Shown piece after piece: positions 1 through 50,979 of a stretch of 50,979 bases of DNA. The notes under the pieces are model-generated. The model did no database searches. It was not told the DNA's origin and worked only from the letters and a program-made list of their open reading frames with translations. How positions within the stretch are numbered: position 1 is the stretch's first letter; every line of letters begins with the position of its first letter. Source of the DNA: Thermoplasmata archaeon (lineage in GTDB: Archaea; Thermoplasmatota; Thermoplasmata; Lutacidiplasmatales; UBA184); contig JAKIWS010000009.1 of NCBI GenBank assembly GCA_022749895.1, positions 1 through 50,979 of the forward strand. The letters run 5' to 3'. Made by a program: the position numbers and the translations under genes.

Positions 1-298
1 CCCGATCAACCAGTACCTCGAGATGTCGGGGTTCGAGTCGACCGGGGCGACCCGCCAGCCGATGGAGGATCGCCCCGAGGGCGGTCAGGGTGGCGGCGGG
101 GGCGGGATGGGTCGCGCCTGCATCGGTGCAGGGGTGGGCATGCCACGGTCCCCGCCGTCGCGGCGCGGGGGTCCGCGCTCGTCCCGTCGTTCCGGTCGGC
201 CACCACCGCCTTGACCGCCCTCGGGGCGGTCCTCCATCGGCTGGCGGGTCGCGCCCGTCGACTCGAACCCCGACATCTCGAGGTACTGGTTGATCGGG
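1..298. repeat. Imperfect inverted repeat at the window edge carrying two versions of the dnaG 3' segment
   Basis: Bases 1-95 are the reverse complement of bases 204-298 with about seven mismatches, separated by a loop of roughly 110 bases. Both arms, read outward in the dnaG frame, encode the same peptide (from PINQYLEM through EGGQGGGG), and every mismatch falls at a synonymous third codon position, for example GAC/GAT, CAA/CAG and GGC/GGG. The loop contains a small perfect hairpin at 117-132 (CCTGCA, loop TCGG, TGCAGG). Because of the symmetry the minus-strand dnaG frame runs through the loop and stops inside the opposite arm, and the plus strand does the mirror image. An assembly or amplification fold-back joining two strain variants is the simplest reading; a true inverted partial duplication is the alternative. 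Confidence 0.85.
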
Positions 299-1095
299 AT
301 CTTGTTGCGCAGGCACTTGACGAGCTGCTTCTGTGTGAGCTCCTCGACCTCGCTGCCGCGCGGGGCCCGCGCGACGTAGTCGATGTCCATCGTCTGCAGC
401 ATCTCCCGCAGGATGAGTTCACCCGCGCGGTCGCCGTCGGTGAAGACGGTCACGGTCTTGCCGCGGGAGAGGTCCTTGACCGTCTGCGGCACGCTCGTAC
501 CTTCGACGGCGATGACGTTCTTGATGCCGCAGCGCAGCAGATTGAGCACGTCGCTTCGGCCCTCGACGACGATCAGCGCGTCCGCCTGGTCGATGTTGGG
601 ACCGGCAGGCAAGTGCTCGGGTCCGTAGGTCGTGATCTCCTCGACCTGGACGGCCTTGCGCACGGCCTCGGTCAGGTCGAGCCCGACGCCTTTCGAGTCT
701 TCCTGCATGTGGGCGAGGAGCGCCTTGGCACGCTCGACGACCTTCTGGCGTTTCGAGATCCGGATGTCCTCGACGCTGACGATCTCGATGCGGGCCCGGC
801 ACGGGCCGATCCGGTCGACGGTTTCGAGCCCCGAAGCGAGGATCGCAGTCTCGACCTGGTCGAGCGACGAGGGGATCAGGATCTCCCCTTCGCTCTTCCC
901 CTTCCGGGAGTCGATCTCGACCTCGATCCGCCCGATCCGTCCGGACTTCTGCAAGTCGCGGAGGTCGAGCTCCTCGCCGAGGAGCCCCTCGGTCTGGCCG
1001 AAGACGGCCCCGACGACGTCGGGCTTGTCGATGACTCCGTCGGCGGCGATCCGGGCACGGATCATGTATTTCGCGGCGCTAGGGTCACTGCTCAT
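85..1095 (-). CDS. dnaG: Archaeal DnaG-type primase (TOPRIM), 3' end unreliable
   Basis: The product is the archaeal DnaG homologue, a TOPRIM-fold protein linked to primer synthesis and to the archaeal exosome. The ATG start at 1095 gives the conserved opening SSDPSAAKYMIRARI. The TOPRIM core is visible as ALIVVEGRSDVLNLL (about residues 173-187, catalytic Glu178) and VFTDGDRAG (Asp220 and Asp222). The region to about residue 274 reads as a normal family member. Beyond that the frame becomes Gly/Pro/Arg rich and enters the inverted repeat at the window edge, so the last 40 or so residues, ending in a proline run, are probably not authentic. At 336 residues it is shorter than I would expect for the family, which suggests that the real C-terminal domain is missing here. 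It sits alone on this strand with a 458-base gap upstream. Confidence 0.93.
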   Translation of the reverse strand: MSSDPSAAKYMIRARIAADGVIDKPDVVGAVFGQTEGLLGEELDLRDLQKSGRIGRIEVEIDSRKGKSEGEILIPSSLDQVETAILASGLETVDRIGPCRARIEIVSVEDIRISKRQKVVERAKALLAHMQEDSKGVGLDLTEAVRKAVQVEEITTYGPEHLPAGPNIDQADALIVVEGRSDVLNLLRCGIKNVIAVEGTSVPQTVKDLSRGKTVTVFTDGDRAGELILREMLQTMDIDYVARAPRGSEVEELTQKQLVKCLRNKIPINQYLEMSGFESTGATRQPMEDRPEGGQGGGGRPERRDERGPPRRDGGDRGMPTPAPMQARPIPPPPPP

Positions 1096-1553
1096 TGGTT
1101 CACTTTCTCCGATGTGGGTGGACGCAACGGGCCGATCACGGCCCGCTCCTCGGAGCGAAGGGTTTCAGTCGTGGCGCCCGGAGTGCAACACTCTGCCGCG
1201 GAAGCTACGACGTAACCCGGTATGGATCGTGAGTCGTCGGTCCGTGAGACATGTCGACACGAGAAGCCTAACCTCCCTCCGTCTCGAGGAGTCGTCCAAC
1301 CGAATGAAGCCCGGTGAGGTATTTAAGTCGGACTTGGGCCGTCGGCCGCCCCTAGAACACGATGTTTCTTGGCCCTAGGCGCCGGTCGCGGTCCTACTGC
1401 GGTTGACGCGGTGGTTCCCGTCTACCGAAGGTTCCGGAGTGGGCCACGGCGCGGAGTTTTGCCCTTCCCCGCTCCCATCTCGACGAATTACCTCCGTTCG
1501 GACAAAGTGTCTTTATAATGCCCTCCCCTAAGCCGCCGAGGAGACAGCACAAA
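1096..1553. other. 458-base intergenic region between dnaG and the next gene
   Basis: I see no convincing coding frame, tRNA, SRP RNA or RNase P RNA here. On the minus strand an A/T-rich box (TTAAATAC at 1319-1326) resembles a TATA element. If used it would start transcription near 1295 and give dnaG an unusually long leader of about 200 bases. Two adjoining hairpins lie near the dnaG start: CGGGCC/GGCCCG at 1128-1145 and CGCTCC/GGAGCG at 1144-1157. The leader could be regulatory or hold an unrecognised small RNA. The same A/T box is close to palindromic and could also serve the plus strand. Confidence 0.5.
1512..1519 (+). promoter_or_regulatory. TATA box of the 1554 gene
   Basis: TTTATAAT stands out in GC-rich sequence. 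Transcription would begin about 26 bases past its centre, near 1541, which rules out the in-frame ATG at 1518 and supports ATG 1554. A GAGGAG element at 1538-1543, ten bases before 1554, points the same way. Confidence 0.7.
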
Positions 1554-2228
1554 ATGGCCCGTCGCAAGACCCGGACCGCTTCACCCGCCCCCGATCCGTC
1601 GGTTCCGATGGAACCCCCCCTCGCGGACGACAACTTCGTCGACTCGCTGCGTCAGGAGCTCGTGCGAGCCCAGAAGGCGAGTGTGCCCAAACCGAGCGAG
1701 GACCTGGGGCGCCGGGCCGAGCTCAATCGTCGCCTCTTGCAGGATCTCTGGGAGGTCCACAACCAGTTCGAGGAGTCGAGCGTCCACCTGACGATCGACC
1801 CGTCGCAGACCTTGTTCGCAACGTTCGTCGACTACCCGACCAAGTGGACCTTCAAGGAGAACTTCGATTTCGCCGCGGTGAAGACGATCGAGCTCCGGGA
1901 CCGCATGCCGGGGTGGGTCGGCTACACGATGCGCTTCTGGTACTATCCGACCCCGGAGGGGAAACCCCACCTTCGCGGCGTCTTCGAATGGTGCGAAGGC
2001 GAGACCTACCACCGGTACACCGGCTGGATGCGGATGATGACGCAGGCCGTCCTCTACGATGCGCCCGACGCTCAGGTGAACGTCCGGTCGATCCACCAGA
2101 TCCTCAAGGACGTCATCGTAGCGTGGTACGAGGCCCATCTGGACCGGGCCCCGGAAAAGTTCACCGAACATCTCAAGGGAAAGTACCCGCGGGGTGCGTC
2201 GTTCACGAAAGAGACGTACCGCGAGTGA
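1554..2228 (+). CDS. Conserved protein of unknown function, 224 residues
   Basis: I do not recognise the family. The protein begins with a basic, proline-containing segment (MARRKTRTASPAPDPS), continues with an amphipathic helical region rich in Leu, Arg and Glu, and then a compact globular part rich in aromatic residues (WTFKENFDF, FWYYPTPEGKPH, FEWCEGETYHRYTGW). It has no signal peptide or membrane segment and is probably cytoplasmic. Start 1554 is chosen over ATG 1518 because a TATA box overlaps the earlier codon and a GAGGAG motif precedes the later one. It is followed by a short T-run at about 2246 that may end the transcript. Its own promoter and clean boundaries argue that it is a real single-gene unit. 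Confidence 0.8.
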   Translation: MARRKTRTASPAPDPSVPMEPPLADDNFVDSLRQELVRAQKASVPKPSEDLGRRAELNRRLLQDLWEVHNQFEESSVHLTIDPSQTLFATFVDYPTKWTFKENFDFAAVKTIELRDRMPGWVGYTMRFWYYPTPEGKPHLRGVFEWCEGETYHRYTGWMRMMTQAVLYDAPDAQVNVRSIHQILKDVIVAWYEAHLDRAPEKFTEHLKGKYPRGASFTKETYRE

Positions 2229-2386
2229 ACCGGGCGGCGCGCGCAGTTTTTGCGGCCCATTTGCGCCCAACGTTGAAATAGCGTGAGCGGCCTCGTGGGC
2301 CGCGGGAGTGCGTTCCGCGGCCCGTCGAGGGCATCGACCTCGTCGGCCGTCGACACAGGACCGATGAGCTAGGGGCGATCGGGCGG

Positions 2387-3901
2387 ATGCGGGATCATCT
2401 CGTCGCGTTCTTCGAGTCGCACCACCGGCTCGTGGAGGCCGACGCGCTCCGCCTGCTCTTGGAATCCCCGGAACCCTTGCTCCTCTCGCGTCGCCTCGTG
2501 GAGTCGACCCCACCGGACGCGACGTTCGTGACCCGCGAGATGGTCGAGCTGCTCGTCGTCCACGGAGCTTCCCTTTCCGGCGCGCACCTCCGGGTCGCGG
2601 GGTCCTCCCCTTCCGCGTCGCCCCTTGGGGTGGCCCGGTCGATCGCGCCGCCCCCCATGTTCACGCTCCTGAGCGAAGGCTTCGTCCCGACCGCTCGCCG
2701 TCGAAACGCTCTCGAGGAGTACGAGGAGCTGTTCCGATCCCGATACCGGGCACTTCACCGGATGCTCCGCGGGCGTCCCGACCTCCCCAATCTCCGCCCG
2801 ATGAAGGAGCTCGCCGGAGTGCACGGGACGGCGTCCGTGATCGTGATGCTGCGGGAGATCCGGCGCACGGCCGCGAAGGGGCATCTCATCCTAAGCGTGG
2901 AGGACGAGACCGGCGGCGGCGAGGTGCTCGTGCCCCGGGACACTCCCGCCGGACGGCTTAGCTTGGTCCCGGACGAGGTCGTCGGGCTCCGGCTCTACCT
3001 CGGCCGCGAGAAGAAGCGGATCGCGCGCGTCGAAGCGATCGAGCGCCCGGACGTCGCCTCGAACCGGTCCATGCGAAGGGCGGATTCCCCCAGCCACGCA
3101 CTGTTCCTCTCCGACCTCCACATCGGCAGCAAGTCGTTCATGACCGAGCCGTGGGATCGGCTGATGGGATTCCTTCGGGGCGACGGTCCGCGGCCGGACC
3201 TCGCGCTCGCCATCGACCATGTCGTCATCGCCGGGGACCTGGTCGACGGGATCGGAATCTACCCGAACCAGGAACGGGACCTGGGGATCGGGGACATCGT
3301 CGAGCAGTACACTGAACTCGGTCGACGCTTGCGGGAGCTCCCGGAGCGGCTCAACATCGTCGTCCTTCCCGGAAACCACGACGCGGTCGCGCCCTCCGAG
3401 CCCCAACCGTCGCTCCCCAAGGAACTCCTCAAGGTCCTTCCCGACCGGGTGCGATCCGTCGGGAACCCGTCGACGTTCGCGCTCAACGGGGTCGTCGTCC
3501 AGGCGTACCACGGCCGGAGCTTCGACGACCTGATCCCGGCGATCCCCGGCGCCAGCTACGAGCGCCCGACCGACGTGATGAAGCTCATGCTCAAGATGCG
3601 GCACTTGGGACCCATCTACGGTGGACGCATGCCCGTCACCCCGCAGAGCCGGGACGGCCTCCTGATCGACCCCGCCCCCGAGATCCTGGTGACGGGCCAC
3701 GCCCATACGTTCGGGGTCGACGAGTACCGGGGCACGCTCCTCCTCAACGCCTCCACTTGGCAGGCGGAGACCGAGTACCAGAGGATGCGCAACATCACGC
3801 CGGTCCCGGCCCGAGCGGCGGTCGTCGACCTCGCATCGATGGTGACGACGGCGATCGACTGTTCGGGCGACGAAACCGCGGTCGGGGGCTCCCCGGCGTG
3901 A
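2387..3901 (+). CDS. polB: DNA polymerase D small subunit (DP1), 3'-5' exonuclease subunit
   Basis: This is the small subunit of the archaeal D-family replicative polymerase, which supplies proofreading exonuclease activity to the DP2 catalytic subunit. Residues 1-110 form the helical N-terminal part, about 140-220 the OB fold, and 235-490 the calcineurin-like phosphoesterase domain. All metal-binding motifs are present: FLSDLHIGSKSF (Asp243, His245), IAGDLVDGIGIYPNQ (Asp284), LPGNHDAV (Asn330, His331), QAYHGRSFDD (His375) and VTGHAHTFG (His438, His440). The nuclease should therefore be active. Length (504) is normal. The DP2 gene is not in the window. The stop overlaps a GTG that opens the cutA frame, so the two may be co-transcribed. 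Confidence 0.96.
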   Translation: MRDHLVAFFESHHRLVEADALRLLLESPEPLLLSRRLVESTPPDATFVTREMVELLVVHGASLSGAHLRVAGSSPSASPLGVARSIAPPPMFTLLSEGFVPTARRRNALEEYEELFRSRYRALHRMLRGRPDLPNLRPMKELAGVHGTASVIVMLREIRRTAAKGHLILSVEDETGGGEVLVPRDTPAGRLSLVPDEVVGLRLYLGREKKRIARVEAIERPDVASNRSMRRADSPSHALFLSDLHIGSKSFMTEPWDRLMGFLRGDGPRPDLALAIDHVVIAGDLVDGIGIYPNQERDLGIGDIVEQYTELGRRLRELPERLNIVVLPGNHDAVAPSEPQPSLPKELLKVLPDRVRSVGNPSTFALNGVVVQAYHGRSFDDLIPAIPGASYERPTDVMKLMLKMRHLGPIYGGRMPVTPQSRDGLLIDPAPEILVTGHAHTFGVDEYRGTLLLNASTWQAETEYQRMRNITPVPARAAVVDLASMVTTAIDCSGDETAVGGSPA

Positions 3902-3939
3902 GCCCCTACCCGATGGACCGGGCCGTCGCCATCGGCCCG

Positions 3940-4386
3940 ATGCGGCTCGTGCTCACGACGTTCCCCGACCGGGGGACCGCGCAGCGCGTCGGGCACACCG
4001 CCCTCGTGCGCCGGCTGGCCGCGTGCGTGCAGCTCGTGGAGGTCGAATCGTCGTACCACTGGAAGGGGCGGATCGAGACGAGCCCCGAGTGGCTGGCGAT
4101 CTTCAAGACGGCCCCGAAGCGGGTCGGGGCGCTGTTCCGGTTCCTCGCGGACGCGCACCCGTACGACGTCCCCGAGATCGTGGAGATCGACGTCCCGCGC
4201 GTCCACGCGCCGTACTTGCGCTACCTCGCCACGACCCTGGACCTACACGCCCCGCCGCCGCCCTTGGGCGGCGGTCGTGCCCCGCTCAAGCGTCGGGGAT
4301 CACAGCGAGACCGGGAAGCTCCACGCCCTGGACGAACTCGAGCGCCGCTCCACCGCCGGTCGAAACGTACTGGAAGGCGTTCGTAA
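3940..4386 (+). CDS. cutA: CutA1-like divalent-cation tolerance protein with an overlong tail
   Basis: CutA1 proteins are small trimeric cytoplasmic proteins associated with copper and other divalent-metal tolerance; their exact activity is unsettled. The start at 3940 gives MRLVLTTFPDRGTAQRV, which lines up with the usual family start. The core (LAACVQLVEVESSYHWKG, then HPYDVPEIVEIDV and YLRYLATTL) is complete by about 4248. In-frame upstream starts exist at 3913 and at GTG 3898, the latter overlapping the polymerase stop. No stop codon follows the core: the frame continues for some 45 Arg/Pro-rich residues, through a strong hairpin and then antisense to the 3' end of pgk. The tail looks unlike a protein domain, so a lost stop or an indel is possible. 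Confidence 0.85.
   Translation: MRLVLTTFPDRGTAQRVGHTALVRRLAACVQLVEVESSYHWKGRIETSPEWLAIFKTAPKRVGALFRFLADAHPYDVPEIVEIDVPRVHAPYLRYLATTLDLHAPPPPLGGGRAPLKRRGSQRDREAPRPGRTRAPLHRRSKRTGRRS
4255..4274. terminator. Strong GC hairpin between convergent cutA and pgk
   Basis: CCGCCGCCC at 4255-4263 and GGGCGGCGG at 4266-4274 form a perfect nine-base stem with a two-base loop. It lies 12 bases past the pgk stop and inside the apparent tail of cutA, where a bidirectional terminator would be expected. There is no T-run, so termination is inference. Confidence 0.45.
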
Positions 4387-5467
4387 CCCCCAGGTCGTTC
4401 GCGATCCGGGCCGAATCGCCCCCCGCCGCCACGTGGTAGCCCGAAAGGGTCGCGAGGCCGGCGAGGACTTCGCGCGTCCCGGCGGAGAATCGAAGGTCCT
4501 CGGCAAGTCCGAGGGGACCGTTCCAGAAGACGGTCTTGGAGTCCGCGAGGGCGAGGTAGAACTGGTCGCGCGTGCGCGGTCCGATGTCGCGCGCGACGCC
4601 CTTCGGGGCGGGTGAGCCGATGTCGGCGTGTTGGGCGTCCCGCTCGCCCGGGACCTCGAAGAGGAGGTCCGTGGGAAGGACGACTTTGGTACCCGCCTGC
4701 TGGGCCGCGGCGAGGAATCGGGCGACCTCGTCCTCGAGCCCCGATTCGACCGACGTGGCCCCGAGGTCGGCGCCGTTCGCCTTCAGGAACGGAAACGCGA
4801 GCGCGCCCCCAATGAGGATCGCGTCCGCTCGCCCCGCGAGGCTCGTGAGCAACGGAAGCTTGTCCGCGACCTTCGCTCCCCCGAGCAGCGCCACGTACGG
4901 GGACTCCGGGGCCTCCACGAGCCGGGAGAGCTCGCGGACCTCCCGGTCGACCAGGAATCCGGCGTAGGTCGGAAGTCGCTTCGCGACCCCCACCGTGGAA
5001 GCGTGGGCCCGGTGAAGGGTTCCGAAGGCGTCCTGGACGAACACCTCCCCGAGGCGGGCCAGCTCCGCCGCGAAGCTCGGGTCGTTGGCTTCCTCGCCGG
5101 GGCGGAACCGCACGTTCTCCAGCATCAAGAATTCCCCGTTCTGCAGTCGGGCGGCCGCCTCCAGCGCGTGGACGCCGACGATGTCGTCGGCGAGCGGAAC
5201 GGGCCGGCCGAGCAAGCTGGAGAGGCGATGGACGACCGGTCGCAAGGAGAGCTTCGGGTCCCGCGTCCCGTCCGGCCGGCCGAGGTGGGAGATCAGGATC
5301 GTCCGCGCGCCCGCTGCTTCGAGGTGCTTCAACGTCGGCAGCGTCTCGACGATGCGATGGTCGTCCGCGACCGCGCCGGTCGGGGTCAGCGGCACGTTGA
5401 AGTCGACCCGAACGAGGACGCGACGCCCCCGCACCGAGGCGGCCGTGACGCTCCGCTTGGCGGCCAT
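4286..5467 (-). CDS. pgk: Phosphoglycerate kinase
   Basis: The enzyme interconverts 1,3-bisphosphoglycerate and 3-phosphoglycerate with ADP/ATP in lower glycolysis and gluconeogenesis. Visible signatures are RVLVRVDFNVPLTPTG near the N-terminus, TILISHLGRPDG, the LLGGAKVADKLPLL segment, the VFWNGPLGLAED nucleotide-binding region and AAGGDSARIANDLG near the end. Both Rossmann-like lobes are present and the length (393) is normal. ATG 5467 is preferred; an in-frame GTG at 5485 adds six residues. It is convergent with cutA and lies 74 bases downstream of panE on the same strand, so it may be the last gene of that run. Confidence 0.96.
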   Translation of the reverse strand: MAAKRSVTAASVRGRRVLVRVDFNVPLTPTGAVADDHRIVETLPTLKHLEAAGARTILISHLGRPDGTRDPKLSLRPVVHRLSSLLGRPVPLADDIVGVHALEAAARLQNGEFLMLENVRFRPGEEANDPSFAAELARLGEVFVQDAFGTLHRAHASTVGVAKRLPTYAGFLVDREVRELSRLVEAPESPYVALLGGAKVADKLPLLTSLAGRADAILIGGALAFPFLKANGADLGATSVESGLEDEVARFLAAAQQAGTKVVLPTDLLFEVPGERDAQHADIGSPAPKGVARDIGPRTRDQFYLALADSKTVFWNGPLGLAEDLRFSAGTREVLAGLATLSGYHVAAGGDSARIANDLGVTNAFQYVSTGGGAALEFVQGVELPGLAVIPDA

Positions 5468-5540
5468 CGGCGGGCGGTGAGCCACCCGCGTATGAGGGTT
5501 GTGGAGGTGCGCGGATGCCGATCGGTTCCGGGGCGCGGGG

Positions 5541-6515
5541 TCAGCGCTTCGGCGACCCGAGGGGGCTCCGGAACGGCGGCGACGGGAGACTCCGATCGCT
5601 CCGGCGTCGGATCCGGTCGACGATGCGCCGCGTGGCGGGGAGGGAGAGGCCGTGCCGCTCCCCGAGGGCGAGGACCGCGCCGGAGATGGCGTCGATCTCG
5701 GTCCGTCGGCCCCGGTCGAGGTCCTGGAGCATGCTCGACCGATTCTCGGCCGTTTGCCGGACGACCTTCCAGAGGTCCCGCTCGACCTCCGCGGGGGAGA
5801 GCTCCACGCCCTCAGCCCGGCTCACCTCTATCGCTTCGCCGAGCAGGTCGAGCACCTGCCGCCGCCATGGGTCGCGGGCGAGCTGGCCGTTCGGGATGCC
5901 GTGGTCCGCCGTCACCGGATTGATCGCCGCGTTGATCAGGACCTTGCGCCATTCTTCCTTCGCGAGGTCCTCCGCGGGACGCGTCGCGAGGCCGGCGCTG
6001 GCGAGCAGGCTCGAGAACATCGCCACGGTCCGTGGGCGCGCCCCTCCTTCCGACGTCCCGAGGAGGATTGCCCCCTCCCCCGTGGGCCGAACCACCCCCG
6101 GTTCGATGAGCATCGCCGGAACGGAATTGATCCCGCGCACCACGTAGCGGCCGGCGTCGTGCCACCCACCGGCGCTCAGGCTCGCGGCCACATGGGCCTC
6201 GATCCCGAGACCGTTCTGGAGCGCGAGCACCGGCACCGGCGGCCGGATCGCCTCGGCGATCTCCCGTGCGGCGGTCGCGATGCTGTAGCTCTTCACCGCG
6301 AGCAGGATCGCGTCCGCCTCGGTGTGGTTCGGCAGACGCTCGACGACCGCCACTCGATAGGTCGCCGGCGGTTGACTCTCCAAGCGTAGTCCGTGCGCGC
6401 GGATGGCCGCCGCGTGCGCGGGCCGGGCCACGAGCAGCACGTCGTGCCCGGCCCCGGACAGGCGGGCCCCAAAGAGGCTGCCGACCGCGCCGGCCCCTAC
6501 GACGATGACCCGCAT
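5541..6515 (-). CDS. panE: 2-dehydropantoate 2-reductase (ketopantoate reductase)
   Basis: The NADPH-dependent reductase makes pantoate for coenzyme A synthesis. The N-terminal Rossmann motif is clear (MRVIVVGAGAVGSLFGARL), followed by AVKSYSI and LALQNGLGIEAHVA. The catalytic helix carries the expected lysine and asparagine in EEWRKVLINAAINPVTA. The C-terminal domain contains the family SSMLQDLDRGRRTEIDAISG segment. Length 324 is slightly long because of a basic, serine-rich C-terminal tail. Two small coiled-coil genes lie directly upstream on the same strand and pgk lies downstream. Confidence 0.94.
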   Translation of the reverse strand: MRVIVVGAGAVGSLFGARLSGAGHDVLLVARPAHAAAIRAHGLRLESQPPATYRVAVVERLPNHTEADAILLAVKSYSIATAAREIAEAIRPPVPVLALQNGLGIEAHVAASLSAGGWHDAGRYVVRGINSVPAMLIEPGVVRPTGEGAILLGTSEGGARPRTVAMFSSLLASAGLATRPAEDLAKEEWRKVLINAAINPVTADHGIPNGQLARDPWRRQVLDLLGEAIEVSRAEGVELSPAEVERDLWKVVRQTAENRSSMLQDLDRGRRTEIDAISGAVLALGERHGLSLPATRRIVDRIRRRSDRSLPSPPFRSPLGSPKR

Positions 6516-6534
6516 CGTCGCGATGTTGGGATGC

Positions 6535-6765
6535 TTAGCCCAGCCGCCGAACGAGGTCGGTCAGATGCCGCGGCTTGCCCCACTCCCGCCGCATCACGGA
6601 GAGGAGCCCCTCGTAGTAACGCACCTGCTCCTCCGCCTCCTTCCGCTGCGTCGCCAAGAACCGCTCCTCGCGGACCAGGCGGTCGAACTCAGCCTCCGCC
6701 TCCCGACGCTGGGTCAGGAGGGTGCTGAGCCTATCGTGGAGGGCGGCCGGGCTCGCTCGTCGCAT
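6535..6765 (-). CDS. Small coiled-coil protein, unknown function
   Basis: This 76-residue protein is almost entirely charged helix, with Glu/Arg/Gln heptad-like spacing from about residue 10 to 62 (LSTLLTQRREAEAEF, EEQVRYYEGLLSVM). It has no catalytic motif, signal or membrane segment. Its ATG lies inside the preceding gene, so the two coding regions share 35 bases; a later start is possible but no good one is evident. The size and all-helical composition recall prefoldin-like or scaffold proteins, but I cannot assign a family. The neighbouring coiled-coil gene suggests that the two products may pair. Confidence 0.6.
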   Translation of the reverse strand: MRRASPAALHDRLSTLLTQRREAEAEFDRLVREERFLATQRKEAEEQVRYYEGLLSVMRREWGKPRHLTDLVRRLG

Positions 6766-6982
6766 GGATCGTTCGGGTGGCGACCAGGGTTCGGCGCGCG
6801 TCGGTGACGGCTTCGGCGTACTCGGCGAGACGGCTGAGTTCGCGCTTGATGCGTCGTAGCCGGAGGTGGACCCGCTCCCGGCGGACCTTGACCTCCTCGT
6901 ACGTACGGGTGAGGACGTCGAGCCGTCCCCGCCACTTGTCGCGCTCCTGAAGGCTCAGGAGCACGGAATCGACGTCGACCAT
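6731..6982 (-). CDS. Small coiled-coil protein, unknown function
   Basis: The 83-residue product starts MVDVDSVLLSLQERDKW and is a strongly basic and acidic helix through about residue 70, with repeated leucines at coiled-coil spacing and many arginines. No known motif is visible. It is the first gene of the minus-strand run that continues with a second coiled-coil gene, panE and pgk. An A/T-rich stretch near 7010-7020 could be its promoter, but this is weak. Coding status is inferred from its position, its ATG start and its continuous helical composition; no recognised homologue supports it. Confidence 0.6.
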   Translation of the reverse strand: MVDVDSVLLSLQERDKWRGRLDVLTRTYEEVKVRRERVHLRLRRIKRELSRLAEYAEAVTDARRTLVATRTIHATSEPGRPPR

Positions 6983-7128
6983 CCGCGGTGGCCGGGGAGG
7001 CAGGCGCGGCAGAATGAACTTTTCGCCCGGCCGGGGGAGGTCCGGGTCGGCCCGAACGACCCCCCACGGGGGACGGACGGGCAGAGTTATCCCGCGCCGG
7101 ACCTCGCGCCGACCGGGGCCGTGGTTCG

Positions 7129-8088
7129 GTGGCGGGTGTCCGGAAGATCGCCGTTCTCGGAGCCGGAAATATCGGTGGAACGCTTGCCCAGCGCCTGGCG
7201 GAATCCGACCTCGCGAACGACGTCGTCCTGATCGACATCATCGACGGCCTCCCCCAGGGGAAGGCCCTCGACATCCAGGAGTCGGCCCCGGTGATCGGCT
7301 TCTCGACCCGGATGACCGGGTCGACGGACCTCGCGGCGGTAGCCGGGGCCGATATCGTGGTCGAGACCGCGGGACTCGCCCGCAAGCCCGGGATGAGCCG
7401 CTCCGACCTGCTCGAGAAGAACGCGGCGATCGTCGGGGGCCATGCCGAGGCGGTCCGACTCCACGCCCCACAGGCTGTCGTGATCGTCGTGACGAACCCC
7501 GTCGACGTGATGACCTACTGGTTCCGGGCGCGAAGTCGCCTGCCCGCGGCGCACGTGTTCGGGGAATCCGGGACGCTGGACACGGCCCGGTTCCGGTGGT
7601 TCGTCGCCGAAGCCCTCCGCGTGGCCCCGCGCGACGTGACCGGTTTCGTCCTGGGGACCCACGGCGACACGATGGTGCCGATCCTCTCCCTGACGAGCGT
7701 CGCGGGCGTGCCGTTGGGCCGCCTCCTTCCGGCCGACAAGATCGCGGCGATCGTCGAACGCACGAAGAAGGGGGGCGGGGAGATCGTGGAGTTGCTCAAG
7801 ATGGGAAGCGCCTACTACGCCCCGTCCGCCACCCAGGCCGAGCTCGTCCGCGCCGTGGCGCTGAACGAGCGCCGGTTGTTGCCCGTGACCGCGAACCTGG
7901 ACGGGGAGTACGGGCTCAAGGATCTCTGCCTCGGAGTCCCGGTGATCCTCGGCCGCTCCGGGGTCGAGAGAATCGTCGAGGTCGAACTGTCGCCGGACGA
8001 ATCGACCGCCTTCCGAGCGAGCGCGGACGCTGTCCGCTCCGACCTCCAGATCCTCGCCGCCCTGCCCACCGCTCCCGGCGTCCGGTAG
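7129..8088 (+). CDS. mdh: Malate dehydrogenase (LDH-like family)
   Basis: The NAD(P)-dependent enzyme interconverts malate and oxaloacetate in the citric acid cycle. The GTG start at 7129 leads straight into the Rossmann motif KIAVLGAGNIGGTLA. The catalytic set is present: ARKPGMSRSDLL in the mobile loop, VTNPVDVMTY, the GESGTLDTARFR segment with Asp and Arg, and LGTHGDTMVP with the active-site His. The arginine of ARKPGMSR favours malate over lactate. Length (319) is normal. A possible TATA element (AGTTATCC at about 7085-7092) precedes it. It faces away from the coiled-coil/panE/pgk run, so the promoter region is shared. Confidence 0.94.
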   Translation: MAGVRKIAVLGAGNIGGTLAQRLAESDLANDVVLIDIIDGLPQGKALDIQESAPVIGFSTRMTGSTDLAAVAGADIVVETAGLARKPGMSRSDLLEKNAAIVGGHAEAVRLHAPQAVVIVVTNPVDVMTYWFRARSRLPAAHVFGESGTLDTARFRWFVAEALRVAPRDVTGFVLGTHGDTMVPILSLTSVAGVPLGRLLPADKIAAIVERTKKGGGEIVELLKMGSAYYAPSATQAELVRAVALNERRLLPVTANLDGEYGLKDLCLGVPVILGRSGVERIVEVELSPDESTAFRASADAVRSDLQILAALPTAPGVR

Positions 8089-8169
8089 TCAGGCGACTCG
8101 AGCGCGCGGCGAAGCCCAGCGACGGATTCATCTCCGATAACCGCCTTCACGAGAGTTAGGGGTCGAAGC

Positions 8170-8487
8170 GTGTCCGGATCCGAGGCCACCACCAACGCCG
8201 CGGTCTCGTTCGTCGAGATCAAACGGCGGCTGGGTACGCTGCGGTACACGACCGACTCCCCCGACCGCGCCCACATCACGGTCAAGCCTCCGATCTGCGC
8301 GAAGTGTCCCCACTCGTTCTGCACCGTGGTCTGCCCGGCCCAGTGCTACGAGCGGATCGACGGGAAGCTCGTCTTCCGCTACGAGGACTGCGTCGAATGC
8401 GGGGCCTGCGCGGTCGCCTGCGACCAGGGGTCGGTGACGTGGAACTATCCGCGGGGGCCTTACGGCGTCCGGTACGCCTACGGCTAG
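8170..8487 (+). CDS. FixX-like ferredoxin
   Basis: The 105-residue protein resembles FixX, the ferredoxin partner of electron-transfer flavoprotein-quinone oxidoreductases. It has two cysteine clusters, CAKCPHSFCTVVCPAQCY and CVECGACAVAC, followed by the family-typical GSVTWNYPRGPYGVRYAYG end. These could hold one 4Fe-4S cluster and possibly a second. It starts with GTG. No fixA, fixB or fixC gene lies nearby, so its partner must be encoded elsewhere. The next gene continues in the same reading frame after its TAG stop. Assignment to the FixX family is strong; the actual redox partner is unknown. Confidence 0.88.
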   Translation: MSGSEATTNAAVSFVEIKRRLGTLRYTTDSPDRAHITVKPPICAKCPHSFCTVVCPAQCYERIDGKLVFRYEDCVECGACAVACDQGSVTWNYPRGPYGVRYAYG

Positions 8488-8565
8488 GCGCAGCGGCGGC
8501 ATCGTTCCGTTCCAAGCGAGGCTTCAAGCCTCCACTTCCGGTCGAACGACCACAGGAGCAGCTCT

Positions 8566-10614
8566 ACGCCGACGCCTCTCCCCGCGCCCGAGCGACACCC
8601 GCTGTTCCCGTACCGACCCCGGCCGGGGCAGGAGGCGATCCTGGACGGGACCGCCGACCTGGCCCGATCCGGAGGGGCGCTCCTCATCGACGCCCCGACG
8701 GGCTCCGGCAAGACGGTGGCGTCGCTCGCCTCGCTGATCGAGCACGCTGAGCGCGCCGACCACAAGGTGCTCTACCTGGTCCGAACCCACGCCCAGGAGC
8801 TCCAGGTCCTGACCGAGACCCGGGCGATCTCCCATCGCGTCGACCGGCCGCTGCTCGCGGTCGGACTCTCCGGCCGGCAGAGCCGCTGCCTCCTGCTCGA
8901 GGGACTCGCGGAGATCAAGGGAGCGACCGCGGAGGAGCACGGCAAGCTGTGCGCCGACCGCAAGCGCGCGACGGTCCAGTCGTTCGAGGAGGGCGCCGAC
9001 CTGGCGCCGCCCGGGGAGCTCCCCGAGGGCGCGGCGGTCGACCTGACGGACCTCGACGGTTGCGTGTACTACGCGAAGTTGCTCCAGGCGGACCTGGAGG
9101 CCCTGGCGGACCGGTTCCGCGCCAAGCTCCCGAGCCCCCGCGAGTTCGATGAGTATGCCCGCGCGGAGAACCTCTGCCCGTACGAGCTCGCGAAGAAGCT
9201 CTGCGCGGGGGCGCGGCTCGTCACGGCCCCGTACGCCTTCTTCTTCCACCCCCACATTCGCACCTCCCTGCTCACCTGGCTCGGGGTCCCGCTCGACCGG
9301 ATCGACCTCGTCATCGATGAGGCGCACAACGTTCCGGACTACCTCCGGGAGCTCGGCAGCGTCGCCCTCCCGCACGAGTCGATCCGCCGCGCCCGGGCGG
9401 AGGTGACCGACCGGGGCGATGTCGACCTCCCGGAAGGTCCGACGGCCGGGCGTCTGCTCGAGGTGGTCGGCGCCTCCGTCGACCAGCTGATCCAGAAGTA
9501 TGCCCGCGAGGACGACGGGCTCCTTCCCCCCAACGCGCTCGAGGACACGCTGCTCACCGAGTTCGGCGGGACCTCGCATCGGCTCGACACGTGGCTGGGC
9601 GCCCTCGCGGCCTGGGGCGAGCAGCTTCGGGACGAGCGACGTCGGCAGAAGCACCTCCCCCGGTCGTGGGTCCACACGGTAGCGCTCACGCTCCTCTCCT
9701 GGCCGCAGCTCGTGGCCCCGGCGTACGTCAAGGTCGCCGCCCGGGTCCCTCGTCGAACGCTCGAAGCCTACGCCCTCGACGCGGCCGGGGCGGCGGAAGC
9801 GATCCGCGGCTGCCATCTATCGGTCCACCTCTCCGGCACCTTGCGACCACTCGATGAGTACCGGGACGCCCTCGGCCTCGGGGAGCAGGCGCGCACGCTG
9901 GTGGTGCCCCCGTTCTTCCCACCGGAGAACCGGCGCGTCTTTTTCGACCCGACGGTCACGACGCGCTACGAGGACCTGATGGCCGACCCCGGGATGGTCG
10001 AGCGGATCGCCGACCGGCTCGCCCAAGTGCTCGAGGCGCTTCCCGTGCGGACCGCCGTCTTCTTTCCGAGCTTCGACCTGATGGAGAAGGTCCTCGCGGC
10101 CGGTCTCAGCGGCGTCCTACCCGAAGGGACCGTCATCGAGTCGCGGCGGCTCTCGATGGGCGACCTGTGGAAGTCGCTCGAGGGGTTCAAGCGGGGGCGG
10201 CGCGACGGGGCGCTCCTCGGCGTCACCGGGGGGAGGATCGCCGAGGGCGTCGACTTCCCCGACGACGAGCTCGAAGCCGTCGTGGTCGTCGGGATCCCGT
10301 ACCCCCGTCCGAACGCGAAGCGCGAGGCGCTGCGGGCGTACCTCGACAGCACGACCGGCCGCGGCTGGGCGTACTGCGTGGAGGCTCCCGCCCAACGGCT
10401 GATCCTGCAGGCCCTGGGAAGGATGATCCGCTCCGAGAACGACCGGGGGATCGCGGTGATCCTCGACCGGCGAGCTCCGCTCTTCGCGGCCGCCCTGCCG
10501 GGCCTGGAGCCGCTCGGGGATCTCGCTACGACCGCGCGCCGCTTCTTCGGGGGTCGGCGGGTGCACCAACCTCCGGCGGCGGTCCCCGTCGTATCGTCCG
10601 GCACACAACCGTAA
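8566..10614 (+). CDS. XPD/Rad3-type superfamily 2 DNA helicase, non-canonical start
   Basis: This is an ATP-dependent 5'-3' DNA helicase of the XPD/DinG type, probably acting in repair. Walker A is DAPTGSGKT (8686-8715), the DEAH box is VIDEAHNV near 9316, and motif VI is QALGRMIRSENDRG. Cysteines near residues 108, 129, 166, 204 and 213 lie between the ATPase motifs, where the family carries a 4Fe-4S cluster. There is no in-frame ATG, GTG or TTG between the previous stop (8487) and a GTG at 8716, which lies inside the ATP-binding site and cannot be the start. An ACG at 8566 sits seven bases after an AGGAG (8554-8558) and gives a sensible N-terminus. CTG 8605 is another choice, and a sequence error is a third. 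Confidence 0.9.
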   Translation, partial: TPTPLPAPERHPLFPYRPRPGQEAILDGTADLARSGGALLIDAPTGSGKTVASLASLIEHAERADHKVLYLVRTHAQELQVLTETRAISHRVDRPLLAVGLSGRQSRCLLLEGLAEIKGATAEEHGKLCADRKRATVQSFEEGADLAPPGELPEGAAVDLTDLDGCVYYAKLLQADLEALADRFRAKLPSPREFDEYARAENLCPYELAKKLCAGARLVTAPYAFFFHPHIRTSLLTWLGVPLDRIDLVIDEAHNVPDYLRELGSVALPHESIRRARAEVTDRGDVDLPEGPTAGRLLEVVGASVDQLIQKYAREDDGLLPPNALEDTLLTEFGGTSHRLDTWLGALAAWGEQLRDERRRQKHLPRSWVHTVALTLLSWPQLVAPAYVKVAARVPRRTLEAYALDAAGAAEAIRGCHLSVHLSGTLRPLDEYRDALGLGEQARTLVVPPFFPPENRRVFFDPTVTTRYEDLMADPGMVERIADRLAQVLEALPVRTAVFFPSFDLMEKVLAAGLSGVLPEGTVIESRRLSMGDLWKSLEGFKRGRRDGALLGVTGGRIAEGVDFPDDELEAVVVVGIPYPRPNAKREALRAYLDSTTGRGWAYCVEAPAQRLILQALGRMIRSENDRGIAVILDRRAPLFAAALPGLEPLGDLATTARRFFGGRRVHQPPAAVPVVSSGTQP

Positions 10615-10640
10615 AGAACGCATCCGACCCCCCGGCGACC

Positions 10641-11618
10641 GTGATCATCACCCGGACCCCGCTCCGGATCAGCTTCGCCGGGGGCGGAACCGATATCCCG
10701 TCGTTCTACCGCGCCCACGACGGTGGCGCCGTGGCGAGCGCGACGATCGATCGGTACGTCCACGTGCTCGTCAACGACAAGTTCGACAAATCGATCCGCG
10801 TGGCGTACTCGCGCACGGAGAACGTCGACACGCTCGACGATCTCCAGCACGGGCTCGTGCGCGAGGCGATGCGCCTCACGGGGGTGACCGACGCCCTCGA
10901 AGTCCACACGATCGCCGACATTCCCTCGGAGGGTACCGGTCTGGGATCGTCGTCGGCCTTGACCGTGGGACTGCTCAACGCCCTCTACGCCCACCGCGGC
11001 GTTCTCAAGGACCCGGCCGAGCTCGCGCTGGAAGCCTGTCGGATCGAGATCGAGATCCTCGGCGGCGCCCTGGGGAAACAGGACCAGTACATCGCGGCGT
11101 TCGGCGGACTCCAGTACTTTGAATTCCACCCGGACGACTCGGTTCGTGCTTTTCCGATCCCGCTCACGCGCTCCGAACGCGAAGCCCTCTCCACGCATCT
11201 TTCGCTGTTCTACACCGGCATCACGCGCCAGGCCGAGACGATCTTGAAGGACCAGAGCTCCCGAACGCCCCAGAACCAGGCGTCCCTCTTGCAAATGCGG
11301 ACGCTGGCCAACGAGGCCCGCGCCGCGCTCGTCGAGCACGACTGGCCGCGCGTCGGCGCGATCCTCGACGAAGGTTGGCAGCTCAAACGGACGCTCGCGC
11401 CCGGCGTCAGCTCGTCCGCGATCGATGGGATGTACGACCGCGCCAAGGCCGCCGGGGCGTGGGGGGGGAAGATCACCGGGGCGGGCGGCGGCGGATTCCT
11501 GCTCGTCATTCACCCGCCCGGGCAGAGCCATAAAATAGCTCGCGCCCTCTCGCCGATGAAGCGGCTCCCGGTGCGGATCGTTCCCGAGGGGTCGCGGATC
11601 CTGTTCGTCGGACGGTGA
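10641..11618 (+). CDS. hddA: GHMP sugar kinase, D-glycero-D-manno-heptose 7-phosphate kinase type
   Basis: The protein matches the GHMP kinase superfamily and most resembles heptose-7-phosphate 1-kinases that supply nucleotide-activated heptose. Diagnostic segments are ITRTPLRISFAGGGTDIPSFY at the N-terminus, the phosphate-binding loop PSEGTGLGSSSALTVGLLNAL, the GGALGKQDQYIAAFGG substrate region and the C-terminal KITGAGGGGFLLV. GTG 10641 is the start that directly precedes the conserved first strand. A phosphoheptose isomerase gene follows four bases later, which strongly supports the heptose assignment over other GHMP kinases. The products may feed surface glycans. Confidence 0.88.
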   Translation: MIITRTPLRISFAGGGTDIPSFYRAHDGGAVASATIDRYVHVLVNDKFDKSIRVAYSRTENVDTLDDLQHGLVREAMRLTGVTDALEVHTIADIPSEGTGLGSSSALTVGLLNALYAHRGVLKDPAELALEACRIEIEILGGALGKQDQYIAAFGGLQYFEFHPDDSVRAFPIPLTRSEREALSTHLSLFYTGITRQAETILKDQSSRTPQNQASLLQMRTLANEARAALVEHDWPRVGAILDEGWQLKRTLAPGVSSSAIDGMYDRAKAAGAWGGKITGAGGGGFLLVIHPPGQSHKIARALSPMKRLPVRIVPEGSRILFVGR

Positions 11619-11622
11619 GCAA

Positions 11623-12216
11623 ATGCCCGAGGAGATCGGTCGGTACGTCCATCGGTACGTGGAGGAGACCCGGGCCGCGCTCGCCGACCCGTACTTGGCG
11701 GACGGCATCGGCCGGATCGTTCCCGTCCTGCTCGCGGCGCGCGCCGCGGGTCGGACGATCTACTTCTTCGGGAACGGCGGCAGCGCGTCGACCGCGTCGC
11801 ACTTTGTGGTCGATATCGGGAAGGCGACGATCCGCGGCGACGGCCGGCGCTTCAAGTGCGTCGCGCTCGTCGACAACGTGGAAAGCGTCACCGCGTGGGC
11901 GAACGACGCGGAATACGCCAAGGTGTTCTCGGAGCAGCTCAAGACCCTGGCCCAGATGGGCGACGTCGCGGTCGGGATCAGCGGGAGCGGCAACTCCCCG
12001 AACGTGTTGCGCGCCGTCGAGATGGCGCGGTCGATGGGGTTGAGCACGATCGGGCTCTCGGGGCTCGGCGGTGGGAAGCTCAAGGAGATGGTCGACATCT
12101 CGATCGTCGTCCCGTCGAACAGTATGCAGCATACCGAGGACGTTCACCTGCTCATCTGCCACCTCTTGACCGCGTATCTCCGGGACGAGGCCCCCCAGGC
12201 GCGCGCGACCGGATGA
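11623..12216 (+). CDS. gmhA: Phosphoheptose isomerase (SIS domain)
   Basis: The enzyme converts sedoheptulose 7-phosphate to D-glycero-D-manno-heptose 7-phosphate, the substrate of the kinase encoded just upstream. The SIS fold is seen in YFFGNGGSASTASHFVVDIGKATI, then ALVDNVESVTAWANDAEY, and GISGSGNSPNVLRAVEMA with the Ser-rich phosphate loop. The C-terminal helix carries the family HTEDVHLLICHLL segment with metal-ligand histidines. Length (197) is typical. It starts four bases after hddA and its TGA overlaps the next ATG (ATGA), so the three genes are almost certainly co-transcribed. No gmhB phosphatase or hddC guanylyltransferase gene is in the window. Confidence 0.92.
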   Translation: MPEEIGRYVHRYVEETRAALADPYLADGIGRIVPVLLAARAAGRTIYFFGNGGSASTASHFVVDIGKATIRGDGRRFKCVALVDNVESVTAWANDAEYAKVFSEQLKTLAQMGDVAVGISGSGNSPNVLRAVEMARSMGLSTIGLSGLGGGKLKEMVDISIVVPSNSMQHTEDVHLLICHLLTAYLRDEAPQARATG

Positions 12217-13067
12217 CGGTCCGCGTCCGCGACTACATGGTGCTCGAGGTGGAGCACCTCGACCAGACGACGACGGTCAAGGAAGCGATCGAGCGGCTGA
12301 GCCGGAGCCGCCACCACGGGCTCCCGGTCACCGACGGGGCGCGGAAGCTCGTGGGGTTCGTGAGCGCGAAGGAACTGCTCCGGAACGTTCACCGGCAGGA
12401 GACGCCGCTCTCCGCGATCATGCGCCCGGGGACCTACACCGCCACGCCGGACATGTCGCTGGACGACGTCGCGCGGATCATGTTCCGTTTCGGCCTCCGC
12501 GACCTCCCGATCACCGACCTCGACGGGAAGCTCTGCGGCGTGGTCTCGAACCTCGACATCGTCCGCTCGCATTTCGAGCGCGCTTCCCCGGCGAAGGCCG
12601 AGACGTTGCGCACGCTGCTCTCCGAGCGGTACGACCTCCCGTTCTCGTTCCGCCGCGGGCTGGTCCCGATCCAGCGGCTGCGGCCGACCCAATGGAAGGT
12701 CTTCGAAGACGAGCTCGAGGGCCGACGGTACGAGCTCGAGCGTGGGTTCGCGGAACCGGTACTCGTCCTGCAGAAGGGCGATCGGTGGATCCTGATCGAT
12801 GGGCACCATCGCGCGCTCGCGGCGCGGGAGATGGGTCTCGCGCAGCTCCAGGCGTTCATCCTGACGTGTGACAAGCCGCAGGAGTTCGCGGTTTTGGAAA
12901 CGGGGCTGGAAAGGCAGGCGAAGGAGCACCACCTGGAATCGCTCGATGACATCCAGGTCGACAGTTCGGCGCACCATCCGCTCTTGGAGGTTACGACCCA
13001 GCTCATCCGGCGTTTCGAGACGATCGACGAGCACCCCACCCCATCGGCCGCTTCGCGCGATCCATAA
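12213..13067 (+). CDS. CBS-pair protein fused to a ParB/Srx-like domain
   Basis: Residues 1-120 hold two CBS motifs (VRDYMVLEVEHLDQTTTVKEA and IMRPGTYTATPDMSLDDVA), which normally bind adenine nucleotides. From about 145 to 225 there is a ParB/sulfiredoxin-type domain with IQRLRPTQWKVFEDELE and the signature LIDGHHRALAAREMG. In archaea ParB-like proteins of this class include ATP- or ADP-dependent free-serine kinases, so a small-molecule kinase is as likely as a DNA-partition role. The C-terminus is helical and acidic. The ATG overlaps the gmhA stop, tying it to the heptose genes. The substrate is unknown; the function given is inference from domain content. Confidence 0.82.
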   Translation: MTVRVRDYMVLEVEHLDQTTTVKEAIERLSRSRHHGLPVTDGARKLVGFVSAKELLRNVHRQETPLSAIMRPGTYTATPDMSLDDVARIMFRFGLRDLPITDLDGKLCGVVSNLDIVRSHFERASPAKAETLRTLLSERYDLPFSFRRGLVPIQRLRPTQWKVFEDELEGRRYELERGFAEPVLVLQKGDRWILIDGHHRALAAREMGLAQLQAFILTCDKPQEFAVLETGLERQAKEHHLESLDDIQVDSSAHHPLLEVTTQLIRRFETIDEHPTPSAASRDP

Positions 13068-13126
13068 CCATGGCTACGTGGCCCGCCTTGGCCTCGGGAC
13101 CCCTGACATGCGAGTGCGCCGAGCGA

Positions 13127-13142
13127 TTCGTACTATACTCAT
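13127..13142 (+). promoter_or_regulatory. Candidate promoter of the tandem cupredoxin
   Basis: TTCGTAC followed directly by TATACTCA is the most A/T-rich stretch before the gene. Transcription would begin near 13163, about 20 bases before the TTG start at 13182. TTCGTAC is the reverse of the GTACGAA core seen at two respiratory promoters further on. Confidence 0.5.
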
Positions 13143-13181
13143 ATCAAGCGAACCCAGGTCCAGCGCCGGCGAGAGCCGCCG

Positions 13182-14222
13182 TTGTCGCACTGGACCCGCC
13201 GGTCGAGGGTCGCCCGCGCCGGGCGCCGGCTCGTAGCCGTGGGCGTCGTCGCGGTTCTACTCGGGCTGCTGATGGCACCCGTCAGCCCCGCCGGAAACTC
13301 CCGGGTTCGGACGGCCTCGACCGGGGGTGGCCCCGGTGGGGGCGGAAATCAGGTCAACGTCACGCTCAACGCGACCGACGCCCCCTCGTTCATGCCCCAC
13401 GGATTCGCAGCACCCGCGGGGGACCGCGTCGCGCTCCGGTTGGTCAATCACGGAGGCTACGACCACACCTTCACGCTGGTATCGAACGGGACCACCGTCC
13501 TACCGCGGACGCTCTCGCCGACCCAGCTTTACCGGTACTTCCAGAACAACGTGAGCTGGGTGAACATCTCGCTCCCCCCCGCCGCCACGCGGTGGGTGAA
13601 CCTGACCGTCCCCGCGTCCGATGCGGGGGGTAGCTACGAATTCGTCTCGGTGATACCGTACCAGTTCCAGGCCGGGATGTTCGGCTTTTTCAATGTCACC
13701 GGAGCGCCCACAGGGCCGGGTGTGGTCCTGCAAACGAACGCCACCACGGGGTTGAGTTTCGTTCCGAACCTCCTCGGCGTCCAGCCGGCCCATTACCCCG
13801 TCGCGGTCGACGTTCTGGTGACGAACGTCGGCTCGCTCCCGCACACCTTCACGATCGAGTCGCAGCCGAACGTCACCTTGAGCTCGACCTCGTTCTACGC
13901 GACGTTCAAGACCGCACCGCCGGCGGCGAACGTCTCGGTCCCCAATCCGGGGAGCGTCGCCTGGGCGAACTTCAGCGTACCGCGGGCGGGCGTCTACGAG
14001 TTCATTTGCGAGGTCGCGGGCCACTTCGCGAACGGCATGTTCGGATTCCTGTACATCGGGGTCCCCGTCCCGGTCATCTCCGCCCCGAGCAGCGCGATCG
14101 TCGCGCCGGTCCTGCTCGAAGGAGGCGGGGCCGTGCTGGGGTTGGGGGTCCTCCTCGTCATCGCCGCGACGTTGACCGGACGCTTCCCGGAGCGGGCTCC
14201 CGCCAGCCATCCTCCCCACTAG
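13182..14222 (+). CDS. Secreted tandem cupredoxin with one copper site lost, membrane-anchored
   Basis: The protein has an arginine-rich start and hydrophobic signal (about residues 16-36), two plastocyanin-like domains and a C-terminal membrane helix (about 308-332) with a short tail. Domain 2 has a complete type 1 copper set: His221, Cys276, His281 and Met286 in CEVAGHFANGM. Domain 1 aligns closely but has Ser156 and Gln161 in place of the Cys and His, keeping His95 and Met166, so it should not bind copper normally. Many Asn-x-Ser/Thr sites suggest exterior glycosylation. The start is TTG. It is followed 64 bases later by the giant repeat protein. A role in electron transfer outside the membrane is inferred. 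Confidence 0.9.
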   Translation: MSHWTRRSRVARAGRRLVAVGVVAVLLGLLMAPVSPAGNSRVRTASTGGGPGGGGNQVNVTLNATDAPSFMPHGFAAPAGDRVALRLVNHGGYDHTFTLVSNGTTVLPRTLSPTQLYRYFQNNVSWVNISLPPAATRWVNLTVPASDAGGSYEFVSVIPYQFQAGMFGFFNVTGAPTGPGVVLQTNATTGLSFVPNLLGVQPAHYPVAVDVLVTNVGSLPHTFTIESQPNVTLSSTSFYATFKTAPPAANVSVPNPGSVAWANFSVPRAGVYEFICEVAGHFANGMFGFLYIGVPVPVISAPSSAIVAPVLLEGGGAVLGLGVLLVIAATLTGRFPERAPASHPPH

Positions 14223-14286
14223 CGAAACGCCCCGCGGATGGGGCTCCAAGAGGTTCATCTACGCACCCCCGCTCGGGGGAGCGGCC

Positions 14287-17200
14287 GTGAGGGGCACCCA
14301 ACGAGCCCGATCCCGAAAGCTCGGAACGTTCGACGGGCGTCGGCGCTGGTCGTCCGCGTCCAGCCTCGCCATCGCGGTCGGGGCCTTCATGGCGCTGCCG
14401 CTCCTCCCCGGGATGGGCGCGGCATCCGCGGCCGCGCCGATCCCGGGGGCGGTGGGCCACACGGGGTCCGATCTCGCGAGCGTGATCCCGCCGTCGGCGG
14501 CCCATCTTGCGGGCACGGATCCGACGCACGAGCCGTTCGTGGACGTAGGGCGGTGGGTAGCCGAGGCCCCGAACGATCGCGGGGGGCTTCCGCTCTCCTC
14601 TCCCAGCGTCGTCGGCCCGAATACCACCTCCGGGCCGTTGGCGGCCGCCGCATCGCCCCGAGCGTCGCCCCGACCCCTCGCGGCCGGGACGATTTCGGGG
14701 AACGTGTTCGACCCCCACTTCGGCACCCCGATCCCGAACGTCAACGTCACGGTTCACCCCCTCGCGGGGGGTTCCTGCATCGGCCTCTGCCTTGCCACGA
14801 CCAACGGTTCGGGGGGGTTCCGGGTCGCCGGCCCGGCCGGCCCGGCGGTCCGTCTCTTCACGCACGTCGACTACATCGACAACCGAAGCTGGACCACGGT
14901 CCCCCTTTCCGGGAATCTCGCCATCGGGTCGATCGACCTGGTGCACGTCGGGTATGCGAAAGGGGTCGTCGAGCTGGACGTACCCGGCACCCCGCCGGCG
15001 ACCAACGTCGGGCTCCAGGCCATCAGTCGGGACGGGCTCATCGCGACGCCGGGATCCGGCACCGCCCCCAACGGGAGCTTCCTGCTCGCCGTGCCCCCGG
15101 TCCCGTCGCGCATCGACCTGACTCCCGGGGGAAATGACTCGCTCGCGAACTTCACCTTCGTCGACGCCGGCGCCTACGCCGTGGTGGACCTCGGCATCCT
15201 GTACATCGAGAACGCGACTCCGCTCCACCTCGCCGCCCGCGACGCCGTGACCGGGGCGACCATAACGCCCGGGCAGGTCCAGGTCTGCTCGCGCGTCAGC
15301 GGGGCGTGCTTTGTCGGGAACGTCGGCCCTCCCGGTCCCGACATCATGAAGGTGTTCCGCCAGGGGTACGTCGTGAACATCACCACCTTACCGGACGTCC
15401 CCAAATCTCCCGCGCTCGGCTACTTCGACGTCGGAACGGTGGAGCTGATGCCCGAAGGGCTCGTGAACCTCACCGTCGGGTTGACCGGGGGACCTCCTCC
15501 GCCCGCGACGTGGACGGTCGGGCCGGGGGTGGGGACGATCGTCGCCTGTTCGCTCGACGGGCTCACGATTCCGAAGACCAACGTGTTGGGACCCTACTGG
15601 AAAGAGACCGACTGCCAGCAGGCCAACTACACGCCCGGGATTCCCGTCACGTTCGCCGCCATGCCGCTCCGCGACATCATCTACATCAGTCCGCTCCCGG
15701 GCACCGCTCCGATCGAGAGCGAGCTCGTCAGCTTCGCGACGTCGCAGTACGAGTGGGGGAACATCACCTGGGTCAACGTGACCGCGGACCGGATGACGAA
15801 CCTCTCTTTTGTGAACATGACCGCCGGGGCGTACGTGGAAGGTCGGGTCGCTCTCGATCCCACCGGGACGCCCACCTCCAACTACACGGTCCGGGTCTGC
15901 TCCACGGACGAACCCCGGTGCATGGGGGGTGGCCCAGGGTCCGCGAGCGATCCCGGCTGCACGACGGGACCCGGCTGGTTCTGCGCGGCGAGCCCCCCGG
16001 GCCCGGTCGAGGTCACGGTCACGGGGACGAACGGCGGGGTCAACCGCACGTGGGCGTTCGTCGACCCGCGCTGCTGCCATCTCGCGGGCCACCCGGTCAA
16101 CGTCGGGTGGGTCAACCTCACCGCGGTCGGGAGGGGCATTGGGAGCGTGAGCGGTCACGTCTACGTCGTGACCCCCGGCGGCGGACCCCAGGAACCGGCC
16201 GCGGGCCTTTTCGCCGAGGTCGAGGTCTGCGCGGCCGGACCCGCGCCGGCCGGGTCCCAGTGCCAGGCAACGTTCGCGAACAACACGACCGGCGCCTTCA
16301 ACCTGACCGCGCAGGTCGGCTGGGACCGGGTGAGCGTCTACCCCCAGTTCTACGAGACCAACTCGACGTGGATCGACGTGACGGGCGCCAACTCGACCGG
16401 CGACATCTATCTCGCCCCCTCGGCGGTGCTGGCGGGGCAGGTGCTGGTCGCCGGGGGCGGGGGGGCGATCGAGGCCCACGTTGCCGCGTGTCCGATCGGC
16501 CAAGTGGCGCTCTGCCGCCCGGTCGGGCCCAACGGGTTGACCGGCACGAACGGGCAGTACAGCGGTTCCGTTCGCGGCGGCCCGCTCCCGTGGGGGACGT
16601 ACGAGGTGATCGCCACGGCCTCGGGCTACGCCGCGAACTGGAGCTGGGTGAATACCTCGGCCGGAGCGCTGTCGGTCGTCCCGCCGATCACCTTGTCCCC
16701 GATCGGGAACGGACGGCCCGCCGGGTCACCGGGGCTGCCGAGGGGGTTACCGGCCCCGCTCGCCGGCTCGGGCGGATCCTGGGTCGCGGGTCGGGCCGTG
16801 GATGCCCGCCGCGGTTACGGCGTCGCCGGCGCGGAGGTCGTGGGCTGCCCGATCCTCGGACTCAGCTGCGTCGTCTTCACGGATGTCACGAACACGGGCG
16901 GAGGGTTCAACGGCACCGTCCCGCCCGGGGCGTACCAACTTTTCGTCAACGCGACGACCTACGCGCCCACGACGGTGTTCCTCAACGCGACCGCGGGCGG
17001 GACGGCGTCGGTCGGGGTCGTCGACCTGACGCCACTCCCCGCCGTCCTCGGCCGGGTCGCGATCGGTCCGTGGGCATCGTTGACGACCGTGGGCGGCCTC
17101 GGGCCGGACCGCGCGACCGTGCTGCTCTGCGCGAACTCGGGCGCGCCGTGCGGACCGCTCTCGTTCGTCGATACCGGCGGCTACTTCAACGTGAGCGGCC

Positions 17201-20061
17201 CCGCGGGGATCGCCGATTCCCTCCAGATCTCCGGGGGAGGCGGCGGTCCGGCCGGTGGGGATGGCACCGCCCCCTTCGGGTTCAGCCCGCTCGGGGTCAG
17301 CGTCGACGTGACGAAGAACCTCACGCAGCTCCCCACGAGCGGACCCACGGCGGTCGCTCTCGCCATCTTCGGGGGGATCGCCGGGACGGAGCGGGACGGC
17401 GGGACGTGGAACGCCAGCCGGAGCGAGGCCCGCGACCCGATCCATTTCGGCTACCTCGCCTCCTCGGTGGCGGGGGTCCTCAGTGGGGCGACCGCATGCA
17501 CCCCCGGGGGAGGCGGAAACTACCTGTTCCTAGAGCCCCGTGGCGGATCGCGAACGACGATCGAAGGCCTGGGGGGCGGGTTCCTGACGGCGAACGTGAC
17601 GATCCCGGGGTCGGTCGTCGCCGGGTCGATCGTCGGCGACCGGAACGTCACCGAGCCGCATTTCGGCTGGGTACGCGTCGGCGTCCGGGACGCGACGACC
17701 GGCGCGCCCATCCCCTTCGCCGACGTGACCGTCCTCCGGAGCGATCTGGCCAACGGTACGAACTGGGTCGGTGCCGGACAGGCCGATGGAGCGGGCGTCG
17801 CCAATGTCACGGCACCGCCGGGGACGGACCTCGTCCTGATCACCAGCCGGCCGTACTACCTCGGGACCAACTTCACCGCGACGGTGACGGAAAGCACAAC
17901 GTCCCCGCTCGGCCGCGTGAACTTGACCGAGAATCCGTTTCCGGACACGGGGGTCTTCTTCCGCACGTACCAGGTCAACACCGTCAACGCGACCCCGGTG
18001 CTCGGCGCGGTCGACCGTTTCACGGGGGCGCCGCTCCCCAGCGCGCGCGTGATCATCGTCGACGCCAACGGGGGCATCATCAACGGGCCGACGACCACGA
18101 ACGACCTGGGGCAGTTCTTCGCCTTCGGCCCGCCCCCGAACGACATCGAGACGCTGGTCGTCCAGATGCCCGCCTACGCCCCGTTCCGCACCTCGCTCAA
18201 CCTGAGCCACGGCGGGTCGGTCACCCTCCCGTACACGAACTTGACCGGCGACGGGATCGTCGCGGGGAGCGTCGTCGCCTATCCGGGCCGGGTCCCGGTC
18301 GCCAACGTGTCGGTGCAGGTCTGCCCCGCGAACCTTCCGATCTGTCCGTCCACGGGGGCGACGAACGGCGCCGGGGCGTTCGCCATCGCCGCGCCCCCCG
18401 GCCTCGACGTGGTGACCGTCATCGCCAACGGTTACGCGACGAACTACACGGTCGCCGTGAACCTTCCGACCGATACGTGGGTCACCATCGGGCACATCCC
18501 GGTCTTCACGTACGCCACGGTCACGGGACGGCTCATCGGCATCCCGACGGGCCAGGCGATCGTGAACGGCAACATCTCGGTCTGCTCCTCGCTCGGATTC
18601 CCGAGCGGACCGTGCTTCATCGACGTCGCGAGCGCGGCGAACGGCTCCTTCTCGCTGCCGGCCCCCCCGGGGTCGTTCGTCATCCGGTTCTCCGCCCCGC
18701 TCTACAACAGTTCGTTCCTCAACCTCTCGATCCTCCCGGGCGCCAAGATCAACGTGGGGGTCCAGTTCCTCTTCGCGTACGGCTCGATCTACGGGACCGT
18801 CGACGCGCTCCCGAACGGCGTCCCCATCGCGGGGGCGGCGATCCGGGCCTGCGCGACCTGGGCCGGTGGACCGTGCGCGGGGCTCGTGATCTCGAACGCG
18901 ACCGGTCGGTTCGCCGTAAATTCCCCGCCGGGCCCGGTCCAGCTCGACGTCTCGGCGGCGGGGTTCAACGACAACTTCACGACGGTCGTCGTGCCGGTCG
19001 GCGGCACGGCGTTCCTTCCGTCGGTCAACCTGACGCCGCTCCCGTCGACCCTCCCGATCCCGCTCGTGGGCACGGTCGTCACCGCCGCCGACCCAACGCA
19101 CGGCCTCGCGGGCGCCGTGATCTCCGCGCTCCAGTTCGGCACGGCGGTCGCCTCCGCGCAGTCGAACGCGACCGGTGGGTTCAGCCTCACGCTCTACTAC
19201 GGCACGTTCACGCTGATCGCGACGGAGTCAGGGTACCATCCGAGCGCGACGACCGTTATCCTTCACGCGCCGCGCTTCGGTCTCTTCCTCCTGCTCGCCA
19301 CGATGACGTACCCGGTGCAGGGGGTGGTGCGGGACCGGTCGAACGGGGCGGCAGTCCCGAACGCGCGGATCCTCGGGGGCGGACTCCCCGGGGTGACGAC
19401 CGACGCCGCCGGCTACTTCACGCTCGCCTTGCCGAACGGCAGCTACGCGCTCACGGCCGAAGGACCGAACGCTTCCGCGGTGGCGTACAGCTGGGTCAAC
19501 TTCACCATCCAGGTGAACGGCGCGCCGGTCCGGCACGACCTCACGCTCAACCCGTCGGGCTACGCGGTCCTCGGGCTCGTCGTGGATGCGCTGACCGGGC
19601 TCCCCCTCTCGGGCGCCAGCGTGGCGGTGGTCGGGAACTCCTCGACGGGCGTCCTGGTACGCACCGCGCAACTCTCGCACGTCGACGGGAGGTTCGGCGT
19701 CACGCTGCCCCCGGGGTCGTATGTGCTGACGACGAACGCCCGCGGCTACGGGTCGAACCGAACCGTGCTCGTGCTCAATGCGGCCCCCGCGCCGGTCACG
19801 GTGGCGCTCGACCCCCTGAGCGCGCTCGTGCGGGGCAGCGCCGCCTGGGAACGGTGGATCGTGCCCGTCGCCGGGGGGACCGTGGCGGTGGCGCTCGCCG
19901 TCGCGGTCGTGTACTGGGTGTGGCGCCGGCGACGCGGACCGACGTTCTCGGTCCCCGCCCAGGAGGCTCGGTCGGGCGGGACGGGCTACCGCTTCGAGGC
20001 GCCCCCGGGCGAGGTGTTGCCGCCGCCGCTTCCCCCGACCGACGACGCTACGTCACGATGA
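14287..20061 (+). CDS. Giant secreted repeat protein, carboxypeptidase-regulatory-like domains, C-terminal anchor
   Basis: The 1924-residue protein begins with a basic segment and signal peptide (about residues 20-48). It continues with many beta-sandwich modules resembling carboxypeptidase regulatory-like/transthyretin-like domains, recognisable by the recurring G-x-F-x-hydrophobic-x-x-P-P-G turn. It ends with one membrane helix (WIVPVAGGTVAVALAVAVV), an RRRRG stop-transfer signal and a cytoplasmic proline-rich tail. At least nine modules carry a Cys pair five to ten residues apart after a V-x-V strand (for example VQVCSRVSGACF, VAACPIGQVALC, VLLCANSGAPC); the last third lacks them. Asn-x-Ser/Thr sites are abundant. 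Start is GTG 14287, about 28 bases after a weak TATA (GGTTCATC). It is likely a surface adhesin or envelope component; no enzyme motif is visible. Confidence 0.9.
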   Translation: MRGTQRARSRKLGTFDGRRRWSSASSLAIAVGAFMALPLLPGMGAASAAAPIPGAVGHTGSDLASVIPPSAAHLAGTDPTHEPFVDVGRWVAEAPNDRGGLPLSSPSVVGPNTTSGPLAAAASPRASPRPLAAGTISGNVFDPHFGTPIPNVNVTVHPLAGGSCIGLCLATTNGSGGFRVAGPAGPAVRLFTHVDYIDNRSWTTVPLSGNLAIGSIDLVHVGYAKGVVELDVPGTPPATNVGLQAISRDGLIATPGSGTAPNGSFLLAVPPVPSRIDLTPGGNDSLANFTFVDAGAYAVVDLGILYIENATPLHLAARDAVTGATITPGQVQVCSRVSGACFVGNVGPPGPDIMKVFRQGYVVNITTLPDVPKSPALGYFDVGTVELMPEGLVNLTVGLTGGPPPPATWTVGPGVGTIVACSLDGLTIPKTNVLGPYWKETDCQQANYTPGIPVTFAAMPLRDIIYISPLPGTAPIESELVSFATSQYEWGNITWVNVTADRMTNLSFVNMTAGAYVEGRVALDPTGTPTSNYTVRVCSTDEPRCMGGGPGSASDPGCTTGPGWFCAASPPGPVEVTVTGTNGGVNRTWAFVDPRCCHLAGHPVNVGWVNLTAVGRGIGSVSGHVYVVTPGGGPQEPAAGLFAEVEVCAAGPAPAGSQCQATFANNTTGAFNLTAQVGWDRVSVYPQFYETNSTWIDVTGANSTGDIYLAPSAVLAGQVLVAGGGGAIEAHVAACPIGQVALCRPVGPNGLTGTNGQYSGSVRGGPLPWGTYEVIATASGYAANWSWVNTSAGALSVVPPITLSPIGNGRPAGSPGLPRGLPAPLAGSGGSWVAGRAVDARRGYGVAGAEVVGCPILGLSCVVFTDVTNTGGGFNGTVPPGAYQLFVNATTYAPTTVFLNATAGGTASVGVVDLTPLPAVLGRVAIGPWASLTTVGGLGPDRATVLLCANSGAPCGPLSFVDTGGYFNVSGPAGIADSLQISGGGGGPAGGDGTAPFGFSPLGVSVDVTKNLTQLPTSGPTAVALAIFGGIAGTERDGGTWNASRSEARDPIHFGYLASSVAGVLSGATACTPGGGGNYLFLEPRGGSRTTIEGLGGGFLTANVTIPGSVVAGSIVGDRNVTEPHFGWVRVGVRDATTGAPIPFADVTVLRSDLANGTNWVGAGQADGAGVANVTAPPGTDLVLITSRPYYLGTNFTATVTESTTSPLGRVNLTENPFPDTGVFFRTYQVNTVNATPVLGAVDRFTGAPLPSARVIIVDANGGIINGPTTTNDLGQFFAFGPPPNDIETLVVQMPAYAPFRTSLNLSHGGSVTLPYTNLTGDGIVAGSVVAYPGRVPVANVSVQVCPANLPICPSTGATNGAGAFAIAAPPGLDVVTVIANGYATNYTVAVNLPTDTWVTIGHIPVFTYATVTGRLIGIPTGQAIVNGNISVCSSLGFPSGPCFIDVASAANGSFSLPAPPGSFVIRFSAPLYNSSFLNLSILPGAKINVGVQFLFAYGSIYGTVDALPNGVPIAGAAIRACATWAGGPCAGLVISNATGRFAVNSPPGPVQLDVSAAGFNDNFTTVVVPVGGTAFLPSVNLTPLPSTLPIPLVGTVVTAADPTHGLAGAVISALQFGTAVASAQSNATGGFSLTLYYGTFTLIATESGYHPSATTVILHAPRFGLFLLLATMTYPVQGVVRDRSNGAAVPNARILGGGLPGVTTDAAGYFTLALPNGSYALTAEGPNASAVAYSWVNFTIQVNGAPVRHDLTLNPSGYAVLGLVVDALTGLPLSGASVAVVGNSSTGVLVRTAQLSHVDGRFGVTLPPGSYVLTTNARGYGSNRTVLVLNAAPAPVTVALDPLSALVRGSAAWERWIVPVAGGTVAVALAVAVVYWVWRRRRGPTFSVPAQEARSGGTGYRFEAPPGEVLPPPLPPTDDATSR

Positions 20062-20509
20062 GGAACGAGCGCATGATCCCGTGGAACGTGCCGCAGAATT
20101 CCGTGCACTGGATCAGATACTGAGTCCCCGCCGCGACGTGCGGCACCGTGAAGGAGAAGACGTTCGACCGGGCCGGGATCGCATCGACGCGCACGCCGAG
20201 CCCCGGGATGTTGAACGAGTGCACCACATCGGTGCCGGTGACATTCACCTGCACGGTCGACCCGGGGGCGGCCCATAACGCCCCACCGGAAACGGTGTTC
20301 GTCGTCGCGTCATACGTCGAGTTGAAGCACGTGTGGTTGACCGGGTAGCAGAACTGCCAGAACCACTGGTGGCCGACGACGACCACGATCTCGTCCGGGT
20401 GGGCGGGGATCGCGTCGACGTGGTAGAGCAACACCGTGGAGTAGACGGAGACTCCCACGATCAGGGCGACCGTGAGGAGGGTCCAGCCAAGCTCGAGCCG
20501 GTTAACCAT
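20048..20509 (-). CDS. coxB: Cytochrome oxidase subunit II, second helix plus CuA domain (split gene, part 2)
   Basis: This carries the electron-entry CuA centre of the heme-copper oxidase. It begins with one membrane helix (LELGWTLLTVALIVGVSVYST) that matches the second helix of ordinary subunit II, then the cupredoxin domain: GHQWFWQF, DVVHSFNIPGLGVRVDAIP and the full CuA set His97, Cys135, Glu137, Cys139, His143 and Met146 (CTEFCGTFHGIM). An extra Cys pair (CYPVNHTC) follows the first strand. The first helix of subunit II is missing and is encoded by the preceding gene, which overlaps by eight bases (ATGGTTAA). It is convergent with the giant repeat gene, overlapping its end by 14 bases. 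Confidence 0.95.
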   Translation of the reverse strand: MVNRLELGWTLLTVALIVGVSVYSTVLLYHVDAIPAHPDEIVVVVGHQWFWQFCYPVNHTCFNSTYDATTNTVSGGALWAAPGSTVQVNVTGTDVVHSFNIPGLGVRVDAIPARSNVFSFTVPHVAAGTQYLIQCTEFCGTFHGIMRSFLIVT

Positions 20510-20732
20510 ACCGCCGCCCCTTGGTGTGGGGATCTCGGAACTTCCAGAGCGCGTACGCGAGGAAGCCGTAGACGACGACGGCCCCGGCGACGCTGATGAT
20601 GATCATGACCCAGACGAGCGGGCTCGTCTGGTCGAGATTGCTCCCGGCGGCCCGGGCGCCCCCGGCCAGGAAGAGGAGCGCCTCGCCGAGCAGGCTTCCA
20701 AGCGCGAGCTGCCGCCAGGGCGTCGAACGCAC
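20502..20732 (-). CDS. Single-helix subunit equal to the first helix of oxidase subunit II (split gene, part 1)
   Basis: The 76-residue product has an N-terminal hydrophobic stretch that looks like a signal peptide (LALGSLLGEALLFLAGGARA), a short exterior segment, and a membrane helix (VWVMIIISVAGAVVVYGFLAYAL) ending in WKFRDPHTKGRR. That is how helix 1 of a normal subunit II ends before the loop to helix 2, and the next gene starts exactly with helix 2. Its TAA lies inside the eight-base overlap with the downstream ATG, so translation is probably coupled. The GTG start at 20732 falls about 25 bases after a TATA box, consistent with a leaderless message. A natural gene split or a single-base error are the two readings. 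Confidence 0.85.
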   Translation of the reverse strand: MRSTPWRQLALGSLLGEALLFLAGGARAAGSNLDQTSPLVWVMIIISVAGAVVVYGFLAYALWKFRDPHTKGRRYG

Positions 20733-20750
20733 GGACTGTCGGAGGGGACG

Positions 20751-20760
20751 TTTTTCTTAT
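20751..20760 (-). promoter_or_regulatory. TATA box of the split coxB transcript
   Basis: Read on the minus strand this is ATAAGAAAAA, the most A/T-rich run in the gap. It is centred about 25 bases before GTG 20732, so the message would be leaderless. A CGTACGAACC element lies six bases upstream. Confidence 0.65.
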
Positions 20761-20766
20761 GCCCGG

Positions 20767-20776
20767 CGTACGAACC
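20767..20776. promoter_or_regulatory. CGTACGAACC motif upstream of the coxB TATA box
   Basis: The ten-base element sits between coxB and the divergent cupredoxin gene. The same GTACGAAC core occurs twice in front of the tatA-oxidase operon. Its role as a regulator site is inference. Confidence 0.35.
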
Positions 20777-20880
20777 CGCCCGGCCCCCATCCGAGCCGAG
20801 GCCGGGCCGGACCTCCGCTCGGGGACGTACGTACGGAGGGGGTTTGAATCGAACTCACAGTGGACCGCCGCTCGACGCCC

Positions 20881-21561
20881 ATGATCGGCCGCACGTTGGT
20901 CCGTCGTCTCGGGTGGCGGACCGTGAGCGCCGCCCTCGTCGCGTCGATGGTCCTTGTCGCCACGGCGGGGCTCGTCGAAGCGAGCCCATCAGCCCCCCGC
21001 GCCGGGGCGCCCCCCGTCTCTACTTCGGTAACGATCACCGTCGGGAGCGGGTTCACGTTTGATCCGACCAGCTTCCCGGTCAACCCGGGCGACACGGTCA
21101 CCCTCACCTTCGTCCAATCGGACGGAACCCCGCACAACCTGCTCATCGTCGCGGAAGCGAACTACACGTTCCCCTCGGGCGCGGGCACCTCGGTCCTGCT
21201 CGCCTACTTCACCCAGCATCCCCCGCTCGTGAACCTCTCGCTCGGCGCCGCCCCCACGACGGCGACGACCACGTTCATCGCCCCGCACAAGGGGCTCTAC
21301 CAGTTCGTCTGCACGCAATCCGGCCACTTCGCCGCCGGGATGATGGGTTACATGGGGTCCGGCGGGGTCACCATTCCCGGACAGGGGTACAGCGGACCCG
21401 GGGCACCGGTATTCATCATCGGTGGAACGATCGCTGGTCTCGTTCTCCTCGCCATCGTCCTCGCTTTCGTCATCGGCCGTCGACGGGGTTCGATGCACGA
21501 GATGCCCCCCGAGCGACTGGGGTACGCCGAGGGGATATCGGAAGCTACGAAGGGTCCGTAG
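20881..21561 (+). CDS. Membrane-anchored single-domain cupredoxin (blue copper protein)
   Basis: From ATG 20881 the protein has a basic N-terminus and signal peptide (TVSAALVASMVLVATAGLVEA), a single plastocyanin-like domain and a C-terminal membrane helix (VFIIGGTIAGLVLLAIVLAFVIG) followed by RRRG and a cytoplasmic tail. The type 1 copper ligands are all present: His in GTPHNLLIV, then CTQSGHFAAGMMGY supplying Cys, His and Met. An in-frame GTG at 20860 is upstream of the likely transcription start set by GTTTGAAT (20842-20849), so 20881 is preferred. It is divergent from the split oxidase subunit II and is a good candidate electron donor to the oxidase in place of cytochrome c. Confidence 0.92.
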   Translation: MIGRTLVRRLGWRTVSAALVASMVLVATAGLVEASPSAPRAGAPPVSTSVTITVGSGFTFDPTSFPVNPGDTVTLTFVQSDGTPHNLLIVAEANYTFPSGAGTSVLLAYFTQHPPLVNLSLGAAPTTATTTFIAPHKGLYQFVCTQSGHFAAGMMGYMGSGGVTIPGQGYSGPGAPVFIIGGTIAGLVLLAIVLAFVIGRRRGSMHEMPPERLGYAEGISEATKGP

Positions 21562-21632
21562 GTCGTCCACAACGACTAACTAGGGGGTTGCCTTCCGAAC
21601 CTACGGACCTCGTAAGAGGTCTGGGGGAGGAA

Positions 21633-22673
21633 ATGGCGTGGGGGGCACCGACGCGCGAGCGTCGGATTCTGAAGGCGGGACATTCGTCGATCGCGGTCAC
21701 CCTGCCGAAGCCGTGGGCGGAGGCGATGAATTTGCATCCCGGCGACCTTGTGGTCTTCGACCAGAACGACGACGGCACGTTGTTCCTAAAGCCCGCGCCG
21801 ACCCCGGGGTCCGGAAGCACAGCGTCCCCGTTCCTCGTTCATGCGCAATCGTTCGACACCCCGGGGGTGCTCGAGCGGCTCGTCGTCGGCGCCTACCGTG
21901 TCGGCCACGACGCGATCGAGATCCGGAGCGAGGTCCCTTTTGCGCCCGAGCGCGTCGAAGAGCTCCTTCAGACCGCCCGGGGGCTCCTCGGCGTCTCCGT
22001 GGTCGCCCAGGAGCCGAACCGGATCGTGCTCCAGAACTTCATCGACCCGTCCAAGTACGGGCTGCCGCAGCTGGTCCAGCGGATGAAAATGATCCTGGTC
22101 GCCTTCATCGAGGAGTCCGAATCGATGCTCGGGAGCGGGGGGCGTTCGCGCCGATTGACCTCGCTCAAGGAGGAGACGAGCCGCGTATTGGCGCTCCTCG
22201 TCCGCCAACTGTTCCTCGCGAGCCGGGACTGGTCCCTCGCCCGGCGGATCGGGAGCCCCGACCCCCGCCATCTCCTCGAGTGGCGGGTCGTCGTGCACGC
22301 GCTCCACGAGATGGGCGAGCTGCTCGAAGACGTGGCGAGCCGCGTGCAGGCGGCGCCGGATAAGCCGGTCGCGGCCTGGTCGGAGCTCTCGCCGTTGCTG
22401 ACCGAGCTCAAGGCGAACTTGAAGGCCGTCGTCGAGGCGCTGATGCACCCGTCGCTTGGCGAAGCCTGCGACGCCTTCTCCGCCTCGAACCATTTGACGG
22501 AGGCCGCCCGGTCGGTGACCCGCGGGATGAACGGGGCCGCCCGCCGGTCGGGACTGCAGGCGGCGACCTCCGCGCTCGAACGGAGTGCCGCGAGCCTGAC
22601 CTCCATCGCGGAAGTGGCGCTCGACCGGGCCGTCTCGATGGGAACCGAGACGGTCCTCGTGCCCGCGGCCTGA
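21633..22673 (+). CDS. PhoU-like regulator with N-terminal AbrB/SpoVT domain
   Basis: This looks like an archaeal PhoU-family protein, implicated in phosphate uptake control. The N-terminal swapped-hairpin DNA-binding domain is clear (RRILKAGHSSIAVTLPKPW, MNLHPGDLVVF), followed by a long all-helical region containing two PhoU-like bundles with repeated acidic/arginine patterns (FIEESESMLG, HALHEMGELLEDVASRV). ATG 21633 begins just before the AbrB part; a TTG at 21588 would add 15 residues and cannot be excluded. No phosphate transporter genes are near. It lies between a cupredoxin and the Tat/oxidase operon, so it may be a local regulator, but that is inference. Confidence 0.85.
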   Translation: MAWGAPTRERRILKAGHSSIAVTLPKPWAEAMNLHPGDLVVFDQNDDGTLFLKPAPTPGSGSTASPFLVHAQSFDTPGVLERLVVGAYRVGHDAIEIRSEVPFAPERVEELLQTARGLLGVSVVAQEPNRIVLQNFIDPSKYGLPQLVQRMKMILVAFIEESESMLGSGGRSRRLTSLKEETSRVLALLVRQLFLASRDWSLARRIGSPDPRHLLEWRVVVHALHEMGELLEDVASRVQAAPDKPVAAWSELSPLLTELKANLKAVVEALMHPSLGEACDAFSASNHLTEAARSVTRGMNGAARRSGLQAATSALERSAASLTSIAEVALDRAVSMGTETVLVPAA

Positions 22674-22687
22674 GGTTCATAACCCCG

Positions 22688-22729
22688 CCGTACGAACCGG
22701 ACCAACGGGTTCGACCGCTCCGTACGAAC
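22688..22729 (+). repeat. Two direct CCGTACGAAC repeats upstream of the tatA-oxidase promoter
   Basis: CCGTACGAAC occurs at 22688-22697 and 22720-22729, with starts 32 bases apart, about three helical turns. The second copy ends three bases before the ATAAG box at 22733-22737. The spacing suggests a regulator binding one face of the DNA next to the transcription factor B site. Confidence 0.5.
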
Positions 22730-22730
22730 G

Positions 22731-22739
22731 CCATAAGCG
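22731..22739 (+). promoter_or_regulatory. TATA-like element of the tatA-respiratory operon
   Basis: CCATAAGCG contains the same ATAAG core as the coxB promoter. Transcription would start near 22761, which places GTG 22750 outside the message and supports ATG 22774 as the tatA start. Confidence 0.5.
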
Positions 22740-22773
22740 ACCCGTTCCGGTGGTCGCCGGCGAGGCGCACGAC

Positions 22774-22971
22774 ATGTTCGATTCGCTCGATGGCTGGCTG
22801 ATCATCGCCGTGGTCGCGGGCATCCTGTTCTACGGCTCGAGCAAGATCCCGCAGCTCGCCCGGAGCCTCGGTCGGTCGATCGGGGAGTTCAAGCGCGGGC
22901 GACTCGAGGTCGAACGCGAGCTCAAGGCCGAGGCGGCGGCGGCCGCGGTGCCGGCGGCCGGCGACCGGTAG
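22774..22971 (+). CDS. tatA: Sec-independent protein translocase TatA
   Basis: The 65-residue product has the TatA plan: a short exterior N-terminus, one membrane helix (WLIIAVVAGILFYGSSKIP), the hinge and an amphipathic helix (LARSLGRSIGEFKRGRLEVE), then an Ala/Glu-rich tail. It forms the pore-like part of the twin-arginine export system. ATG 22774 is preceded by GAGG eight bases earlier; GTG 22750 would add an unlikely charged extension ahead of the predicted transcript start. tatC follows after 111 bases. It is the first gene of the operon that continues into Rieske, cytochrome b and the oxidase. Confidence 0.92.
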   Translation: MFDSLDGWLIIAVVAGILFYGSSKIPQLARSLGRSIGEFKRGRLEVERELKAEAAAAAVPAAGDR

Positions 22972-23082
22972 GCGCGGCGGCGCGCGGCGATGGATGGGCG
23001 GGGGCGTCGGCGCGGTCCCGAACGCCACCGACCCTCCACGGTGGCGGGGCAGCGACGAACGGAGGGGAGCGCGGCGTGAACG

Positions 23083-23904
23083 ATGACCGATTTCGAGCGA
23101 ATCCTGGGCGTCGTCCAGGAGGCCCGCGACCGGTTCGTGCGGATCGTGTACGTGCTCGCCCCGATCTTCGCGTTTCTTCTCACCTTCCGGCTCGTGCCGA
23201 TCTCGCTCCGGTGGTTCGGGGTCACGGTTCCGCTGGCCTACCCGTTCCCGGACCCGTTCGACAACGTGACGGCGCAGCTGTTCCGTTCGGTCGTCGCCTG
23301 GATGCTGCCCGCCCATGTGCAGCTCCTCAACGTGGGCGTCGGCGACTCGATCGTCGTCCAGATGGAGATCGCGGCGTTGCTCACCCTCATCCTCGGGATG
23401 CCGTGGATCGCCCACGAGGTCGGCGCCTTTCTGATGCCGGCGTTCCGCCGCGACGAGCGGCACCTCGTCCGACGGATCGCCCTTCCGGCGACGGGGCTGT
23501 TCGCGGTCGGGACGTTCCTCGGCTTCACCGTCCTGACGCCGCTCACCTTCCGCCTGCTGTTCCGCTATGTCGCGGCGATGGGGCTCGCCCCCGTCATTGG
23601 CGTTCAACAGTTCGTCACGTTCGCGTTGCTCTACTCGCTGGCGTTCGGCGTCGTCTTCGAGCTTCCGGTGTTCATCTACGGGCTCACGCGGATCGGCCTC
23701 GTCCGCGCGGCGGCGTGGAAGCGTCACTGGCGGGGGGCCGTGATCGGGTCGTTGCTCTTCGGGATGGTGGTGACCCCGGACAACTCCGGGATCACGATGG
23801 TGCTCGTCGCGACGCCGATGGTCGGGCTGTACCTCGCGGGAGCCTGGTTCGCCCGTCGTTGGGAGCGGCGACGCGATCTTCGATTGCCGGTGGCCGGAGC
23901 GTGA
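23083..23904 (+). CDS. tatC: Sec-independent protein translocase TatC
   Basis: TatC is the multispanning receptor for twin-arginine signal peptides. The 273-residue protein shows about six membrane segments, the MEIAALLTLILGMPWIAHEVGAFLMPAF region, the conserved FELPV motif (SLAFGVVFELPVFIYGLTRIG) and the late VVTPDNSGITMVLVATPMVGLYLAG segment corresponding to the usual TPxD/Q-P region. Length is near normal. It starts with ATG in the context GAACGATGACC and lies between the two TatA-like genes. Its placement directly before a Rieske protein, a classic Tat substrate, suggests the operon includes its own export machinery. Confidence 0.94.
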   Translation: MTDFERILGVVQEARDRFVRIVYVLAPIFAFLLTFRLVPISLRWFGVTVPLAYPFPDPFDNVTAQLFRSVVAWMLPAHVQLLNVGVGDSIVVQMEIAALLTLILGMPWIAHEVGAFLMPAFRRDERHLVRRIALPATGLFAVGTFLGFTVLTPLTFRLLFRYVAAMGLAPVIGVQQFVTFALLYSLAFGVVFELPVFIYGLTRIGLVRAAAWKRHWRGAVIGSLLFGMVVTPDNSGITMVLVATPMVGLYLAGAWFARRWERRRDLRLPVAGA

Positions 23905-23909
23905 GGTAA

Positions 23910-24257
23910 GTGGCGTTATTCTCCGAGTTCGACTGGGTGATTCTCCTCGGGGTCGCGGCGTTCCTTCTCTTCGGCCAGAAGAGCGGGACGGTCGTCCGCG
24001 AGATCGGCCGGTGGTACGGCCGGGCGATGCGCCTCAAGGGCGATCTCCTCGGCGAGCTCCGCAAGGCGGCGGATCTGCCCACCCCGTCCTCGGGCGCGAC
24101 GCCGTCGATCCGCGCGACCCTGTTCGCGTGGGAGCCCCGCAACGACGCGGTCTCGTCCGTGACGACCGGGCCCACGCCCGCGTACGCCACTGCGACCGCG
24201 GGGAGCTGGTCCGTCGCCCGACCGCCGTCGTCGTCGGACCTCGTCGGGAGCCGCTGA
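23910..24257 (+). CDS. Second TatA/TatB-like translocase component
   Basis: The GTG start at 23910 gives ALFSEFDWVILLGVAAFLLFGQKSGTVVREIGRWYGRAMRLKGDLLGEL, which is a short membrane helix, a hinge and an amphipathic helix, as in the TatA/TatB/Hcf106 family. The remaining 60 residues are a low-complexity Ser/Thr/Pro/Ala tail. It begins six bases after the tatC stop and its own TGA overlaps the next ATG (TGATG). It probably takes the TatB role alongside the TatA encoded upstream, but the TatA/TatB distinction cannot be made from the sequence alone. Confidence 0.8.
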   Translation: MALFSEFDWVILLGVAAFLLFGQKSGTVVREIGRWYGRAMRLKGDLLGELRKAADLPTPSSGATPSIRATLFAWEPRNDAVSSVTTGPTPAYATATAGSWSVARPPSSSDLVGSR

Positions 24258-24442
24258 TGGCGCTCTCGATCGACCAGCAGGTGACGCTCGTCGAGATCCT
24301 GATGATCCTGCTCGGGATCGCGATCACCTGGGCCGTTTACCACGGGAGCGACCGGGCCGAGCTTCCGGGAACGGCGGCGATCCCGGATCCGTCGATCCCG
24401 GACGACATGACCTCCGACACCCGCGGGAGGTCCCTGACGTGA
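24257..24442 (+). CDS. Small single-helix membrane protein in the respiratory operon
   Basis: This 61-residue protein starts MALSIDQQVTLVEILMILLGIAITWAVYHG, a single membrane helix, followed by an acidic, proline-rich tail ending DDMTSDTRGRSLT. It overlaps the previous gene (TGATG) and ends inside the GTGA start of the Rieske gene, so it is tightly locked into the operon and very likely translated. I do not recognise a family. By size and position it could be an accessory subunit of the Rieske/cytochrome b complex or a small Tat helper. Confidence 0.7.
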   Translation: MALSIDQQVTLVEILMILLGIAITWAVYHGSDRAELPGTAAIPDPSIPDDMTSDTRGRSLT

Positions 24443-25251
24443 TCGTGGACTGCCCCGCCTCCTGTCCGTTCGTCGGCGCCACCTCCGAATCGCTCCGCTT
24501 CCCGCCGGGCCAGCTCCACCATGTCGCCGCGCCGGGCCCGGGGGGCGGGACCGAGGTCGACGAAACGAAACGGAACGTGCTGAAGCTGCTCGCGGTCGCG
24601 GGCGTGGTCGCGGCCGGGGGAGGGGGTCTCGCCGGCGGTGCCCTCCAGTTCGCCCAACCGCCCGCCGTCGGACTCTCGAGCTACCCCAAGGTCCCGTTGG
24701 TCGACCTCGACGGGAGCCCGCTCACGATGGCCAAGGCGCTCGCCGAGTACAGCTACCTGACGCCCGACGTCATCACGTTCAACTATCCGCTCCGAAACGA
24801 GCCGAACTTCCTCCTGAACCTCGCCCCCCCGCCCGGCAAGTCCGGCGGACCGTCCTCGGTGAAGGGGGGCATCGGGCCGAAGAGCTCCGTGGTCGCGTTC
24901 TCCGCGATCTGCCAGCATCTGGGATGCCCCGCGCCGAACCTCGCGTACTACCCGCCCGGGACCTGCTCCGGAACTCCCGGGGGGAAGCAGCTGTACCTCC
25001 ATTGCGCCTGCCACGGATCGACGTACGACCCCGCCGACGGGGCCTCCAACCTCACGGGACCGGCGATTCTTCCCCTGCCCCAGGTGACGCTCGAATGGAA
25101 CCAGACGGACGATACGATCTCCGCCGTCGGGGTCGTCGGCCCGCCGGTGAACGGGCACCTGGACACGCTCCAGGGGGACTATCCGGTCGGCTCGACCAGC
25201 CAACTCTCGAAACAGTCGCCGATTATCCTCTGCCAGTTCCCGTCGGGGTGA
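24439..25251 (+). CDS. Rieske iron-sulfur protein
   Basis: This is the high-potential 2Fe-2S subunit of a bc-type quinol-oxidising complex. Cluster ligands are Cys158 and His160 in box I (CQHLGC) and Cys189 and His192 in box II (CACHGSTYD); Cys163 and Cys191 would form the usual disulfide. The membrane anchor follows TKRNVLKLLAVAGVVAAGGGGL near residues 43-64, a Tat-like signal with Lys-Arg in place of Arg-Arg. An additional 40-residue N-terminal piece with CPASC precedes it. The GTG start overlaps the upstream stop (GTGA). Cytochrome b starts seven bases after the stop, confirming complex membership. A soluble insertion of about 30 residues lies before box I. Confidence 0.95.
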   Translation: MIVDCPASCPFVGATSESLRFPPGQLHHVAAPGPGGGTEVDETKRNVLKLLAVAGVVAAGGGGLAGGALQFAQPPAVGLSSYPKVPLVDLDGSPLTMAKALAEYSYLTPDVITFNYPLRNEPNFLLNLAPPPGKSGGPSSVKGGIGPKSSVVAFSAICQHLGCPAPNLAYYPPGTCSGTPGGKQLYLHCACHGSTYDPADGASNLTGPAILPLPQVTLEWNQTDDTISAVGVVGPPVNGHLDTLQGDYPVGSTSQLSKQSPIILCQFPSG

Positions 25252-25257
25252 ACCTCG

Positions 25258-26625
25258 GTGGCGTTCGAGCGGTGGTTCAACCGGACCCTCAACCGAGTCT
25301 GGGGGCTCATCGAGGATCGGACCGGGATGCCGAAGTGGGCGCTGCGCCCGCAGCCGGCCTTCACGTTCAAGCCATCGTACTGGACCGGCGCGTTCGTCGC
25401 GAACTCGTTCATCTTCCAGATCCTGACCGGGATGCTGCTGCTCCTCTACTACCAACCGACCGTGAACCCGACGTTCACGTCGTGCGGTCAACCGCTCGGC
25501 TCGCTCTCGCCGTCGCCCGGCGCCTGGTGCAGCACGTTCTACCTGATCCACTCCGTCCCGATGGGCGCCCTGCTCCTGACGACGCATCTCTACGGCGCCT
25601 ACGCGATGATCTTCCTCGCGTTCGTTCACTTCTTCCGCGGCTACTATATGGGGGTCTACAAGCGCCCCCGCGAGCTCAGCTGGATCGTCGGATCGCTCCT
25701 GCTCCTGCTCACGCTCGGCATGGGGTTCACCGGCTACCTCCTCCCCTACACGCAGCTCTCGTTCAACGCGACGCAGGTCGGTCTCGTCCTCGCGCTCCGT
25801 CTACCGTACGCCGGTCCGTTGATCGGACCGCTCTTGCTCGGCGACGGCACCGCCCAGGGGCTCCTCTCCCGTATGTTCGCCGCCCACGTCGTGCTGATCC
25901 CGCTCGCACTCGGCGCCCTCCTCTACGCCCACATCGCGTTGTTCGAGTCGCACGGTATCGCCCCGCCGGCGAGCTCGGACCCGCTGCAGCGTCGGCGGTT
26001 CACCCACACCGAGGACCAGCAGCATGTCCCGTTCATGCCGCACATCCTGCTGTACATCACGAAATGGGCCTTGCTGTACGCGGGGATTCTCTTCGGCCTC
26101 GCGGCGCTCTGGCCGTGGGACCTCCCGACCTACGTCGGTAACCTCGCTGCCGCCGGCGTCGTTACCGAACCGGATTGGTACTTCCTCTGGCTGTTCAAGC
26201 TCGTCGACTTCTACGGCGTCACACCGATCATCGCCGTCGGGGCGTCGAACGTCGTGCTCGTCTATGTCCTCTTGCTGCCCCTCCTCGACCGCTCGAAAGC
26301 GACCCATCCGCGGGACCGACCGCTGTTCATCTACCTCGCGACGTGCCTCGTCGAATTCTTCATCCTGATGACGGTCTGGGGCGGCCTGACCCCCGGGGTC
26401 CAGATCCTTCCCCCAGCGATCGCGCAGCGCCTGGTCCCGCTGTTCGCCGTCAATGCCATCGTCGTCGCGCTGTTCCACTATCGGTACCGGATCTCCTATC
26501 GTCGGCGCCTGGCGGCCCGGGAGGCCGCCGGACGACTGGACGGGGCGTACGCCCCGGCGCCCGTCCCAGCGTCGCCCTCGGTCCCCGCCCCGTCCGCGAT
26601 GGAGGCGTCGCCGCTCCGTGACTGA
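25258..26625 (+). CDS. Cytochrome b of a Rieske/cytochrome b complex (full length, fused)
   Basis: The quinol-oxidising diheme membrane subunit is encoded as one 455-residue chain with eight or so helices. Heme ligands are the His pair in TTHLYGAYAMIFLAFVHFFRG (14 apart) and the pair in AAHVVLIPLALGALLYAH (15 apart); the longer second spacing is that of b6-type proteins. The quinol-site motif is PDWYF rather than the usual PEWY. An exterior loop after helix 1 has two cysteines (TSCGQPLG...AWCS) that could form a disulfide. The last 40 residues are a Pro/Ala/Ser tail. The start is GTG 25258. No cytochrome c1 or f gene is adjacent, so the electron acceptor may be a cupredoxin. Confidence 0.95.
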   Translation: MAFERWFNRTLNRVWGLIEDRTGMPKWALRPQPAFTFKPSYWTGAFVANSFIFQILTGMLLLLYYQPTVNPTFTSCGQPLGSLSPSPGAWCSTFYLIHSVPMGALLLTTHLYGAYAMIFLAFVHFFRGYYMGVYKRPRELSWIVGSLLLLLTLGMGFTGYLLPYTQLSFNATQVGLVLALRLPYAGPLIGPLLLGDGTAQGLLSRMFAAHVVLIPLALGALLYAHIALFESHGIAPPASSDPLQRRRFTHTEDQQHVPFMPHILLYITKWALLYAGILFGLAALWPWDLPTYVGNLAAAGVVTEPDWYFLWLFKLVDFYGVTPIIAVGASNVVLVYVLLLPLLDRSKATHPRDRPLFIYLATCLVEFFILMTVWGGLTPGVQILPPAIAQRLVPLFAVNAIVVALFHYRYRISYRRRLAAREAAGRLDGAYAPAPVPASPSVPAPSAMEASPLRD

Positions 26626-26890
26626 TGCTCCTCTTTCGCCGCCCGTGTATCGAACGGGGACGCTCTGGCTCGTCCTCGCGTTTTTCCTCTTTCTCGGGAC
26701 GCTCGCCGCCGCGTTCTTCGTCTGGGGGGTGACGACGCTCCTCGCGACGGGACGGTGGCTGCCCTACGCTCCCATCGCCGTGGTGGCGGCCGTGGCCGCC
26801 TGCATCGCGATGCTGCTGATCACCGGGATGCTCTACCGGGTCGACCGGATCCGAGGCACGGCCACGCGGAGGATCGAGCTCTTTGAGTGA
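26618..26890 (+). CDS. Small two-helix membrane protein in the respiratory operon
   Basis: The 90-residue product, from GTG 26618, has two hydrophobic helices (TLWLVLAFFLFLGTLAAAFFVWG and YAPIAVVAAVAACIAMLLITGML) joined by a short polar loop and a basic C-terminus ([17 protein letters not shown]). It overlaps the end of cytochrome b by eight bases and the next gene by eight bases, so it is translationally linked on both sides. No family is recognised. It probably is an accessory subunit of the bc-like complex or the oxidase. Confidence 0.75.
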   Translation: MTDAPLSPPVYRTGTLWLVLAFFLFLGTLAAAFFVWGVTTLLATGRWLPYAPIAVVAAVAACIAMLLITGMLYRVDRIRGTATRRIELFE

Positions 26891-27260
26891 GCCGTACCCC
26901 GACGAACGGGTCGCCGCGATCCAGCGGGCCCAGATGCGACTCTACACCTGGATCGCGGTGCTGATGCTCCTCGGCATCGGCGCGCTCACGCTCTACTCGA
27001 TCCAGCTCGGGCCGCTCGTCGGACCGGGCGTGGAGACGTCGTTCGGCTACGCGGTGGCCCTGATGTTCCTGATGGGCGCGACCCTCGCCCACTGCGCCGA
27101 CCGCATGTACCGGCTCTGGCCCCTCGGTCGAAAGACCCGGACGACGGCGCCGGGCCCGATCACCGACCTCGCGCTCGCGACGTTCGCGAAGGTCGTCGTC
27201 GTCCTCGGCGCCGGCGCCGCGCTCGCGTACGTACTAGGGGGGCTTATCGGAGCATGGTAG
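26883..27260 (+). CDS. Small three-helix membrane protein in the respiratory operon
   Basis: This 125-residue protein from TTG 26883 shows three membrane helices ([39 protein letters not shown] and [23 protein letters not shown]). The middle helix ends with His-Cys, which might be functional, but no known motif is visible. It sits between a two-helix protein and oxidase subunit I, which starts 13 bases later. Size and position suggest a subunit III- or IV-like accessory component of the oxidase, but sequence similarity to those is not evident. Confidence 0.72.
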
Positions 27261-27273
27261 CCGAGAGGTCACC

Positions 27274-28959
27274 GTGACCGACCTGACGGTCCCGATCGTC
27301 GAGATCGCTCTTGTCGTGGCGCTCGCGGCCTTCGGCCTGGGGATCCTCCAGTACCGCGGCGGGTGGTTCATCCGGGTCGCCCGCCGCTGGCTGTTCACGA
27401 CCGACCATCGGCTGATCGGCCTCATGTACATCACGACCGGCCTCGTGTTCTTCTTCATCGGCGGCATCTACGCGATGCTGATCCGTACCGACCTGGGGCT
27501 GGTCCAGGGTCTCGGGCTGGACCCGCAGACGACGCTCGGGATCACCCCGGACGTCTACTCGACGCTGTTCACGATGCACGGCGTTCTGATGATCTTCATG
27601 TTCATCATGCCGACCTTGGCCGGGTTCGGCAACTTCCTCGTCCCGTCGATGGTCGGCGCGAAGGAGATGGCGCTCCCCCGGATCAACGCCATCGCCTTCT
27701 GGATGCTCCCGCCGGCGGGCGTCATCCTCCTCTTTTCCAACGCCTACGCGGGGTGGACCGGGTACGTTCCGCTCTCGACGGAATCGTTCGCCCCGAACAG
27801 CCACGGCATCGACCTCTGGGTCCTGGGCCTCCACATCCTCTCGATCTCGTCGATGCTGGGCGCGCTCAACTTCCTCGTCACGATCATCAAGCACCGGGCG
27901 CCGGGCGTGGAATACTGGAACATGCCGCTCTTCGTCTGGGCGACGCTCATCAACAGCGTTCTGCTCCTTCTCGCGCTCCCGTCGCTCTCGGTCGCGCTCA
28001 CCATGGTGCTCGCCGACCGGAACCTGGGGACGCACATCCTCGCGGCCGCGAACGGGACCCCGCTCGGCGGGGCGCTCCTCTACCAGAACATGTTCTGGTT
28101 CTTCGCGCACCCCGAGGTCTACATCATGGTGCTACCCGCGTTCGGGATCGTCTCGACGGTCCTCCCGAAGCTCGCCCGGAAGGACATCTTCGGCTACGCG
28201 GCGATGGCGATCTCGCTCGGCGTCTTCGCGGTGCTCTCCTTCGCCGTCTGGGAGCACCACATGTTCGTGACCGGCATCTCGACGAACGTCCGGTTCGTCT
28301 TCATGCTCTCGACGATGGCGATCGCGGTCCCCTCCGCGATCAAGACGTTCAACTGGGTCGCGACGCTCTGGGGCGGCAAGATCTGGCTCGCCGTCCCGAT
28401 GTGGTTCTGCGTCGCGTTCATCACCGGCTTCGTCATCGGCGGGCTCTCGGGCCTCTTGCTCGCGTCGATCCCGATCGACTACCTGTACCACGCGACCTAC
28501 TTCGTGGTCGCCCACTTCCACTACATCCTGCTCGGCGGGACGCTGATGGCGATCTTCGCCGGGATCTACTTCTACTACCCGATCTGGACGAAACGTTGGT
28601 ACTCCCAGCGGCTCGGCCACGTCCACTTCCTGCTCACGTACGCGGGCGTGAACCTGCTCCTGTTCCCGATGTTCATCCTCGGCGCCGAGGGGATGCCGCG
28701 CCGGGTCTACACCTATCTCCCCACTGCGGATTTCCAGTTCTGGAACCTGATGTCGACGCTCGGGGCGATCATCCTCGGCATCGGGCAGCTCGTCTTCGCG
28801 TTCAACATGGTCTACAGCTACTTCGCCGGGGCGCGGGTCGTCGGCGACCCGTGGGGCGATCCCCTCCCGAGCACGATGCAGGGCCCCGCCCCGGCCGCGA
28901 CGCCCCGCCCGACCCCCGTCGTCCCGCCGATCGGGGCTACGCCGGAACGCAGCGGGTAG
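27274..28959 (+). CDS. coxA: Heme-copper oxidase subunit I (aa3-type)
   Basis: This is the catalytic subunit that reduces oxygen to water and pumps protons. About 12 helices are visible. Heme a ligands are the His in [12 protein letters not shown] and one in [11 protein letters not shown]; heme a3 uses the other His of VAHFHY. CuB ligands are the His in [15 protein letters not shown] and the pair in [10 protein letters not shown]. The Glu in HPEVY and the Lys in [15 protein letters not shown] mark an A-type enzyme with D and K channels. The usual GHPEV is AHPEV. The C-terminus has a Pro/Ala tail. GTG 27274 is the start. It is followed at once by ctaA and ctaB; its subunit II is the split gene on the other strand. 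Confidence 0.97.
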
Positions 28960-28972
28960 AGGAGGCGGAACG

Positions 28973-29527
28973 GTGCACGGTCACGATATCGTTCGGTACC
29001 TCGCCATCGGCGCGCTCCTGGCATCGTACGTGACGATCCTCCTTGGGGGCAACGTGATGGCGAGCGATTCCGGGCTCGCCTGCCCCGATTGGCCGACGTG
29101 CCACGGGTCGTACACGCCGCCGCTCGCGGGCGGGACGGGGATTGAATGGTCCCACCGGCTGAGCGCGCTTGTCCTCTCGCTCCTGATCGCGATGCTCACG
29201 GTCGCGGCGCTCCTTTACGAGCGGAGCCGGCGGGTCCTCCTGAATCTCACCTTCCTCTGCGCCGGCACGGTCGTCGTGCAGGCCGTCCTCGGCGCGGTCG
29301 TGGTCCGAAGCGACCTCAGCACGGCCGTGGTGTTGCTCCATCTCGGACTCGCGACGCTCCTATTCGCCGCCTTGCTCGTCCTCGCCTTCCTCGCCAACCT
29401 CCGGGAGGTCCCGCGGCGTTGGGTCGCGTGGGCGTGGAAGGCGACCGAGCTGGGTCCTACCGAATCGCTCCCCGGGTTCGAGGTCGACGCGCCGGTCGGG
29501 TCTCCCCACGTGCCGGTCCGCGGGTGA
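28973..29527 (+). CDS. ctaA: Heme A synthase (half-length CtaA/COX15)
   Basis: The enzyme oxidises heme O to heme A for the oxidase. The 184-residue protein has four membrane helices, about half the usual bacterial length, as in some archaeal forms that work as dimers. The loop GLACPDWPTCHG after helix 1 has the redox-active Cys pair typical of the family. Histidines in EWSHRLSALVLS and VLLHLGLATLLF are the probable heme ligands. The start is GTG, 14 bases after coxA, and ctaB follows five bases later, so all three are co-transcribed. The C-terminal 30 residues are a polar tail. Confidence 0.92.
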   Translation: MHGHDIVRYLAIGALLASYVTILLGGNVMASDSGLACPDWPTCHGSYTPPLAGGTGIEWSHRLSALVLSLLIAMLTVAALLYERSRRVLLNLTFLCAGTVVVQAVLGAVVVRSDLSTAVVLLHLGLATLLFAALLVLAFLANLREVPRRWVAWAWKATELGPTESLPGFEVDAPVGSPHVPVRG

Positions 29528-29531
29528 GGGC

Positions 29532-30494
29532 ATGACCGACGGGCCGACCGGGGCGCCCGCGCCCTCGGGCGAGGCGGGCCCGAAGGATTCAACTGGAGCT
29601 CCGGCGCATGCGCGGGTCGCCGACTATGTGACCCTGACCAAGCCGGGCATCACGGCCCTGATCGTCCTCGTCGCGGTGGGGGGGTTCGTCCTCGCCTCGC
29701 CCGGAGCGATCAACCTGGTCCGCTTGGGGCTCCTCGCCGCCTTTGGCTGGGCCGCGTCATCCGGCGCGGCGATGTTGAATCACTACCTCGACCGGGACCT
29801 CGATGCCCGGATGCGGCGGACCCGGCACCGACCACTCCCCGGGGCCCGGATCGTCCGGAGCGAACCGGTCGCGTGGGCGGGAACCGTGCTCGCCGCCGCC
29901 GGGATCGGTGGCGCGGTCGTCGTGCTCAACCCGCTCACGGGGCTCTCGATCGCCCTGGGCTTCCTCACCTACGTGGTCGTCTACACGGTCTGGCTCAAGC
30001 GCCGCTCGAGCTGGAACATCGTCATCGGCGGCTTTGCGGGGAGCGCGCCGGCGCTCGCTGGGAGCGCCGCCGCGATCGGGACGTGGACCCCCGGCGTCCT
30101 CGCCTTTGCCCTGCTGGTGTTCCTCTGGACCCCCCCCCACTTCTGGAGCCTCGCGATCGTGCTCAAGGACGACTACGCCGCGGTGGGGCTCCCGATGCTG
30201 CCCCGGATGAACGACCTGCACCGGTCGGGGCAGACGGTCGTGGTCGCGGCCGCGCTCCTGGTGCCCGCTTCGCTCTTGATGGGCTGGCTGGGACCGATCA
30301 GCTGGCCGGCGTTCGTCGCCCTGGTGATCCTCGGCGTCGTCTTCGTCGTCGTCGCCGCTCCGCTCTGGCGGGATACGGCGCGCCGCACCGCCCTTCGCGG
30401 GTTCATCTATTCGGGTCCGTACCTGCTGGGCGTCATCGTCGTGGTCTTCGCGAACTGGATGCTTCTGCACCCCGGCTTCCCGGCGACGATCTAG
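29532..30494 (+). CDS. ctaB: Protoheme IX farnesyltransferase (heme O synthase)
   Basis: This membrane UbiA-family prenyltransferase adds the farnesyl chain to heme B, supplying the substrate of CtaA. The first Asp-rich motif is intact (LNHYLDRDLDARMRRTRHRPLP), preceded by VTLTKPGITALIVLVAVGGF, and the second loop contains WTPPHFWSLAIVLKDDYAAVGLPMLP, characteristic of CtaB/COX10. About nine helices are predicted and the length (320) is normal. ATG 29532 is five bases past the ctaA stop. It is the last gene of the operon; the next gene has its own promoter. Confidence 0.96.
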   Translation: MTDGPTGAPAPSGEAGPKDSTGAPAHARVADYVTLTKPGITALIVLVAVGGFVLASPGAINLVRLGLLAAFGWAASSGAAMLNHYLDRDLDARMRRTRHRPLPGARIVRSEPVAWAGTVLAAAGIGGAVVVLNPLTGLSIALGFLTYVVVYTVWLKRRSSWNIVIGGFAGSAPALAGSAAAIGTWTPGVLAFALLVFLWTPPHFWSLAIVLKDDYAAVGLPMLPRMNDLHRSGQTVVVAAALLVPASLLMGWLGPISWPAFVALVILGVVFVVVAAPLWRDTARRTALRGFIYSGPYLLGVIVVVFANWMLLHPGFPATI

Positions 30495-30567
30495 TCCGCG
30501 CTGGGGCGGCCGTGCGGTCGCTCCCCTCCTCCCGAGCCGCCTCGGTGGAACGTGCGCCGGCGTCAAT

Positions 30568-30575
30568 CTTATCTC
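30568..30575 (+). promoter_or_regulatory. TATA box of the 30598 gene
   Basis: CTTATCTC is centred 26 bases before ATG 30598, predicting a leaderless message and fixing that ATG over the in-frame ATG at 30616. Confidence 0.55.
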
Positions 30576-30597
30576 GCGAGCTCGCCTCGAATCGCCG

Positions 30598-31317
30598 ATG
30601 CCAACCGGGGACGCGATGGAGCGTGCGGGCGCCGGAGCCGACGCCGTTCGTCGGGCCGAGAACGCGCTGAAGGCGATGGGGTACGCGCGGGTCTCCCCCG
30701 TTCCCCGGGCGACGGCCGCCAGGGCCCGCTTCTGGGTGCAGGAAGGAGGGGTGCCGCGACGGCGCCTCCCGGTGTACCTCCTCCCCGGCGGCTCCGCGGC
30801 TCCGGAAGAGGGCCTCCCCGCGTGGGTGCGCGCGAACCCGCCCGAAGGCACGAACCGCGCCGGCATCGTGGTGGTCCCGAGCCAGCACGACGCCGAGGCC
30901 GCCTGGAAATTGACCCGGGGGCCCCCGTCGGGTTCGTTCGACAATGAACTCTCCATCCTCGTGGTTCCCAGCGCCGCCGACGCGGGGATGCCGGCGCACT
31001 GGCACACGGGGATCGTCTCCCCGAACCAACTGCTCCGGCTCGCCACGGGTATCGTGGTCGGCCTCTTCCGTCGCGCTCAGAAGATGGAAGGTTCGACCCA
31101 GATCGATTTCGAGGAGTTGCTCGATCTTCTCCGATCCCGGTTCCGGGTCGACGTGAACGGCTCGCTCCGCGTCAGCAACGACGAAGAGGCGCTGTTCATC
31201 CTCTACCAGCTCGCTCTGAGGGATTCCTATGCGCCGGGCGATAGCTCGTCGAACCTGCACCTCATCACGCTGCGTCCGACCGGCCCGGCCGCGCGGCTTC
31301 CCTGGTTCGCCGCCTAG
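30598..31317 (+). CDS. Conserved protein of unknown function, 239 residues
   Basis: I do not recognise this family. The N-terminal part (to about residue 130) is mixed, with basic helices and the segment LPVYLLPGGSAAPEEGLPAW. The middle contains IVVVPSQHDAEAAWKL and ILVVPSAADAGMPAHWHTGIVS, suggesting alternating beta strands and loops. The C-terminal third is helical and acidic (STQIDFEELLDLLRSRF) and ends in a short hydrophobic piece. There is no signal peptide or membrane segment. It follows the heme A operon but has its own TATA box and 103 bases of spacing, so co-function with the oxidase is only a possibility. Confidence 0.78.
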   Translation: MPTGDAMERAGAGADAVRRAENALKAMGYARVSPVPRATAARARFWVQEGGVPRRRLPVYLLPGGSAAPEEGLPAWVRANPPEGTNRAGIVVVPSQHDAEAAWKLTRGPPSGSFDNELSILVVPSAADAGMPAHWHTGIVSPNQLLRLATGIVVGLFRRAQKMEGSTQIDFEELLDLLRSRFRVDVNGSLRVSNDEEALFILYQLALRDSYAPGDSSSNLHLITLRPTGPAARLPWFAA

Positions 31318-31337
31318 GGGCGCGCACCGACCAAGGC

Positions 31338-31345
31338 GATATGAA
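31338..31345 (+). promoter_or_regulatory. TATA box of the 31370 gene
   Basis: GATATGAA lies 26 to 28 bases before ATG 31370, again the geometry of a leaderless message. This is the main reason for accepting the small gene. Confidence 0.5.
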
Positions 31346-31369
31346 CCCCCACGAGAATTCGAGGGTGTC

Positions 31370-31555
31370 ATGACGGCGACCGCGTCGAGCGGCTTTCGCA
31401 CGCCCTACACACCGACCCCCGGGAGTTCGACCCCCGGGCCCGAAGTCGACCCGGCGACCGGTCGGAAGGAGCTCATCGAGTTCATGTGGCTCTCGCTCGC
31501 GAACTCCGCGATCATCGCCGTGGCGGGGCTCGCCACCTGGTGGCTCATCCGGTAG
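31370..31555 (+). CDS. Small tail-anchored membrane protein, 61 residues
   Basis: The product has a Pro/Ser/Thr-rich N-terminus (SSGFRTPYTPTPGSSTPGPE), an acidic link (GRKELIEFMW) and a C-terminal membrane helix (LSLANSAIIAVAGLATWWLIR). No family is recognised. Single-helix proteins of this size are often late-added subunits of respiratory complexes, and this one lies at the end of the oxidase region, but it has its own promoter. ATG 31370 fits the leaderless distance from the TATA box. Confidence 0.65.
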   Translation: MTATASSGFRTPYTPTPGSSTPGPEVDPATGRKELIEFMWLSLANSAIIAVAGLATWWLIR

Positions 31556-31573
31556 CGGATTCCGGGGAAACGG

Positions 31574-31579
31574 TTATCT
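31574..31579 (+). promoter_or_regulatory. Candidate TATA element of the tRNA-Pro gene
   Basis: TTATCT lies about 40 bases before the mature tRNA, predicting a 5' leader of roughly 15 bases. Confidence 0.4.
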
Positions 31580-31616
31580 CTCGAGCCTCGGTCCGCCGAC
31601 CCGAACTCCCCCCGGT

Positions 31617-31691
31617 GGGGCCGTGGGGTAGCTTGGTCCATCCTTCTTGCTTGGGGTGCAAGAGACTCCGATTCAAATTCGGACGGCCCCA
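31617..31691 (+). tRNA. tRNA-Pro (anticodon GGG)
   Basis: The 75-base sequence folds as a cloverleaf. The acceptor stem is GGGGCCG/CGGCCCC. The D arm is GGGT/ATCC around AGCTTGGTCC. The anticodon stem is CTTGC/GCAAG with loop TTGGGGT, giving anticodon GGG. The T arm is TCCGA/TCGGA with loop TTCAAAT. The discriminator is A at 31691, and the 3' CCA is not encoded. No intron is present. Confidence 0.93.
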
Positions 31692-31723
31692 TCTCCCCGT
31701 CCGGATCCCGCGCCGTCGGTCGG

Positions 31724-32281
31724 CTACCGCTCGGCCCTCCGGTAGTGTCGTTGCGCCTTGACGCGGTTGCCGCAGAGCGCCATCGCGCACCACTTCCGCC
31801 GACCGCTCCGCGACGTATCGAGGAAGTAGCAGCCGCACGCGGGATGCGCGCACCGACGCAGTCGACCCGGGTGGCTCGAGAGCATCGTAGCGACCCCCCA
31901 GGCGGCTACCCACGAAGGCGTACCCATCGGCTCGGCGATGATGCGGGATTGACGCCCCAGCCGAAGCCGCAGTCGACCCGACCGGAGGAGTCGCTCAAAA
32001 CCCCTCGCCGCCGGCGCGGCGCGCGGGGCGTCGAGGAAGCGACGCAGGAGTCCACGCGTGGTCGGCAGATCGCCCCCCGAGCGCTCCAGGAGGGCGGCCC
32101 AGGTCGGACCGAGCTCCCGGGCCCACGCGCGGCGATCTTGGTCCGCGACCAGCCGGTCCGACGGCTGGTGGGGGCCGGCGCAGACTCCGCACTCCGAGCT
32201 GAGAAGGGCGAGCGCAATTTTCGGGGCGTTCAACTCCCCCCGCTCGCGCGTGGCCTTCCCGCGCGGCGTAGGGGCCTCCAT
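31724..32281 (-). CDS. CGNR zinc-finger protein (ABATE-type), probable regulator
   Basis: The C-terminal half carries the CGNR zinc finger: RRCAHPACGCYFLDTSRSGRRKW followed by CAMALCGNRVKAQRHYRR, with four zinc-binding cysteines and the family CGNR signature. The N-terminal half is the helical ABATE-type stress-sensing region. Such proteins are usual in actinobacteria and other soil bacteria and are treated as regulators, so transfer into this archaeon is possible. ATG 32281 fits a TATA box 30 bases upstream; a TTG at 32293 is earlier than the predicted transcript start. It is divergent from the YHS/P-type ATPase genes and is likely their regulator, by position. Confidence 0.88.
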   Translation of the reverse strand: MEAPTPRGKATRERGELNAPKIALALLSSECGVCAGPHQPSDRLVADQDRRAWARELGPTWAALLERSGGDLPTTRGLLRRFLDAPRAAPAARGFERLLRSGRLRLRLGRQSRIIAEPMGTPSWVAAWGVATMLSSHPGRLRRCAHPACGCYFLDTSRSGRRKWCAMALCGNRVKAQRHYRRAER

Positions 32282-32294
32282 CGCGGGGGCCAAG

Positions 32295-32356
32295 CCTAAC
32301 TACCGTTTACGTTTTATGTGGTTAGGTCGTGCTGAGCGTCGAGAGGGTTAGCTCTC
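32295..32356. promoter_or_regulatory. Shared divergent promoter with GTTAG-type repeats
   Basis: CCTAAC (32295-32300) and GTTAGG (32321-32326) form a six-base inverted repeat spaced by 20 bases. They flank the only A/T-rich core, which holds a minus-strand box (ATAAAAC) for the CGNR gene and a plus-strand box (TTTTATG, 32312-32318) for the YHS gene. A third GGTTAG (32346-32351) forms the loop of a small hairpin (GAGAG/CTCTC) at the predicted 5' end of the YHS message. The layout looks like an operator controlling both directions. Confidence 0.5.
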
Positions 32357-32373
32357 TCCGTTCGGGTGAAAAC

Positions 32374-32514
32374 ATGGCGAAGGATCCTATCTGCGGCATG
32401 AATGTTGACGAGCGGAGCCCCAAGACGCCGCGACTGGAATCTGGGGGAAAGACCTACTACTTCTGTGCCGAAAGCTGCCGCACGGAATTCAAGACGACGC
32501 ACCCGCCCGCCTAG
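32374..32514 (+). CDS. Small YHS-domain protein (metal chaperone-like)
   Basis: The 46-residue protein is just a YHS domain: AKDPICGMNVDERSPKTPRLES, then GGKTYYFCAESCRTEFKTTHP. The Cys of ICGM and the two of FCAESC are the expected metal-binding residues. It starts at ATG 32374 (an earlier GTG would precede the predicted transcript start). Sixty bases later a P-type ATPase begins with its own copy of this domain, suggesting that the small protein hands copper or a similar metal to the pump. Confidence 0.88.
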   Translation: MAKDPICGMNVDERSPKTPRLESGGKTYYFCAESCRTEFKTTHPPA

Positions 32515-32573
32515 GCGGAGCGGTCGGCCCCAGCGAACCTCCCCGCTCGGTTCTCGTCGCGGGCCTCTCGACC

Positions 32574-34646
32574 ATGGCGACCGATCCGGTCTGCGGGATG
32601 TTCGTCGATGAGCGAACGGCGGAACTGACCCTCGTCCGTGAGAACCGAACCTACTACTTCTGCGCGACCTCCTGCTTCGAGGAGTTCTCCGCTCCCGAGC
32701 GACAGCTCGCCCGCCTCCGCCGCAGCCTCGCCGTGGGGTGGCCGCTCTCGATCGTCATCGTGGTTCTCTCCTACACGTACCCGTTTCCGAGCTGGCCCTG
32801 GGTCGCCTTCGGACTCGCGACGGTCGTCCAGTTCTATCCCGGGCTTCGGTTCCTCCGGGGAACCTACGACGCCCTCCGGAGCCGCGTCTGGAACATGGAC
32901 ATCCTCATCGCCGTCGGGACAACCGTCGCCTACGGCTACAGCGCGGCGGTGGTCCTTCTTCCGTCGAGTCTCTCCCACGCGTACTTCTTCGACGCCTCCG
33001 CGTTGATCGTGACCCTGATCCTGACCGGGAACTATCTCGAGCATCTTACCCGGGAGCGCGCGCGCGGCTCGCTCCGCGAGCTCAAAGCCCTCCTCCCCAC
33101 CACGGCCCACGTGATCCGCGAGGGCGGGACGATCGAGGTCCCGGTCTCGGAGCTCCAGGTCGGGGACCGGTTCCTCGTGCGCCCCGGCGCCCGCTTTCCC
33201 ACGGACGGTCGGATCGAGGACGGTCGATCGACGGTCAACGAAGCGATCTTGACCGGTGAGAGCCTCCCTGTCGCGAAGAAGCCGGGAGATCCGGCGATGG
33301 CGGGGGCCTTCAACGGAGAGGGACTCCTGACCGTACGCGCCACGAAGGTCGGCGCGGACACCCTGCTCGCGCAGATCGGTCAATTGGTCGCCGAGGCCGA
33401 GACGAGCCGCGTGCCGCTCCAGAAGCTTGCCGATCGCATCGCCGCCCGATTCGTGCCGCTGGTCCTCCTCCTGGCGGGGGCCGCCGCCGTGGGCTGGTTC
33501 CTCGGCGGTGTGGGCTTCACCGTCGCCCTCCTCGTCTTCGTCTCGGTGGCCATCACCGCCTGCCCCTGCGCGTTCGGCATCGCGACGCCGGCGGCGATCG
33601 TCGTCGGGACCGGACGGGCGGCGGAAGAAGGGATCCTGTTCAAGGGACGCGACTCGCTCGAGCGCGCGAGCCGGATCGATGTGGTGCTCACGGACAAGAC
33701 CGGGACGCTGACCCGGGGCGAACCGACGCTCACGGACCTCCTTCCGTCGTCCGGCATCGACCCCGAGCGGTTGCTCCGCGTCGCAGCCGGCCTGGAAACC
33801 GGTTCCGAGCATCCCCTGGCTCGGGCGGTCCGTGAGGCCGCTTCCGCCCGCCACCTCGCCCCGGAATCCGTCCGGTCCATCGAGGCTCTTCCGGGTCGAG
33901 GGATCCGGGGCGAGGCGGAAGGACGCCAACTATCGATACTTCACGGCGCGGCGGCCCGCGAATCGGGCGTCGGCCTCGGAGACTTGATCGAGAGAGCCGA
34001 GACGCTGGAATCCGCCGGCAAGACGTGGTCCGTGGTCACGCAGGAGGGACGTCCCCTCGGTCTCCTCGGCTTCTCCGACGAGGTCGCCCCGGGGGTCGCT
34101 GCCGCGATCGCCGCCCTGGCCCAGGACGGGATCTCGACCGTCATGGTCACGGGGGACGGCGAGGTCGCGGCGAACCGCGTGGCCGAGCAGGTGCGGATCT
34201 CCGAGGTCCACGCGCGCGTCTCCCCGCAGGGGAAGCTCGCCCTCATCCGTGACCTCCAGGCCCAAGGACGGCGCGTCGCCTACGTGGGGGACGGCATCAA
34301 CGATGCGCCGTCGCTCGCGGCCGCCGACCTCGGCATCGCCATCGGGGCCGGGACCGACGTGGCGAAGGAGTCCGGCGGCGTAATCCTCGTTCGCTCGGAT
34401 TTCCGGGGGGTCGCCTTGGCCCTGCGGATCGGACGACGCACCGTGGGCAAAGTGCGAGGGAACCTCGCGTGGGCTCTCGGCTACAATGCGGTCTTACTGC
34501 CGATGGCGGCGGGCGCCCTCGTTCCCCTCTTCGGTCTTGGAATTTTCAATGTGCTCCCAATCACCGGCGCTCTCGCCATGGCCCTCTCGTCGACGTCGGT
34601 CGTCCTGAACTCCCTCTCGCTCCGCTGGGTCGCACTCGCCGGGTGA
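32574..34646 (+). CDS. copA: YHS-domain copper-type P1B ATPase
   Basis: This is an ATP-driven exporter of soft-metal ions, most likely Cu(I)/Ag(I). The first 40 residues are a YHS domain (TDPVCGMFVDERT, TYYFCATSCFEEF) replacing the usual CxxC metal domain. Eight or so membrane helices follow. The transport motif is TACPCAFGIATP (Cys330-Pro-Cys332). DKTGTLTRG (Asp374) is the phosphorylation site, SEHPLARAV the P1B signature, and GDGINDAPSLAAADLGIAIG the hinge. The final helices contain MALSSTSVVLNSLSLRW, the Met/Ser-Ser signature of copper pumps. Length (690) is normal. Its stop overlaps the next GTG (GTGA). Confidence 0.94.
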   Translation: MATDPVCGMFVDERTAELTLVRENRTYYFCATSCFEEFSAPERQLARLRRSLAVGWPLSIVIVVLSYTYPFPSWPWVAFGLATVVQFYPGLRFLRGTYDALRSRVWNMDILIAVGTTVAYGYSAAVVLLPSSLSHAYFFDASALIVTLILTGNYLEHLTRERARGSLRELKALLPTTAHVIREGGTIEVPVSELQVGDRFLVRPGARFPTDGRIEDGRSTVNEAILTGESLPVAKKPGDPAMAGAFNGEGLLTVRATKVGADTLLAQIGQLVAEAETSRVPLQKLADRIAARFVPLVLLLAGAAAVGWFLGGVGFTVALLVFVSVAITACPCAFGIATPAAIVVGTGRAAEEGILFKGRDSLERASRIDVVLTDKTGTLTRGEPTLTDLLPSSGIDPERLLRVAAGLETGSEHPLARAVREAASARHLAPESVRSIEALPGRGIRGEAEGRQLSILHGAAARESGVGLGDLIERAETLESAGKTWSVVTQEGRPLGLLGFSDEVAPGVAAAIAALAQDGISTVMVTGDGEVAANRVAEQVRISEVHARVSPQGKLALIRDLQAQGRRVAYVGDGINDAPSLAAADLGIAIGAGTDVAKESGGVILVRSDFRGVALALRIGRRTVGKVRGNLAWALGYNAVLLPMAAGALVPLFGLGIFNVLPITGALAMALSSTSVVLNSLSLRWVALAG

Positions 34647-35347
34647 GCGACGGCCCCGAGCTCCCCGAGATCGCGCGTGCGGATGGGGTCGCGGGTTTCT
34701 CTTATGCGCGAGAGGCGACTGGCCGGCGTGTGGGCCGCCGGTTCCTGTCCGAACGGCGACGCGACCCGTACTACCGGGCCGCGCAGCGCCAGGGTCTCCG
34801 GTCGCGCGCGGCCTTCAAGCTCGACACGCTCGCCGAGCGGTACCACCTGTTCCGTCCGGGGGACGCCGTGCTGGACCTCGGGGCGGCCCCCGGCGGTTGG
34901 TCGATCGTGGCCCGCATGCGGGTAGGCGACCGAGGCTCGGTCGTCGCCGTCGACCCCCGTCCGGTCGACCCGATCGACGGGGTCGACGTGATCCGTCGTT
35001 CGGTCGGGGACCCCCACCTCTCGCTGCGACTCGCCGGTCGCCGGTTCGATGTGGTGATGTCCGACATGGCCCCGTCGATCAGCGGCGCGTACTCGACCGA
35101 CCACGCCCGGAGCGTCGACCTCGCCCGCGCGGCGTTCGGGCTCTGCGCGACCTTCCTGAAACCCCGGGGGACGTTCGTGGTCAAGGTCTTCGCCGGCGAC
35201 CTGATCCCCGAGCTCTCGAAGGAGTTCGAAGAGCACTTCGACCGGTTGGTCCGGACCAAACCGCCGGCCTCCCGCGAGCGATCCTCGGAGATGTACCTGG
35301 TCGGTTTGGGATTCCGTCCGCCCGCCCTCCGCGGTCCCGGTTCGTGA
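34643..35347 (+). CDS. rlmE: rRNA 2'-O-ribose methyltransferase (RlmE/FtsJ family)
   Basis: The SAM-dependent enzyme methylates a ribose in 23S rRNA, or a tRNA in some relatives. The SAM loop is VLDLGAAPGGWSIVA. The Lys-Asp-Lys-Glu catalytic set is visible: Lys in RSRAAFKLDTL, Asp in SDMAPSISGAYSTDH, Lys in FVVKVFAGD and Glu in SSEMYLVGLGF. GTG 34643 overlaps the stop of the ATPase gene and adds about 30 residues before the core; a later start is possible. The next gene starts with the same GTGA overlap. The link to the metal pump upstream is probably positional only. Confidence 0.92.
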   Translation: MSDGPELPEIARADGVAGFSYAREATGRRVGRRFLSERRRDPYYRAAQRQGLRSRAAFKLDTLAERYHLFRPGDAVLDLGAAPGGWSIVARMRVGDRGSVVAVDPRPVDPIDGVDVIRRSVGDPHLSLRLAGRRFDVVMSDMAPSISGAYSTDHARSVDLARAAFGLCATFLKPRGTFVVKVFAGDLIPELSKEFEEHFDRLVRTKPPASRERSSEMYLVGLGFRPPALRGPGS

Positions 35348-35994
35348 CCCGGAACGTTCTCGCCCCGTGGACGACCGCCGCGAAGCGGATGGTCGACGCG
35401 CTCGGTCCCCTCCCCCCGCGCATCGCCGACGCGATGCTCGCCCTTCCCCGGCATGAGTTCGTCGAACACGCATGGCGTCGCGACGCGTACGCCGATCGTC
35501 CCTTGCCCCTCCCCGGATCGGAAGCAACGATCTCCGCCCCCCACATGGTCGCGTTCCAACTGGAATGGGCCGAACTGACACCCGGGCTGAACGTCCTCGA
35601 GATTGGGGCCGGGAGCGGCTATCTCGCGAGCCTGATGGCGGCGCTCGTCGCCCCCCACGGAACGGTCGACGCGGTCGAGTTCGACCCGCGGCTCGCACGG
35701 TTCGCGAGCGAGAACGTCCGCGCGCACGGCCCCGCCTCGCCGGTCCGGGTCCACGCGGCGAACGGCGTTGAGGGCTGGCCCCTCGCGGCGCCGTACGACC
35801 GGGTCGTCGTCTCCTGCGCGACCCCGAGGATCCAGCCGTCGTGGCGGGATCAGTTGCGGGAGAAGGGAACGATCCTCGCTCCCGTCGGCGACGAGTGGGA
35901 TCAGGTGCTAATCCGGTGGCGCAACCGGGGCGCGGGTGGGGAGACCGACGAGGGGCCGCGGGTCCGCTTCGTTCCCCTCGTGATGGGCCGGTAG
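35344..35994 (+). CDS. pcm: Protein-L-isoaspartate O-methyltransferase
   Basis: The enzyme methylates isoaspartyl residues to start repair of aged proteins. Diagnostic segments are RDAYADRPLPLPGSEATISAPHM before the SAM domain, LEIGAGSGYLASLMAALV (SAM binding), DAVEFDPRLARFASENV and the family AAPYDRVVVSCATPRIQPSW. Length is 216 from GTG 35344, which overlaps the rlmE stop. The last 20 residues carry a Gly/Glu-rich insertion before RVRFVPLVMG. It ends before a clear promoter for the following gene. Confidence 0.93.
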   Translation: MTRNVLAPWTTAAKRMVDALGPLPPRIADAMLALPRHEFVEHAWRRDAYADRPLPLPGSEATISAPHMVAFQLEWAELTPGLNVLEIGAGSGYLASLMAALVAPHGTVDAVEFDPRLARFASENVRAHGPASPVRVHAANGVEGWPLAAPYDRVVVSCATPRIQPSWRDQLREKGTILAPVGDEWDQVLIRWRNRGAGGETDEGPRVRFVPLVMGR

Positions 35995-36013
35995 CGACGC
36001 GCTACCGGTCGGA

Positions 36014-36019
36014 TATATA
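36014..36019 (+). promoter_or_regulatory. TATA box of the endonuclease IV-like gene
   Basis: TATATA within GGATATATAG predicts initiation near 36042. A GAGGT element at 36049-36053, ten bases before GTG 36064, supports that start. Confidence 0.7.
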
Positions 36020-36063
36020 GACCCGCGAAATGGGGGCCTTTCCGTTTTGAGGTTTGATTAATT

Positions 36064-37248
36064 GTGATACGGTTCGGGCCTGCAGGAATCCCTCTTTCCT
36101 GCAAGGGTCGCACCCTACGGGACGGCATCTCCGACGTCCACCACCTGGGGTTGACGGCGATGGAGGTGCAGTTCATCAAGGTGAACCCCATGTCGCGCGT
36201 TGTCCTCGACGAGGAGGTCGGCAAGGGCGGCCGCGATCTGGTCGGTCAGCTCGTCGTCGAGGTCGCACCGGGGGGCAAGTCGACCACCACGACCGACGTG
36301 GTACCGGTCGTCGCGCCGATCAAACGTCGGGACACAATCACGACGCTCACCTGGAGCCTCGCGAAGGACTATAGTGACCTCCACCAGACGCGGGCGCTCG
36401 CCCGGGCGCTCGACGTCGACTTGACGCTCCACGCGCCGTACTACGTCGATTTCTTTGGAAGCCAGGAGGCCCGGGACCGGTCGATCCGGCAGATCCAATG
36501 GGCCGGCGTCCTCGCCGACGGCCTCGGGGCTCGGCTCACGTTGACGCATCTCGGATTCTACGGAACCGGGGATCGGGCCGACAGTGTGCACGACCTCAGC
36601 GAGATCACCCAAAGCGTCTCGAGCTGGCTCAAGGGGTTCTCGGATGGGCGAGTTCGCCTCGGGATCGAGCCGAGCGGCCACCCCGACGTCTTCGGCTCGC
36701 GGGAAGAAGTCCTCGACCTCGCCCATCGTGTCAAAGGCGTCGTACCGGTCCTGAACCTTCCTCACCTCGCGGCCCGCGAGCGGACGAACTTCGAGGACGC
36801 CGCGCAGCTGGCGCCGGTGATCGACCAGTTCGTCGAAGCGAGCGGCGGCGAGCTCTATCTCAACTTCTCCGGGGTCGAGTTCTACGGTCCGGGCGAGTTC
36901 CGCCTGACGCCCATCAAGCGCGGCCACGTCCGGTTCGACCCGCTGGCCGAGCTGCTGGCCGAGCGCGAGTACGACGTCACGGTCATCTCGAGCTCGCCGC
37001 TGCTCGAGCACGACGCGATGTACATGAAGCTCCTTTACGAGCGGGCGCTGATGCGCAAGTGGACGAAGCGCCACGCCGCTCCGGCGCCGCCGCCCGCGAA
37101 GCTGGTGCGGCCAGCGCCCCCGGCCCGGAAGCCGGGCGGCGCGAAACCGGCCGTGCGTACCGCGGACCGGAGCCGGCCGTCCGCGCGGCGACCGCATCGC
37201 CCCGTGCCGAAAAAAGGAGGAACCGGTGCCCGCCCCCGCCACCGCTGA
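36064..37248 (+). CDS. Endonuclease IV-like TIM-barrel protein with a basic tail
   Basis: The fold is a xylose isomerase-like TIM barrel related to AP endonuclease IV, which cuts at abasic sites. The opening RFGPAGIPLSCKGRTLRDGI is typical of the archaeal branch. Candidate metal ligands lie in DLTLHAPYYVDF, TLTHLGFYG, RLGIEPSGHPDVFG, PVLNLPHLAARE and LYLNFSGVEFYG. An insertion with KSTTTTDVV follows the second strand. The final 50 residues are an Ala/Pro/Arg/Lys-rich tail, suited to bind nucleic acid, and overlap the next gene by 23 bases. Start GTG 36064 has a GAGGT element. The nuclease activity is inferred from fold and family. Confidence 0.85.
   Translation: MIRFGPAGIPLSCKGRTLRDGISDVHHLGLTAMEVQFIKVNPMSRVVLDEEVGKGGRDLVGQLVVEVAPGGKSTTTTDVVPVVAPIKRRDTITTLTWSLAKDYSDLHQTRALARALDVDLTLHAPYYVDFFGSQEARDRSIRQIQWAGVLADGLGARLTLTHLGFYGTGDRADSVHDLSEITQSVSSWLKGFSDGRVRLGIEPSGHPDVFGSREEVLDLAHRVKGVVPVLNLPHLAARERTNFEDAAQLAPVIDQFVEASGGELYLNFSGVEFYGPGEFRLTPIKRGHVRFDPLAELLAEREYDVTVISSSPLLEHDAMYMKLLYERALMRKWTKRHAAPAPPPAKLVRPAPPARKPGGAKPAVRTADRSRPSARRPHRPVPKKGGTGARPRHR
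36081..36103 (+). other. Hairpin within the first codons of the endonuclease IV-like gene
   Basis: TGCAGGAA (36081-36088) and TTCCTGCA (36096-36103) form a perfect eight-base stem with a seven-base loop just inside the coding region, 17 bases after the start codon. It could slow or regulate translation; equally it may be chance. Confidence 0.35.
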
Positions 37249-37798
37249 CGGGAGCACGTACCGGGCCTCGCTCGCCTACATCGAAGAGAACGTCGCGCGC
37301 AGCCTGCTCGCGGTTCCCGCGCCGAAGATCGTCGACGCGGTCGGGATTCTCCTGGAAGCTCCCGCGATCTTCGTCTACGGCGCGGGGCGGTCCGGGATCA
37401 TCGGTCGCGCCTTCGCCATGCGGCTCGTCCAGACCGGTCTCACCGCCTACGTGATCGGCGAAAGCGTCACCCCGATCGTGCGGGCCGGCGACGCGGTCGT
37501 GATCATCTCCGACCGGGGCGAGAGCCAGTCGAGCATCCAGACGGCCAACATCGTCCGGCGCGAGGGCGCGAAGCTGGTCGTCGTCACCGCCCGAGAGAGT
37601 TCCAAGCTCGCGCACGCCGCGACCGTCCTCATCGCGCTCGACTTTCCCGACGACGAAACCCGTCGCCGCCTAGCGCCCTTAGGAACCCTGTTCGAGTCCG
37701 CCGCCCTCCGTCTCGCGGACGCACTGATCGCCGAGATCATGCAGGTCCGCGGAGAAACGGAGGCCTCGATGCGCCGCCGTCACGCGATCATGGTCTGA
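37226..37798 (+). CDS. hxlB: 6-phospho-3-hexuloisomerase (SIS domain)
   Basis: The enzyme interconverts D-arabino-3-hexulose 6-phosphate and fructose 6-phosphate in the archaeal ribulose monophosphate route, which makes pentoses or fixes formaldehyde. The SIS core reads APAIFVYGAGRSGIIGRAFAMRL, then TAYVIGESVTPIVRAGDAVV, ISDRGESQSSIQTANIVRREGAKL and LGTLFESAALRLADALI. Many homologues end with a basic, methionine-containing stretch, seen here as RGETEASMRRRHAIM. Length is 190. The GTG start lies inside the previous gene. The partner 3-hexulose-6-phosphate synthase is not in the window. Confidence 0.92.
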   Translation: MPAPATADGSTYRASLAYIEENVARSLLAVPAPKIVDAVGILLEAPAIFVYGAGRSGIIGRAFAMRLVQTGLTAYVIGESVTPIVRAGDAVVIISDRGESQSSIQTANIVRREGAKLVVVTARESSKLAHAATVLIALDFPDDETRRRLAPLGTLFESAALRLADALIAEIMQVRGETEASMRRRHAIMV

Positions 37799-37860
37799 CG
37801 CGGGTGCGTCGCTCCCGCGCCGTGAAAAAGGTTAAGGGTCCCGGGACGTCGGCGCTCGCC

Positions 37861-38361
37861 GTGCCCCGCACCCGGGACCCGACGCCGGGAACCTTGGTGC
37901 CGGTGCCGACGCGGTTTTTCGTCACCAGCGGGAAGGGCATCAACAAGACGAGCGAGCTCAACGCCTTCGACTTGGCGCTGCTCGAGGCGCGGATCGGCGA
38001 ACAGAACCTCGTGAGCGTCTCCTCTGTACTGCCGATCGGGATCCGCCAGGTCGACCGGGCCCCGATCCCCCGGGGCGCCATCACGCACTGCGTGCTCGCC
38101 CGCCACGGCGGCGGGGAAGGGGAGGTCATCAGCGCGGGGATCGCCTACGGCTTCCGCACCGACGGTGAGGGCGGCTACGTCGCCGAAGGCCACCTCCACG
38201 GTACCCAGAAGTCGCTCAAGGAGTTCCTCAAGTGGCGGATGGAGGAGATCGCCCACTTCCGGGGCGTCGAGCTCCGCCGTATCCACTACCGGACGGAGGA
38301 ACTGGTCATTCCGATGGACCACTACGGGGTCTGCATCGCGGCGGTCGTGTTCTTGCCGTAA
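37861..38361 (+). CDS. pdaD: Pyruvoyl-dependent arginine decarboxylase
   Basis: This enzyme converts arginine to agmatine for polyamine and agmatidine synthesis. It is made as a proenzyme that cleaves itself in the LVSVSSVLPIGI motif, leaving a pyruvoyl group on the new N-terminus. The flanking TRFFVTSGKGINKTSELNAF and AYGFRTDGEGGYVAEGHLHG segments are conserved, and the Glu and Arg in RRIHYRTEELVIPMD complete the active site. Several in-frame GTGs exist (37804, 37821, 37861, 37900). 37861 is chosen because a possible TATA (GGTTAAGG, 37830-37837) lies about 27 bases earlier. A short gap separates it from the convergent SCP2 gene. Confidence 0.93.
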   Translation: MPRTRDPTPGTLVPVPTRFFVTSGKGINKTSELNAFDLALLEARIGEQNLVSVSSVLPIGIRQVDRAPIPRGAITHCVLARHGGGEGEVISAGIAYGFRTDGEGGYVAEGHLHGTQKSLKEFLKWRMEEIAHFRGVELRRIHYRTEELVIPMDHYGVCIAAVVFLP

Positions 38362-38367
38362 ATTCGG

Positions 38368-38700
38368 CTACAACAATTTCCGGAACAGCAGCTTGTCTTC
38401 CAGGCTGCCGTCGATCGTGAGCTTCCGGGTCACGAGCGCTTTCATCGGACCGATCTCCTTTCGCACCAACCCGAGGAACGTCGCCGAATCCGTGGTCACG
38501 GTCAGGTCAGCGTGGCCGTTCTCGACGCTACGCAGGTTGCCGAGGCGTCCGTCCTTGAGCTCGACCGCGTAGGTGCGCTCGTCCGTGAGCCGGATCTGGA
38601 TCGACCGGACGATCCCCCTGAGCTCCGTCGCGACGGTCGGCGTCTTGGCGGCGTGCTGGTTGAACCGTTCGACGAGCCCCGTGAGCGTCTCTTCGATCAT
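38368..38700 (-). CDS. SCP2-like sterol/lipid carrier-domain protein
   Basis: The 110-residue protein fits the SCP2 fold: a helical N-terminus (LTGLVERFNQHAAKT), a sheet region (GIVRSIQIRLTDERTYAVELKDGRLG), and the typical ADLTVTTDSATFLGLVRKEIGPMKALVTRKLTIDGSLEDKLLFRKLL ending. Such proteins bind lipids or acyl-CoA in the cytoplasm. It overlaps the end of rnhB by four bases and probably shares its transcript. The substrate is unknown and no lipid-metabolism neighbour is present. Confidence 0.85.
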   Translation of the reverse strand: MIEETLTGLVERFNQHAAKTPTVATELRGIVRSIQIRLTDERTYAVELKDGRLGNLRSVENGHADLTVTTDSATFLGLVRKEIGPMKALVTRKLTIDGSLEDKLLFRKLL

Positions 38701-39404
38701 GGAAGGAGCTCGTCGAGGGTCGGACCGGAAAATTTCGGCTTAACCCTTTCGACGGTCGCCCAGGAAAAACGTACGAACGACGGCGCCGGGTGCTCCACGA
38801 GATGCGAGCGCACGAACTCCACGGTGCGCACGTCGGACGGGTAGCCGCTCCCGACCGAGACCCCGAGGTCCGACGCGAGGCGGTCGATCGCTCGGTCGCG
38901 GCTGACCTTGGCGACGATCGACGCGGCGCCGACGACCGGATCGTCGCGATCGGCGTGATGCCGTGCGAGGATCGGAACGGCGCTCCCGCTGAAGGCGGCC
39001 AGGCGCGACGCGAAGCGCCGCGCGTTCACGTCGCACGCATCCGCTACGACCCGGTCCGGGGCCGCCTGCCGGATCACGTCGGCGAACGCCTTCGCTTCCA
39101 GGAGATTGAGCTCGCCCCGGCGGACCGAGCGATCTACGACGGCGGGGTCGAGGCAAACCGTGTAGCGCTCGCCGAGGTCGCCGAGCTGGTCGTAGAGTTC
39201 CTCGCGTCGGGTTCGGGAGAGCAGCTTGGAATCCTTGACGCCCAATGCGCGGAGCGCTTCGCGTTGGTCCGAGCGCGCGACGAACCCCCCGACGATCAGG
39301 GGCCCGACGAAGCTGCCGCGACCCGCCTCGTCGAGGCCCAGTACCCGATCGAATTGTGGGGGCGCCGTGCGCGGGCCACCGGCCGTCGCTGTCGCGTCCC
39401 ACAC
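38697..39404 (-). CDS. rnhB: Ribonuclease HII
   Basis: The enzyme removes ribonucleotides and RNA primers from RNA/DNA hybrids. Motifs are complete: VLGLDEAGRGSFVGPLIVG with the first Asp and Glu, VKDSKLLSRTRREELYDQL, VADACDVNARRF with an active-site Asp, the REHHADRDDPVVGAASIVAKVSRD equivalent (ARHHADRDDPVVGAASIVAK) and GSGYPSDVRTVEFV. Length 235 from GTG 39404 is typical of archaeal forms. A TTTTATC box on the minus strand (39432-39438) lies about 30 bases before the start. The SCP2 gene is the next gene in the run. Confidence 0.95.
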   Translation of the reverse strand: MWDATATAGGPRTAPPQFDRVLGLDEAGRGSFVGPLIVGGFVARSDQREALRALGVKDSKLLSRTRREELYDQLGDLGERYTVCLDPAVVDRSVRRGELNLLEAKAFADVIRQAAPDRVVADACDVNARRFASRLAAFSGSAVPILARHHADRDDPVVGAASIVAKVSRDRAIDRLASDLGVSVGSGYPSDVRTVEFVRSHLVEHPAPSFVRFSWATVERVKPKFSGPTLDELLP

Positions 39405-39511
39405 GATGGGGCCGCTACCGGCTCCGTCGGGATAAAAGCCGCCGATGAGGACGCAGCGCCTTCCCGGTTCGTGGCCGTCGGGCCACGAGCCGACGTACGC
39501 GCGACAAACGT

Positions 39512-39519
39512 CTTATAAC
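39512..39519 (+). promoter_or_regulatory. TATA box of the S8e-SRP19-GPN operon
   Basis: CTTATAAC is a strong box. Initiation near 39542 precedes ATG 39553, and a GAGGT element lies at 39543-39547. Confidence 0.7.
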
Positions 39520-39552
39520 GGGCCCGGCGTGCTCGCCGCCCCGAGGTACTGG

Positions 39553-39948
39553 ATGGGCATCTGGCAGGGTCGTTCCCGGCGGAAGACGACGGGCGGACGC
39601 CTGCGTCCGAACCGGAAGAAGCTCCGGTTCGAGATCGCCCGGGAGCTGCAGCACGCCACGATCGGCGCCGGCACGGTCAAGCGCTACCGGGTCCGAGGGG
39701 CCAACGAGAAGCGCCGCATCCTCACCGCCCGGTCGATCAACGTCTACGACCCCGCCACGAAATCCATGAAGGTCGCCAAGGTGGTCACGGTTCGGGAGAA
39801 TCCCGCCAATCCGAACTACGTCCAACGGAACGTGATCACGCGCGGCGCCATCCTCGAGACCGATATCGGCCTCGTCCAGGTGCGCTCGCGCCCGGGCCAG
39901 GACGGCGTCCTCAACGGCGTCCGCGTCGAACGGGCGAGCGCGGCGTAA
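39553..39948 (+). CDS. rps8e: 30S ribosomal protein S8e
   Basis: This small-subunit protein is found in archaea and eukaryotes. The start at 39553 gives the family opening MGIWQGRSRRKTTGGRLRP, continuing with KKLRFEIARELQHATIG, then KRYRVRGANEKRRILTA and NPANPNYVQRNVITRGAILETDIG. The 131-residue length is normal. It heads an operon with SRP19 and a GPN-loop GTPase, the common archaeal arrangement. A strong TATA box and GAGGT motif support the start over earlier in-frame codons. Confidence 0.96.
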   Translation: MGIWQGRSRRKTTGGRLRPNRKKLRFEIARELQHATIGAGTVKRYRVRGANEKRRILTARSINVYDPATKSMKVAKVVTVRENPANPNYVQRNVITRGAILETDIGLVQVRSRPGQDGVLNGVRVERASAA

Positions 39949-39968
39949 CGGCCTCGAGAGTCCGGGAG

Positions 39969-40268
39969 ATGCCGGACCACTTCTACATCTATCCAGCCTA
40001 CCTCCGCCGAGAATCGCCCCGAGCGGCCGGACGTCGGGTGCCCCAGTCGGCCGCGCCCGACGACCCGACGCTCGCCGACCTGGTCGCCGCGGCTCGGGCC
40101 CTCGGGTTCGAGGTCACCGCGGAGGACGCGAAGCAGTACCCGCGACAGTTCCATCGCTACGAGGGCCGGCTCAAGGTGGCGAAGAAAGCCGGGGTCACCA
40201 AGACCGAGTTCCTGCGCCGGGTCGCGGCCGAATTGAAACAGCGACAACCCCCGGGGGCGAAGCGGTAG
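39969..40268 (+). CDS. srp19: Signal recognition particle 19 kDa protein
   Basis: SRP19 binds the tips of SRP RNA helices 6 and 8 and helps assemble the archaeal signal recognition particle. The 99-residue protein begins PDHFYIYPAYLRRESPRAAGRRVP, matching the family start, and includes LVAAARALGFEVTAEDAKQYPRQFHRYEGRLKV and the basic C-terminus. It lies 20 bases after S8e and its stop abuts the next GTG, so the three genes should be co-transcribed. The SRP RNA gene was not found in this window. Confidence 0.92.
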   Translation: MPDHFYIYPAYLRRESPRAAGRRVPQSAAPDDPTLADLVAAARALGFEVTAEDAKQYPRQFHRYEGRLKVAKKAGVTKTEFLRRVAAELKQRQPPGAKR

Positions 40269-41060
40269 GTGGAGGAACCCGCGACGGTCTACTTCACCGG
40301 GACCGCGGGCGCCGGCAAGACGAGCTTCGTTGTCGCCTACCGGGACTGGATGAAGGCGGCCGGCTACGACGTGATCACCCTCAACCTGGACCCGGGGAAC
40401 GAATCCACGGAGTTCGAGCCGGACATCGACATCCGGGAGTGGGTGCGGCTCCCCGAGGTGATGAGCGAATACAACCTCGGGCCGAACGGCGCGCAGGTCG
40501 CCGCGGCGGACCTGATCGCGATCAAGATCTTCGACGTCCGGGAGGCGCTGAGTGAGTTCCGGAGCGACTACATCCTGGTCGATACGCCCGGCCAGGTGGA
40601 GCTGTTCGCCTTCCGCGAGTCCTCCAAGGCGATCGTCGAGGCGCTGTCGGGGGACCGTTCACTGATCGCGTTCCTGTTCGACCCGGCCCTCTCGAAGAGC
40701 GCCTCCGGCTTCGCCGCCCTCCTCCTGCTCTCCGCCACGGTCGAGTTCCGCTTCCGCTTGCCGATGCTCAACGTTCTCTCGAAGAGCGATGTGCTCACCT
40801 CGACCCAGATCGACGAGATCGTCCGATGGGGGGAGGAGCCCGGAGCGCTCTACGACGCCGTGACGAGCGAGATGCCGACGCCGGATTTGGCGCTCTCGGC
40901 CGAACTGGTGCGGGCGCTCGATACGCTCTCGCCGCTCGGGGGTCTCGTCCCTACGTCCAGCCGGGCGCGCACCGGTCTCGAGGATTTTTACCGGGCGAAC
41001 CAGCGCGTCTTCGCCGGCGGCGAGGACCTGGAACCGTCCCACGCCCCGACCTCGGAGTAG
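40269..41060 (+). CDS. GPN-loop GTPase
   Basis: This is an archaeal GPN-loop GTPase, related to eukaryotic Gpn1-3 proteins that help assemble RNA polymerase II. Walker A is FTGTAGAGKTSFV, the diagnostic loop LGPNGAQVAAADL follows, then DTPGQVELFAFRES and LNVLSKSDVLTS for base recognition. The GTPase regions read FEPDIDIREWVRLPEVM. Length (263) is normal. It starts with GTG directly after the SRP19 stop. The gene is widely linked to ribosomal genes in archaea; its direct role here is inferred. Confidence 0.93.
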   Translation: MEEPATVYFTGTAGAGKTSFVVAYRDWMKAAGYDVITLNLDPGNESTEFEPDIDIREWVRLPEVMSEYNLGPNGAQVAAADLIAIKIFDVREALSEFRSDYILVDTPGQVELFAFRESSKAIVEALSGDRSLIAFLFDPALSKSASGFAALLLLSATVEFRFRLPMLNVLSKSDVLTSTQIDEIVRWGEEPGALYDAVTSEMPTPDLALSAELVRALDTLSPLGGLVPTSSRARTGLEDFYRANQRVFAGGEDLEPSHAPTSE

Positions 41061-41079
41061 CGGTCGGGGGGCGCCGCCC

Positions 41080-41379
41080 TCACTCCGTGAAGAAGAGCCC
41101 CATGCCCGAGGAGGCGGCGTCCTCCTCGTCCTTGAACTTGCGGTACAGCCGTTCCGCGTCGGCGGTGGGAAGCTTGGCGCCCGCCTCCTTGAGAAGCCCG
41201 TCCGCGCGAGCGACGCCCTCCGGGGAGCCCTCGACGAGGACGTAGAGACGTCCCGAGGGCCCGCCGGCCGCGGCCGCGTCGCGCACCGTGTGGCTCTGTC
41301 GGCTCACGATATCGTCCTTGAGGGCCTCGTCGAGCTGGGAACGGTGCTCGGTGGGGATCTCGTACAAGGTCCACGCCAT
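41080..41379 (-). CDS. Small conserved protein of unknown function, 99 residues
   Basis: The protein begins MAWTLYEIPTEHRSQLDEALKDDIVSRQSHTVRDAAAAGG and then reads GRLYVLVEGSPEGVARADGLLKEAGAKLP, a beta-alpha-beta pattern. It ends with a Glu/Asp-rich segment (KFKDEEDAASSGMGLFFTE). No catalytic motif is seen, and it has no signal or membrane part. It is convergent with the GPN GTPase (20 bases between) and is 53 bases from the SIS gene on the same strand, though it lies upstream of neither as an obvious operon. Real coding is supported by balanced composition. Confidence 0.72.
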   Translation of the reverse strand: MAWTLYEIPTEHRSQLDEALKDDIVSRQSHTVRDAAAAGGPSGRLYVLVEGSPEGVARADGLLKEAGAKLPTADAERLYRKFKDEEDAASSGMGLFFTE

Positions 41380-41432
41380 GTCGGCCCGCGACCGACTCCC
41401 CCTATTTCGGGGTTTCGCGCCGCCCGGCGACG

Positions 41433-42578
41433 TCAGATGCCGAAGGTCTTGCGCGCGGCCATCTGGCGGGGTTCATCGAGTCCCATCACATCGGGGTTCC
41501 GCCCCTCCGAGACCGCCATCCAGTAGGCGAGCATCTGGAACGGGATTACCTGGACGATCGGGGCGGCGTCCGGCGGCACGGGGGCGAGGCGGACGACGTC
41601 GGGCCCGTCGGGACCTCCGCTGGAATCGATGAGGAGTCCGGGGGCCCCGGTCGCGGCGGCCGCCGTGAGGGCCTGCCGGGCCCGCTCGCGCTCGAACGAC
41701 GTTGCGCTCAGGGCGATCACCGTCGAGTCCGCGTTCACGCTCGGGAGGAATCCGTGGAGGAACTCTTCCACACCGGCGGTGGCGACGAACCGTCCGCACG
41801 CTTCGCGAAGCTTGAGCGCGCCTTCCCGGGCCGAGGCTTCGGCGAACGCCGAGCCGAGGAGGACGAGCCGGCCGGCCGACGCGGTACGTTCCGCCAGCTC
41901 GACGGCCCGAGGTTCGAGCTCGAGGGCGGCACCCACGGCATCGGTGAGGACGCGTTCGTCGCTCTCCGGCTCGAGCCGCCCGGCCCATTGCTGGGCCATC
42001 GCTCGAGCGGCCGCGACGGCCGTCGTGAAGCTCACCGTGTGGGTCCACGACGTCTCGTCGGCGTGGCGCGTGCGCACGACCGCGGAGGCGATCGACTCGA
42101 TCCGGCTCGAGGCGGCCGACGTGACGAGCACGACGGTGGTCCCGCGTTCGCGTAACCACCGGGTCGCCTCCAGGGTGATCCAGGTCTCCCCCGAGGACGA
42201 GAATACGACGGCGAGGGGAATCTCGCGGAAGCGACCGGGGTCATCCAGCACGTCGAAGGCGGTCGCGGCGACGGTGGGCGTTATGGGGCCGAGGGCGGCA
42301 CTCGCCGCAACGGAACCGGCAAGGGCTGCGTGGAAGGAAGTCCCGATGCCGGAGAAAAGGATCGGCCGGCCCGGGGTGGGTTTCGGTAGGGAGGGCAGGA
42401 TCTCGCGCACGCTCGCGAGCGTCGCGCGGACCGCCACTTCCTGACGGCGGATCGCTTCGTGCATCCAGAACGGATGGCGCGACCGGTCCCCCGGGGGCTG
42501 CGGTATATCCGGGGGTGGGAACTCGACCACGACGGAGTAAGGCGCCGGCGTGGTTATGAAGCCGCTCGGGTCCTGCAC
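41433..42578 (-). CDS. SIS-domain sugar isomerase (GlmS isomerase-like)
   Basis: Two SIS domains are present, as in the isomerase half of glucosamine-6-phosphate synthase. The opening HPFWMHEAIRRQEVAVRATL is typical, followed by ILFSGIGTSFHAALAGS, VVFSSSGETWITLEATRWLRERG, VLLGSAFAEASAREGALKLREAC, VEEFLHGFLPSVNADSTV and a C-terminal SEGRNPDVMGLDEPRQMAARKTF. No glutaminase domain is present, so it may use ammonia, act as a deaminase, or isomerise another amino sugar. GTG 42578 is the likely start. The divergent TraB gene starts 48 bases away, and the shared gap has a minus-strand TACATAC box near 42622. Confidence 0.85.
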   Translation of the reverse strand: MQDPSGFITTPAPYSVVVEFPPPDIPQPPGDRSRHPFWMHEAIRRQEVAVRATLASVREILPSLPKPTPGRPILFSGIGTSFHAALAGSVAASAALGPITPTVAATAFDVLDDPGRFREIPLAVVFSSSGETWITLEATRWLRERGTTVVLVTSAASSRIESIASAVVRTRHADETSWTHTVSFTTAVAAARAMAQQWAGRLEPESDERVLTDAVGAALELEPRAVELAERTASAGRLVLLGSAFAEASAREGALKLREACGRFVATAGVEEFLHGFLPSVNADSTVIALSATSFERERARQALTAAAATGAPGLLIDSSGGPDGPDVVRLAPVPPDAAPIVQVIPFQMLAYWMAVSEGRNPDVMGLDEPRQMAARKTFGI

Positions 42579-42625
42579 CGCGAAGGTGCCCCTCCTCCGA
42601 CGCAGACCCGGTCGGCCCGCTCCGT

Positions 42626-43327
42626 ATGTACAGCAGCACGTTGGAAGCCCCGGTCTTGCTCGTCGGGGCCGCCCATGTCGTGGACGTGCGCTCCCCGCTC
42701 CGCAAAGCCCTCGCGAAGCGCGTCCTCGATGGCGTCGCGATCGAGCTGGATGAAGAGCGGGCGGCCGCCATCCTGCGGGAGCCGGACGGAACCGGGACTT
42801 CCGCGCGTAACGTTCCGCTGATGCTCCGCCTCTGGGGAGTCGTGCAACGCCGCCTCGGCCAGGAGCTCGGGCAAGGGGCCGGCGCGGAGATGCGCGCCGC
42901 CGCTGAGATCGCCCGCGAACGTCGACTCCCGCTGTTCCTGATCGACGACCCGATCCGATCGACGATGGGCCGCATGCTGCACTCCCTCTCCTTCAAGGAG
43001 CGCGTCTCGCTGTTCGCCGGGAGCTTCGTCGGCCTCCTCCTTCCGAGCCGCGTCGTTGAGAACCAGATCGACAAGTACAACGCCGCCCGAGGAGAGTACC
43101 TGGAGGAGATCCGGCTCGCGTTCCCGACGGTCGTTCGGGTCCTTCTGGACGAGCGCAACGAGCACATGGCGGACCGGCTCGTCGAGCTCCGGAGGCGGGG
43201 ATTCGGCCGGGTCGCGGCCGTCGTCGGTGACGCCCACGTTCCGGGGCTCGCCGGGGCGCTCCGTCGCCGCGGACTCCTCGTCGAGACGATCGATTTCGCC
43301 GCGCTGCGGCCGACTACAGTACCGTAA
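42626..43327 (+). CDS. TraB/GumN-family protein
   Basis: Family signatures are the N-terminal VLLVGAAHVVDV (equivalent of the GTAHVS motif), VAIELDEERAAAIL, GAGAEMRAAAEIARERRLPLFLIDDPI, VRVLLDERNEHMADRLVEL and VAAVVGDAHVPGLAGAL. TraB-type proteins are widespread with an uncertain role; a metal-dependent hydrolase or protease has been proposed. The typical archaeal form has extra C-terminal membrane helices, which are absent here, so this is the short form. Its end overlaps the convergent mrp gene by 14 bases. ATG 42626 is taken because it precedes the first strand. Confidence 0.86.
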   Translation: MYSSTLEAPVLLVGAAHVVDVRSPLRKALAKRVLDGVAIELDEERAAAILREPDGTGTSARNVPLMLRLWGVVQRRLGQELGQGAGAEMRAAAEIARERRLPLFLIDDPIRSTMGRMLHSLSFKERVSLFAGSFVGLLLPSRVVENQIDKYNAARGEYLEEIRLAFPTVVRVLLDERNEHMADRLVELRRRGFGRVAAVVGDAHVPGLAGALRRRGLLVETIDFAALRPTTVP

Positions 43328-44189
43328 GCTGGCTCGACTCGGCGTCCTGGATGGCGCGTAGCAGCGCGTCGGTGAGCGCCGAGAGTTCCGGGCTGGTGTA
43401 CGCCCCCACCTGACCGGCATCGGCCGCCGGCGATAGCTTCGGGTCGATCGGGAGTCGAGCGAGGAGCGGGATCCCGTACTCCTTCGCGACCTCCGCGACG
43501 TGGCTCACCCCGAAAAGGTCGGAGCGCTTCCCGCAGTGCGGGCAGGTGAAGTACGACATGTTCTCGACCACGCCGAGCAGTTGGACGTGGAGGTCGCGCG
43601 CCATGTTCATCGCCTTCTTCACGATCAGCGCGGAGAGGTCCTGCGGGGTGAACACGAAGACGATCCCGTCGAGCGGTAGGGACTGGAAGACGGTGAGCGG
43701 TACATCGCTCGTCCCCGGCGGCATGTCGACGAGCACGTAGTCGAGCTTCCCCCAGTTCACGCCGCCGAAGAACTGCATGATGAGGCGCGTCACCAGCGGG
43801 CCCCGCCAGATCACCGGGGTCTGCTCGTCCTCCACCATGAACTGGGAGGAGACCATCGTGACGCCGTTCGAGGTCGTGGCCGGCTCGATACCTTCCCCAC
43901 GGTCGACGAGCGGGCCCCTCACGCCGAACATCTTCGGCTGCGACGGTCCGGTGACGTCGGCGTCGAGCACGCCGACCGAGAAGTTGCGGCGACGGAGCTC
44001 GGAGGCGATCAGCGCGGTGACCGACGACTTCCCCACGCCGCCCTTGCCCGACGCGATCGCGATCACGTGGCCGATGGCGCCTTTTTCCATCCGCTGAAGC
44101 ACGCTTCCGGGCGGACCGCGGCGAGCGGGAGCGTTCGGGGGTGTCGAGGCCGGGCGGCCGGCGGGGGGCGCGGGAGCTCCTTCGGCCAT
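43314..44189 (-). CDS. Mrp/NBP35-family iron-sulfur cluster carrier ATPase
   Basis: This P-loop protein carries and delivers Fe-S clusters. The deviant Walker A reads AIASGKGGVGKSSVTALIA, followed by VGVLDADVTGPSQPKMFG, LVDMPPGTSDVPLTVFQSLP, and the cluster-binding YFTCPHCGKRSDLFG. A proline-rich N-terminal 30 residues precede the core. Length is 291. A TAAATAC box on the minus strand (44211-44217) lies 26 bases before ATG 44189, so the message should be leaderless. It is separate from the moaDE genes, which end 158 bases upstream. Confidence 0.94.
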   Translation of the reverse strand: MAEGAPAPPAGRPASTPPNAPARRGPPGSVLQRMEKGAIGHVIAIASGKGGVGKSSVTALIASELRRRNFSVGVLDADVTGPSQPKMFGVRGPLVDRGEGIEPATTSNGVTMVSSQFMVEDEQTPVIWRGPLVTRLIMQFFGGVNWGKLDYVLVDMPPGTSDVPLTVFQSLPLDGIVFVFTPQDLSALIVKKAMNMARDLHVQLLGVVENMSYFTCPHCGKRSDLFGVSHVAEVAKEYGIPLLARLPIDPKLSPAADAGQVGAYTSPELSALTDALLRAIQDAESSQLTVL

Positions 44190-44210
44190 CCCTCGGTCGA
44201 GTAGGAGTGC

Positions 44211-44217
44211 GTATTTA
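44211..44217 (-). promoter_or_regulatory. TATA box of the mrp gene
   Basis: Minus-strand TAAATAC is centred about 26 bases before ATG 44189, indicating a leaderless transcript. Confidence 0.65.
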
Positions 44218-44347
44218 GGAGGGGCTCCGCCCGGGCCATCGGAGGTCTGCGGCGGGGGGAGCCGTTGGCCGGAGCAAGTCGGACGGCGGGGTCGTTCGAG
44301 TTCTTACGGCTCCGGAGCCCGGAACCCCGAACGAACCGTGAGCAGGT

Positions 44348-44803
44348 TCACCGCCGGCGAACCGCGCGACGCGGCCGGGGACTCGACACGGACTTCCAGA
44401 CAGGGAGGGTGACTTTGAGCCGGTCGATCATGAAGCGAGCCGCGGCGAAGGCGGGCGCGCGATGCTCGGTCGCGACCCCGACGATGACCGACGGCTCGCC
44501 CACCGGTACCGGGCCGATTCGGTGCCAGAGCACGATCCGGAGGGCGTTGAACCGTCGCTGCGCCTCCCGTGCCAACTTCTGAAGGCTCGCCTCGGCGACC
44601 GGTTGGTGGGCCTCGTAGTCCAAGGCTCGGACGCGGCGGCCGTGGACCACATCGGGACGGACCCGGCCCAGGAAGAGCACGACCCCCCCGGCGCGCGCAT
44701 CGTCGAGCTCCGCGTAGGCCGTCGCGACGGAGAGGGGGGCGCGTCCGACGCGGATCACCGACGCCTCACCCCCCGCTGTACGGAGGGTGAATCGCGAACT
44801 CAT
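44348..44803 (-). CDS. moaE: Molybdopterin synthase catalytic subunit
   Basis: MoaE transfers sulfur from thiocarboxylated MoaD to precursor Z in molybdenum cofactor synthesis. Characteristic segments are GGVVLFLGRVRPDVVHGRRVRALDYEAHQPVAE, LWHRIGPVPVGEPSVIVGVATEHRAPAF and the active-site lysines in IDRLKVTLPVWKS. It ends in a short basic tail. The ATG at 44803 lies within the 3' end of moaD, so the pair overlap by 38 bases and are translated together. Other moa or moe genes are not in the window. Confidence 0.95.
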   Translation of the reverse strand: MSSRFTLRTAGGEASVIRVGRAPLSVATAYAELDDARAGGVVLFLGRVRPDVVHGRRVRALDYEAHQPVAEASLQKLAREAQRRFNALRIVLWHRIGPVPVGEPSVIVGVATEHRAPAFAAARFMIDRLKVTLPVWKSVSSPRPRRAVRRR

Positions 44804-45038
44804 CGCCGGGTCGAATCATCCCGAACCGACCCCGAAGGTAGGCTCCGTTCCGCACAAAACGACTCACGCGAAGCACGGGAGCCAGCTTCGGGTAGAGGAG
44901 CTGGATCTCGTCCAGTAGGTTCGCGACCGAGAGGCCGGACTTCGGCACGCTCAACGACAATTCGGCCGTCCCCACGGCTTCCCGGGCCGTGGCAAAGAAA
45001 AGGACCCGAACCGAACCGGGCACGGCGCGCCCAGCCAC
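44766..45038 (-). CDS. moaD: Molybdopterin synthase sulfur carrier subunit
   Basis: The ubiquitin-fold MoaD carries sulfur on its C-terminal glycine. The 90-residue protein shows VRVLFFATAREAVGTAELSLSV, LLDEIQLLYPKLAPVLRVSRFVRNGAYL, and the terminal IRPGDEFAIHPPYSGG with the Gly-Gly end. GTG 45038 is the start. It overlaps moaE by 38 bases. The gap to the divergent korA is short (112 bases) and includes korA's promoter. Confidence 0.93.
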   Translation of the reverse strand: MAGRAVPGSVRVLFFATAREAVGTAELSLSVPKSGLSVANLLDEIQLLYPKLAPVLRVSRFVRNGAYLRGRFGMIRPGDEFAIHPPYSGG

Positions 45039-45118
45039 GCGGCTCGGATAGGGATTTCCGCTCCTCGAGCGCCGTCGTGTCAGTTCTCCGCCGAAGCGTC
45101 GCGCGGGGAGTCAGACGA

Positions 45119-45124
45119 TTTATA
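45119..45124 (+). promoter_or_regulatory. TATA box of the korAB operon
   Basis: TTTATA in GATTTATACA is centred 29 bases before ATG 45151, close to leaderless geometry. Confidence 0.7.
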
Positions 45125-45150
45125 CAGCGTTCCGTCTTGAACGCTCCTCC

Positions 45151-46905
45151 ATGGTCGAGGTGGCGGTCCGCGTCGGGGGCGCGGCAGGCGACGGCATCGC
45201 GTCGGTCGGGGAGATCGTCGCGAAGTCGTTCGCACGGCTGGGCCTCCACGTCTTCGGTCACAACGCCTACCAGTCGGTGATCCGGGGCGGGCACGTCTGG
45301 TTCCAGGGGCGGGCGTCGACCGAACGCGTCTACTCTCAAGGGGACGGGTGCGACGTCGTTTACGCCCTCAATCCCGAGACCGCGGAGATCCACGGGCCCT
45401 CGATCAAGCAGGGCGGATTCCTGGTCTACGACCCGGAGAAATTCACGATCCCGGACGACCGCATCCCCGTCGGGGCGACCGCGATCAAGGTCCCCACCCT
45501 CGCGATCGCCCGCAAGTTCACGTCGCAGTCGATCTTGCAGAATGCCGCGGGATTGGGAGCCGCCAGCTACCTCGCCGGCCTCCCTTTGGAGACGATCCAG
45601 GGTGCCCTCGCCGACTCGTTCGGCAAGAAGAAGGGAGAGATCGTCGAATGGAACATCGGCGCCTCGGCCGAAGGCTACCGCGTCGCGCGCGAGGCCGCGG
45701 GTCGGGAGATCCCCGCAATCGCGCCAGCGGGCCCCCCGAAGCTCCTGATGACGGGCAACCAGGCGATCGCGGTCGGCGCGGCGGCGGCGGGATGTAAGTT
45801 CCTCGCCCAGTACCCGATGACCCCGGCCTCCACGATCATGCATTGGCTCGCCGCCCACTCGCGGGAGGTCGGGGTCGTGGTCAAGCAGGCCGAGGACGAG
45901 CTCGCCGCGATCAACATGGCCATCGGGGCGTCGTTCGGCGGCGTGCGATCGATGACGGCGACGAGCGGCGGTGGTTTCTCCCTGATGGTCGAGGCGCTCG
46001 GCATGGCCGGCATGAGCGAGATCCCGCTCGTGGTGGTCGAGTCGCAGCGCTCCGGCCCCTCGACCGGTCTTCCCACCAAGACCGAACAGGGCGACCTCAA
46101 CCTGATGCTCGGCGCTGGCCAGGGGGAGTTCCCCCGCGCCATTCTCGCCCCGTCGCACCCGGTCGAGGCGTACCGTGCGACGCTCCGCGCTTTCGAGCTC
46201 GCGGAGGAGTGGCAGACGCCCATTCTGCTGGCGAGCGACCTGCACCTGAGCGAGAACTTCGCGACCGTCGACCGGGGGGAGATCACGTTCCCCACGGAAG
46301 TGTCGTCGTTGTTCACCGTGACGCCGAACGGCCACGACTACCTACGGTACGCCTACACGGCGAACGGGGTTTCGCCCCGGTCGCTACCGGGACAAGCGGG
46401 TCTTCAGTACGTTTCGGGCTCGGACGAGCACGACGAGAAGGGGCACCTCATCTCCGACACCAAATCCGGCGTCCCCCTCTGGGTCGCCGAGCGGACGAAG
46501 ATGATGAACAAGCGGATGCACAAACTCGACGGTCTCCGCGGCGCGACCGCGCCGCCGTACCTGGAAGGTCCGGCCGATGCGGAGCTCACCTTCGTGACCT
46601 GGGGCTCGACGCTCGGCGCGGTCCGCGATGCGGTGAAGCTGCTCGCGGCCCGGTCGCACGTGACGAGCATCCTCGTCTCCCCGACCGTCTACCCGTTCCA
46701 CGGCGCCGAGTTCCTCGCGCTCGCGGCGGGCGCAAAGAAGCTCCTGCTCGTCGAGGCGAACTATTCGGGGCAGTTCGGCCGGCTCATCCGGGCGGAGACG
46801 GGGTTTGACGTCCCCCACAAGCTGATGAAGTTCGACGGGGAGCCGTTCTATCCGATGGAGATCCTGCAGAAGGCGCTCGGAGTGCTCATCGATGGCGGGA
46901 AGTAG
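45151..46905 (+). CDS. korA: 2-oxoacid:acceptor oxidoreductase, fused gamma-alpha subunit
   Basis: This is the large subunit of a two-subunit 2-oxoacid:ferredoxin oxidoreductase, which decarboxylates 2-oxoglutarate or related 2-oxoacids to acyl-CoA. Residues 1-190 are the gamma domain (VRVGGAAGDGIASVGEIVAKSF, HNAYQSVIRGGHVWFQ); the alpha domain begins near 200 with GNQAIAVGAAAAGCKFLAQYPMTPASTI, where YPMTPAST replaces the usual YPITPSS, and includes MTATSGGGFSLMVEALGMAGMSEIPLV. Length 584 is normal. The start codon is close to a TATA box, so the message is near-leaderless. The beta gene overlaps by 14 bases. Confidence 0.95.
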   Translation: MVEVAVRVGGAAGDGIASVGEIVAKSFARLGLHVFGHNAYQSVIRGGHVWFQGRASTERVYSQGDGCDVVYALNPETAEIHGPSIKQGGFLVYDPEKFTIPDDRIPVGATAIKVPTLAIARKFTSQSILQNAAGLGAASYLAGLPLETIQGALADSFGKKKGEIVEWNIGASAEGYRVAREAAGREIPAIAPAGPPKLLMTGNQAIAVGAAAAGCKFLAQYPMTPASTIMHWLAAHSREVGVVVKQAEDELAAINMAIGASFGGVRSMTATSGGGFSLMVEALGMAGMSEIPLVVVESQRSGPSTGLPTKTEQGDLNLMLGAGQGEFPRAILAPSHPVEAYRATLRAFELAEEWQTPILLASDLHLSENFATVDRGEITFPTEVSSLFTVTPNGHDYLRYAYTANGVSPRSLPGQAGLQYVSGSDEHDEKGHLISDTKSGVPLWVAERTKMMNKRMHKLDGLRGATAPPYLEGPADAELTFVTWGSTLGAVRDAVKLLAARSHVTSILVSPTVYPFHGAEFLALAAGAKKLLLVEANYSGQFGRLIRAETGFDVPHKLMKFDGEPFYPMEILQKALGVLIDGGK

Positions 46906-47791
46906 CACGGCGGCGGCCCCCGCGGGCGTGGGGACCCTGCTCCCCCTCGTCGGAAAGTCCGACACGAAGCCGACGTGGTGTCCCGGCTGCGGCGACTACA
47001 GCGTCGTGGCCGCGGTGGAGATGGCGCTCAAGAAGCTCAAGATCCCGTCGCACGAGGTCGTGATCGTCTCGGGGATCGGCTGCTCCTCGAACCTGCCCCA
47101 CTTCGTGAACTCGTACGGGTTCCACGGCATCCACGGCCGGGCGCTCCCCATCGCCGAGGGCGTCCGCTGGGCGAACCACGGCCTCACCGTGATCGCGACC
47201 GGCGGCGACGGGGATGGCTTCGGGATCGGCTGCGGGCACTTCGTCCACGCGATGCGGCGGAACGTCGACCTCACCTACGTCACGATGAACAACCAGATCT
47301 ACGGGCTCACGACCGGGCAAGCCTCCCCGACCTCGATGATGGGGCAGAAAACGAAATCGACCCCGACCGGGGTCATCGAGAACCCGATCGACCCCATCGC
47401 GCTCGCGCTGGCCAGCGGGGCCACCTATGTCGCCCGCGGATTCTCGGGGGACGTGAAGCAGATGGCGGAACTGATCCAGAACGGGATCACGCACAAGGGG
47501 TTCGCCTTCGTCGACACGATGTCGCCGTGCGTCACCTACAACAAGATCAACACCTTCGACTGGTTCCGCCAGCGGGTCTACAAGCTCGACGCCGCCGGCC
47601 ACGACCCGACCGATATCGTCGCCGCCTGGTCGCGCTCCCTCGAGTGGGGCGACAAGATCCCGACCGGCCTCTTCTACCGAACGGAGAAACCGACGTACGA
47701 GGACCTCGAAGAGGTGCTCGCCGCCGGACCGCTCGCGCGCCAGCCGGCCGGCCTAAGCGGGCGGGAATCGATCCTGGACGAGTTCCTGTAA
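46892..47791 (+). CDS. korB: 2-oxoacid:acceptor oxidoreductase, beta subunit
   Basis: This is the thiamine diphosphate- and cluster-binding subunit. The Cys set for a 4Fe-4S cluster is visible: TWCPGCGDYSV, VSGIGCSSNLP and SPCVTYNKIN. The cofactor loop is TGGDGDGFGIGCGHFVHAMRRNVDLTYVTMNNQIYGLTTGQASPTS. Length is 299. ATG 46892 overlaps korA. No ferredoxin domain is fused, so electrons go to a separate ferredoxin. Substrate preference cannot be read with certainty; 2-oxoglutarate or a broad range of 2-oxoacids is likely. Confidence 0.95.
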   Translation: MAGSSTAAAPAGVGTLLPLVGKSDTKPTWCPGCGDYSVVAAVEMALKKLKIPSHEVVIVSGIGCSSNLPHFVNSYGFHGIHGRALPIAEGVRWANHGLTVIATGGDGDGFGIGCGHFVHAMRRNVDLTYVTMNNQIYGLTTGQASPTSMMGQKTKSTPTGVIENPIDPIALALASGATYVARGFSGDVKQMAELIQNGITHKGFAFVDTMSPCVTYNKINTFDWFRQRVYKLDAAGHDPTDIVAAWSRSLEWGDKIPTGLFYRTEKPTYEDLEEVLAAGPLARQPAGLSGRESILDEFL

Positions 47792-47817
47792 CGCCCGCAC
47801 CCCGCCGTGGGCGGCGG

Positions 47818-49851
47818 CTAAGTTCGCGCGAACAGGTACGCGTCCCCCTCGTGGAACGCGACCGAGAAGTTGCCGGGCAGGGCGAGCAGCGGGGTCGCCA
47901 CGAACGGCGGCCAGAGGACGGTGTTCGCTTGGGTCACCCCGACGTAGCCGACGTGCAGCGTCGCCAGAGCGCCCAGGCCCGCGCCGTCGAGCGTGGCGTT
48001 CGATAGCTCCGCGACGACCAACCGGTACGACGCGTTGGCGCCTTGACCGGGGAGCATCGAGAACACGACCACGACGGACGGGGCATAGCCCGGGAGAAAC
48101 TGCAGCGCGCCCCCGGGGGCGACGAGAACGCGCGATCCCGCGGGCAGATGCGAGCTCGCCCACGCCAGCAGGTCGAAATCGGCCAGCGTCAGGTTGCCGA
48201 ACGGTTGCGAGAGTTCCCGCACGGCGGTCGGAAAGGAGGTTGGGAACACCGCGACGCCCGGAGCGACCAGCGCGGCCGCGACCGCGATCGCCGCGATCCA
48301 CGCGGCCGGGGCGGGACGACGAGCTCCTCGGGCGGGGGACGTGCCTCGGATGGGATCGTCTCCGGCGCGCGGACTTTGGCTCAGAGCTGCCGGCGCTAGG
48401 CGCGCGGCGACCACCACGGCCGGGACTGCCGCGGCGAAGGTGAACAGCGTAAACAGGAGTACGGTCGCTTCGCCGCTGCTGGTGAGGGCCGAGAAGAATC
48501 CTCCGTACGGATTCCCCGCGGCGCCGGCGAGGCCGATCGCTACGAGAGCCGTCGCGCTCACCCCGGACGCGACGAGCCATCGCCCGAACTCCGGCCATCC
48601 CGGTGGGAGGTGGCGCCGCCATGCGGGCAGCCAAGGCCAGACGGCCGTCACCGTCAGCAGGACCGCGAGCTCTACTCGAAGTACGGGGAAGGGGGAGAGG
48701 AAGATGTCGTGCGCCCGGAACAGATACGGGTCGACGCCCCCAACAAATTGGGCCCCGAGGACGCCCCACGAGGCTGGATGTACGGGAGGAACGCCGAGCC
48801 CCGTCGGTCCCGCGGTGGTTACCGCGAAGCCGATGGCCACGATGTTCGGCACGACAAAGACGATTGCCGCGCCCAGGGCGACCAGCCACTTCGCCGCCCA
48901 CGCCCGAGCCACGCCACCAAATCGAGGAGGGGTGAGCGCCGCGCCGATGGGCACGGCGAGGGCGATCCACTCGGCTCCGACCGGGTTCAACGCCGCCGAA
49001 TAGCCCAACAAGGCCCCGAAAACGACGACGTCCGTCCACCGAGCCGGCGAGCCTCGGACCCAACGGACCGACCACCCGGCAAGAAGCAGCACCAGCGGGA
49101 ACGCGAAGGCAAAATCGTAGCTCCCGCTGACGAGGAGGCGCGTCCAGGTGCCGAGGACCCCGACGACCACCGCGAAGCAAGCGCCCGCGGTCGGCGTACC
49201 CAGCCACTGCCGGGCAACGACGTAGGCGCCGACGGGCGAGAGCGCGAGGAACAGCGGGCTCAGCAGCAGCGCCGATCGCGCCGGCGAAAGATTTCCGAAC
49301 AGCTGGGCGGCGGTGATCCAGACGACCGATCCCTGGGGATAGGTCGTGAATCCGGAAGCGAGCGGTGCGGCGGAGAGGCCGAGGGCGTGATGGCCCTGGA
49401 GGAGGGCGCCGTACAGCGTGAGCGCGCTCGCGTCCCAAGTGTTGCCCGAGGGAACACCCCCGAGGACGATCAGCTCGACGACGAACACGCCGAGAACGGT
49501 GACGGCCACGATGCCGTCGGGCCAGCGTCCTCGGCCGATCCGGGACCCGGCCGCTCGTCGGGCCGAACGCGGCGAGACGGCCGCGGCGTACACCAGGACG
49601 ATGGCCGCGATCAGGGCCAGCACCGGAACGGTGAGCGCTCCGAACAGCCCCGGAATCCACGACGCGGCGTAGACCGTGCCCCCTCCCAGGTAGAGGTCGA
49701 GGAGCGCCCGCTCCCACGGGTCGGTGATCCGAAGGAGCGTCGCGTGGCGGCTTCCGACCGACCGGATCGCCTCCCCGATCACCGCGACGGCGAGGGCGAA
49801 CAGGAGCAGCTCGAGCCCCCAGGCCGCGGTGCTGGGGCCGGGAAGGCTCAC
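47818..49851 (-). CDS. Large polytopic membrane protein, possible GT-C-type glycosyltransferase
   Basis: The 677-residue protein has about 14 hydrophobic helices and a soluble C-terminal domain of about 110 residues rich in beta strands (VLVAPGGALQFLPGYAPSVVVVFSMLP, LVVAELSNATLDGAG). After the third helix a conserved-looking loop reads NTWDASALTLYGALLQGHHALG and TTYPQGSVVWITAAQLFG; an acidic residue there recalls the Asp/Glu of GT-C glycosyltransferases. The final part recalls soluble domains of oligosaccharyltransferase-like proteins. No family is certain. GTG 49851 is 25 bases after a minus-strand box (TCATTAGA, 49872-49879). It is divergent from a flippase gene, which supports a surface-glycan role by context. 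Confidence 0.78.
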   Translation of the reverse strand: MSLPGPSTAAWGLELLLFALAVAVIGEAIRSVGSRHATLLRITDPWERALLDLYLGGGTVYAASWIPGLFGALTVPVLALIAAIVLVYAAAVSPRSARRAAGSRIGRGRWPDGIVAVTVLGVFVVELIVLGGVPSGNTWDASALTLYGALLQGHHALGLSAAPLASGFTTYPQGSVVWITAAQLFGNLSPARSALLLSPLFLALSPVGAYVVARQWLGTPTAGACFAVVVGVLGTWTRLLVSGSYDFAFAFPLVLLLAGWSVRWVRGSPARWTDVVVFGALLGYSAALNPVGAEWIALAVPIGAALTPPRFGGVARAWAAKWLVALGAAIVFVVPNIVAIGFAVTTAGPTGLGVPPVHPASWGVLGAQFVGGVDPYLFRAHDIFLSPFPVLRVELAVLLTVTAVWPWLPAWRRHLPPGWPEFGRWLVASGVSATALVAIGLAGAAGNPYGGFFSALTSSGEATVLLFTLFTFAAAVPAVVVAARLAPAALSQSPRAGDDPIRGTSPARGARRPAPAAWIAAIAVAAALVAPGVAVFPTSFPTAVRELSQPFGNLTLADFDLLAWASSHLPAGSRVLVAPGGALQFLPGYAPSVVVVFSMLPGQGANASYRLVVAELSNATLDGAGLGALATLHVGYVGVTQANTVLWPPFVATPLLALPGNFSVAFHEGDAYLFART

Positions 49852-49871
49852 GCCGGGCGGTACGCCGTCGC

Positions 49872-49879
49872 TCTAATGA
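49872..49879 (-). promoter_or_regulatory. Candidate TATA box of the large membrane protein gene
   Basis: Minus-strand TCATTAGA is centred about 25 bases before GTG 49851, giving a leaderless message. Confidence 0.45.
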
Positions 49880-49935
49880 CGGGTGGCCCCGGCGGTACCG
49901 ACCAGCAGGTTTTTGCCTGAGGCGGGTCCGCGTTC

Positions 49936-50979
49936 GTGGTGAGAACTGTGGCGTCCGGCACCGAGGGCGCCCGTAGCGGACTCAACTCGGTCACGCGCGG
50001 GACGTTCATCATGCTCCTCGGCACCCTCGGCTTCGTCGCCGAGGGCTTCCTCTCGCGCGTCTTCCTCGCCCGAACGCTGACCGCCCACGAGGTCGGGGTG
50101 TTCACCTTCGCCCTGGGCCTGGCCGCGGTCCTCACCGCGTTCGGGGCCCTCGGCCTGCCGTCGGCGGTCGCCCGCAATCTTCCGTACTCGACGAAGGATG
50201 GCGATCGACGCGCGATCGTTCGTACGGCCATCGTCGCCACCGGCCTCTCTGCGGCGTTGATCACGATCGGGCTCCTGATCGCCGGCGCCGTCCTCGCCGG
50301 GCCGCTCGACTACCCGCTCATCGGGATCACGCTGGAGTTCTTCGCCATCGCGGTCGGCCTTTCGATCCTCGCGGGAACGCTCGCCGCGATCTTCCAGGGG
50401 TACGAGGATGTCCGACCGAACGCCTTCTTCGTGCAGGTGATGAACCCGGCGCTGTTCATCATCTTCTATCTGGTCGCGGTGTTCGGCGGCCCGAGCGGGT
50501 TCCACTTCCTGGGCGCCCTGATCGCCTACGCGGCCGCCGCGATCGTTACGATCGTGGGCCTCCTCTGGTTCACTCGCCGCCGCCTCCCGCGCCTCCTCCC
50601 GGCGGGGCCGAGGTCGTCGGGCGTCGCGCGCAAGCTGTTGCTGTTCGCGGCCCCGCTCTTGGTGGTCGGCACGCTGAGCTCCCTGGCCGGGAACGGTGAC
50701 ACGATCATCCTGGGCATCGTTCGGGGCGGGGCGATCGCCGCGTACACGGTCGAGCTGCCCCTCGCCCGGCTCCTCCAGGTCGGCGTGGGTTCGCTCGGGT
50801 ACATCTTCCTCCCCGTGACGGCCCGGTTCGTGCGCGACAACAACGACGAGGCGGTCCGCATCACCTACGCCACGGCGACCAAGTGGGTCGCGGTGACCTC
50901 CCTTCCCCTCTTCCTCGTGCTCTTCTTCCTCCCGACGAGGTCCCTTGGTTTCGTCTACGGTTCTCAATACACGACCGCG
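49936..50979 (+). CDS. Wzx-type oligosaccharide flippase, 3' end outside the window
   Basis: This is the N-terminal 348 residues of a MATE-like membrane exporter that flips lipid-linked sugars for surface polysaccharide or S-layer glycosylation. It opens with VTRGTFIMLLGTLGFVAEGFLSRVFLARTLTAHEVGVF, the usual first two helices, and continues with LTAFGALGLPSAVARNLPY, FQGYEDVRPNAFFVQVMNPALF and SLAGNGDTIILGIVRGGAIAAYTVELPLARLL. About nine helices are seen before the cut. In-frame GTGs at 49936, 49939 and 49948 compete; a weak box (GTTTTTGC, about 49908-49915) fits the first two. The frame is open to the last base. Confidence 0.9.
   Translation, partial: MVRTVASGTEGARSGLNSVTRGTFIMLLGTLGFVAEGFLSRVFLARTLTAHEVGVFTFALGLAAVLTAFGALGLPSAVARNLPYSTKDGDRRAIVRTAIVATGLSAALITIGLLIAGAVLAGPLDYPLIGITLEFFAIAVGLSILAGTLAAIFQGYEDVRPNAFFVQVMNPALFIIFYLVAVFGGPSGFHFLGALIAYAAAAIVTIVGLLWFTRRRLPRLLPAGPRSSGVARKLLLFAAPLLVVGTLSSLAGNGDTIILGIVRGGAIAAYTVELPLARLLQVGVGSLGYIFLPVTARFVRDNNDEAVRITYATATKWVAVTSLPLFLVLFFLPTRSLGFVYGSQYTTA

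What the first reader, a model, noticed from the sequence alone, without database searches (positions are those of the whole stretch)
20502..20732. Oxidase subunit II split into two overlapping genes, one encoding only its first helix
Gene 20502-20732 (minus) encodes a signal-like stretch and one helix ending in WKFRDPHTKGRR; gene 20048-20509 starts exactly at what is normally helix 2 and carries the complete CuA domain. They overlap by ATGGTTAA, with coupling and a leaderless promoter upstream. A separately encoded first-helix equivalent is known from the ba3 oxidase of Thermus (a one-helix subunit IIa), and cox2 is split in some green algae, but I know of no archaeal A-type enzyme described this way. 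If natural, this is a distinct assembly solution for a subunit II. A one-base indel would also produce it.
Basis: partly seen in the sequence, partly recalled or inferred. Interest (0 to 1): 0.72.

Follow-up and report, generated by a model that had tools for sequence, protein, structure and literature searches.

The report
Oxidase subunit II split between helices
In a little-known family of archaea, the copper subunit of the oxygen-reducing respiratory enzyme, normally one protein, is encoded by two overlapping genes, one for its first membrane helix and one for the rest, and the split recurs across dozens of genomes rather than being a sequencing error.

Summary
Confirmed and natural. Window 20502-20732 (-) encodes a 76-residue protein whose helix is the first helix of subunit II; 20048-20509 (-) starts at helix 2 and has a complete CuA site. 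On NCBI's CoxB model they cover positions 6-41 and 54-191 of 202. The same split, with the same 8-nt overlap, is in all 62 genus genomes that carry the second gene (62 of 78 searched); 12 of 12 readable loci of this type in five other genera of the family are split too, six with the same overlap. That excludes a one-base artefact. Subunit I is family A, so this is not the known B-type IIa arrangement; sister families have one continuous gene. Best reading: a fission in the cytoplasmic loop, two polypeptides made by translational coupling, re-paired beside subunit I with the original helix polarity. Separate chains, ratio and re-assembly are inferred. A +1 frameshift giving one chain is the main rival; three of 72 distinct junctions with ACG for ATG keep it open. 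Eight searches of an open-access library showed no description of a split A-type subunit II in a prokaryote.

The parts
20502..20732 (-). Gene 1 (IIa, split helix-1 protein), 76 aa from GTG, signal-like stretch plus one transmembrane helix, stop TAA
   Evidence: NCBIfam CoxB model positions 6-41 (E 4.8e-4); conserved in 62 of 62 genus genomes that carry gene 2
20541..20636 (-). Predicted helix 1 (IIa residues 33-64), followed by the basic KFRDP... segment
   Evidence: AlphaFold2 model of IIa, helix 33-64; block pLDDT 90 and 95 for residues 41-60, mean 73.7 overall
20048..20509 (-). Gene 2 (IIb), 153 aa: helix 2 plus CuA cupredoxin domain
   Evidence: PF00116, CoxB model positions 54-191, solved subunit II chains, model pLDDT 92.5, Foldseek first match 7au3_B, then 1ar1_B
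20417..20500 (-). Helix 2 (IIb residues 4-31), first element of gene 2
   Evidence: secondary structure; E6, W9, T10, L11 invariant in 33 sequences
20072..20221 (-). CuA ligand region (H97 ... C135, E137, C139, H143, M146)
   Evidence: invariant in alignment A1, 33 sequences
20502..20509 (-). 8-nt overlap ATGGTTAA: start codon of gene 2 and stop codon of gene 1
   Evidence: same geometry in 62 of 62 genus genomes with gene 2; among 72 distinct junctions collected by a pattern that demands the stop and allows ATG or ACG, 69 have ATG
20749..20774 (-). Upstream element: TTCGTACGC (20774-20766) then TATA-like ATAAGAAAAACG (20760-20749), 28 nt before the GTG; leaderless-type promoter (inferred)
   Evidence: 52 of 60 genus loci have an in-frame start 26-34 nt after such an element, 56 of 360 control windows; sequences; exact TTCGTACGC at 20766-20774
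27274..28959 (+). coxA, the only subunit I found in the genome assembly (83% complete); family A, HPEV motif
20860..21561 (+). Divergent cupredoxin gene, possible electron donor to CuA (inferred)
   Evidence: PF00127 E 5.7e-8; a divergent cupredoxin-like residue pattern in 46 of 50 related loci with enough sequence

Best explanation
Subunit II of this A-family cytochrome oxidase is made as two polypeptides. An ancestral two-helix coxB was broken inside the short cytoplasmic loop between its helices. Gene 1 (IIa) now encodes the targeting region and helix 1, placed with its basic C-terminus inside; gene 2 (IIb) begins in the cytoplasm, inserts through helix 2 and presents the CuA domain outside. 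Ribosomes that stop at the end of gene 1 restart on the ATG eight bases back, which would couple the output of the two. The two helices then pack side by side against subunit I, as the two helices of an ordinary subunit II do. Shown: anatomy, conservation, selection, correspondence to the two parts of CoxB, A-family partner. Inferred: two separate chains, coupling, topology, re-pairing and approximate 1:1 ratio.
For: Conserved split: 62 of 62 genus genomes with gene 2; 4 of 4 loci of g25 and 2 of 2 readable of g29 with the same overlap; g26 (1), g27 (2), g28 (3) with a differently joined split, 4-nt ATGA/GTGA overlaps or a short gap. Stops of all three kinds at the same place (TAA 43, TAG 11, TGA 6 in the 60 loci). 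The base that makes ATG or ACG was left free (T or C) in the pattern: 69 of 72 distinct junctions have ATG, which forces TAT or CAT in gene 1, although TAT is only 34 of 452 Tyr codons in gene 2 of 60 loci and 16 of 148 in 11 window genes; rows are related. Complementary pieces of CoxB: IIa on model positions 6-41, IIb on 54-191; 24 of 31 IIa proteins hit that model at E up to 0.1. Profile match of IIa (66 sequences) to the first-helix region of 7 continuous CoxB: score 52.1, against at most 21.9 for 15 block-shuffled versions of it, 15.0 for its reverse, and at most 16.5 for the other reversed or helix-2 profiles. Purifying selection on IIa. Subunit I of family A. In g26 the stop lies in frame 6 nt before the ATG, and in one g28 locus 4 nt before it, which a frameshift on the g1 pattern cannot bridge.
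Against: No protein, transcript or read data. Single IIa sequences do not visibly hit Pfam COX2_TM (not among the 25 families shown of 46 for 31 members; commonest is LapA_dom, 20 of 31, best 4.6e-5, probably a generic one-helix match), while one continuous relative does (E 1.1e-11). The IIa profile found no solved chain (best E 0.43). Three junctions have ACG in place of ATG, which plain reinitiation does not explain well. Shine-Dalgarno-like sequence before gene 2 is weak or absent in many loci (9 of 60 with no match of 3 bases or more, 21 with 3). The IIa model is of moderate confidence. Two of 25 near-complete genus genomes lack gene 2.
Confidence: 0.82

Rival explanations
1. Programmed +1 frameshifting at GGN|TRR at the end of gene 1 fuses the two frames, so that some or all subunit II is a normal single two-helix chain; the apparent split is a recoding site.
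For: The geometry is fixed in 62 of 62 genus genomes. Three junctions (L037, L184, L185) have ACG, and L185 has no table-11 start codon in frame upstream before the preceding stop. Read through, the joined protein would look like an ordinary CoxB loop (inspection only; no fused protein was built). A similar layout is known from bacterial prfB (recalled).
Against: ATG is present in 69 of 72 distinct junctions against codon preference, with both Tyr and His codons used, so the constraint follows ATG and not the amino acid. The last sense codon of gene 1 is GGT, GGA or GGC and the +1 codon would be GTT, GAT or GCT, none of which tRNA-Gly should re-pair well (inference). One g26 locus and one g28 locus have plain stop-then-start junctions, four others 4-nt overlaps. 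Thermoplasmatales-type loci with a small gene in the same place mostly have ATGA or GTGA overlaps, 9 of 18 shown with GGAGG ahead.
Confidence: 0.11
2. The split is a one-base assembly or sequencing error in a continuous coxB, or a decayed pseudogene.
For: One base would restore a frame here; the assembly is a draft of 106 contigs.
Against: Same junction in 62 of 62 genus genomes with gene 2 and in two further genera, and in 58 of 64 loci of a second, named collection that largely overlaps the first; both genes conserved and gene 1 under selection.
Confidence: 0.01
3. Gene 1 is not a piece of subunit II but an unrelated one-helix accessory subunit or coupling leader that happens to precede a one-helix subunit II.
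For: No visible Pfam COX2_TM hit; the N-terminal half of IIa is poorly conserved; B-type oxidases have a IIa in the same gene position (PMC3128077, passages).
Against: The best NCBIfam match of the window's IIa is CoxB, at its first helix, and 24 of 31 members hit that model; profile score far above controls; the helix ends in a KFR-type basic motif like that of the continuous f25 relatives.
Confidence: 0.06

Closest known systems
Subunit IIa + II of B-type (ba3) oxidases, Thermus thermophilus and Aquifex aeolicus
   Same: A small one-helix protein encoded just upstream of a one-helix CuA subunit; together they stand in for the two-helix subunit II (PMC3128077, PMC3141039, passages read).
   Different: There the enzyme is family B and the IIa helix is inverted relative to A-type helix 1; here subunit I is family A, IIa resembles A-type helix 1 in sequence and its charge pattern gives the A-type polarity.
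Split mitochondrial cox2 (COX2A/COX2B) of chlorophycean algae, alveolates and Campsomeris wasps
   Same: Fission of subunit II into two complementary proteins that are thought to re-associate (PMC5374615, passages read).
   Different: In Campsomeris the cut is after helix 2, so the CuA part has no membrane helix of its own (PMC5374615); here it is between helix 1 and helix 2 and the genes overlap. In one search, solved chains 9f5x_2B and 9f5x_2C (organism not shown by the call) cover profile positions 4-55 and 80-147, again a cut after helix 2.
Continuous CoxB of sister Thermoplasmata families (f25, f26)
   Same: Same class; similar helix-1 and helix-2 sequences; CuA domain.
   Different: One gene, with an A2-like subunit I (YSHPAVY motif, 5 of 5 looked at).
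Small ORF plus one-helix CoxB of Thermoplasmatales-type families (f19, f31, f11)
   Same: A small membrane-protein gene directly precedes a one-helix CuA gene in 19 of 19 loci looked at, overlapping it in all but L113 as I read them; profile score to IIa 31.0-32.5 against at most 20.0 in controls.
   Different: Two predicted helices; 0 of 17 members hit the CoxB model; its profile match to continuous CoxB falls on its first helix and on its second; the subunit I clade is distant and lacks the HPEV glutamate. Homology not settled.

Membership tests
Cytochrome c oxidase subunit II (CoxB, TIGR02866 / PF00116) | CuA cupredoxin domain with full ligand set | tested here: met
   PF00116 E 2.2e-16; ligands invariant in 33 sequences; fold match to 7au3_B, 1ar1_B and others
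Cytochrome c oxidase subunit II (CoxB, TIGR02866 / PF00116) | Two N-terminal transmembrane helices in the same chain | tested here: not met
   Helix 1 and helix 2 lie in different ORFs; neither ORF reaches the whole-protein cut-off of TIGR02866 (19.7 and 101.5 against 147.7 bits). Whether the cell joins them is untested.
Cytochrome c oxidase subunit II (CoxB, TIGR02866 / PF00116) | Partner subunit I of family A | tested here: met
   window 27274-28959: best PDB matches are aa3-type subunits I; FAHPEV motif with Glu. In other genera subunit I was checked for 7 of the 12 split loci, all HPEV.
Subunit IIa of B-type oxidases | Separate small one-helix gene directly upstream of subunit II | tested here: met
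Subunit IIa of B-type oxidases | Helix polarity inverted relative to A-type helix 1 | tested here: not met
   By charge only: all 31 aligned IIa end in an R/K-rich segment after the helix, which predicts C-inside. No topology experiment.
Subunit IIa of B-type oxidases | PX1-3GT/A motif ahead of the helix (PMC3128077) | tested here: not met
   Absent from the A2 consensus, read by eye
Subunit IIa of B-type oxidases | Belongs to a B-type (ba3) enzyme | tested here: not met
   Subunit I is family A
Eukaryotic split cox2 (COX2A/COX2B) | Cut after helix 2, CuA fragment without a membrane helix | tested here: not met
   Gene 2 begins with helix 2
Two-polypeptide subunit II | Both polypeptides present in the purified oxidase | not testable with these tools
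   Needs protein work

The most novel reading that the evidence does not exclude
A separately encoded first helix is a general, possibly old state of archaeal A-family oxidases: the family here and the Thermoplasmatales-type clade both keep subunit II in two genes, and so may preserve the stage between the IIa+II of B-type enzymes and the fused two-helix subunit II of bacteria and mitochondria, so that the usual subunit II is a fusion product rather than the split form a fission product.
Probability: 0.15. Interest if true: 0.8.

Novelty: new variant of a known kind. Interest (0 to 1): 0.62.

Why it matters
Whether the two-helix subunit II arose by fusion of IIa and II, or IIa by fission, has been raised in print for B-type enzymes (PMC3128077, passages). 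An A-family enzyme with a separate helix 1 of the original sequence and polarity, next to sister lineages with the continuous gene, gives a natural test case for fission and for how a membrane subunit is re-assembled from coupled halves. It may also account for one of the unassigned membrane proteins reported beside complex IV in Lutacidiplasmatales, the order to which the named relatives point (PMC9287336, passages).

Tried and rejected
Indel or pseudogene: rejected by comparison. Spurious small ORF: rejected by conservation and selection. Profile search of IIa against solved structures: nothing convincing, as also for the Thermoplasmatales small ORF. A Pfam scan of 31 IIa proteins gave LapA_dom and other generic one-helix families; not taken as homology. 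TTCGTACGC with one mismatch is not enriched in the window (13 found, 13.3 expected), so I make no regulon claim. A first tree of subunit I had wrong reading frames in five rows, and an earlier attempt failed; one search replaces both. In one search long branches meet and the root is the midpoint, so the depth of the Thermoplasmatales-type clade is uncertain; fission against fusion cannot be decided from these 29 sequences. The small gene of those families was first noted as a class-wide split; searches do not support homology well enough, so it is kept as a lead. Loci not used: L102 (cut before the junction), L191 and L196 (contig ends inside the gene), L122 (fetched, upstream not looked at), L202 (Bacillus, not examined); weaker second PF00116 matches were not followed. 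Notebook slips corrected here: entry 1 says 27 of 36 genus genomes, the call shows 26; entry 2 gives gaps of 9 and 8 nt, which are 4 (L099) and 6 (L067) on recount. The pattern demands a stop and ATG or ACG, so '72' counts only junctions of that form; the statement about stops rests on the 62 genus genomes, each accounted for.

Full report
What is there. On the minus strand, 20502-20732 encodes a 76-residue protein starting with GTG and 20048-20509 encodes a 153-residue protein starting with ATG; they overlap by ATGGTTAA. The second is a cytochrome oxidase subunit II that lacks its first helix: Pfam COX2, profile alignment to solved subunits II beginning at helix 2, a confident model with one helix and a cupredoxin domain (pLDDT 92.5) whose first structural matches are A-type subunits II such as 7au3_B, 1ar1_B (Paracoccus) and 5weh_H (Rhodobacter). 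The CuA ligands are invariant in an alignment of 33 sequences (ligand identity recalled). The first protein is modelled as two helical stretches, 5-25 and 33-64, the second the better predicted.

The two proteins are the two parts of one ancestral protein. On NCBI's CoxB model, IIa residues 33-68 match positions 6-41 (E 4.8e-4, its best hit) and IIb residues 3-152 match positions 54-191 (E 4.4e-29) of 202. Of 31 IIa proteins scanned, 24 hit the CoxB model at E up to 0.1. A profile of 66 IIa sequences aligns with the first-helix region of seven continuous CoxB proteins of two sister families with score 52.1; controls gave at most 21.9 for fifteen block-shuffled versions of that region, 15.0 for its reverse and at most 16.5 for the other reversed or helix-2 profiles. 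Against this, COX2_TM is not among the 25 Pfam families shown (of 46) for the IIa proteins and no solved chain was found.

The split is natural. Of 78 genomes of the genus searched, 62 have gene 2 (23 of 25 among those at least 90% complete). Of 63 loci from these 62 genomes, 60 fit the ATGGNTRR pattern; of the other three, L066 has ATGGATAG, L037 has ACGGTTAG, and L062 is the other contig of the genome of L066. So 62 of 62 genomes have the overlap and the stop, 61 with ATG. In a named collection, 65 loci were found: one Bacillus, not examined, and 64 others (61 titled Thermoplasmata archaeon, UBA184 among them, one Candidatus Lutacidiplasma silvani, one Euryarchaeota archaeon, one 'bacterium'). 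Of the 64, 56 have the ATG junction, 2 have ACG, 4 are of the differently joined type and 2 are contig ends. The two collections overlap. Collecting all loci that fit a pattern demanding the stop and either ATG or ACG gave 140 loci and 72 distinct junctions: 69 ATG and 3 ACG. The rows are related, so these are not independent events.

Beyond the genus. PF00116 was sought in 250 genomes drawn from the class (102 with a match). In the same family, outside the genus, 16 genomes match: 12 have a split subunit II (g25 four and g29 two, with the same overlap; g27 two with ATGA; g28 two with GTGA and one with a 4-nt gap; g26 one with a 6-nt gap), one is cut, and three (g24) have a different continuous three-helix type. 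Subunit I was checked for 7 of these 12 and has the HPEV motif in each. In g26, g27 and g28 gene 2 has an extra N-terminal stretch ahead of helix 2, Pro/Ala-rich in g28. Families f25 and f26 have a continuous gene (seven loci). A subunit I tree of 29 sequences places the split family (99/99 support) beside f25/f26 (94/94), with two subclades that match the two junction types. Among A-family relatives this favours one fission at the base of the family, but the root is a midpoint and long branches meet.

How it likely works. The cut lies in the cytoplasmic loop, so both halves keep their topology: IIa ends in a basic segment that should stay inside, and IIb has a short cytoplasmic start before helix 2 (inference from charge). 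The ATG is held against codon preference: 69 of 72 distinct junctions have T where C was equally allowed by the pattern and would leave the amino acid unchanged, which forces TAT or CAT in gene 1 (50 and 10 of 60), while TAT is 34 of 452 Tyr codons in gene 2 of the 60 loci and 16 of 148 in 11 window genes. That is expected if the ATG is used as a start, and not if ribosomes merely shift frame. Stops of all three kinds occur (TAA 43, TAG 11, TGA 6 of 60). Gene 1 is under purifying selection (median dN/dS 0.26 over 75 pairs of 80-99% identity, maximum 1.04; identity by codon position 0.70, 0.78, 0.60). Of 60 loci, 52 have an in-frame GTG (49) or ATG (3) 26-34 nt after the start of a TATA-like element, against 56 of 360 control windows, fitting a leaderless message (8 loci do not fit). 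Two loci (L034, L036) would then have only a 48-residue IIa without the signal-like part, so the helix is the part that is kept.

Setting. The only subunit I found in the assembly lies at 27274-28959. It is family A: best solved matches are aa3-type and it has the HPEV glutamate. Between lie a cupredoxin, a gene with a MazE/AbrB-type domain, Tat genes (named from reading the ORFs), a Rieske protein and cytochrome b, with CtaA-like and UbiA-family (CtaB-like) genes after coxA, much as described for Lutacidiplasmatales (PMC9287336, passages). A divergent cupredoxin-like pattern is present in 46 of 50 related loci with enough sequence.

What argues against the simple picture. Three junctions have ACG; L185 has no table-11 start codon in frame upstream before the preceding stop. 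An ACG start, a start within helix 2, or +1 frameshifting are all possible there. Shine-Dalgarno-like sequence before gene 2 is weak or absent in many loci. There is no protein evidence.

Comparison with known systems. B-type oxidases have a one-helix IIa plus one-helix II; the IIa helix is inverted relative to A-type helix 1, and fission or fusion was proposed (PMC3141039, PMC3128077, passages read). Split cox2 is known from algae, alveolates and a wasp; in the wasp it is cut after helix 2 (PMC5374615, passages). In the held open-access library, eight searches listed no paper that I could recognise as describing an A-type prokaryotic subunit II split between the helices; passages of PMC9287336, PMC5155288, PMC3750248, PMC8239418 and PMC9038741 did not mention it. 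Subscription papers and supplements were not searched. Hence: a new variant of a known kind.

Thermoplasmatales-type families (f19, f31, f11) also have a one-helix CuA gene directly preceded by a small membrane-protein gene, in 19 of 19 loci looked at; 9 of the 18 shown have GGAGG ahead of the junction. That protein has two predicted helices, matches the IIa profile only moderately (31.0-32.5 against at most 20.0 in controls) and 0 of 17 members hit the CoxB model. I treat it as a similar arrangement, not as a demonstrated homologue.

Noticed in passing
L037, L184 and L185 (junctions with ACG): The start codon of gene 2 reads ACG in 3 of 72 distinct junctions; L185 has no table-11 start codon in frame upstream before the preceding stop. 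Possible ACG initiation or recoding.
   Followed up: partly
L221-L230 (subunit I of families f19, f31) and L203-L207 (f25, f26): The ten f19/f31 subunits I have GHPIVY-type motifs without the glutamate, and the five f25/f26 ones have YSHPAVY (A2-like), which sits badly with the published statement that all Thermoplasmatota coxA are A1 (PMC9287336; PMC5155288 for Cuniculiplasma). Seen; an f19 one still matches aa3-type chains best.
   Followed up: partly
window 20733-20859: The 127-bp gap between gene 1 and the divergent cupredoxin carries CGTACG-type motifs near both starts; the cupredoxin GTG may also be leaderless.
   Followed up: partly
window 14287-20061 (+): A 1924-residue protein with several carboxypeptidase-regulatory-like domains ends convergently inside the last 14 nt of gene 2.
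   Followed up: no
L034 and L036: Helix-1 gene apparently reduced to 48 residues with no signal-like segment, if the start is placed by the TATA-like element.
   Followed up: no
G069:C68, G229:C30, G135:C47: Second, weaker subunit I matches (E about 1e-61 to 1e-64, open frames over 900 aa) in three genomes of the family; perhaps a second oxidase type.
   Followed up: no
L086, L097, L101 (genus g24): This genus of the same family carries a different continuous three-helix subunit II with a CMELCG motif instead of the split form.
   Followed up: partly
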